Under the pieces are notes generated by a model. The model was not told the origin of the DNA. It saw only the letters and a program-made list of their open reading frames with translations, and ran no database searches. From positions 30,455 through 63,629 of IMG/VR virus record IMGVR_UViG_3300030107_002418: 33,175 nt of DNA; one strand, 5' to 3'. How positions within the stretch are numbered: position 1 is the first letter of the stretch; each line of letters starts with the position of its first letter. A program made the translations under genes and the position numbers. Shown here in pieces: positions 1 through 33,175 of the stretch. This stretch comes from a virus.

Positions 1-245
1 ACCGCAGGAATATCTGAGGTTAAGGTGTAGTCTTCCAACAGTTTGTCAAGATCAGATTGAGTATAGTAACCTGTGTAATCTGCCGCAGGGATATCACTTG
101 TTAAAGTGTAGTCTTCTAAAAGTTTATCTACATCTGTATTTAAAACATAGTTTGAATAGTCTGCTGGAAGGATATTTTCATTTGCTGTGTAATCTTTTAA
201 GAGTTCATTGATATCATCTTGTGTGTAGTAGTCATCGTAAATACC
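1..245 (-). repeat. 81-bp (27-codon) tandem repeat inside the partial gene
   Basis: Near-copies recur every 81 bases: the CCGCAGG[AG]ATATC segment at about 2 and 83 has a diverged copy at about 164. At the protein level each unit is 27 residues with conserved LLxDYT and an I-P/L-A-DY segment. At least 2.8 units are visible and the array continues past the window edge. Confidence 0.75.
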
Positions 246-755
246 GTATTGACCTAAATCTAAAGAACCAATTCCTTCAAAACCTTGGGGGTTATTTAAC
301 AGGTATTGATCGATTAAATCCTGTATCGCTTCTGCATCATAAGAAGGGTCTAAAACCCCACTACCTCCTCCCCCAGTTTCATCAGTTCCAGTTCCAGTTT
401 CTGTATCTGCTTTGGTTTCAGTGCTAACGCCAGTGGTGGTGTCTGTTTCTGTTCCAGTTCCAGTTCCAGTGTCGGTGGTGGTTGGTGGTCCAGCTAAAAG
501 AGGTGCAAATTGTGCTTGCTGCATAGCCATTAATCCAGCTAGTTGGTCTGCCCCACCTGTTGGCTGAGGGGTAAACCCATAAGGTCCAGGATCTCCTAGG
601 CTCGGTAGTCCAGCCCCTTGCATTTGTATTGGAGGTGGGGGTGGTAATGACTCAACTTTCTGTATCCCGTAGGGGTTAGTAACTGGGTCATAAGGATCCA
701 TTCCTCCTGCTGGGACACCCATTACTGGTCTATAATCACCAAAAACATACGACAT
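1..755 (-). CDS. Partial repeat-containing virion-type protein (3' end outside window)
   Basis: An open frame of 251 codons starts at ATG 755-753 behind a GGAGAAAATT ribosome site and runs off the left edge with no stop. The start reads MSYVFGDYRPVMGVPAGG. A proline-rich stretch follows (about residues 35-60), then a Thr/Gly/Glu linker (about 95-130). From about residue 170 there are tandem 27-residue units of the form YYTQxDxxxLLxDYTxxxxI. The YTxxDxxxLL pattern resembles repeats seen in phage tail-fibre and tail-tip proteins. It is the last gene of the minus-strand virion operon seen here, 15 bases after the stop of its upstream neighbour. A virion surface or tail-associated role is inferred from repeats and position only; no domain was recognised. 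Confidence 0.75.
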   Translation of the reverse strand, partial: MSYVFGDYRPVMGVPAGGMDPYDPVTNPYGIQKVESLPPPPPIQMQGAGLPSLGDPGPYGFTPQPTGGADQLAGLMAMQQAQFAPLLAGPPTTTDTGTGTGTETDTTTGVSTETKADTETGTGTDETGGGGSGVLDPSYDAEAIQDLIDQYLLNNPQGFEGIGSLDLGQYGIYDDYYTQDDINELLKDYTANENILPADYSNYVLNTDVDKLLEDYTLTSDIPAADYTGYYTQSDLDKLLEDYTLTSDIPA

Positions 756-770
756 AATTTTCTCCTAATC

Positions 771-1604
771 CTATAATCCTAAGAAATCCTCCATTGTCAT
801 TCCTGGAGGTATCTCACCTGTGGTTGTTCTAATATCAAGGTATTCTCTAATATCTCTCCCTTTAGTTTCCCAATACTCTGAAACTATTTCATTTGGGCTT
901 CTACCTCTTCCTGCTCTTCTAGTGTAGTCTAGTAAATCAGACAATACTCCAGGATCAGATAATTCAGGTATATCTGATTCTTTTACAATTCTGTAAACTC
1001 CTTGTTGTGCTTCATCTAATTGACCAAAAGTCATGTTTTGTAGTTTTAAGGGATTTCCTTGCTCTGATATTCTTGGACCCATCCACCCTGCTCTTTCATC
1101 AAGGGAATAAGCTTGACCAGGAACACCTGATTCTACTTCTACTTTCGTTAAATTTTGAGTAGAGAATTCAGGTATCACATCGTCTCCTCTCCTTGTAAAA
1201 GGGTTAGGCATTGGGGCTTTATTGGGGACACCACTACTGGGAAAAGGGTTAGGCATTGGGGCTTTATTGGACACACCACTACTGGGGAAAGGGTTAGGCA
1301 TTGGTGCTTTGTCCCTAGCTATGGATTGAATACCACCAACACTTTTATCTACAGGTATTAGTTCACTAGCACCTCTTAACTCGTCTTGCATTATTCCGTA
1401 TTCTTCATCTCTAACAGCACGAATACCTTTTTCTTCTCGGATAGCGTCTCTAGTTGCGTCAAATCGTGCTCTATTTTTATCACTCATTCCGTGTCTAGCA
1501 GCATCTCTTTCTACACTAGCCAACTGTCTTTCTATGTCATCAAGTTCTCTTGTCCTCATCCTCTTGATGCCTTGTTTTGTTAGTTCATATAATAATCTTA
1601 TCAT
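771..1604 (-). CDS. Hypothetical virion-cluster protein with 15-residue Pro-rich repeats
   Basis: This protein has 277 residues. The N-terminal 80 residues are highly charged and helical (many Arg/Glu/Asp, likely coiled coil). Residues 99-140 hold three near-identical copies of KAPMPNPFPSSGV at a 15-residue period, a likely extended linker. The C-terminal half is an unrecognised globular region. The start ATG lies one base after the TAA of the upstream gene with no clear ribosome site, so translational coupling is likely. Its place in the run of virion genes suggests a structural or ejected protein, but nothing in the sequence fixes a function. Confidence 0.7.
   Translation of the reverse strand: MIRLLYELTKQGIKRMRTRELDDIERQLASVERDAARHGMSDKNRARFDATRDAIREEKGIRAVRDEEYGIMQDELRGASELIPVDKSVGGIQSIARDKAPMPNPFPSSGVSNKAPMPNPFPSSGVPNKAPMPNPFTRRGDDVIPEFSTQNLTKVEVESGVPGQAYSLDERAGWMGPRISEQGNPLKLQNMTFGQLDEAQQGVYRIVKESDIPELSDPGVLSDLLDYTRRAGRGRSPNEIVSEYWETKGRDIREYLDIRTTTGEIPPGMTMEDFLGL
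1185..1310 (-). repeat. 45-bp tandem repeat encoding KAPMPNPFPSSGV
   Basis: On the plus strand the phrase AAAGGGTTAGGCATTGG recurs every 45 bases, three times in all. The units are nearly identical in DNA as well as protein, which implies recent slippage or duplication. The third copy ends in TRRG in place of PSSG. Confidence 0.85.
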
Positions 1605-1605
1605 G

Positions 1606-2406
1606 TTAATATCCGTGTTTCATTTTCATTAATTTGACTGGACCACCTGTGGCGTATTCGTCTTTTTCTGGTTTGTATGATTTCCTTATATCTTCAAGAG
1701 TGCCTAAATTTATTTCAACAGGTGCACCTTTTCCCTCTGCGCTACCTAATAGACCTGCAATACCACTTAAAACACCCATAGGATAATTTTTTCCAGGTTT
1801 AAGATTACTAAAAAATCTTCCTAACCTACCTGATTGTCCTGGTTGTCCTTTATTTATATTTGTGTTGTATGAATCTGTGATAATTTTGTTGCCCTCTTCA
1901 TCTGTGTAAAAAGAAAAACTACCCAAAAAAGTTTTTACAATAAATTCAGGATCATCTAACTTTTTAAAAAAAGTTTTTGAATCTATTTGGGGGTTTTGGG
2001 CTAAAAATCTTCGCACATTTTCAGGATCTTCAAATTCAGATTTTATTTGTCTTTGCAGTTGTCTAATAGCGTCGTTAGTGAGTATATCACCATACCCACC
2101 TTGATCGTAATAGCCTATCCTTCCACTTGTTTGTCCATCTTTTGTAGCGTCCAACACCATTTTATACATTTGATTTATTTCTTTAGGTTGTAGATCACCT
2201 GAATCATACTTACCTAGTCTTGAAACTCCAGGAATCAAATCATATAAAAACGCTTTTTGGTTTATGGGTATGTGTTTCAGTAAAGGTAGGTCACCCATTA
2301 TACTAAAATTTTCTGCGTCATATCTTTCAACAGGAGACATTTCAGTAAGGCGTTTTTGATACTCCTCGTTGTACTTTATTATTTCTTCTGGGGTGATATT
2401 AACCAT
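1606..2406 (-). CDS. Hypothetical virion-cluster protein with C-terminal GGPVKLMKMKHGY tail
   Basis: This protein has 266 residues. The N-terminal region is mainly charged and helical (starting MVNITPEEIIKYNEEYQKRL), with no catalytic motif that I recognise. A short Gly-rich segment at about 215-225 precedes the last 60 residues. The C-terminus is GGPVKLMKMKHGY, which is almost the same as the C-terminus of the upstream 1043-residue protein although the rest of the two proteins is unlike. The start ATG lies 6 bases past the upstream TGA. Context suggests a structural or ejected protein. Confidence 0.7.
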   Translation of the reverse strand: MVNITPEEIIKYNEEYQKRLTEMSPVERYDAENFSIMGDLPLLKHIPINQKAFLYDLIPGVSRLGKYDSGDLQPKEINQMYKMVLDATKDGQTSGRIGYYDQGGYGDILTNDAIRQLQRQIKSEFEDPENVRRFLAQNPQIDSKTFFKKLDDPEFIVKTFLGSFSFYTDEEGNKIITDSYNTNINKGQPGQSGRLGRFFSNLKPGKNYPMGVLSGIAGLLGSAEGKGAPVEINLGTLEDIRKSYKPEKDEYATGGPVKLMKMKHGY

Positions 2407-2412
2407 TACTCA

Positions 2413-5400
2413 TCAGTACCCGTGTTTCATTTTAATTAACCTAACTGGACCACCCTTGTTGAAAGGTGCAGGATTATATTCCCTTTCCTTTGATTTAGTA
2501 GCAAACTCATCTGGACCAAATAATTCTAACTCTATTTCGGTGCCTGTTTGGTCAGCACTATAGCCCTGTGACCTTTGAGGATCCAGTTGTGCTCCAGTAT
2601 AATCTTGTTCTGGGCTAAAGCTGATCAACTCTCTGACAATTCCTTGAGTAACAGGGTCACTTAAGAATCTATCCAATACGTTAATGTTTCTAAGCTTTTT
2701 AGGGTTTAATAAACCATCGATAACAGCTTTTTCTTTCCCAGACTTACCTAACCTCAGTGCCGCAGTTATCATTCTTCCAGGTCTTGTAAAGATACCAACG
2801 TAAGCCCTTACAATATCTAGTCCTGCTTTTAATTTAGCATCACCTGCCACATCAACTGCAGATTTCCCTTTAGGAAGCAATGCCCTTAGATGATTAGCCC
2901 AACCGTTCAAACCTTTAGCAAAATTATCACCGTACCAAACAGCCATTTGGTCACCGTGTTCATCAAGGTATTTAACAACTTTCCTAGGATCCAACTCTAG
3001 AGAAACCTTATCACCTGCTTTCCTAGTTATTTCAGAAGTGCTCTTAACAAAATCTTTATAGATCATACCTTTGTACGAGTCTATAAAATCATCCTTCATT
3101 GAGCCTTCTAAATTATCTATCGCATCTTTTAGATTTCTAGTGTATGTAATTTCATTAGACTTAAAAGTTGTGTCAAAAAGCTTTTCGGGTTGGTCTAGTA
3201 ATTCTTCTGCACCCCATGCAAACTGAGTTAAAGCTTTACGGCTTTTTTCTAATCCTTTTATCTGTGCTTGAGAATACGCAGAAGCACTGGCTGCATTTTG
3301 AAAACGCTTAAAATCTTTAGGATCAAGCCATTCTTTCATGGCGTCACCGTACTGATTCATAAAAGAATTATGTTCTGCCTCAGTCAATCTTCTTGTTTCT
3401 CCCGTAGCTGTTTGCATCTTCTTACGGTACAACCCTTTAATTGCAGAACGAATAGCCATTAACCCATCCAACCCTTCGGGTGTGTTTAAGATAGCCCTTA
3501 AAGTTCTTCTTCCCTGTGGGTTATCATTCATGATGGCTTGTTTTACAACAGCTTCATCACCTACTTCGTACCTACTTCCTGATCCTTTTAATTTACGAAT
3601 TAATTTTCCTGATATATCACGAGTAAAATTATCATTGAATTTAGCGTATCTTCTTTCTATATCACCTAGTTCATCTAAAATGTTTGGGTTACGTTCTATA
3701 ATTCCTTTACCCCATTTAGTGTTAGGATCTATTAACTGTTCTCTCATCCCTTTGAGTTGGTTTTTTAATTGTTTTAAGAAACCTAACTCTGGGGTTGAGG
3801 CACCTGACTCTGCTGATTTTTGAGCCTTCTTTATTTGTCCATTGACGTTAGTGATAGCACGTTTGAGTTGTTCGTAACTTACCTTCTTTCCTGTTCCTGG
3901 TTCTTTCTTTAACCCTAACTCCAGTATATCTTCTATAATTCTTTTGTCTTCTATTGCTAAAGAGGGAAGAATATCTCTTTCTATTTTCTTTTGGTTCTTT
4001 TTAGCAAAGCTGATTAAATCAGTAGTATCAAAAACAGGATTACCCTGTATGTCTTTTTCTATTGCTGCATACTTAGTGTCAAGAACATCGTCTACTTTAT
4101 TTCGGACTGTTTCTACAGCATTCCTAACGGCAAAACCAGATTGACCCATTGTGGTAGCACCTTCTATAAAATCATCTGCTGCTGAAAGTGCTTCTGCTTC
4201 TATATCAAGTATCTCTGACTCTAGTCTTTGGACCTCAGGTCTTCTTTGTGTCTCTATAGCTTCCTGTATTACACTACCTCTTCTTGACATTTCTGCTGGA
4301 CCAATTTCAAGAACATCCTCTAGTCCTTCAGATTGTTGACCGCTAAACTGTTCTCTAAGTGTTTGTTCTTTAATAGCGTCTTGTTCCGCCATGGTACTTC
4401 TGATTTCATCGTACTCTTTTCCAGCTTTACTCTTCATTTGAGAAAGTTCTTGCCAGTACTCTGAAGCTGGTTGTTCATCTGCCCCTTTGACAGAGGAGTG
4501 CAGTAATATCTGAGGAGCAGTTAAGGTTGCTGTTATGTCGTCAGATTCTTTTATAACTTGATCGTACGCTTCAATAAACACGTCTTCATCCCATTCTATT
4601 TTAGGGCTTATATTTTTAAGACCTGCACTGTTCATAACTCTTCTTAATAAACTAAATGCTGCGGAACCACCTGCACCAAAAGCACCAACCATTCCTCCGT
4701 GCTTCATGGCTTCTATCATCATAACCATGTCGTCATCGTACTTAGGGGATAGATAACCGTTATCCCTCATGTTATTCAGTTGAAGATACCTCATAATACC
4801 TGCTGCTGTTCCTTCTGCCGTAACACCTGCTGTCATTCTACCCATTGGACCTGAGGGAGTTAATGCTGCTGCTGTAATACCTGCTGATACTTCCCCAACC
4901 AATTCAGGTAATTCTGCAGCTACATCTGCAAACTGTAGTCCTGGAGCAAATACCGTTTGGTATTGTCCTTCTCTTTCTGGGTCACGGTACATGTACCGTT
5001 GAGAACGTGGTTCTTGTCTAACCGCAAAGTCCCAAGGTGATCCGTCTGTTTCTTTTGCATCAGGGTAGTAATCTCTTAAAACTTTTTCTAGTCCTCCGCC
5101 TTCTTGTATTGAAAAACTATCATTAGGTAACCAAGTAGCTGTACGAACCACACTAAACGGAGCACCTGATGTGTCTATACCCATTCTATTTAGGTATTCA
5201 TCTTCATCTTCATCTACAAAAGGATACGCTTCTCGACCTACTTCTTCTGGCATTAATTGAATATTCCAGTCTCCTAACATTTCTCCTTCTTCAGGGAAAA
5301 ACGGTAAAGGTCTACTTGTTCCAGGTTGCCTTTGAAACTCAGTCGGTAAGTATTCCTCGGGCATTCTTCTTGATCTTTTTGTGTGGTACTTATAGACACT

Positions 5401-5544
5401 TTCAGGGACACGGATAGTTCTACCCTCTACATCAAAAATGTCTGAGTCAACAGTTCCTGTGACATCTAGGGCTGGACTTTTAGTCGTTAAATACCTGTTA
5501 AGAATTTCATCTCTTAGGTCTTGTGTGTCTTGTTGTATTGCCAT
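2413..5544 (-). CDS. Large virion protein, possible internal/ejection protein
   Basis: This protein has 1043 residues. The N-terminal ~200 residues are acidic and rich in Pro/Tyr/Glu. Residues about 205-300 contain Ala/Gly-rich helices that could enter a membrane (AGITAAALTPSG region, and AFGAGGSAAFSLL near 295). The middle (about 370-620) is long charged helix, likely coiled coil. The C-terminus is GGPVRLIKMKHGY. Size, helix content and position beside another very large protein resemble internal virion proteins of podoviruses that leave the capsid with the DNA, but no transglycosylase or other catalytic motif was found. The start ATG is 3 bases past the upstream TAA and lacks an obvious ribosome site. 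Confidence 0.72.
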   Translation of the reverse strand: MAIQQDTQDLRDEILNRYLTTKSPALDVTGTVDSDIFDVEGRTIRVPESVYKYHTKRSRRMPEEYLPTEFQRQPGTSRPLPFFPEEGEMLGDWNIQLMPEEVGREAYPFVDEDEDEYLNRMGIDTSGAPFSVVRTATWLPNDSFSIQEGGGLEKVLRDYYPDAKETDGSPWDFAVRQEPRSQRYMYRDPEREGQYQTVFAPGLQFADVAAELPELVGEVSAGITAAALTPSGPMGRMTAGVTAEGTAAGIMRYLQLNNMRDNGYLSPKYDDDMVMMIEAMKHGGMVGAFGAGGSAAFSLLRRVMNSAGLKNISPKIEWDEDVFIEAYDQVIKESDDITATLTAPQILLHSSVKGADEQPASEYWQELSQMKSKAGKEYDEIRSTMAEQDAIKEQTLREQFSGQQSEGLEDVLEIGPAEMSRRGSVIQEAIETQRRPEVQRLESEILDIEAEALSAADDFIEGATTMGQSGFAVRNAVETVRNKVDDVLDTKYAAIEKDIQGNPVFDTTDLISFAKKNQKKIERDILPSLAIEDKRIIEDILELGLKKEPGTGKKVSYEQLKRAITNVNGQIKKAQKSAESGASTPELGFLKQLKNQLKGMREQLIDPNTKWGKGIIERNPNILDELGDIERRYAKFNDNFTRDISGKLIRKLKGSGSRYEVGDEAVVKQAIMNDNPQGRRTLRAILNTPEGLDGLMAIRSAIKGLYRKKMQTATGETRRLTEAEHNSFMNQYGDAMKEWLDPKDFKRFQNAASASAYSQAQIKGLEKSRKALTQFAWGAEELLDQPEKLFDTTFKSNEITYTRNLKDAIDNLEGSMKDDFIDSYKGMIYKDFVKSTSEITRKAGDKVSLELDPRKVVKYLDEHGDQMAVWYGDNFAKGLNGWANHLRALLPKGKSAVDVAGDAKLKAGLDIVRAYVGIFTRPGRMITAALRLGKSGKEKAVIDGLLNPKKLRNINVLDRFLSDPVTQGIVRELISFSPEQDYTGAQLDPQRSQGYSADQTGTEIELELFGPDEFATKSKEREYNPAPFNKGGPVRLIKMKHGY

Positions 5545-5547
5545 GTT

Positions 5548-8109
5548 TTAAAAGGAAGTGTACCACTCCATAAACTCTTCCATATCTGCTCTACCAGCAT
5601 CAGTATCTGGGAAAGCATCTTTTATTCTTTGTTGTGTTATTTGTTTAGCACTTGCTGGGTCGTTATACTCTTCATCATACACTATTTGTTTAGCTAATTT
5701 ACCCCAGTTGATTGTTTCACCTGTGCTTTGTATCCTAACTATTTTATCTGCTTTTCCGCTTTTATCTGCTCTTAAGCCACGAACAAAGCTAGAATACGTG
5801 TCTGGTTTTTGTTGTACAGGAACTATTCCACCAGTAGCAATAGATGTTGTTTTTCTATCAGCGTCTAGTCTTTCCAGTCTTTCATTTATAAATGCTAGGG
5901 TTTTTTCTCCTCTTCCTCCAGGAGCAAAGTATTGATTACCTACTTCCAAACTTCCTACTTGAGGAAGATCTGCACCTGCTGGGTTATCTATTAAAATCTG
6001 AGTGTCTCGGTAAATTCCGTCTTCACCTGCTTGTCTTTGATAATTCCTAAGAACTTTATACTCTAGATCATTAACAATATGTTGAAACCCTAATAAAGAA
6101 CTAGCGTTAGCACCAATCTCTTGCATAAACCTTTCAATATCAGCGTTAGATATGTCCCTACCTTTTTGTTCAGCTAATAACTTAGCAGAAGAAATAGCTA
6201 ATCCAAACATAGCAGCAGTTAGTCTATCTTTTTTAATACCTGCGTCTACTAATTTCTGACCCCAACCGTAATTTGCAATTTGGTCTTCGTATTTTTCCTG
6301 GAAGTTCTTATATAGAGAATCATAACTCTGACCTGTAATTGCTCTTCCGTCTTTTACTAAATCCTCCCTGTAAACTTTATAGGCTTCTTTTGCACTGGCT
6401 ATTATATTACCAGTTCCTGCTAAGAATTCTGCGGGACTTCCAAATAAACCTTCTTTTGCTGCTCCTCTAACTAAATCAATGTTGTCTAAAACTTTTCTTG
6501 TGTTTAAATCTAGATCAGTTAGTTTTTCCCTTGTTTCTCTCATCTCTGAAAGTTGTGCTCTAGAACCAGCATAACCTCTAATATCTCCGCTCCTACCTTC
6601 CATCATTGTCACACTTCCGTCAGGGTTGACTGTCCAAGTCTTCATCATCGTGTTAGGAACGTATCTTGCTGTTTCTGTCCCGTCTTCTAAAATAGTCATA
6701 GGGTTCTTTAGTAATTCAGATTTAGGAATAAACTTAGCTATTCCTTCTTCTAAATCAAAGACAGCTTGAGTATCTCCAGCTTTCATGAACTCGTACTCTT
6801 TTCTTGGGTCACTGGCAGGGAGAGTTAAATATTCTTGCATAGATATCTGCTCCACCTTACCGTCAGGGGATTGAATAAAGCCAAAAGTTCTTGCGTTAGT
6901 TGAGTCTACTGGGTTAACTGCGTAACCTGCTGTTATAAGGTCGCTATCTAATTTAACATTACCTGCAGCTGTTGGTGTCATTGATCTATGTTCATAGACA
7001 ACACCTGATTTATCTGAATTCCATTTAGGAATAGCGTACAGTTTGGGGTTTTCTTTTGTTGAGTCGTATTTTCTTAAATTTACTCCTTGACGTTGTAATG
7101 CTAAAGCTTCTTTGTCTCCCAACAAAATAGGTTCATCACCTATAAAAGGAACAATGTATTGTCCGATATTTCCAAGACCATCTTTACCACTACCACTTCT
7201 TGCTATTTTATCAGCTTCTAGACCTAAGTTAAAAGAAGTCATCAATAAGTCTTTAGCTTCTTTATTTCTAACTCTTTCTAATTGACTTTTAGTCATTCCA
7301 AATGAAACCATAGCTTGCCCAATTCCTGACATTCTAGAGTCACCACTTTTAGAGGCATTTAATAAGGCACTTGCTGCAGCAAGAAAAGGTAGTCCTTCAT
7401 CGGGAGCGTCTTTTAGATTTCCGTAATCTAACCCAAGTGTCTCCGCTATGTAGTGTTTAAAGAAATCAATTCTATCTTCTATGTCTATGTTCGCATCAGT
7501 GAAAACATCATTAAGCCCAATTTTTACTAAAGCGTTTTCTTGAACAGAACCACCAACACCAGACGAAGTCCCATCCCCCTCACTTTCAAAGTCTTCTAAG
7601 ACAGATAACTCAACAGCGTTTAGTTCTTGAACTAAATTAGGGTCATTTTCCCCTATGCCAAAAACATCTCTACTTGTGTTTTGTATTTGTACTTCCATCT
7701 TCCTAGCTTCTGAAACTGCATCTGGGTGCAGTTCGGCATATTGGGGATTTAATCCAGTTAAAGCTTGTGTGCCCATGTCATTAGGTAAATCAGTAGAAAA
7801 CACTTCTTGTTCTACTTCAATATCTGGGGCACCAACTGGTGGAGTAGTTGGTCTTATATTAGCATAAGTGTCCATTCCTGTGCTATTGTTTATAACTTGA
7901 GCAACCGTTGTTGGATCAGTTCCAGTCATTGCGGCAATTTGGTCTATGGGTACGTTAGTTTGAAATAACCTAATAATAGTGTCCTCAACACTTTCCTGGG
8001 GGTTAAACATGTTGGTGTTTCTAGGTTGAACTACACCACCCATCGGATTTTCTTGTTGTCCTATCACAGAAACTATGCCTGCGTTTGGATACCCCATATT
8101 AGTTGCCAT
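5548..8109 (-). CDS. Large virion protein, possible internal/ejection protein
   Basis: This protein has 853 residues. Residues about 40-75 (DTIIRLFQTNVPIDQIAAMTG and following VAQVI) look like a small helix-turn-helix-type bundle. A long mixed middle follows, then a helical C-terminal third with AMFGLAISSAKLLAEQKG followed by RDISNADIERFMQEIG near 675-715. I have the impression that this segment recurs in large structural proteins of marine phages. A ribosome site (AAAGG) lies about 10 bases before the ATG. It sits between the glycine-rich protein upstream and the 1043-residue protein downstream, all tightly spaced. A role in DNA delivery or the tail tip is inferred from context. Confidence 0.72.
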   Translation of the reverse strand: MATNMGYPNAGIVSVIGQQENPMGGVVQPRNTNMFNPQESVEDTIIRLFQTNVPIDQIAAMTGTDPTTVAQVINNSTGMDTYANIRPTTPPVGAPDIEVEQEVFSTDLPNDMGTQALTGLNPQYAELHPDAVSEARKMEVQIQNTSRDVFGIGENDPNLVQELNAVELSVLEDFESEGDGTSSGVGGSVQENALVKIGLNDVFTDANIDIEDRIDFFKHYIAETLGLDYGNLKDAPDEGLPFLAAASALLNASKSGDSRMSGIGQAMVSFGMTKSQLERVRNKEAKDLLMTSFNLGLEADKIARSGSGKDGLGNIGQYIVPFIGDEPILLGDKEALALQRQGVNLRKYDSTKENPKLYAIPKWNSDKSGVVYEHRSMTPTAAGNVKLDSDLITAGYAVNPVDSTNARTFGFIQSPDGKVEQISMQEYLTLPASDPRKEYEFMKAGDTQAVFDLEEGIAKFIPKSELLKNPMTILEDGTETARYVPNTMMKTWTVNPDGSVTMMEGRSGDIRGYAGSRAQLSEMRETREKLTDLDLNTRKVLDNIDLVRGAAKEGLFGSPAEFLAGTGNIIASAKEAYKVYREDLVKDGRAITGQSYDSLYKNFQEKYEDQIANYGWGQKLVDAGIKKDRLTAAMFGLAISSAKLLAEQKGRDISNADIERFMQEIGANASSLLGFQHIVNDLEYKVLRNYQRQAGEDGIYRDTQILIDNPAGADLPQVGSLEVGNQYFAPGGRGEKTLAFINERLERLDADRKTTSIATGGIVPVQQKPDTYSSFVRGLRADKSGKADKIVRIQSTGETINWGKLAKQIVYDEEYNDPASAKQITQQRIKDAFPDTDAGRADMEEFMEWYTSF

Positions 8110-8111
8110 GA

Positions 8112-9296
8112 TTAAGTACCTTTACCCCACTGCTTATATGCTCCGTATGCAGAAAGAGCAGTTGCTAAATTATCCATTAAAGAATCACTTCCTTGTCCCG
8201 TTGCGTATCTGTTAGTGGTTGAAGTACCACCTAACATCCCTAAAATAGGAGAAGTCATTCCGATACCTTGACCAAGTATCTGACTAGGTAGGTTGTATTG
8301 ACCTACAAAGTTTCCGTAATCAACGTCAGCTATTCTCTGTTGCATAGCGTCTTGCATTCCACCACCCTTCATTAAACGGTTAATGTCTTCACCTTGTAGA
8401 CCGTACTGCATAGCCCCTAAGTTAGCCATGTTCATGCCTGTATTACCCATAAATTGTCCTAGACCTAAACCAGCTTTTCCTAAGTTAGTACCGTAGCCTC
8501 CGTAAACATTAGCAAGTTGACTTCCTAAAGAACCAACACCACCAGCTACGTTACCTAACCCACCAGCTGCTGACTGTTGTAGTTGTCTCTGTAAAGCAGA
8601 CTCACCCATTGCTGCCTGTTGTGCTTGTGCATAGTTTTGACCATAAAGACTAGCAGCAGCATCACCCATTGCTGTTTGACCAGCCCTTTCTATATTTTCT
8701 TCCGTTAGTCTACCACGACTACCACCAAAAGCCCCAGCACCAACAGCAGCATCTCTAGATGCCGTTCTTTGTCTGTCAATACCTCTCCTCATTTGACCTA
8801 GTGTTTTATTCACCACATTTTCTGTGTAAGGGTTCATGTAGTTTCCTACACTATTTGGGTTGTATCCTTGTGTTGATTGACCGTACAATCCTGCACTTTG
8901 ACCTAAGAGGTTCATCCCTTGACCAACTGAACTTTCTGTGGCACCTATACCTCTTCCGTACAAGTCAGCCATAGTGTTGTATCCTTGCCCAGCTGTATTT
9001 ACACCACTTGTTAATCCTTGTTGTGCTGTGTTAAAATAAGGTTGATAAGACCCTACACCTTGACCTATTCTGTTAAATCCCTGTTGAGTCATTTGGCTAA
9101 ACGGAGCCACCCTCATACCTTGATAGGTGTAAGGATTCATTCCAGGAACACCCATAGTGGCGAATTTATTGTAAATATCTTGGTTCAATAAAGGGATCAG
9201 ACCAGGAACACCTGTTCCTGCTCCCGCATATAAATCAGCTAAATACTGTGGAGGAACAGACTTACTCGTCTGATCTAAATATTCTTCTGTTGCCAT
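8112..9296 (-). CDS. Gly/Gln-rich virion structural protein
   Basis: This protein has 394 residues, very rich in Gly, Gln, Ala, Tyr and Asn. The central segment has YMNPYTENVVNKTL (153-166) followed by RQRTASRDAAVGAGAFGGSR (175-194) and an Ala/Gln helix (about 200-240). The AGAFGGSR motif is one I associate with conserved structural proteins of tailed phages near the tail-tip or ejection genes. Flanking Gly-Leu-Gly-Gln repeats look like flexible or beta-rich spacer. Its ATG overlaps the upstream TAA (TAATG), so it is co-translated with that gene. The exact place in the virion is not determined. Confidence 0.75.
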   Translation of the reverse strand: MATEEYLDQTSKSVPPQYLADLYAGAGTGVPGLIPLLNQDIYNKFATMGVPGMNPYTYQGMRVAPFSQMTQQGFNRIGQGVGSYQPYFNTAQQGLTSGVNTAGQGYNTMADLYGRGIGATESSVGQGMNLLGQSAGLYGQSTQGYNPNSVGNYMNPYTENVVNKTLGQMRRGIDRQRTASRDAAVGAGAFGGSRGRLTEENIERAGQTAMGDAAASLYGQNYAQAQQAAMGESALQRQLQQSAAGGLGNVAGGVGSLGSQLANVYGGYGTNLGKAGLGLGQFMGNTGMNMANLGAMQYGLQGEDINRLMKGGGMQDAMQQRIADVDYGNFVGQYNLPSQILGQGIGMTSPILGMLGGTSTTNRYATGQGSDSLMDNLATALSAYGAYKQWGKGT

Positions 9297-10987
9297 TAAG
9301 CTACTCCTCTGTTAAATTGTGGAAACTGCATAAAGTATTTACGTTGCAGTATTTGGTTTTGTAATTGTTCTTGTATTTCTGCTGAATCATTGATTTCTTT
9401 AGCTATTTGATGACCTCTTTCTATATCACCGTTACCTAAACCTCTAATAGCGTCTCTAGTTAATACGTGTTCGTCTTCAGTTAACATAGCAGGTATATTG
9501 TCAATAGGTACACCGTCTTCAGTAACTTTTGCTGGACCACCCTCGTACATATCTCGTACTCCTGGATTTGTTAAATCTTTTATATTCTCTTCTATTTCTG
9601 CTTGTTTTTGTGCTTGTCTTGCTTTTCTTCGTTCTCTTAAATCTTTTATAGGTCTTCTTCCTCCAGGAATAAGAGTACCCACTGTGCCTCTAACAACCCT
9701 ATTTACAGCATTATTCGCACCACCTATTAAAGAAAGAAGTCCTGGATGAATTTGTTGATCTCCAATTTGCATTTTTGAAGCCGTGTCTAAACCTCTATCT
9801 ATAAAATAGCTGTATGGGTTAATATCGTTTATCGCTCTGTTTTCAATAGAGTACATCAGATTATTTAATCTTTCTTTTGGTGTTGGTGGTAAATCAAAAC
9901 CACTTGTTCTGTGGTTAGAATCTAAATATGCAACAGGATTTGCTACTGGTCCACCTTCATTATAACCATAGGCTCTGCCAGTTTGGAACTGAGGGAACTG
10001 CATTAAATATTTACGTTTTTGTTCTTCTAGATAATCCAGTAAATCTTGTTGAGGGTTACTCATACTACCTATTCCTGCTCTGCCTTGATAACCCATTAAA
10101 TTTCCTGAAGAACTTCCACCTACACCTGGCATTGTGGTAGCTGGTCTTAGTCCTCCTGTTAAATATTGTTGTTGTTGTTCGTTAAGTTCCCCTACTCCTG
10201 CTGGTCTGCCTTGTAATGGGGGTTGGTCAAATAGTCCTGCTTTACTGGCAGCTAATCCACCTATACCCATAATTCCAGCTTTTTGGAGCATGTTTAAATT
10301 TGACCAAGCCCCTTCTTTTCCAAAAAGATTTGCTGCGGGAGTGCCTGCTATCGCATCTGCTCCTCCGCCTCCAGGCAACATAGACGCACCACGTGCCCCA
10401 AGATTTTGGAAGAAACCACCAATACCACCGTCTGTTGTTGGAGTAGCACCCCAACCCCACATGCTGTTTTGTGTTCCAGGAACAATATTTTTTAAAGCCC
10501 CAATACCTTGTTGTGACCAAGTAGTGCCAAATTGACCCCCTTTAAGTCCCATACCTTGACCAACACTGGTTATAGCATAAGCACCTGCTGCGTCTTTTAC
10601 TGCATCTTTTACATCAAATTTACCTCTACGGATACCACCACCAATAGAACTACCTATTGCTGCACCTTTTGGACCACCATAAATAAAACCTACTGCAGTT
10701 AATACAGGTTGAGCAATTTTTCTAAAAGCTTTTCCTACTTTTTTAAAGAACTTACCTAACCCATATTCGGGGTAGTCTGTTAAAGGGTTGATTGAATTAT
10801 CAGCATGACCTACGGTGTACTGATCAGCGTTAAGACCGTGCTTAGCAAAAGATTGGTTAATTACTCTTTGAACAGAAGGATCTTGAGCCACAGGAAGTGG
10901 TAAAACTTTTTCTCCTGTTGTTAAATGACCTATTTGGTCATCGCCTCCCCTACCTAAAGAAGCTAACCCTTGTGCGTTCATCTCCAT
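9296..10987 (-). CDS. Virion protein with HLTTGE motif, glycine zipper and DNIPAML domain
   Basis: I place the start at ATG 10987-10985 (563 residues) because GAAAGGAG lies 8-9 bases upstream; a TTG 10 codons earlier lacks a ribosome site. Residues about 13-30 (RGGDDQIGHLTTGEKVLPLP) match the D..HLT.GE.V.P pattern frequent in phage tail-tip proteins. Residues about 75-125 combine a basic amphipathic helix (KFFKKVGKAFRKI) with a glycine-zipper-like stretch, a combination suited to membrane insertion. The phrase MQFPQF occurs twice (about 328 and 552). Near 490-530 is GGPAKVTEDG followed by DNIPAMLTEDEHVLTRDAIR, a module I associate with marine phage structural proteins. A tail-tip or ejection role is likely. 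Confidence 0.75.
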   Translation of the reverse strand: MEMNAQGLASLGRGGDDQIGHLTTGEKVLPLPVAQDPSVQRVINQSFAKHGLNADQYTVGHADNSINPLTDYPEYGLGKFFKKVGKAFRKIAQPVLTAVGFIYGGPKGAAIGSSIGGGIRRGKFDVKDAVKDAAGAYAITSVGQGMGLKGGQFGTTWSQQGIGALKNIVPGTQNSMWGWGATPTTDGGIGGFFQNLGARGASMLPGGGGADAIAGTPAANLFGKEGAWSNLNMLQKAGIMGIGGLAASKAGLFDQPPLQGRPAGVGELNEQQQQYLTGGLRPATTMPGVGGSSSGNLMGYQGRAGIGSMSNPQQDLLDYLEEQKRKYLMQFPQFQTGRAYGYNEGGPVANPVAYLDSNHRTSGFDLPPTPKERLNNLMYSIENRAINDINPYSYFIDRGLDTASKMQIGDQQIHPGLLSLIGGANNAVNRVVRGTVGTLIPGGRRPIKDLRERRKARQAQKQAEIEENIKDLTNPGVRDMYEGGPAKVTEDGVPIDNIPAMLTEDEHVLTRDAIRGLGNGDIERGHQIAKEINDSAEIQEQLQNQILQRKYFMQFPQFNRGVA

Positions 10988-11026
10988 AGTATATACTCCT
11001 TTCCTGTTCTCAAGCAACTCATTTCT

Positions 11027-11506
11027 TTATTCGTCTTCTTTTGTGTGTGACGCTCCAAAGTAAAAACTAATGATAGCTGAGGCTAAACCACCTAAATACC
11101 CTAGCACAAGGTTAATTAAAGCTTCTGAATTCTGTTCTGGGGGCTGAATGGTCACCATGAATATATAACCTAAGAACCCACCTACCACAAGAATACCCAT
11201 TATTCGGGCTGTCCAATCTTTACTGAATTTATTTCTAGCGTCTTGAACTTCTGCTGTTTCTAACGCAAACAAATCTATGTCAAGCTTTTTCATCTGAACT
11301 TCAAAATCACCTTCAACCTTTTTAAGTTCGGCAAGTTGCTCAGGAGTAGCTGTCTCCATTGCTTTTTGTATTTTCTTTGGTTCGGGGTCACACCCTAACA
11401 CCTCTGAAAGCATATTCGCAGCCATACCACCCATTGGTCCACCTAAAGCAGTTCCAAGTGTAGGGGCTACTGTTCCTACTAATGATTTTAATATACCTAA
11501 TTTCAT
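11027..11506 (-). CDS. Putative three-TM holin (gene-transfer-agent type)
   Basis: This protein has 159 residues. The N-terminal segment 5-38 is hydrophobic and Gly-rich, then comes a charged helix (about 45-95, Glu/Lys-rich, ending in ARNKFSKDW). Two strong membrane helices follow at about 100-120 (ARIMGILVVGGFLGYIFMV) and 131-152 (LINLVLGYLGGLASAIISFY). The last residues are HTKEDE. This layout fits the family of 3-TM holins described for gene transfer agents and phages (PF11351 type). Holins form lesions in the inner membrane that time lysis. The ATG overlaps the nuclease stop (ATGA) behind GAGGAG, and the endolysin is two genes upstream, which supports a lysis role. Confidence 0.7.
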   Translation of the reverse strand: MKLGILKSLVGTVAPTLGTALGGPMGGMAANMLSEVLGCDPEPKKIQKAMETATPEQLAELKKVEGDFEVQMKKLDIDLFALETAEVQDARNKFSKDWTARIMGILVVGGFLGYIFMVTIQPPEQNSEALINLVLGYLGGLASAIISFYFGASHTKEDE

Positions 11507-11931
11507 TTTATCTCCTCTGGGTTAAATAAGCCTCGTTCTATTAATTTTGTTCTATTAACTAAATGTTCTGCTTCTACATCATCTTTAGATTGACCGTGGT
11601 ACGCAACTGCGTAATTATTCTCAATCATTGATTTATTTATGTTTACTTCGTCTACAACAACATCGCCCAACACTCTACCAAATTTACCTCTAGAGTCTTT
11701 AAGTTTTGTTTGTATCACTACTTTTTCACCTTTTTCTATTGCCTCTTTTAAGAAAGCCCCAGCCATTTTTCCTCTAGCCTTTTCATCCCTGTCACGAGTC
11801 CGTGACTCGGGAGTATCAATACCGTATAAACGAACACGAGACTTATACTGAATATCAAAACCAAGATCCAGCACAACGTCGATAGTGTCCCCATCAACAA
11901 CTCTTTCAACCTTACAAGCGTATTCATACAT
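11503..11931 (-). CDS. Staphylococcal-nuclease-like (thermonuclease) protein
   Basis: This protein has 142 residues, a complete SNase fold domain (PF00565 type) with little else. The active-site set is intact: D15 in VVDGDT, R34 in VRLYGIDTPES, D39, T40 and E42 in the same motif, and R86 in KFGRVLG. These correspond to Asp21, Arg35, Asp40, Thr41, Glu43 and Arg87 of the S. aureus enzyme, a calcium-dependent nuclease of DNA and RNA. There is no signal peptide, so it would act in the cytoplasm or in the virion. It lies between endolysin and holin with a one-base gap and an ATGA overlap. Possible roles are host DNA breakdown or processing of phage DNA; the sequence does not decide. Confidence 0.88.
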   Translation of the reverse strand: MYEYACKVERVVDGDTIDVVLDLGFDIQYKSRVRLYGIDTPESRTRDRDEKARGKMAGAFLKEAIEKGEKVVIQTKLKDSRGKFGRVLGDVVVDEVNINKSMIENNYAVAYHGQSKDDVEAEHLVNRTKLIERGLFNPEEIK

Positions 11932-11932
11932 T

Positions 11933-12379
11933 CTAATCCTCCTTCACCATTCTATCTCTTAATCTAACTGCTCTATCTCCTACTTGGGTTGCCCACTTAG
12001 AATCCATCATTTCTACAGCAGCTTTTTCATAATCGCCTGACTCTAACGCAGCAAGAAACTTTTTAAAATTACTAAGTCTAGGTCTACCTAAATTGAAACA
12101 CATATTAGCTAGAATACGTTGTCTATTATCATTAAGTTCTTTCCACCAAGGCATGTTTCTATCTAACTCATTACAAACTACATCTATGTCATTCTTTAAA
12201 CATTCTAGTATTCTTTCTTCTGAAACTGGAGTACCTACAGCCTGACCAAACTCTTTATCCGTATCAAGAATTAAATGCCCAACTCCAAAAGTTGCAAAGC
12301 CAAGATGGTCTTCGTATATTTCGTACTCATAACCCTCATCTTTAATAAGTTCTTCTACTAATTTATCTTTATTCATCAT
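11933..12379 (-). CDS. Endolysin, T4-type lysozyme (glycoside hydrolase family 24)
   Basis: This is a muramidase that cuts the glycan strands of peptidoglycan. The start is ATG 12379-12377 (148 residues): it overlaps the stop of the upstream gene as ATGATG/TGA, and a longer frame to 12481 would overlap that gene by 106 bases. The catalytic triad aligns with T4 lysozyme E11/D20/T26 as E15 (KDEG), D24 (IYEDHLG) and T30 (FATFGVGH). The C-terminal domain has NMCFNLGRPRLSNFKKF and WATQVGDRAVRL, as in the family. The length is slightly shorter than T4 lysozyme (164). There is no signal sequence or SAR helix, so export should need a holin. Confidence 0.93.
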   Translation of the reverse strand: MMNKDKLVEELIKDEGYEYEIYEDHLGFATFGVGHLILDTDKEFGQAVGTPVSEERILECLKNDIDVVCNELDRNMPWWKELNDNRQRILANMCFNLGRPRLSNFKKFLAALESGDYEKAAVEMMDSKWATQVGDRAVRLRDRMVKED

Positions 12380-12705
12380 AGTATGTTTACTGATATCGAA
12401 CCATTTGTCGAAACACTCAGTTTTCCTAAACCAGATACTCCTTCTACTCCTGACTGGTCTCCTTCGTATATATTTACCCATTTAGTTCCTGTCCATAATT
12501 GTAATTGAGATGTTGTTAAATTCCAAAGAACAAACCCTGCTCCAAATTTATTGACATCACGTTGCCCTTGATTAGCAGAAACAGTTGCGTCTATGTCAAC
12601 CCTATTTAAACTTAATTCTAAAATCCTAGTTAATCTATTAAAAGTGTCTGGAGGAATATAGTCCCCTGTAGCGACTGGTAATTTAGTTTCTAATAACTTA
12701 GCCAT
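12376..12705 (-). CDS. Small fibre-like / virion-associated protein
   Basis: This protein has 109 residues. The N-terminal half is helical (PPDTFNRLTRILELSLNRVD). The middle carries FGAGFVLWNLTTSQLQLWTG then TKWVNIYEG, a pattern (G.v.wN.t...lq.w.g..W..i) common in short beta segments of phage fibre and baseplate proteins. The C-terminus is Ser/Gly-rich. The ATG overlaps the TAA of the tail-hub-like gene (TAATG) and its TGA overlaps the endolysin ATG. A tail-fibre accessory or tail-tip role is a guess from motif and position. Confidence 0.7.
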   Translation of the reverse strand: MAKLLETKLPVATGDYIPPDTFNRLTRILELSLNRVDIDATVSANQGQRDVNKFGAGFVLWNLTTSQLQLWTGTKWVNIYEGDQSGVEGVSGLGKLSVSTNGSISVNIL

Positions 12706-14591
12706 TATCTCCTACCACTCTGTTGTAAATCCATACGAGTTGCACCTACCCTAAACCCAACACCTAATCTTACTGATTCACTGTTATCATCGTCTGATTC
12801 AATCCTAAGTGCTGCTTGTCTTGCCCTTACTCTTACATCAATTTTAGAAGTGCTGTTTGTACAGGTATTTGTTGAAGAAGTGGTTAAACTTTCTGCTGGA
12901 TAATTTCTAGTTTTTACAACAAAATTAATAATCTGACCACTACCTCCACTTCCTGTAAACTTAATATCAGGAATTATTCTTCTAATCATTTGATAAAATG
13001 TTCCTTCCCCTAAATCAAAATCACTAGATTCAATGTAAACATTATCCATCGGTGAACCATCAGCGTCGTTGCCTGTTTCATGGTTGTATAAATAACCTAC
13101 ATTACCTGTAGTGTATGTAGCCATTGGACTATCAAAAACACCTTCGTCTAACCAAGCTGTTCTGTTTAATTGTCCGATGCTCCAAACATTTTCAGCGTAA
13201 TTATAGGTAACGTATCTATCTATTGTTGTAGAACTGCTTGAACAATAGAACCAACCAACTTCATCGAATTCTTTATTTAAAGTAGCAAAGGTCTGGTACG
13301 CTTGCCCTATGTTAATGTCACTTAAAACATAGTTCTGAACACTACATGGCAGTTCTCTGACTTGTCCATTATAAGTGTAGAAACCTGTTTTGTCCATCCA
13401 GAAAACACCAGCTGGTGAATTGATAGCAGCATTAGGGGCAATAAGTCCTATTCCTTCGTTTACTAAATTAACTCCAAAAGTAAACGGTTGTCCTACAAAA
13501 CTCATGGAGTATAGTGCCGTGTCAGTCCAAACTAAAGTTTCTTGTCTTGCTCTAATTGCTCCAATAATTTGAGAACCAGCAGATAACCTAAAAGATCCTG
13601 CTGTATTATCAGGAAGAGGCTCCCATTGAGTGGCGTTTTCTTGGTCACTCCAGCAAATAAACAATGGGTCTGAAGAACTTGTTCTTTGGTTACTGGTATT
13701 AATAGGGTCTGCCCCAAAACAAATAATGTGTCTATCTATATCACTTACTAAAATTTGCAGTGCTATGGTTGGTGCTTGGTTGGCACCTGATAAATCAGAA
13801 AAAGCTACTGCTCTAGCAGTTGCACCTGCGGATTCATCCCAATAGTATATTCCACCACCACGAACATTCATTACTAAATCTTCGCCAAAATTATCATGGC
13901 TCCAGTTCCTAAGTTGGTTAGAAGACGAGATAGCACTAACTGAGCCAAACGTTCCAGCACTCCAAGTTCCAGCACCCCAACCAGATCCTTCCACATATAC
14001 GTCTAGACCTACATTGATTTGATACGCTCCAACTACGGAACTACCACCGTTACCGCTATCACTAGCGTTTGCTGTAACCGTATTTCCGTCTGTGTCTTTT
14101 GCTTCTATTGTGTAAACATTAACGCTTGTCACAGTAGCGATTTGGTATTCTTGGTTAAGAACAGCTGCAGTGATTAACCCACCTAAAGTAGCAGCACCAC
14201 TAAAAGTCACAAAATCATTAACTACTGCTCCGTGATTTGCATCAGTAACGGTTATTGTAGCGTCACCGTTGCTTGCTGAGAAGGTAACATCTCCAGCAGA
14301 AGTAGTAAGTCGTATAGGAGTTATATCGTTGTAATTGTCTCCCTGTTTAACGTAATACTTCCATGTAGTACCTACCCCAAGGTAAGGTGTTAATTGTAGG
14401 TCTACCCACGCATGGAGGGCTCTGCAGGTGGACTGAAAAGTGTTTAAAGTGTTTTTAGCCCATCCACCTATTTTTTCAGGGAAATTTTTACGGAAACGAA
14501 CTAAGTTTGCGTCGTACCACCCACCCTCGTTTGAGTAATCTGTTCCTTCCTTGTTGATTCCAGGTCGGAGGGTGAATTTTTCTAGAGGCAC
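12705..14591 (-). CDS. Tail hub / packaged-DNA stabilisation protein (P22 gp10-like)
   Basis: This protein has 628 residues. It starts at GTG 14591-14589, with TAGGAG five bases upstream. The N-terminus (MPLEKFTLRPGINKEGTDYS then GGWYDANLVRFR and EKIGGW) matches the opening of podovirus proteins that stabilise packaged DNA and form the tail hub below the portal, of which P22 gp10 is the type. The body is beta-rich with many Thr/Ser/Gly and repeated aromatic-Gly blades (about 270-520), consistent with a propeller. The segment VTFSASNGDATITVTDANHG (about 103-122) resembles an inserted Ig-like or bacteriophage beta domain. The gp4-like neck protein elsewhere in the window supports this reading. 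Confidence 0.65.
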   Translation of the reverse strand: MPLEKFTLRPGINKEGTDYSNEGGWYDANLVRFRKNFPEKIGGWAKNTLNTFQSTCRALHAWVDLQLTPYLGVGTTWKYYVKQGDNYNDITPIRLTTSAGDVTFSASNGDATITVTDANHGAVVNDFVTFSGAATLGGLITAAVLNQEYQIATVTSVNVYTIEAKDTDGNTVTANASDSGNGGSSVVGAYQINVGLDVYVEGSGWGAGTWSAGTFGSVSAISSSNQLRNWSHDNFGEDLVMNVRGGGIYYWDESAGATARAVAFSDLSGANQAPTIALQILVSDIDRHIICFGADPINTSNQRTSSSDPLFICWSDQENATQWEPLPDNTAGSFRLSAGSQIIGAIRARQETLVWTDTALYSMSFVGQPFTFGVNLVNEGIGLIAPNAAINSPAGVFWMDKTGFYTYNGQVRELPCSVQNYVLSDINIGQAYQTFATLNKEFDEVGWFYCSSSSTTIDRYVTYNYAENVWSIGQLNRTAWLDEGVFDSPMATYTTGNVGYLYNHETGNDADGSPMDNVYIESSDFDLGEGTFYQMIRRIIPDIKFTGSGGSGQIINFVVKTRNYPAESLTTSSTNTCTNSTSKIDVRVRARQAALRIESDDDNSESVRLGVGFRVGATRMDLQQSGRR

Positions 14592-14599
14592 TTAGTCTC

Positions 14600-14776
14600 C
14601 TAAAATAGTTGATCAGTTAAAATGGCTCCTGTACTTAATAGTAATGTAACTAAAGTGGCTATCACAAAAAGTTCAAGACGTTTTATACGGTGGATGGTTT
14701 CTAACCAACGTTCAGTACAAACTGCCTCGTGTTTTTCGATATGGGCTGCGACTTCCATTACTGTCTTTCTAGGCAT
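14600..14776 (-). CDS. Small single-TM protein, XhlA/holin-like
   Basis: This 58-residue protein begins at ATG 14776, directly after the TAA of the preceding small gene. Residues 1-34 form a charged helix (AAHIEKHEAVCTERWLETIH, then RIKRLE), followed by one membrane helix at about 35-56 (LFVIATLVTLLLSTGAIL). The HEAVCxERW-helix plus C-terminal membrane anchor resembles small phage proteins related to hemolysin XhlA and holin accessory proteins. It would sit in the inner membrane, N-terminus probably in the cytoplasm. Its stop lies 8 bases before the GTG of the tail-hub-like gene and its last codons carry that gene's ribosome site. A lysis-accessory role is likely but not proven. Confidence 0.72.
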   Translation of the reverse strand: MPRKTVMEVAAHIEKHEAVCTERWLETIHRIKRLELFVIATLVTLLLSTGAILTDQLF

Positions 14777-14926
14777 TTATTTCTTAGCTTTATCCTTAGC
14801 TTTTCCTATATTTAAAGCTAAAAAGTCTATGACCTTATAAAGCTTACCTAGTAACTTATCTCCTTTAGGAGTAGGGGTTACGGCAGCCACTAATGAAGCT
14901 ATTGCAATAATAGCGGTTATCCACAT
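14777..14926 (-). CDS. Very small membrane protein (49 residues)
   Basis: This frame runs from ATG 14926 to TAA 14777-14779. The N-terminal membrane helix is WITAIIAIASLVAAVTPTP (2-20), and the rest is Lys-rich (GKAKDKAKK at the end), with a second, weaker hydrophobic patch IDFLALNIG. It is paired with the 58-residue membrane protein with no gap between them, and starts 7 bases after the oxygenase gene ends. The N-terminal helix followed by a basic tail recalls tiny holins or spanin-type partners; no family was recognised. A ribosome site is weak. The unbroken, tightly packed frame supports it being a real gene. Confidence 0.6.
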   Translation of the reverse strand: MWITAIIAIASLVAAVTPTPKGDKLLGKLYKVIDFLALNIGKAKDKAKK

Positions 14927-14933
14927 AAATATA

Positions 14934-15662
14934 TTAATCAATGTCATCATCTTTTACCTCGTTTTCTATTTCTGTTGGTTGTTCTTGCATATCCCAGCAA
15001 TTAAGGTTGGAAGCGACAGTTCTTCTTTCGCCCTCTCCCTTAAAAGGATATACCATGTGTTGCAACCAAGAAGGGAAAACCAACAACTTCCCTACTTCTG
15101 GTTGTATAACAAAAGACTGAGGCGGTCTCAATCTATCTGTATTCATTAATTCGTTTCTTCCGTACTGAAAGGCAATGTAGCCATCACAATCCCCTGACGT
15201 ATTGTATAAAGAATATTGTGGTGATCCCGCAACAGGTTGATCTAGTATCTGTTGTGGAACTTTAGTCCAGCCAGTTGTAGATATACCCATAATGGTTTTA
15301 GTGCCGTGATCGTGTATAGGGTTATAGTCTCCTTCGTAACTGTGTACTGACCAAGTTTCATCAACCGCTACAGCTTTAGGTGTTTTCAACATTGAACCAG
15401 TATTCTGAGAGAAGAAATTAATATAATCTGCCCCCAAACCACATACAAAATCCGTGTATTCTTTTACTCTAGGATCATCATTCTCCATAAGTAATTGTTC
15501 ACCTTGTGCTATTTGCCCAACCAAAGTATCAGCTAAAGACTTCTTATTTTTATCTTCAACGTATTCGTCAAGATAATCATTCAAGTCCTCAACCATACCC
15601 TCTGGCATCTGTGTCTCCATGACATAGACACTAGGCATGTTATGTACTGTTACTTCAGCCAT
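14934..15662 (-). CDS. 2OG-Fe(II) oxygenase superfamily protein
   Basis: This protein has 242 residues. The double-stranded beta-helix core of 2-oxoglutarate/iron dioxygenases is visible: W104 SVHSYEGDYNPIHDHGT gives the first metal ligands in H117-D118-H119, the distal histidine is H202 in FPSWLQHMVYPF, and the 2OG-binding arginine is R213 or R214 in GERRTVASNLN. The LLVFPSWLQH block is typical of the PF13759-type family, common in marine cyanophages and pelagiphages. The enzyme would hydroxylate a protein, nucleic acid or small-molecule substrate; the target is unknown. The ATG overlaps the upstream TAA (TAATG). It lies among tail genes, so a virion protein is one candidate substrate. Confidence 0.88.
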   Translation of the reverse strand: MAEVTVHNMPSVYVMETQMPEGMVEDLNDYLDEYVEDKNKKSLADTLVGQIAQGEQLLMENDDPRVKEYTDFVCGLGADYINFFSQNTGSMLKTPKAVAVDETWSVHSYEGDYNPIHDHGTKTIMGISTTGWTKVPQQILDQPVAGSPQYSLYNTSGDCDGYIAFQYGRNELMNTDRLRPPQSFVIQPEVGKLLVFPSWLQHMVYPFKGEGERRTVASNLNCWDMQEQPTEIENEVKDDDID

Positions 15663-16006
15663 TAACTAGGTACGCTAAATGAATTGTCAGCTACTGGGTC
15701 GCTAGGTGGGTTAGTAATAACCGAATCCACTTGACTAGCAAATACTGCATCCCATTTTGATACAGGACACAACGCTACTAGGTCAGCGTTACTAAACGAC
15801 CCCTTTGCTGCTTTAGTAAAGTTATTCGTTACTACTCCAGTTGTTGAGTCAGTATCTGAAGCGTTTACCTCTACATAAAACGTACTGGTATAGTAAGTTG
15901 CATCGCCTTCGCTGTCGTTTTCGTATTGCATTTCCAAATGCCATTTTTCCACTTTACTGGATTTGACATAGGGAATGGTTTTTACGAGTTTTTTGCTTAC
16001 TGCCAT
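15662..16006 (-). CDS. Small conserved-looking hypothetical protein
   Basis: This protein has 114 residues. The N-terminus is basic (MAVSKKLVKTIPYVKSSKVE) and the middle is beta-rich with aromatic residues (KWHLEMQYEN, ATYYTSTFYVEV). The C-terminus is loose, Ser/Pro/Asp-rich. There is no membrane segment or known motif. It begins 12 bases after the fibre gene, behind an AAAGGAGAAAAAA ribosome site, and its stop overlaps the oxygenase start. Possibilities include a fibre chaperone or a small capping protein; the position is the only evidence. Confidence 0.65.
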   Translation of the reverse strand: MAVSKKLVKTIPYVKSSKVEKWHLEMQYENDSEGDATYYTSTFYVEVNASDTDSTTGVVTNNFTKAAKGSFSNADLVALCPVSKWDAVFASQVDSVITNPPSDPVADNSFSVPS

Positions 16007-16017
16007 TTTTTTCTCCT

Positions 16018-18981
16018 TTATTTAAGTTTATCTTCTAATTCTTCGACTTTAGCCGAAAGTTCTTGTACTGCATTGACTAAGACTGTTACTAATCTTTCGT
16101 ATTGCATACCATATCTTTGATTATCTTCACTCAAGTTTACAAATAACATATCATCACTATTATTTGCAAAACCTATTTCTTTTTCTAAAGGTTCTACATC
16201 CTGTGCTAAAAACCCAACTTGAGTTTTATTATCTTTTTTACTTCCATCAGGTGTCACAGATAAATTGTTACTATACCAACTTCTCTTATCCCATTTATAA
16301 GTAACAGGTTGCATTTTATTTATAAAAGATAAACCAACATTAAAATTTTCTATATCTGTTTTATCTCTTTTATCCGATGTACTTATACTGCTTTGTGTAC
16401 AGTATAGTGCACCTATATTATCGTCACCTAAAACAACAGTATTACTGCCTGTAGTTAGTGCTCCAGAAGGACTACTTGACCTTCCCGCATTTTTACCTAA
16501 ACATAAATTATTCGAAGCTGTTGTTAAATCATATCCTGCTAAATAACCTATAGATGTATTACTATGTCCTGTTGTGGATTCATATTGGGCTTTATAACCA
16601 ACTGCTGTGTTATAGTTTGCGGTTGTACTTGAAAACAAAGCCGCATAACCTACAGCCGTAGAGTCAGATCCATCTGTATTAGCCCCTAAAGCGTCTCTAC
16701 CAAAAGCAGCATTTGCTGCACCAGTAGTATTTGCATCCATAGCTGCTAATCCAGTAGCTGTGTTATTATTTGCTGTAGTTGTGTTCTGTAAAGCATATTT
16801 ACCAACAGCCGTGTTGGATTCTCCTGTTGTTAAATCTTCTCCTGCTCTGTATCCTACGGCTGTGTTGTGACTTCCTGTAGTTAATCTTGTTAAAGCTTCT
16901 GAACCTACAGCCACACAATCAGCAGCAGTTGTTGCAAGGTCTAATGCACTCCATCCAACTGCTGTGTTATCAGAACCTGTAGTAAGAGCATATCCTGCTT
17001 TATGTCCTATACCTGTATTATTACTTGCTGTGGTGTTACTGGCTAAAGAATTTACTCCAACAGCCGTATTATAAACTCCTGTTGTGTTAGCTGCTAAAGC
17101 TGAATAGCCCACAGCAGTTTTTGAATCTGTGTCTGTATTAGCTGCTAAAGCATTTTTACCAACTGCCGTGTTATAAGAAGCAGTAGTATTTTTATCTAAA
17201 GCATTTACACCTACTGCTGTATTTTCAGAACCTGTTGTATTACCATCAAGTGCTTGTCCACCTATTGCTGTGTTGTAAGCACCAGTCGTATTTGCATCTA
17301 AAGACCTAGCACCAACAGCAGTATTATAAGTTCCAGTGGTGTTGACTTGTAAGGCACTAGCACCAACAGCTACGTTATAATCTGCTGTAGTATTTGCTGC
17401 TCCTGCATAATAACCAATAAAAGTATTTTCTATTCCTGTAGTGTTAGCACTACCAGATTCGTAGCCTATTGAAACATTATCAGCACCTGTGGTTTGTGCA
17501 TCTAAGGCTTGATAACCTATAGCAACACTTCTTTGTCCTGTAGTGTTTGATCGTAAAGCATCTGTACCAATTCCAACATTATAACTTCCAGTAGTGGTAA
17601 GTCGCATTGCGTCATGCCCCATTGAAATATTATCAACAGCAGTCGTAGCAGTTAGTAAAGCATTTTGTCCTACAGCTACGTTTTGGTCTGCTGTGGTGTT
17701 ATTAGCTAATGCGTTTTCACCCACAGCTACGTTGTTTGAGCCTGTTGTATTATCTTTTAAAGCATCAAAGCCAACTGCTGTGTTTGCAGCACCTGTAGTG
17801 TTTGCTACTAAAGCACTTGAACCAACTGCGGTGTTGTTAGAAGCTGTGGTTATACCAGCACCTGCAAGATAACCCATTAGAGTATTAGAAGCACCTGTGC
17901 TGATTGAGTCTCCCGAATAAGAACCAATGGCAACATTGTATGATGCTGTTGTTACATCGTTAAGTGCATCATGTCCAATACCGATATTGTCTCCACCTGT
18001 AGTGTTAGTTTCTAAAGTACCGCTACCAACCGCTATGTTTCTAGTTCCTGTCGTGTTTGCTGTTAAAGCACTTTCACCAACTGCAACATTAACTGCACCT
18101 GTCGTGTTTGCTAATAAAGAATTAAATCCAACTGCGGTGTTGTTATCTGCTGTTGTGTTTGCACCTAAAGCGTTTCTACCCACTGCTGTATTGGCTGTAC
18201 CTGTGGTATTGGCGTCTAAAGAAGCATTACCCACTGCTGTGTTATTATTCGCAGTTGTGTTTGCACCTAAAGCATCATAACCAATCGCTACATTTCTTGC
18301 CCCTGTAGTATTTGCATCTAAGGCATTTGCTCCAATTGCAATATTACTGCCGCCTGTAGTATTGACTAATAAAGCAGCAGAACCTACAGCAACATTGTCA
18401 CTGCCTGTAGTAGCTGCACCGCCAGCATTATCTCCTACAAAAGCGTTGTCAGAACCAGTAGTTAATGCGTCACCAGCATTTTCACCTATCGCTACGTTAT
18501 CCGTTCCTGTTGTTAAAGCTGTTCCTAATGATCCGCTTCCTAGTCCTACGTTACCTGTTCCCCCTGTTAAATCTAAAACGTCAGTAACGGCAGCACCAGC
18601 ACCAGCACCATCACAAACAATCATTTTTATTCCACCATTAGGAATAACTACGTTTGAACCTGTTCCTTGTGAAATAGTTACTGTATCACCAGCACTGTTT
18701 TGAATAATCCAACATTTATTAACTGTGTTAGGTGCTAAAGTTACAGTACAGGCTTGTGATAAAGAACCTGAAAGAGTAAGTGCCATTGCTCTAGCAGCAT
18801 CACTTGTCCCATCTTGCATAGTGATAGTTGCTGTAGACGCATCAGACAGTGATTCAGTTCCACTACCAAAGGCTTCTGCTATTAATTCTAAGTTTGTGTT
18901 TGTAGTCGTACCCCAAGTTCCTGAACCATCACCTGTGGCCATTTCGTTGAGTCTTAGATCATTTACGTATGTACTTGCCAT
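16018..18981 (-). CDS. Long tail fibre with 17-residue repeats and C-terminal S74 chaperone domain
   Basis: This protein has 987 residues. The N-terminal ~35 residues (YVNDLRLNEMATGDGSGTWG) resemble tail-attachment ends of podovirus fibres. Residues 144 to about 847 are some 41 tandem units of 17 residues, consensus NTAVGxxALxANTTGxx, like the YadA/Hep-Hag head repeats that build trimeric left-handed beta rolls. Residues 869-987 are an intramolecular chaperone of the peptidase S74 family: S869 and K874 in SDKRDK are the expected self-cleavage dyad, followed by QVGFLAQDVEPL and a C-terminal coiled coil (QELSAKVEELEDKL). The chaperone would trimerise the fibre and then release itself. The mature fibre should bind the host surface. 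A sigma70-type promoter lies just upstream. Confidence 0.9.
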   Translation of the reverse strand: MASTYVNDLRLNEMATGDGSGTWGTTTNTNLELIAEAFGSGTESLSDASTATITMQDGTSDAARAMALTLSGSLSQACTVTLAPNTVNKCWIIQNSAGDTVTISQGTGSNVVIPNGGIKMIVCDGAGAGAAVTDVLDLTGGTGNVGLGSGSLGTALTTGTDNVAIGENAGDALTTGSDNAFVGDNAGGAATTGSDNVAVGSAALLVNTTGGSNIAIGANALDANTTGARNVAIGYDALGANTTANNNTAVGNASLDANTTGTANTAVGRNALGANTTADNNTAVGFNSLLANTTGAVNVAVGESALTANTTGTRNIAVGSGTLETNTTGGDNIGIGHDALNDVTTASYNVAIGSYSGDSISTGASNTLMGYLAGAGITTASNNTAVGSSALVANTTGAANTAVGFDALKDNTTGSNNVAVGENALANNTTADQNVAVGQNALLTATTAVDNISMGHDAMRLTTTGSYNVGIGTDALRSNTTGQRSVAIGYQALDAQTTGADNVSIGYESGSANTTGIENTFIGYYAGAANTTADYNVAVGASALQVNTTGTYNTAVGARSLDANTTGAYNTAIGGQALDGNTTGSENTAVGVNALDKNTTASYNTAVGKNALAANTDTDSKTAVGYSALAANTTGVYNTAVGVNSLASNTTASNNTGIGHKAGYALTTGSDNTAVGWSALDLATTAADCVAVGSEALTRLTTGSHNTAVGYRAGEDLTTGESNTAVGKYALQNTTTANNNTATGLAAMDANTTGAANAAFGRDALGANTDGSDSTAVGYAALFSSTTANYNTAVGYKAQYESTTGHSNTSIGYLAGYDLTTASNNLCLGKNAGRSSSPSGALTTGSNTVVLGDDNIGALYCTQSSISTSDKRDKTDIENFNVGLSFINKMQPVTYKWDKRSWYSNNLSVTPDGSKKDNKTQVGFLAQDVEPLEKEIGFANNSDDMLFVNLSEDNQRYGMQYERLVTVLVNAVQELSAKVEELEDKLK
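16441..18552 (-). repeat. 51-bp (17-codon) repeat array in tail fibre, about 41 units
   Basis: Protein units keep a strict 17-residue period, with one 18-residue unit at the start and one longer final unit holding RSSSPSGALTTG. The DNA copies have diverged strongly (ACAGCTGTGTT/TGCTGTAGTATTT-like variants), so this is an old, selected array rather than a recent expansion. Confidence 0.9.
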
Positions 18982-19003
18982 TTTTTATTCTCCATGCTGT
19001 TTG

Positions 19004-19032
19004 ATTATATTACTATTTTGCATAATAGTTAA
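19004..19032 (-). promoter_or_regulatory. Candidate sigma70 promoter for the tail fibre
   Basis: On the minus strand TTAACT (19032-19027) and a perfect TATAAT (19009-19004) are separated by exactly 17 bases. It lies in the 47-base gap between the 22-residue-repeat gene and the fibre gene, 23 bases before the fibre ATG, with GGAG as the ribosome site. An ACTATT/AATAGT inverted repeat (19012-19029) sits inside the spacer and could bind a regulator. Confidence 0.55.
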
Positions 19033-19856
19033 GCAACTTCTTCCCATTCTGGCGTTTGAGAATCTGAAACTGCTGTCCAATTAGGTGTTTGACTATCCGT
19101 AATTCCTGTCCATCCAGGGGTTTGATCAGGAATAATTATACCCCAAACAGTGAGTCCACTAATCTCTCCTGTTCCATACAGCCCTGTAACTGCAATAGTT
19201 ACATGGGTTGAAGCTGTTATTGTACCTAGTGCACTGGTTCCTACTACTCCCGTTAACGAGACAATATTTTCAGTGTATATTGTTAGACTACCTAACGCTG
19301 ATGTCCCAGCTAATCCAGTAGGATAAACATTAGCATCGCAAGTAACCGTTTCGTCCCCTTGCGATATTGTAGAAGCAGTACCACTAACACTGGTTAAGGC
19401 TACTCCGTTAGCTACAACTGTGCCAACGGCACCTGTGGCTGCTACTCCTGTTTCACTTACATTGGCATCACCACTTACTGTTTCAGTACCTAATGCGGTT
19501 GTTCCCGCTAATCCAGTAACAGATACATTAGCCGTACCAGTGACTGTTTCATCACCAACGGCACCTGTTGCTGCTACACCTGTTTCTGTGACATTTGCGT
19601 CACCACTTACTGTTTCAGATCCTAGAGCCGTAGTGCCCGCTAATCCAGTAGGATAAACATTAGCTATTCCTGTGGCTGTAAGGCTTCCTACTGAACCTGT
19701 ACCATAGAGACCTGTTTCAGTTACGTTCGCGTCACAAGATACTGTTTCTGTACCTAACGCAGAAGTACCTGCAACACCTGTAAGGTCTACAGTTATATTA
19801 TGTGGTTGTCCCCATGCGCCAGAGCCCCATGTGGACCGCCCCCATCCGACAGCCAC
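19029..19856 (-). CDS. 22-residue-repeat virion protein with C-terminal QTPxW repeats
   Basis: This protein has 275 residues. The N-terminus is MAVGWGRSTWGSGAWGQP, a Trp/Gly-rich start. Residues 20 to about 240 are about ten units of 22 residues with the pattern NVxxTGxAGTxALGxxTVSGDA, predicted as beta strands. The end (245-275) has three 11-residue copies of QTPxWTxxSDS. Both repeat types are ones I associate with structural proteins of marine podo- and myoviruses, probably adhesin-like surface decorations or fibre segments. It lies directly upstream of the long fibre, so a role in the same fibre complex is plausible. Confidence 0.75.
   Translation of the reverse strand: MAVGWGRSTWGSGAWGQPHNITVDLTGVAGTSALGTETVSCDANVTETGLYGTGSVGSLTATGIANVYPTGLAGTTALGSETVSGDANVTETGVAATGAVGDETVTGTANVSVTGLAGTTALGTETVSGDANVSETGVAATGAVGTVVANGVALTSVSGTASTISQGDETVTCDANVYPTGLAGTSALGSLTIYTENIVSLTGVVGTSALGTITASTHVTIAVTGLYGTGEISGLTVWGIIIPDQTPGWTGITDSQTPNWTAVSDSQTPEWEEVA
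19137..19799 (-). repeat. 66-bp (22-codon) tandem repeats
   Basis: About ten units of 22 codons. Two alternating subtypes are visible, a TGLAGTTALG form and a TGVAATGAVG form, so part of the array appears to have grown by duplicating a two-unit block of 132 bases. Confidence 0.75.
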
Positions 19857-19862
19857 TTTTTA

Positions 19863-20294
19863 CTAAGCTATTCTGATTACAGCGTTACTGGCATCTGCTG
19901 TTGGAAAAGATATAGTAAAGCTTCCAGCTGTGGAAGTTTTATCTCCGCCAAAATCAAATACTGCCACCGCAGGATCACCTGATGCTGTATCGTTGTAAAT
20001 CATACAACCTCTAGCAGTAACGGTAGCCGTGCCAAACGTCAAATCAGCAAAATCAGTGTACGCAGTTGTTCCCGAAGTAGTTGGATTAACATTCGTTAAT
20101 GCTGCCCCACCTGCGGTGTAGTTTGTTCCTGATGCTTCTTGGTTTGTGCTATAAGCTGTAGTAGAAGCACTCATTGTTGCTGAACTTGTGTATAAAGCCA
20201 GCTTAAAAGAGTTACCTCCAGAAGCTTTAAAATTATGTACTGCTTGCAAAAGTTCACTTTTAAAAGAAGTACACATTGCTTGTGTTATAGCCAT
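19863..20294 (-). CDS. Small conserved virion protein
   Basis: This protein has 143 residues. It starts MAITQAMCTSFKSELLQAVH (helix), then becomes beta-rich with FKLALYTSSATMSASTTAYS, TNYTAGGAALTNV and a C-terminal FDFGGDKTSTAGSFTISFP segment. I recognise this arrangement as a common small structural protein of marine tailed phages, without a settled function. It begins directly at the end of the 96-residue gene (shared base 20294) and ends 6 bases before the repeat protein. A place in the tail or as a fibre-attachment protein is inferred. Confidence 0.75.
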   Translation of the reverse strand: MAITQAMCTSFKSELLQAVHNFKASGGNSFKLALYTSSATMSASTTAYSTNQEASGTNYTAGGAALTNVNPTTSGTTAYTDFADLTFGTATVTARGCMIYNDTASGDPAVAVFDFGGDKTSTAGSFTISFPTADASNAVIRIA

Positions 20295-20584
20295 TATAGT
20301 CTCCTAATAATATTAGCTAGGTCTTTATGACCTTGTTGTTCTAATTGATTGCATATTGTACACATGTGGTTTTTTATTGCTTCCGCCATGTAATATGCAA
20401 CTACCTGTTTGCACGCTTCTCTAAAAGCGTGTGCTTGTGCCCTAATGGGTGCAGGGGCTTCGTCGCTAATGGAAACTAATCTTTTAGTAGCCATTTCTGC
20501 AACTTCTTCTACAGTGTGCCCTCTGTAATCTGTTGTGGTAACTCCTAAGCTACCAACTTCTGTATCAGAATTAATTGAAAACAT
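20294..20584 (-). CDS. Small conserved phage protein
   Basis: This protein has 96 residues and is all-helical apart from the first 20. It includes EEVAEMATKRLVSISDEAPA, PIRAQAHAFREACKQVVAYY and a C-terminal helix ending HKDLANIIRRL. This pattern recurs in small proteins next to neck and tail genes in marine phages; function is unknown. It overlaps the genes on both sides by one base, consistent with one polycistronic unit. Confidence 0.72.
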   Translation of the reverse strand: MFSINSDTEVGSLGVTTTDYRGHTVEEVAEMATKRLVSISDEAPAPIRAQAHAFREACKQVVAYYMAEAIKNHMCTICNQLEQQGHKDLANIIRRL

Positions 20585-21315
20585 TAATACTCCTCTGGTT
20601 CTGGTGGTAAATCATTTCTATCTATCATTTGTGGTTTACTGGGGGCTTCTTCTTTTAGCACCTCTGACCATTTACATGTCTGTATTATACCGTCTTTTAA
20701 ATATGTAACAACTGGATCTTTTAAACGATGATAACCGTACAGTTTTTCTTTTATATCCACATCAGTTTCTAATAAATTAGAACGAGGAGCAATTGAAACT
20801 TCTATATCATTTTCCATGCATTTTGCTAACCAAAACTCACAACAAGCTTTTCCAGATTCAGCAAAGTGCATATTTGTTTTATAAGTAAAGTCCACTCCAA
20901 ATATGGTTAAATGACTTACCTTATTCCACAGTGCGAAAGCTATAGCGTAAGCTACTGTGTTATTAAAATAAGAACACCCTAAATCAGCCACTAATGCAGC
21001 TAATGGGAATTCTTCTGCGTAAGGTACTCTGCTATCTAGTTCGCATGTATAAATTGGATAATCTGCTTTTGGTAGCCATTTCCTCATCATCGGAGTCATA
21101 CTTCCTGCATCTTCTGTATCAAAAAATCTAGACATAGGATCTAAAATAAAAGCCCTATCTATTTCTGGAAGAACTCCAATCATCGCATTCACAGCCCACA
21201 CTTCATCAAACAATACGCTATGAACTTTTGATAAATGATAATCTATTTGGCTTTGACCCATAGCAACTATTGCTACGTTTTTTCCTTCTAAGTCTGAGGT
21301 AGATTCATTTAACAT
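20584..21315 (-). CDS. Possible DUF115/MptE-like Rossmann protein
   Basis: This protein has 243 residues. The N-terminal part shows a nucleotide-binding-like strand and loop (NVAIVAMGQSQIDYHLSKV), then DEVWAVNAMIGVLPEIDRAF followed by ILDP, and later SHLTIFGVDFTY. The order G.xs...vwavN....l...f..D resembles the DUF115/MptE-like family and some glycosyltransferase-like phage proteins. If so it may modify a sugar or nucleotide-linked substrate, perhaps on a virion protein. The match is from memory of pattern only. The ATG directly follows the TAA of the adaptor-like gene. Confidence 0.55.
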   Translation of the reverse strand: MLNESTSDLEGKNVAIVAMGQSQIDYHLSKVHSVLFDEVWAVNAMIGVLPEIDRAFILDPMSRFFDTEDAGSMTPMMRKWLPKADYPIYTCELDSRVPYAEEFPLAALVADLGCSYFNNTVAYAIAFALWNKVSHLTIFGVDFTYKTNMHFAESGKACCEFWLAKCMENDIEVSIAPRSNLLETDVDIKEKLYGYHRLKDPVVTYLKDGIIQTCKWSEVLKEEAPSKPQMIDRNDLPPEPEEY

Positions 21316-21951
21316 TTAATAAATATCCCCATACCTGTATTCATCCTTACTTCCTAAAACTTCTACTCTATTTTTCAAGCTAGATAAACCACTAGCAAAA
21401 CGACCTTCAAACATTTGAGTTTCAGCAGGGTCTAATTTTAAAAATATCGCAGCTTCTACTAAAGATCCATAAAATAATGTATCTCCAGCATTAGTCCCAA
21501 GCCAACTTGTTCCATCTGATGTAGCTGTTATTGATTGAGGGTTATAAACATAATGTAATTCAAAAGTATAATTGGCATTTGGGGCTGGTGCTAGTATAAA
21601 AGTATTTTCATCAAAAAGTGCATAATATAAAGGATTACCTGTTGTTGCAGTTGCTGGAGTGTAATCTCTTATAAAAGAAACATCTTTTAATAATAGGTAA
21701 TTGTAATTACTATCACTGTCTATTAATGCTAAACTAAGGGGGGTTAAAAAATCTGTTGGCATCGCTAGGTATGTGTTTCCACTTGATGCTGTGCCTGTTA
21801 CGTTTTTTCTAAAAACAGGTATTTGTACGTTTTGTAGAATTCTTTGTTCAGCTTCCTGTATAAAAATAGGTAGGTTACTGACAAAGGTTGAATCAGCACT
21901 TTCAACGTAATCTTGAATAGCTGACTTTAATGTAGTGTATGTCCAGTTCAT
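21316..21951 (-). CDS. Head-tail adaptor-like protein (SU10 adaptor type)
   Basis: This protein has 211 residues. The helical start TYTTLKSAIQDYVESADSTF then PIFIQEAEQRIL resembles podovirus adaptor proteins (L...I..yl.r.D......p.fI..aE.ri). The middle is beta-rich (FRKNVTGTASSGNTYLAMPT). The C-terminal helices (LVEAAIFLKLDPAETQMFEG) would pack against the portal. This role places it at the portal exit together with the gp4-like protein. The start overlaps the end of the four-cysteine gene by 4 bases (ATGA). Confidence 0.65.
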   Translation of the reverse strand: MNWTYTTLKSAIQDYVESADSTFVSNLPIFIQEAEQRILQNVQIPVFRKNVTGTASSGNTYLAMPTDFLTPLSLALIDSDSNYNYLLLKDVSFIRDYTPATATTGNPLYYALFDENTFILAPAPNANYTFELHYVYNPQSITATSDGTSWLGTNAGDTLFYGSLVEAAIFLKLDPAETQMFEGRFASGLSSLKNRVEVLGSKDEYRYGDIY

Positions 21952-22316
21952 GATGTTGTCACCGTTAATGTTCCTACTTCCCCTGTCATTTTAAATGGAT
22001 CCCCAACGGTTACGTGGGGGAACATAGTACCTATAACTTCTGGGATAGTGTTGTATGGTCCAACTTGCGTTGAAGTATATGGACCGTATGTTATTATTGT
22101 TCCTAACCCAACTTCTTGATCAACATTAGGTCTAGGATTCCACAACGCTTCTGCATCCAGAACACGAGGAACTGGATCTAGTTGTGGTTCTTTTGGATCA
22201 TAACACTCTGGACAAACCTTTAAATCATTCCATTGTTTTCTTAATTCTAAGTAGGGGTAAGCCCATCCACATGTATCACATATTCCTTGAGCATATGTGC
22301 CTTTAGCGTATGCCAT
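21948..22316 (-). CDS. Small protein with N-terminal four-cysteine zinc-ribbon-like motif
   Basis: This protein has 122 residues. C13-x2-C16 (GICDTCGW) and C35-x2-C38 (KVCPECYD) are set to hold one zinc ion, with YPYLELRKQWNDLK between them. The rest is a Pro/Thr-rich strand region (DPVPRVLDAEALWNPRPN, then Gly/Thr turns). The same four-cysteine arrangement recurs in neck-region proteins of marine phages, as I recall it. It sits between the gp4-like and adaptor-like genes with overlaps of 1 and 4 bases, so it is probably a neck or head-closure component. A DNA-binding role is an alternative. Confidence 0.72.
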   Translation of the reverse strand: MAYAKGTYAQGICDTCGWAYPYLELRKQWNDLKVCPECYDPKEPQLDPVPRVLDAEALWNPRPNVDQEVGLGTIITYGPYTSTQVGPYNTIPEVIGTMFPHVTVGDPFKMTGEVGTLTVTTS

Positions 22317-22984
22317 TAATAGTTTCTCCTAGGCACTAAATGTAAACTGTTTCTGCCTTGATCTCCCGCTACTGCTCTTGCAAAATCCTCTTCATACAAA
22401 GGCTTTAGTATTTGTATTCTTTCAGGATTCTTTTTAAGTGCTAGATAAAAAGCTAGTCCTGAAACCATAGGGGCAATAAAGCGACTAGGTACATCAGGAT
22501 CATTTACTGAGGTGTTTACATCATCTATTCTTTGTATTCTATTTGAAACAAAAATATCTGTTGAATTTTCTGGTGCTGGCCAAACGTATAGAACAGGAGT
22601 AGTTTGTCTGTCTAAGAAATATTCTGTTGGTCTAGCTTTAGTTGATTTAGTTGGTATGTTTAAATACTCATCTCTTCCGATACTACTCAGTTGAAAATCT
22701 GTTACTGTATTACCAACAGTTCTTCTGATTACAGCATCTATTATATCTATATCGTATGCATTTAAAGTGTAGTTATTTTGACCCTCAACCATTGTCAAAT
22801 TGACTTGTGTGATTGTCCAAACATTTACACCCCTGTTAGCCCAATCACTGAACATGATGTTCAGTGAGCGACGGGCTGTTACTGCGTCATATCCTGTACG
22901 CAACTCCAGCCCTGCCAACTCATACGCTTCTTCCATGACAGCTGCGGTATCAAGACTAAATGTTTTAGTTCCTGATGTAGCCAT
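22316..22984 (-). CDS. Head completion / tail accessory protein (P22 gp4-like)
   Basis: This protein has 222 residues. The N-terminal helices contain AAVMEEAYELAGLELRTGYD, then ARRSLNIMFSDWANRGVNVW, matching the pattern (A...aG.......s...al..LN.ml..W...G..lw) of the P22 tail accessory factor family. The following segment is beta-rich (QVNLTMVEGQNNYTLNAYDI), and the C-terminal helices carry PMVSGLAFYLALKKNPERI. In P22, gp4 binds under the portal and seals the filled head. The neighbouring four-cysteine, adaptor-like and hub-like genes complete a podovirus neck set. The start is four bases after the upstream stop. Confidence 0.72.
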   Translation of the reverse strand: MATSGTKTFSLDTAAVMEEAYELAGLELRTGYDAVTARRSLNIMFSDWANRGVNVWTITQVNLTMVEGQNNYTLNAYDIDIIDAVIRRTVGNTVTDFQLSSIGRDEYLNIPTKSTKARPTEYFLDRQTTPVLYVWPAPENSTDIFVSNRIQRIDDVNTSVNDPDVPSRFIAPMVSGLAFYLALKKNPERIQILKPLYEEDFARAVAGDQGRNSLHLVPRRNY

Positions 22985-22987
22985 TTG

Positions 22988-23410
22988 TTAAGATCCTGGT
23001 GCTTCGTAGTATTTTAAAAACTCACACCAAACTGTGTATTCATTACCTGCATCTGAGGTAGAAGGCACAACTAAAAGTACATCTCCTGAGTAACCTGTGG
23101 CGGAAGTGTTTTTAAGACCACCAATCTCACTGAAATCAAAAGAATTATCATAAGCTAATGTTAAAAAAGTTACATCAGTGTCTGCATCCCAATCCAGAGA
23201 AGCTGGGGCATCCGTTCCCCCACCCACGCTGTACCATATCTTATTTAAAGACACGTGAGCACAAGATTCTCCTTCTGGATTTGTGTTGAGAGCAGAAACG
23301 TCTACTAATGTAGTACTGCTCGCACTTCCGTCTGAAAGAACGGATGCATACACAATAAGCTTTTTATCACCATCAAATTGATTAGTTGGACCTGTGACTG
23401 TATTAGCCAT
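22988..23410 (-). CDS. Small virion structural protein
   Basis: This protein has 140 residues. It starts MANTVTGPTNQFDGDKKLIV and is beta-rich throughout, with VYASVLSDGSASSTTLVDVS and WCEFLKYYEAPGS at the end. No catalytic motif is seen. The composition (Asp/Ser/Thr/Gly, few Lys) and position after the capsid and decoration-type genes suggest a head surface or head-tail joining protein. A GAGG-type ribosome site precedes the ATG. Confidence 0.72.
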   Translation of the reverse strand: MANTVTGPTNQFDGDKKLIVYASVLSDGSASSTTLVDVSALNTNPEGESCAHVSLNKIWYSVGGGTDAPASLDWDADTDVTFLTLAYDNSFDFSEIGGLKNTSATGYSGDVLLVVPSTSDAGNEYTVWCEFLKYYEAPGS

Positions 23411-23423
23411 AGTTTACCTCCTA

Positions 23424-23930
23424 TTAAGCGTCAGCAAATGGTGTTACTATAGTTCCTGATCCAAGTATTATGCCTTCTACTGCATATTTAGCAGAAGCCA
23501 TTGCAGTTACTTTCACAATACTACCAGCTAGTCCACCTTTAGTTGAACCATTCATAGTGATTACATCGTTAGACGCACCAGATATAAAAGTTTTACCTGT
23601 AGAATCATCTTTACCAGTGTAAAGACCACCAACAAATTTGTCAGTGCCATCAGTTAAAATATCCATGTCTGTTGCTGCTGTTTCTACTACAAAGAAGAAA
23701 CTTGCTCCTAAGTTATTAGTTTGATTAGGATCAGTTGAATCAGTAGGAGTTGTTGTAACAATTGAAGGTAAAGTAAATTTACCGTCTGCGTCATTACAAG
23801 TAAGAACCTTACCTGCATGAGAAGCAACTGTTAGTGTAGTGTCAGCTGTTAAGCTAACTACTACTGAACTGCCTGCTGAAATAAATCCAGCCAATGATCG
23901 GACTGGACCTGAAAATGTTGATTTAGCCAT
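23424..23930 (-). CDS. Head decoration-like structural protein
   Basis: This protein has 168 residues. It is beta-rich with a low charge (starts MAKSTFSGPVRSLAGF, then VVVSLTADTTLTVASHAGKV), and ends in GIILGSGTIVTPFADA. The strand-rich, Gly/Thr/Ala-heavy make-up is that of capsid-decorating or small head proteins. It is the first gene after the capsid terminator (24029-24060), so it may be transcribed from a separate promoter in the 139-base gap upstream. AAGGAG lies before the ATG. Confidence 0.7.
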   Translation of the reverse strand: MAKSTFSGPVRSLAGFISAGSSVVVSLTADTTLTVASHAGKVLTCNDADGKFTLPSIVTTTPTDSTDPNQTNNLGASFFFVVETAATDMDILTDGTDKFVGGLYTGKDDSTGKTFISGASNDVITMNGSTKGGLAGSIVKVTAMASAKYAVEGIILGSGTIVTPFADA

Positions 23931-23952
23931 ATTAAGTCTCCTTAATAAAATT

Positions 23953-23988
23953 CTATCGTCTTGGCTTGTCTGCTAGGTCAGTCGATAG
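23953..23988. other. Inverted repeat CTATCG/CGATAG downstream of capsid terminator
   Basis: Six-base arms CTATCG (23953-23958) and CGATAG (23983-23988) flank a 24-base loop in the leader of the 168-residue protein gene. It could fold in the 5' untranslated RNA of a transcript started at the nearby TATAAT, or bind a regulator. It is short and may be chance. Confidence 0.35.
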
Positions 23989-23992
23989 ATTA

Positions 23993-23998
23993 ATTATA
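23993..23998 (-). promoter_or_regulatory. Candidate -10 box (TATAAT) upstream of decoration-like gene
   Basis: A perfect TATAAT is present on the minus strand between the capsid terminator and the next gene. The hexamer 17 bases upstream (TCGAAT) is a poor -35 match, so if used it may depend on an activator or a phage factor. The pairing of terminator and -10 box suggests a transcription unit boundary. Confidence 0.4.
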
Positions 23999-24028
23999 AT
24001 TACCCTAGTTCTTTTATTCGATTCTATA

Positions 24029-24060
24029 TAAAAAAAGGGGAGAAGTAAACTCCTCCCCTA
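24029..24060 (-). terminator. Rho-independent terminator after major capsid gene
   Basis: On the minus strand a 10-base-pair stem (24059-24050 with 24045-24036, one G-T pair, loop TTTA) is followed at once by seven T. The stem starts AGGGGAG and is GC-rich in otherwise AT-rich DNA. It begins 10 bases past the capsid stop. The plus strand also has a T run after the stem, so it could work in both directions. Confidence 0.88.
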
Positions 24061-24069
24061 ATTTTTTAT

Positions 24070-24981
24070 CTACGCTCCTGGAGAGCCATAAATACCACGC
24101 CAGTCGCTAAAGCCAAAGCTGTAACGTTCACGTGCCTTATACCTAACATTTCCAGTTTCGAAATCACCTTCCATACCACTAGAAACAGGGGTACGAACAA
24201 AGTGTTTCAAACCATTTGGAACATCAGTTGTAAGGAACCAAGCATCTGAGTCAGTCAGATAATGATTAACTGAATATCCGCCTGAGACCATGCCCATGTT
24301 ACGGAGAGCGTTAATATCATTGTCTGCTGTTGATACTCTGCCTGGAGTATTTAGAAGACGATCCGCTATGAATTGCAAAGCAGGCGGAATAATTAATTTT
24401 TTCGCCTGTGCATTTACCTTAAGACCTCTTTCATCTTTGAACCCTGCAATATCAATCATTGCTTGTTCTAGTGAAGTCTCGTTAAGGTCTGCTGCTGTGC
24501 TTGGTTCGTTCGCAAGATCACCAGCAGTTAGTGTAGGGTGATCGTCTGCCAATAAGGCTTTACCGTCACCACCAGCACTTGCGCCAGCTGTGAATCCGTT
24601 ATTTAAAACGTTCGCAGCTTTCACTTGCTTGGTTTGATGCATTGAACGTGCCAGTGCACGAGTGTATCGTGCTGACAGCGAATCATACAAGTTGTCTTCC
24701 ATTGCTTCTTCGGTTAAAGAGAACGCAAGTGCAATAGTTTCGTGTGTATATCTTGCCGTGAATGTTTCTTGGGCATAATCGTACACTACTGCTGCGCCTT
24801 CCCCTTTAACTGGTGCTTCCCCAAATCCTGAAAGCATTACTTCTTCCTCGAAGGCTCTGTCCGAAGACTCGGTTTCGAAGATTTCTGCATGCTCATCTGG
24901 ATATTGGTCATATTCCAGTCCAAAAAGAGCATTAAGACCTGGAACTAACTCTTTGACGAGTTGTGCTCTGTTTATAGCCAT
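24070..24981 (-). CDS. Major capsid protein
   Basis: This protein has 303 residues. The helical N-terminus (MAINRAQLVKELVPGLNALF) leads to an acidic segment like the E-loop region (about 35-75), then long helices (TALARSMHQ-type at about 105-130) and the segment GFKDERGLKVNAQAKKLIIP then PALQFIADRLL (180-210). That segment is typical of HK97-fold capsid proteins of the Mu gpT-like and marine phage groups. It ends in a beta-rich domain (VRYKARERYSFGFSDWRGIY). The size fits an unprocessed HK97-type subunit without a protease domain. It follows scaffold-like genes and precedes the strong terminator, as expected for the most heavily expressed late gene. A TAAGGAG ribosome site is present. Confidence 0.87.
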   Translation of the reverse strand: MAINRAQLVKELVPGLNALFGLEYDQYPDEHAEIFETESSDRAFEEEVMLSGFGEAPVKGEGAAVVYDYAQETFTARYTHETIALAFSLTEEAMEDNLYDSLSARYTRALARSMHQTKQVKAANVLNNGFTAGASAGGDGKALLADDHPTLTAGDLANEPSTAADLNETSLEQAMIDIAGFKDERGLKVNAQAKKLIIPPALQFIADRLLNTPGRVSTADNDINALRNMGMVSGGYSVNHYLTDSDAWFLTTDVPNGLKHFVRTPVSSGMEGDFETGNVRYKARERYSFGFSDWRGIYGSPGA

Positions 24982-24995
24982 TATTTACTCCTTAA

Positions 24996-25535
24996 TTAAA
25001 CTGCGAATGTGCTAGTTGGGAAAGTGAAGAATGCGCGAGCATAAGCTGCAATCGAATTACTCGGTGTTAGCTTAAATCCAACGCATAGAGCAATACCTGA
25101 TGAGGTAGTTGCTGTAGCACCTTCTTTTGAACGACCAGAATTAGAATCACCAGCTGTTGTGCTTAGTGTATATTTACTGCCTATAAAACTTACAGCAGGA
25201 GTTCCTGCAGTAAATTGTGCCTCATAGACAATTCCTGGATCGTTATAAACAAGTGCCTCGGCATCGGCACTACCCAATGTGGCAGTCGAGGCAGTCCAGA
25301 CTTTAGAAAAAGTTGGATTACCAGAACTATCATTATAATACACGCCATAAAACACACCCACGGGAGTATCAGTCGCCCCTGCTTGTTCAACGTAACCACT
25401 ATTAAGCTTAACTACATCACCGCTATAAATAGCAGTTCCGTAAGCACTAGCGATTCTCATTCTTGCAGGACGAATAGTACCACCATACATGTGGTAAGCT
25501 GGCGTAAATCCGTCAGGATCGTTTGTATTTGCCAT
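24996..25535 (-). CDS. Putative head decoration or head-fibre protein
   Basis: This protein has 179 residues. It starts MANTNDPDGFTPAYHMYGGT followed by IRPARMRIAS. I associate this opening with small proteins encoded next to the capsid gene in marine phages. The rest is beta-rich with Gly/Thr/Ser turns (YSGDVVKLNSGYVEQAGATD) and a C-terminal aromatic strand ARAFFTFPTS. Its place just upstream of the capsid gene (14-base gap) and low charge suggest a capsid-decorating protein that is made together with the subunit. Confidence 0.72.
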   Translation of the reverse strand: MANTNDPDGFTPAYHMYGGTIRPARMRIASAYGTAIYSGDVVKLNSGYVEQAGATDTPVGVFYGVYYNDSSGNPTFSKVWTASTATLGSADAEALVYNDPGIVYEAQFTAGTPAVSFIGSKYTLSTTAGDSNSGRSKEGATATTSSGIALCVGFKLTPSNSIAAYARAFFTFPTSTFAV

Positions 25536-25574
25536 TTTATTTCACCTTTATATGTTTAGTGTTAATATTCAAGA

Positions 25575-26063
25575 TTAAGCTTCCTCTGTCTTCCTACTTC
25601 CAAACGTCGTACGACTAGATCGTTGAGGTTTTTCTATAGGCATTAAGGGGTTACTTTCTCTCATTAATTGAGAATCAACTGCTTCCATCGTGGCTTCATT
25701 AACATCTTTGAAATGAGCCTCTCTTTCTGCAATTGTTTCCTCAGGTATCTTGGCTAAAATTAACCCACCTACTCCAATAACTCCAGCGTGTTTACCATCA
25801 TCAACTGTAGGGGCGTCAAAATCGGGATGATCTGATGCTCTTACTGGTTCGAATCCTTCTCTAATACGTTTTGACATATTAGATTTATCATCTTGGTTGA
25901 GGATGCTTTCACGTATCCATCGGTATCTATAACCAGGAGGTGCTTTTGGGGCATCTAAACTGGAAGGCGGTTGCCAAGGTTTTCTGCGAGTTTGAGTTTC
26001 TCGTGACTCTGCAGACCGTGAGTTACGGTCAGAACTGACTTCGGTTTTAATTTCTTCTGTCAT
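25575..26063 (-). CDS. Conserved head-region protein of unknown role
   Basis: This protein has 162 residues, highly charged, with a disordered N-terminus rich in Ser/Arg/Glu. The centre holds APPGYRYRWIRESILNQDDK, then NMSKRIREGFEPVRASDHPD. Near 95-105 is a hydrophobic strand VIGVGGLILAKIPEE. The C-terminal 25 residues are basic (PQRSSRTTFGSRK). The YRYRWIRES / KRIREGFEPV pattern is one I associate with proteins between scaffold and capsid genes in marine podoviruses. It could be a minor scaffold or a head-assembly factor; no catalytic site is seen. Confidence 0.68.
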   Translation of the reverse strand: MTEEIKTEVSSDRNSRSAESRETQTRRKPWQPPSSLDAPKAPPGYRYRWIRESILNQDDKSNMSKRIREGFEPVRASDHPDFDAPTVDDGKHAGVIGVGGLILAKIPEETIAEREAHFKDVNEATMEAVDSQLMRESNPLMPIEKPQRSSRTTFGSRKTEEA

Positions 26064-26074
26064 TTTATACTCCG

Positions 26075-26980
26075 TTATTGAATATGCTTAGCATATTCTT
26101 CAAGTGGCACACCTAACTTCTTCGCTATTGCGACTTGGCTAGATGTGAGTTTTACTTTTTTAGGTTTATTTACAGTGGTTGCGCCAACGCTACCACCAGC
26201 TACTGCCTGAACAGGTTGTTGGGCTTGTTCAAACTTGTGAGGAAAAGCTTCTTTTATTTGCCTGTCTAAAGCTTCATAATAAGCGTCAGAGGTTGGATCT
26301 ATTCCCTGTTGCTCAACTATTTGATTATGAAAAGCAAAAGCTGAAGAAGTCATTGCTACATCATCCCCAAACCACGTATTCCGTTTTGCCCATTCTTCAG
26401 CTTTAGGATCTGGCTGAGGCGGTGCTTGTTGTGGAGGCGGTGCTTGAAGTTGTCTAGCTTCTTCCTCTATTTGAGATTCTTCCCTTTCCCTTTGTAACCT
26501 GTTTAAACTTTCTGCTTCCACAGATAATTTAGCTAAGTTTTCTTGGGCTTCTATTAATTTATCTGTGTCTTGTTCTTCGTGTGCTTGTTTTAAGTTTGCT
26601 TTAGCTGTTTCTAATTGGGTGTCTACTCTTGAGTTATATTCGCTGAATAAGTTTTTATCTGTTTTATTTAATTTTGTTTTTGTTGTATCTAGTTCTTCTT
26701 TTACACTCTGTGCAAATTTAAGTGCTGCTTGTTCACGTCTCTCAGCTTCACGCATTTTATAGGTAAGCTTGTCGATACGTTTTTTAACAGAGTCACTGTA
26801 TTCTGCAACTTCTTGGTCATGGTCTTCGGAAACTTCTTGAGTTTCTTCTGACTGCTGTTCTTCAACAGCTTGGATCGGAGTTTCTGTTTCTTTTCCTTCA
26901 TCTTCTGAAGGAATTTCTATTTCAACTTCTTCCGTTTCTACGTTTTCTGCAACGTCTTGCATGGTTTCTGCCATGTTCAT
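26075..26980 (-). CDS. Putative capsid scaffolding protein
   Basis: This protein has 301 residues, or 299 from the inner ATG at 26974, which is better placed 9 bases after GAGG. The N-terminal 60 residues are very acidic. Residues about 65-180 form an unbroken coiled coil rich in Glu, Lys, Gln and Ala (KKRIDKLTYKMREAERREQA). A Pro/Gln linker follows (QAPPPQQAPPQPDP). The C-terminus is basic and helical (KPKKVKLTSSQVAIAKKLGV, then PLEEYAKHI), as expected for the capsid-binding end of scaffolds. Acidic coiled coil, basic C-terminal helix and position upstream of the capsid gene together support the call. Confidence 0.78.
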   Translation of the reverse strand: MNMAETMQDVAENVETEEVEIEIPSEDEGKETETPIQAVEEQQSEETQEVSEDHDQEVAEYSDSVKKRIDKLTYKMREAERREQAALKFAQSVKEELDTTKTKLNKTDKNLFSEYNSRVDTQLETAKANLKQAHEEQDTDKLIEAQENLAKLSVEAESLNRLQREREESQIEEEARQLQAPPPQQAPPQPDPKAEEWAKRNTWFGDDVAMTSSAFAFHNQIVEQQGIDPTSDAYYEALDRQIKEAFPHKFEQAQQPVQAVAGGSVGATTVNKPKKVKLTSSQVAIAKKLGVPLEEYAKHIQ

Positions 26981-27017
26981 AGTCCTCGATGATAGCGTGA
27001 AATTTTATAAAAGTAAA

Positions 27018-27494
27018 TCATCCTGCTAAAATATCTTCAGGGTCATTTATCACTGCTAAAATTTCATCGTCGTTTAATAAACGCAAATCCCCTCCTTCAA
27101 TTTGAATTCGAGCACCTGCATACCTGCCAAAAATGATCCAATCTCCTTCCTGACACCATGGTCCTTCGGGAAATTTATGTGCATCTTTGTACGCATCTGG
27201 ACCAAGTCTCACCACATAACCAACCACTGTTCCCAGTCGTTCTTTATCTACTGTTTGCTTAGCCAAATGAATTCCTCCTCTCGTAACCTTGCCAGGAACA
27301 AAAGGTAATATTAAAATTCTATATCCCGTAGGCACAGGAAGTTTTTCTTGTAGGGAAACATCTTCTTGAAGTCTCTCTACAGTAAAAGAGTCTGTTTTTT
27401 CTTCTACTTCTTCTGTGCTGAAATTGTCCACAAAATCTGGGACTGCTTTTGTGTTATTGGTATCCGATCCAAATTTAGATATCGTCTTCGTCAT
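27018..27494 (-). CDS. GroES-like co-chaperonin
   Basis: This protein has 158 residues. A non-conserved acidic N-terminal extension (1-52) is followed by a full Cpn10 domain: PVPTGYRILILPF (54-65), the mobile loop GKVTRGGIHLAKQ (68-80) that would bind the GroEL rim, ERLGTVVGYVVRLGPDAY (85-102), EGDWIIFGRYAGARIQIEGG (116-135) and LLNDDEILAVIND (139-151). The hydrophobic GGIHL of the loop matches GGIVL of bacterial GroES. The protein would cap the host GroEL so that it can fold a phage protein, as T4 gp31 does for its capsid subunit. It lies between the portal and scaffold genes. The extension makes it longer than GroES (about 95-100). Confidence 0.87.
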   Translation of the reverse strand: MTKTISKFGSDTNNTKAVPDFVDNFSTEEVEEKTDSFTVERLQEDVSLQEKLPVPTGYRILILPFVPGKVTRGGIHLAKQTVDKERLGTVVGYVVRLGPDAYKDAHKFPEGPWCQEGDWIIFGRYAGARIQIEGGDLRLLNDDEILAVINDPEDILAG

Positions 27495-27681
27495 CTATTC
27501 TCATCCTTTTATGCAGGTCTAATATTTCTCGTTCGGCAAAATCTAGACCTGATATTTCACCAACAATTCTCTGGTACTGTTCGTAATCAGCAGCACCCCC
27601 ACCAGCAAGCATTTCTGATAACTCAGCTTTACGTTTACGGTATTGCTTGAGTAAAAACTCAGTTGCTTCTAACCAGTCCAA
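27475..27681 (-). CDS. Small helical head-region protein
   Basis: This protein has 68 residues, starting at TTG 27681 directly after the TAA of the upstream gene; AGGA lies 9 bases before it. It is helical, with LEATEFLLKQYRKRKAELSE, then a Gly/Ala turn and DYEQYQRIVGEISGLDFAER, ending in an acidic tail (DDEDDI). Its 3' end overlaps the co-chaperonin gene by 20 bases. The DYExYxRIVGEIxGL pattern recurs in small marine phage proteins in my recollection. A short adaptor or portal-associated role is possible. Confidence 0.7.
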   Translation of the reverse strand: MDWLEATEFLLKQYRKRKAELSEMLAGGGAADYEQYQRIVGEISGLDFAEREILDLHKRMRIDDEDDI

Positions 27682-27810
27682 TTACTTCTTTCCTTTCTTT
27701 TTAGCAACCTTTTGCATAGCCTTTTTCATACCAGAAGTATCTTTATAAGGTCCTAGCTTTCCCCACTTAACCTTACCTTCAATAGCCTCACTTGTTTTTG
27801 TATACGACAT
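27682..27810 (-). CDS. Tiny basic protein (42 residues)
   Basis: This frame runs from ATG 27810, behind AAGGAGAAAAAG, to TAA 27682-27684. Its sequence includes EGKVKWGKLGPYKDTSGMKK and a Lys-rich end (KVAKKKGKK). Eleven of the last 20 residues are lysine. It is too short and basic to form a fold alone and may bind nucleic acid or acidic virion parts. It is the third of three such genes in a row after the portal. Confidence 0.7.
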   Translation of the reverse strand: MSYTKTSEAIEGKVKWGKLGPYKDTSGMKKAMQKVAKKKGKK

Positions 27811-27833
27811 CTTTTTCTCCTTACTGAATGATG

Positions 27834-27974
27834 TTATTTTCTAACTTTTCCACCACCACCGTAACCTCTTACGTTAGCGTCTTCCTTTTCCATTCTTTTT
27901 GAACGTTGGTCTTCAGTTTCAGATTTTACTGGACCACCGTGCCCATAACCTTTGTAATATTTACTTTTTGGCAT
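27834..27974 (-). CDS. Tiny basic Gly/Tyr/Lys protein with HGGPVK motif (46 residues)
   Basis: The ATG at 27974 overlaps the TAA of the previous small gene (TAATG). The sequence begins MPKSKYYKGYGHGGPVKSET, is charged in the middle (EDQRSKRMEKED) and ends RGYGGGGKVRK. The GHGGPVK motif is like the GGPV[KR] tail of two large proteins elsewhere in the window (stops at 1606 and 2413). It has no hydrophobic core. A packaged or portal-associated role is possible. Confidence 0.72.
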   Translation of the reverse strand: MPKSKYYKGYGHGGPVKSETEDQRSKRMEKEDANVRGYGGGGKVRK

Positions 27975-28120
27975 TACGTTCTCCCGTATTCAACAAACTT
28001 CAAGCCTTTCTTGGCTGCTCCGCCACCTTTAGCTTTTCTAGTGATCTTTTTAATTTTAGTACCTTCTAAACCTTTAATTGGGTTCTTTTTGATTCCTGGA
28101 TATCCTGTTTTACTAGGCAT
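27974..28120 (-). CDS. Tiny basic Lys/Gly protein (48 residues)
   Basis: The start is ATG 28120, with GAGGAG 7 bases upstream inside the end of the portal gene; a longer in-frame reading to 28177 lacks a ribosome site. The protein begins MPSKTGYPGIKKNPIKGLEG and continues with TKIKKITRKAKGGGAAKKG. About a third of the residues are Lys or Arg. It starts one base past the portal stop, so it is translationally coupled to it. It may bind DNA in the portal channel or act in head assembly; this is an inference from charge and place. Confidence 0.72.
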   Translation of the reverse strand: MPSKTGYPGIKKNPIKGLEGTKIKKITRKAKGGGAAKKGLKFVEYGRT

Positions 28121-28121
28121 T

Positions 28122-30470
28122 TTATTCTCCTCGGCTTTTCGTGTCGGCTTCTCGTACTTGTTTAAGCGTTTCCGCAAATGTACGTTCAGCTTCTTGTTGA
28201 GCCTGTATTAGTGTTTTCTCTCGATCTGCTGCAATCTTCATTTCAGCAATCGCCTCATTAGATATTATTTTCTCTGCATCAAGTTGTGCCTGTGTTGCAT
28301 CTTTTTGTGCACGTTGGGCAATTTCTTCACGTTGTACCTCTATAACTGGGTCAATACGTTGTAACTCAACAGCTTCTTGAACTGCTTTCGCTTTTCCTGT
28401 TACTTCGGCTGTGGCTTGTGCAGCAGCTTGAGCAATTTGATTCATAATCTCTGGTGTGATTTGCTCAAGTGGTGGTAATGGTTGTCCCATTGCCTGCTCT
28501 ACCTGCTGTTTGTAAAGCATTGCTTGATGTTCTTGTATATTGGCACTTATCATTTGTGCTACCTGTGGTTGCTGTTGAACCATAGGATTTTGTATAAATG
28601 CACTGTGGTTCGCAATATAGGCTTCATGATCTTGCCATTCAAAAGCTTGTATAGGTTGTCCTAACATTGCTGCTTGTTCTTCCGATATCGGATCTCTAGG
28701 AGGAACAGGTTGCTGCTGTTGAAATAACGTGTCTACGTTTTTAATTTCTAATGCGTCATACATTCTGCGGTAGGCTTCTGGTAGGTTATGTATATCTGGT
28801 GCTGCCTGAGCCATTTGTAGCATTTGTTGTGCAATTAAAACACGTTGTGCCATTGAAAATATATTTGGGTCACTAACAGGAAGAACGTCAACTCTTTCAT
28901 CAAAGTCTGCAGCCATTACATACCCTTTTCCTCCTGGCATTGCATAAGGGTATTGTTCTGGTAGGTATTTACCGTAAAGTTCTCCTAATAATTTGAATTC
29001 TTTCTTTTGTGCAAAATGTAAGCGTTTGTGGATAGCTGACATTACTTTAGTTCCACGTTCTAGCATAGCCACCGTAGTTCCTACTGGGACTTCTTGATTA
29101 CCTAAGTCCCCCATCTGCATATCCGTAATAGAAGCGAATCTTCTACCTGAATCGACAAGTACACCTAATAATTGAGCCAATACTGTAGAAGGCTCTTTAT
29201 AAGGTAACGGCATTAGAGAATCTTTTATTGTAGCACCAGCTACATCAACGTCTCTAAATTCTCCAGGTTGTAGGGGATCGTTTTCACCTTGAATACGCAT
29301 ACCTCTAGCTTTAAACCCAGCTGGTAAATTTGCTAATGTTCCTGCGTCAATTAATTGTCTTAATATAGCAGTTACTGATTTAGTTAAACCACCAATCATG
29401 TGAATTAAACCAAAACCATAAAACCCTAATCCTGGGAGGAATTTATATTGTACAAAATAATCTACTTTTTGATAATTAGGATCACCTTCCTGCCAATTTC
29501 TGCGTATGGCTAAAATCTTACTGGTGTCTTTACATATAGTTACTATATAAGGGCAAGCAAATCCATGGTCTTCTATTTCAGAAATCGTTAAGTTTACATG
29601 CATCTCCAAAAGAGTGTACATGTCATTGTTTTCTGCGTAGTTAGGAGTAACCCCATCCATTCTATCGATTTTTTCTTTAACTTGATTTTCGTCTGGTACA
29701 CCTGCTCCTGTCATATCCATTTCTAGATACATGCCGTTAAGTTGCATTTTACGCAAATCGTTTTCCGTCATAGTCATGACGTGAGTGTATCGTGGTGAGT
29801 TAAAAAGGTCAGTAGTGGAATAACTCACCACAAAATCTTCAGCTTTAACAAATTGACTAACTGCTCTGTTAAGCATAGTGTCAAAATAAACTTTTTTAAA
29901 CGCACTTCCAGATAACGGTAAATAGAATAAAAGTGAATCCATTTCTGGATCATATTCTTCCATAACGTGAGTGATCTGATAATTCATGAATTCTTTCACA
30001 CGCCTAGCTTGTTGAACTACTTCTGTGTTGTCATCGCCTACCACTTCTACAGAAACTGGACCATCAGCTGGGAGTAACTCTTTATAAGCTTGCGATTGGA
30101 ATTGCGTAACAGCTTCACTTAATAATGGGTGATTGACTCCGCTCGCTCCCTCAAATGGTTGAGTACGTTCTTCTTGTTTTATACCTAATAAATCTAGTCC
30201 TTTTGCAAAAGCTGTGTACCATTCACTTCTAGATTCTTTATCTTCTTCGTAATAGTTTATTAACTCACTGGCTAATTTACTTAATGAAGAATCGTCAAGA
30301 ACTTCTGCTAAATTATCTTGAAAACCTGTTTCTGGGGTTTGTGCCTCAGGCATGAAATCTACAACTGCAGATCCATCATCCTCTAATTCTACTTCAATTT
30401 CTTCTTCTTCGAAGGGAGGAACTTCGTCTACTTCTCCTAAGGGAACTTGAACACCTTTCTCTACTGCCAT
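28122..30470 (-). CDS. Portal protein (P22/SU10-type)
   Basis: This protein has 782 residues. The acidic N-terminus (1-45) precedes helices with SELINYYEEDKESRSEWYTA (about 67-86) and the portal signature QPFEGASGVNHPLLSEAVTQ then FQSQAYKELLP (about 102-132). The core includes RRVKEFMNYQITHVMEEYDP. The region GGLTKSVTAILRQLIDAGTL (about 363-382), followed by an Asn-Leu-Pro-Ala-Gly turn, is typical of the stem/clip of large podovirus portals. The C-terminal 100 residues are a long Gln/Ala/Glu coiled coil, like the P22 barrel. It forms the dodecameric DNA gate of the head and binds TerL. It follows TerL by 29 bases. Confidence 0.9.
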   Translation of the reverse strand: MAVEKGVQVPLGEVDEVPPFEEEEIEVELEDDGSAVVDFMPEAQTPETGFQDNLAEVLDDSSLSKLASELINYYEEDKESRSEWYTAFAKGLDLLGIKQEERTQPFEGASGVNHPLLSEAVTQFQSQAYKELLPADGPVSVEVVGDDNTEVVQQARRVKEFMNYQITHVMEEYDPEMDSLLFYLPLSGSAFKKVYFDTMLNRAVSQFVKAEDFVVSYSTTDLFNSPRYTHVMTMTENDLRKMQLNGMYLEMDMTGAGVPDENQVKEKIDRMDGVTPNYAENNDMYTLLEMHVNLTISEIEDHGFACPYIVTICKDTSKILAIRRNWQEGDPNYQKVDYFVQYKFLPGLGFYGFGLIHMIGGLTKSVTAILRQLIDAGTLANLPAGFKARGMRIQGENDPLQPGEFRDVDVAGATIKDSLMPLPYKEPSTVLAQLLGVLVDSGRRFASITDMQMGDLGNQEVPVGTTVAMLERGTKVMSAIHKRLHFAQKKEFKLLGELYGKYLPEQYPYAMPGGKGYVMAADFDERVDVLPVSDPNIFSMAQRVLIAQQMLQMAQAAPDIHNLPEAYRRMYDALEIKNVDTLFQQQQPVPPRDPISEEQAAMLGQPIQAFEWQDHEAYIANHSAFIQNPMVQQQPQVAQMISANIQEHQAMLYKQQVEQAMGQPLPPLEQITPEIMNQIAQAAAQATAEVTGKAKAVQEAVELQRIDPVIEVQREEIAQRAQKDATQAQLDAEKIISNEAIAEMKIAADREKTLIQAQQEAERTFAETLKQVREADTKSRGE

Positions 30471-30499
30471 AATGCCACCTCACTCTATATTAAATTAAT

Positions 30500-32071
30500 T
30501 TAATAGTAAACCATTTTCCGTTCACGATAACCATCGTACTCGTCTTCGTAATCGGAAGCTAATTGTACAAAACCACCTTGACGAAATCGCAAAATCGCCT
30601 GACTCATACTATCCACCAAGTCATCGTGGTCGCCTGCGGGGAATGCCACACATTCTTCGACCATTTCATCTGCCCATGGTTGATCAGGTCTCCAAACCAT
30701 ACCTGATTCAAACAACGGTGTACAAGAATTAACCCTTGCCACTTTATCCGCTCCTTTACTTGGTGTGAAATTTTGTACAGGAATACCAATCCTGCGTAAT
30801 TCTTGCGTTAACGGAGTACCACTACCCTTAGACTCAATGATTACTGTATCTGGTTCCCAATATTCGTAAAGTTCTAGGGCTTTCCTTTTTAGTTCTGGGA
30901 ACTCTAGTCGTTCTTTTACAGAATCCAATAATATAAGGTGAGCGACATCGCCGTTATACATTTCCTCACCTATACGTCCTTCTGGGTAAAATACTCCCCA
31001 AGTTGTAATAGCTGAATAGTCCGAAGTCTGAGTTTTTAAAAATGCCGTATCGTAACTTTGAATAATATAGTCACAAGGTGGGGGCGAACTCTTTTCCCAA
31101 GTTTTCCACCACTCCCTTTTAATAAGTGCACCTTCCTCGGACGTTGGCTTCTGCATGTATTGAGCATGCCATTTTGGACCTTTACCCAGTGCAGCTTGTA
31201 CTCCTTCTAGTTCTTCTAGCGACCAGTATTCTGGCCAGACTGGATCACCGCTGGGCAAAATCGCAGGTAACTCGATAACTTCCCACTGATCGTTCTTGTC
31301 ACTTTTGCCCATGTCCCGCACTAATCGACCTGTTAAATCTCGGACTGACCATCTTGTCATTACTACTACAATAGCCCCTCCAGGTTGCAAACGCTGTCTC
31401 GGTCCAGAAGTGTACCACTCGTAGGCTTCATCCAATGCCGTTTTTGACATAGCATCTTGCTCTGAGTGGGGGTCGTCGATTATAAACAGATCCGCACCAC
31501 GACCAGCAATTGCACCACCGACACCTGCCGCATAGTACTCGCCTTGAATCTTAGAGTTCTTTTTAGATCTCGTTTCCCACTTACCTGCAGCTTGTGAATC
31601 TGGGTGCAGAGACACATCTGGGAATATCGCTTGATAACTGGACGTTGCAAACAGGTCTCTCACTTTACGTCCGAATTTTACAGCAAGGTCTGCCGTGTGC
31701 GTTGCTTGAATAATTTTAAGTCCTGGTCTCTTTCCGACTAACCACGCTGGGAACATGTGACTTGCGAACTCTGATTTAGTGTGCCTTGGTGGCATATTTA
31801 TTATAAGACGTTTTAATCGACCATCAGCGATGCGCTCGAAGGCGTTCGCCATTATACGATGGTGACTGCCCTCTACGAATTGTGGCCACTGAGATTTAAC
31901 AAAGTCTAGAAAACTTTGTTCGCATTTTTCTACTTGATTGAGTTCTTTGAGCCTCTCCGTAAGTTCGAGATACTCTTCTAGTATTTCTTTTGGTAGCTGG
32001 GACCAGAGTTCTTTATCTATTTCCAAAATAATTTTGCAGCAAATTTTTATACATGATAAACCGAAAAGCAT
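30500..32071 (-). CDS. terL: Terminase large subunit
   Basis: This protein has 523 residues from the ATG at 32071 (weak ribosome site; a start nearer residue 16 is possible). The ATPase domain has a Walker A variant MPPRHTKSE (93-101), Walker B LFIIDDP (195-201) and a coupling motif VVVMTRWS (235-242). The RNase H-like nuclease has acidic residues in SYDTAF (D341), IIESKG (E413) and DHDDLVDS (D483, D484, D487). It pumps DNA into the head and makes the packaging cuts. Walker A has a proline in place of the first glycine, as in many marine phage terminases. No small-subunit gene is obvious beside it, although the divergent plus-strand genes are candidates. Confidence 0.93.
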   Translation of the reverse strand: MLFGLSCIKICCKIILEIDKELWSQLPKEILEEYLELTERLKELNQVEKCEQSFLDFVKSQWPQFVEGSHHRIMANAFERIADGRLKRLIINMPPRHTKSEFASHMFPAWLVGKRPGLKIIQATHTADLAVKFGRKVRDLFATSSYQAIFPDVSLHPDSQAAGKWETRSKKNSKIQGEYYAAGVGGAIAGRGADLFIIDDPHSEQDAMSKTALDEAYEWYTSGPRQRLQPGGAIVVVMTRWSVRDLTGRLVRDMGKSDKNDQWEVIELPAILPSGDPVWPEYWSLEELEGVQAALGKGPKWHAQYMQKPTSEEGALIKREWWKTWEKSSPPPCDYIIQSYDTAFLKTQTSDYSAITTWGVFYPEGRIGEEMYNGDVAHLILLDSVKERLEFPELKRKALELYEYWEPDTVIIESKGSGTPLTQELRRIGIPVQNFTPSKGADKVARVNSCTPLFESGMVWRPDQPWADEMVEECVAFPAGDHDDLVDSMSQAILRFRQGGFVQLASDYEDEYDGYRERKMVYY

Positions 32072-32111
32072 ATACCTGTAAAGCTGTATAAAAAATCCAT
32101 GGAAAATTAGT

Positions 32112-32124
32112 CTGAGGAACTCAG
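32112..32124. other. Short hairpin CTGAG-gaa-CTCAG
   Basis: Five-base stem with a 3-base loop in the untranslated leader of the terL transcript, 40 bases from its ATG. There is no T run, so it is not a standard terminator. Confidence 0.4.
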
Positions 32125-32141
32125 GCGGATACGTCGCTACA

Positions 32142-32182
32142 GGGGGTTTGAAAAAAGGGGGGGTGGGGTACTTATAAAGGGG
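32142..32182 (+). other. Four G-tracts, potential G-quadruplex
   Basis: On the plus strand G5 (32142-32146), G7 (32157-32163), G4 (32165-32168) and G4 (32179-32182) lie within 41 bases of AT-rich DNA, with spacers of 10, 1 and 10 bases. The matching C-tracts fall in the terL leader transcript. The long spacers make a stable quadruplex uncertain. Confidence 0.45.
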
Positions 32183-32221
32183 TTTTATATAGTAGTACTA
32201 CGTTTTTATTACTTTTATAGC

Positions 32222-32258
32222 GTTAATTAATAGCCTTATAGCTACGCTATTAATTAAC
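32222..32258. other. Perfect 12-base inverted repeat
   Basis: GTTAATTAATAG (32222-32233) and CTATTAATTAAC (32247-32258) are exact reverse complements around a 13-base loop. The TTAATTAA cores are themselves palindromic. This could be a dimeric operator, an origin element or a hairpin in RNA. Confidence 0.7.
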
Positions 32259-32259
32259 C

Positions 32260-32280
32260 CTTTACTTTTATAAAGTAAAG
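32260..32280. other. Nine-base palindrome CTTTACTTT-tat-AAAGTAAAG
   Basis: Perfect 9-base arms with a 3-base centre, directly next to the 12-base inverted repeat. The AAGTAAAG arm recurs at 32286-32293 and, in both orientations, in front of the second plus-strand gene (32961-33008). Confidence 0.7.
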
Positions 32281-32308
32281 TAGTAAAGTAAAGGGGTAAG
32301 TAAGTAGT

Positions 32309-32323
32309 AAGTAATTATTACTT
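32309..32323. other. Seven-base palindrome AAGTAAT-t-ATTACTT
   Basis: Exact arms with a single central base. It follows a stretch of GTAAG/TAAGTA direct repeats (32296-32312). A size of 15 bases suits a dimeric repressor. Confidence 0.5.
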
Positions 32324-32333
32324 AGTTATAGGT

Positions 32334-32349
32334 TCCGCGTAATAGCGGA
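32334..32349 (+). other. Small hairpin TCCGC-gtaata-GCGGA in leader of plus-strand gene
   Basis: Five-base GC stem and 6-base loop, 28 bases before the ATG at 32377. If transcription begins upstream, it lies in the 5' untranslated RNA. Confidence 0.4.
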
Positions 32350-32376
32350 TGTGTATAAAAAGTATAGGAAATGCTT

Positions 32377-32724
32377 ATGTCTAAGAAGACAGCGAAAGTA
32401 AAAGCCCAACTCAATAGAGTTGACGCTTTGAATATCCTACGCGAAGCAATTGGCGACGATGCTGACTTAGCGAACGCACTTGATGTGTTCTCTAAAGTTA
32501 ACAACAAGAAAGCCAACACTAGAGGCTTCAAGGCTGACCACGTTCTAGAACGTGGAGCCAAGACTCCTCAAGCTGGTTACATTGCTGACCGTGTGGAAAT
32601 GGTTGCTGGGATGACAGTTGCAGATGCTATGAGTCAAGTGCCTAATGGGCATCATGGTTCATACCGTTATGCTGATATCGCTTACGATATCAAGTGCGGT
32701 TATCTGCTAGATCCTAGAAGCTAA
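32377..32724 (+). CDS. Plus-strand protein of unknown function, paralogue of next gene
   Basis: This protein has 115 residues. I choose ATG 32377 because AGGA stands 7 bases before it, and the second plus-strand gene has the same AGGAAATGCT leader where only the corresponding ATG is in frame. The N-terminal half is helical (TAKVKAQLNRVDALNILREA then GDDADLANALDVFSKV); the C-terminal half carries VAGMTVADAMSQV and YRYADIAYDIKCGYLLDP, which could be a winged-helix-like fold. It is encoded away from terL and is probably the first early gene. It could be a regulator or a terminase small subunit; neither is shown by a clear motif. Confidence 0.72.
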   Translation: MSKKTAKVKAQLNRVDALNILREAIGDDADLANALDVFSKVNNKKANTRGFKADHVLERGAKTPQAGYIADRVEMVAGMTVADAMSQVPNGHHGSYRYADIAYDIKCGYLLDPRS

Positions 32725-32876
32725 AGAATAGAGTCAATTACTGACTGATTCGGTGGAATTCCGAAGGGACACCCCTGCGCAGCAAACAGGAATTCAATCT
32801 ACCCCAATCTAGATTCATATTAGGGTATAGGTAATAGGCATTGTGCATTGTACTATTGTACTTCTTTTTGTCTTTT

Positions 32877-32937
32877 TGGCAAGTGGCAAGAAGGTAGATT
32901 CACGGTACTGGCAAAAGGTAATTCTAGGTACTGGCAA
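32877..32937 (+). repeat. TGGCAA direct repeats
   Basis: TGGCAAG occurs twice back to back (32877-32890) and GGTACTGGCAA twice at a 23-base period (32904-32914 and 32927-32937). Four copies of TGGCAA in 61 bases suggest a multi-site operator or iteron-like element. Confidence 0.6.
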
Positions 32938-32960
32938 TTGCGTAATCAGACGTAAATAAC

Positions 32961-33008
32961 CCTTTACTTTCACGTAGTCTTAAGTATCATAGTAATTATA
33001 AGTAAAGG
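32961..33008. other. Spaced inverted repeat CCTTTACTT / AAGTAAAGG
   Basis: Exact 9-base arms at 32961-32969 and 33000-33008, 30 bases apart. The arms match the palindrome at 32260-32280 in the other intergenic region, so a common binding protein is likely. Confidence 0.55.
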
Positions 33009-33070
33009 AGTTTACTTAGATTCGCGACCCTAGTTGTCGTGGTAATATTAACCTTGATTAAGGAAATGCT

Positions 33071-33175
33071 ATGAAAGATCAAGCAAAAGTTCAACCTAGT
33101 GTTGAAGAGGCTCAAGCCCTAGTCGGAGTCGCCGTATCTGGTGACAAAGATCTGGAGTCTGCGCTTCAAGTTCTT
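33071..33175 (+). CDS. Second plus-strand protein (partial, 3' end outside window)
   Basis: Thirty-five codons are visible from ATG 33071, preceded by AGGAAATGCT; an upstream ATG at 33065 is out of frame and meets TGA after one codon. The sequence contains QAKVQPSVEEAQALVGVAVS then GDKDLESALQVL. It lines up with residues 5-37 of the first plus-strand protein (AKV at the start, then a central AL, GD.DL and AL.V), which suggests gene duplication. The remainder is cut by the window edge, so no function can be assigned. Confidence 0.65.
   Translation, partial: MKDQAKVQPSVEEAQALVGVAVSGDKDLESALQVL

Follow-up and report, generated by a model that had tools for sequence, protein, structure and literature searches.

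Gp5.7 of phage T7 is a small winged-helix-like phage protein that represses promoters on the phage genome that depend on the host RNA polymerase (PMC5569994), and Stf76 of the Sulfolobus plasmid-virus pSSVx is an autoregulated winged helix of 76 amino acids (PMC4027180). Pelagiphages of the HTVC023P type have been described as widespread and abundant, and a curli module has already been described in them (PMC9599517). The genome of the cultured phage HTVC027P has no RNA polymerase gene, and none of its early genes has a known function (PMC12753301). Here we describe two small phage genes, A and B, carried by a 33,175-nucleotide stretch (hereafter the window) that corresponds to positions 30455–63629, the right half, of a linear IMG/VR record of 63,629 bases. 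Like Gp5.7, the A and B proteins are small and phage-encoded, are proposed to work at early promoters used by the host RNA polymerase and lend themselves to a winged-helix-like reading, but unlike Gp5.7 they had no sequence or fold match in PDB searches. The comparison is an analogy indicating that such a role exists, and makes no claim of membership. To our knowledge, Gp5.7 has not been described as belonging to a three-member paralogous set with box-bearing promoters of its own. With Stf76, A and B share a very small size and, as proposed below, sites in their own promoters and autoregulation; in contrast, Stf76 is archaeal and we detected no relationship between it and A or B.

The large terminase gene terL (30500–32071, minus strand; PHROG 38, E 2e-108), the divergent neighbour of gene A, is 54–60% identical to terL of HTVC023P, HTVC027P, the environmental phage 023Pt_psg01 and DSL-LC04. 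Like the first three of these, which are HTVC023P-type phages, ours has a curli-cyclase module of the type described (PMC9599517) and a variable island of genes separating terS from terL; unlike ours, they lack the A/B family, and the promoter box described below is nearly absent near their terminase genes. The curli module lies on the minus strand of the same record outside the window (L006:9182–14257, record ~24.2–29.3 kb) and comprises a CHASE2-adenylate/guanylate cyclase, two curlin-repeat proteins, a FecR-domain protein and CsgG. A run of undetermined bases within a repetitive ORF (L006:15094–16209) adjoins the left edge of the window, marking the record as a scaffold in which sequence is either missing or masked. 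The record also encodes a Mor-like helix-turn-helix protein (L005:10240–10572, minus strand; Pfam Mor, E 7e-8), a further candidate transcription regulator.

Gene A (32377–32724, plus strand) is a complete ORF of 115 amino acids, with its ATG at 32377 and its stop at 32722–32724, and is kept in at least 18 contigs at 55–97% identity. Following the region to the right, as originally suggested, showed that the record ends inside gene B, of which the first 35 codons are present (33071–33175, plus strand); complete copies obtained from related contigs encode about 122–130 amino acids. In these contigs terS (Terminase_2, E 1.7e-9) directly follows B on the minus strand, and the order terL(−), A(+), B(+), terS(−) recurs in at least 14 distinct marine contigs as far as these extend, within which the lowest identity is 55–56% for A and 57% for B. 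A and B are a conserved two-gene plus-strand island between terL(−) and terS(−), always found together and in the same context, and given this conserved order they do not lead a long operon on the plus strand. The original prediction that the pair opens a plus-strand arm thus had to be given up, there being no continuous arm in the relatives, and the idea that A and B head an early arm was dropped because terS comes next. Its placing of the genes at the head of the early region was right only in part, since terS, on the minus strand, comes after B.

Although BLASTP of the single A sequence against the single B sequence gave no match, profile–profile comparison aligned the two proteins at E 8e-7 with 4 and 2 sequences, and at E 9.7e-9 over 94 columns, nearly the whole length, with 12 and 12. 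The score of 42.6 compares with 13.4 for the best of 200 column-shuffled A profiles, so that full-length B aligns to A well beyond chance, and the N-terminal likeness first noticed proved to be the beginning of an alignment spanning almost both proteins. In a reciprocal HMM search of ~3,080 ORFs, all full B proteins led the non-self matches of the A profile and A copies led the matches of the B profile; among 226 real phage ORFs A and B were mutually first-ranked. Protein identity between the two is ~25–30%, and in a tree of the conserved core (a short alignment, read without the row big_G011, whose translation was in the wrong frame) A groups with B with a local support of 0.90. On these sequence comparisons A and B are paralogues; matches of B to Edwardsiella phage proteins (E 0.5) were discarded as chance.

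When 80 related contigs from a terL scan were searched with the A/B profile, many were found to encode small relatives of 74–102 amino acids, often with Lys/Thr-rich tails. The family alignments are shallow and share a core of ~55 residues, R..xN.xRH...GKTV.EaL....aDIkYDlkkGfitl, which reads GG(L)...YTATGKiARAxHNAeRHeelnGKTVxEaL......aDIKYDlkkGFITLE in the small relatives; A and B both carry R..xN.xR....GkTv.ea....DI.YD...G. A profile built from these relatives only, leaving out A, B and a third protein, C, recovered A of the window's own genome at E 6e-10 and, across contigs, A at E 1e-9 to 3e-3, B at E 6e-6 to 3e-4 and C at E 8e-4 to 0.046. Membership of A and B in this family is therefore well supported by profile searches.

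Protein C (176 amino acids; L005 7443–7973 of the record, minus strand, outside the window) is a longer paralogue whose C-terminal part corresponds to the A/B core. Its additional N-terminal domain (residues 41–124) matches phrog_4730, of unknown function, at E 1e-4; that family matches neither the A/B core nor A or B themselves. C was initially a weak candidate (E 0.0016) and was accepted because all its copies rank directly beneath A and B among 226 proteins and because longer C-like relatives match the family profile at E 2e-5 to 2e-9; the statistics relating it to A and B are weaker than those relating A to B. Six genomes (G000, G006, G007, G008, G010 and G011) have three members each, two small and one long, the set of G000 being A, B and C; in the near-complete genomes checked, the two small copies lie near terL and the longer gene elsewhere. 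The additional domain differs in the longer copies of G006 and G010. The paralogous pair proposed at the outset thus stands, as part of a family that also has a longer member elsewhere in the genome.

The family had no match above cut-off in Pfam, PHROGs, NCBIfam or PADLOC. Tblastn queries with A, B, C and their relatives found nothing in 50,697 phage records, a scan of genome contigs found no relative, PDB sequence searches returned chance matches only, and the family was absent from the cultured relatives examined. Pfam ETX_MTX2 matched one member (L081:1190–1495) barely above cut-off; this toxin identity was rejected, the match sitting on the Thr/Lys-rich tail and looking compositional. As judged from these searches, the A/B family is a previously undescribed phage protein family.

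Both genes are preceded by the same 10-base leader, as originally noted: AGGAAATGCT has just two copies in the window, one before A (32366–32375, plus strand) and the other before B (33061–33070, plus strand), against an expectation of 0.10 (two or more copies in 1 of 100 shuffles), and is in each case the ribosome-binding-site region. The motif AAGTAAAGG occurs five times in the window against 0.62 expected, a number reached in none of 100 shuffles, at 32259(−), 32286(+), 32961(−), 33000(+) and, within terL, 30753; an 18-mer, TAA[T/A]TAACCCTTTACTTT, is repeated at 32251 and 32953 with 94% identity. Together with the profile alignment and its shuffled controls, these repeated boxes support tandem paralogues with duplicated control sites. 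The inverted pairing once read into the motif held only in part: it is over-represented in the window, but only the CCCTTTACTT arm is kept in relatives, the second arm being kept only within other dyads. A dedicated inverted-repeat operator in its simple form was thus rejected, since the conserved arm is a −35 element and the other arm is unconserved, and the AAGTAAAGG/CCTTTACTT motif is mostly a promoter element.

The conserved arm contains TTTACT; past a 16-nt spacer comes TATAAT or TATCAT at B and TATAGT in several A promoters. The −35-type box of A, CCCTTTACTTT (32258–32268, plus strand), is present in all 13 aligned A leaders when CCG variants are counted, and a TTTACT-16-TATAGT promoter of A is seen in L004, L007, L011 and L021; the window's own A promoter has a poor −10. 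An inverted copy of the box, AAAGTAAAGGGG, in the A promoter region (32285–32296, plus strand) is unconserved in the L012 subgroup. At B, the promoter formed by CCCTTTACTTT, a 16-nt spacer and TATCAT (32960–32990, plus strand) is conserved in all B leaders, and the box lies at promoter position in both genes (at 32258 and 32960).

The association of the box with the family extends beyond the window. Of 14 family genes in five genomes, 11 have CTTTACTT no more than 160 nt upstream, compared with 5 of the 124 other genes that have an intergenic gap (Fisher p 2.5e-10), counts that are not independent since the family genes are related to each other; the exact box is missing at the remaining 3 of the 14. 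In G007, six of the eight CTTTACTT copies in 60 kb lie upstream of its three family genes. Of 25 family promoters checked, 21 have the box 15–18 nt ahead of a −10-like hexamer, and in distant members it is often doubled, with the second copy within the −35/−10 spacer. Duplication could carry a promoter along with its gene; the A and B proteins have diverged to ~25–30% identity while the box persisted. The five non-family genes with the box include primase-like genes in two relatives and, in this genome, an SNF2-like helicase gene, which stands alone on the plus strand (21597–23045 of the record) with the box 110 nt upstream and may share the promoter class of the family. The terS gene (L003:3386–3952) and its homologues have a conserved promoter of their own, TTTACTTT(A/T)(G/A)AACAGTGGT...TATAAT, and a leader hairpin; TTTACTTT is a relative of the family box.

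In both leaders the elements follow in the same order, promoter, dyad, hairpin and ribosome-binding site. The dyad of A, AAGTAGTAAGTAATTATTACTT (32301–32322, plus strand), has perfect 14-nt arms in L007, and that of B, AAGTAAAGGAGTTTACTT (33000–33017, plus strand), lies directly past the −10 box; its AAGTAAAnnAGTT portion is kept, and its right arm is shorter in the L012 subgroup. The hairpin of the A leader (TCCGC...GCGGA, 32334–32349, plus strand) covaries, with 13 alignment cells changed on both sides and a score of 0.655 against 0.208 in shuffled alignments, reached by none of 500 shuffles. The hairpin of the B leader (CGCGA...TCGTG, 33023–33041, plus strand) is paired in 100% of cells, shows two-sided changes in four of its five pairs and has a covariation score likewise matched by none of 500 shuffles. 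Across 24 family genes and 90 control leaders, dyads and hairpins were more stable in the family (median z −1.45 vs −0.40, p 5e-5), and the hairpin sequence differs between A and B and from distant members. Two further small hairpins with paired, covarying substitutions follow straight after the A stop (32732–32765, plus strand) and had no Rfam match; Rfam and tRNA searches over this region yielded either no hits or hits at chance level. Four TGGCAA direct repeats (at 32877, 32884, 32909 and 32932, spanning 32877–32937, plus strand) precede the B promoter; their number differs among relatives, and they are possible iterons or a packaging site.

AlphaFold2 models of A (pLDDT 82 in the one confident model of five) and B (pLDDT 77) agree in the order of their elements, with two helices at the N-terminus followed by helix, short strand, helix, helix and strand, an order that fits a winged helix in both, though model confidence and alignment depth are low. 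The second half of A and B may thus be winged-helix-like. Foldseek searches gave no significant match for either model in the PDB or for the B model among the BFVD viral models, and the family had no sequence match to any DNA-binding family in the profile databases. Most members are basic (pI 9–10.4), many with Lys/Thr-rich N-terminal tails; A, C and the others are basic, and B is acidic, with pI values of 4.7 and 5.9 for the two members calculated.

We give about an even chance to the proposal that A and B are small, sequence-specific DNA-binding regulators of early phage transcription controlling their own promoters. The self-regulating pair originally envisaged is the function best supported, if circumstantially, by the shared −35 box with its extra copies, the dyads and the covarying leader hairpins. 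According to this model, each gene would be transcribed by the host RNA polymerase from a promoter of its own (−35 TTTACT, 16-nt spacer, −10 of the TATCAT/TATAGT type); the proteins would then bind the CTTTACTT boxes, which overlap the −35 and the spacer, the dyads immediately downstream, or both; binding would limit their own synthesis, and A and B would also adjust other box-bearing promoters, namely those of C, of the SNF2-type helicase or primase gene and possibly of terS. Homology, the island, the box association, structured covarying leaders, the predicted order of elements and a basic pI favour a regulatory role, and regulators of this kind would be plausible among phages related to HTVC027P, which has no RNA polymerase and only unassigned early genes, although HTVC027P itself lacks the family. 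Conversely, the absence of a family or fold match, shallow alignments, a single confident A model and an acidic B weaken it, as do the three family genes without an exact box and the possible inheritance of promoters by duplication. As B is acidic and A and the others basic, B may partner or antagonize A instead of binding on its own. An extended, lineage-specific version, a three-protein circuit in which basic A and the longer C would bind CTTTACTT and acidic B would act as antagonist or heterodimer partner, timing early transcription by the host RNA polymerase, is speculative and improbable.

Since the box coincides with a −35 hexamer, it may be read by the sigma factor only. It would then simply be a strong −35 element for host sigma-70 in a class of early promoters, and A and B would be early host-takeover factors diversified by duplication, for example binders of the host RNA polymerase or of other host proteins. 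We consider this rather unlikely, while recognizing that the box sits exactly at the −35 position, that related boxes also precede terS (TTTACTTT), the SNF2-like helicase gene and primase, that B is acidic and that the lack of PADLOC, Pfam and PHROG matches is what fast-evolving takeover genes would be expected to show. However, the box copies in the spacer and the dyads past the −10 would be superfluous for a plain promoter, and the core GKTV-EaL-DIkYDl-G is kept in all copies, unlike in typical orphan inhibitors.

The remaining alternatives concern the DNA or RNA around the genes. A and B might serve packaging or replication by binding the TGGCAA repeats and dyads in the terL–terS intergenic DNA, which would belong to a pac or origin region, a role that would suit an island held between the terminase genes in all relatives of the subgroup, with repeats and structured elements in its intergenic DNA. 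This seems quite improbable to us: the small copies of related phages can be as far as ~8 kb from terL, with terS located elsewhere, C is far from the terminase genes, and the promoter box is tied to the family genes themselves. Still less probable is that A and B are RNA-binding proteins autoregulating translation through the leader hairpins instead of DNA operators. A covarying hairpin does stand between promoter and ribosome-binding site in both leaders, and family leaders are more structured than controls, but the hairpin sequence is not common to A and B or to distant members, and the DNA box is the better-conserved feature.

In conclusion, the A/B family extends the marine virome by a protein family not described before and provides small, concrete, testable candidate regulators with a defined promoter motif in an uncultured lineage related to the HTVC023P-type pelagiphages.
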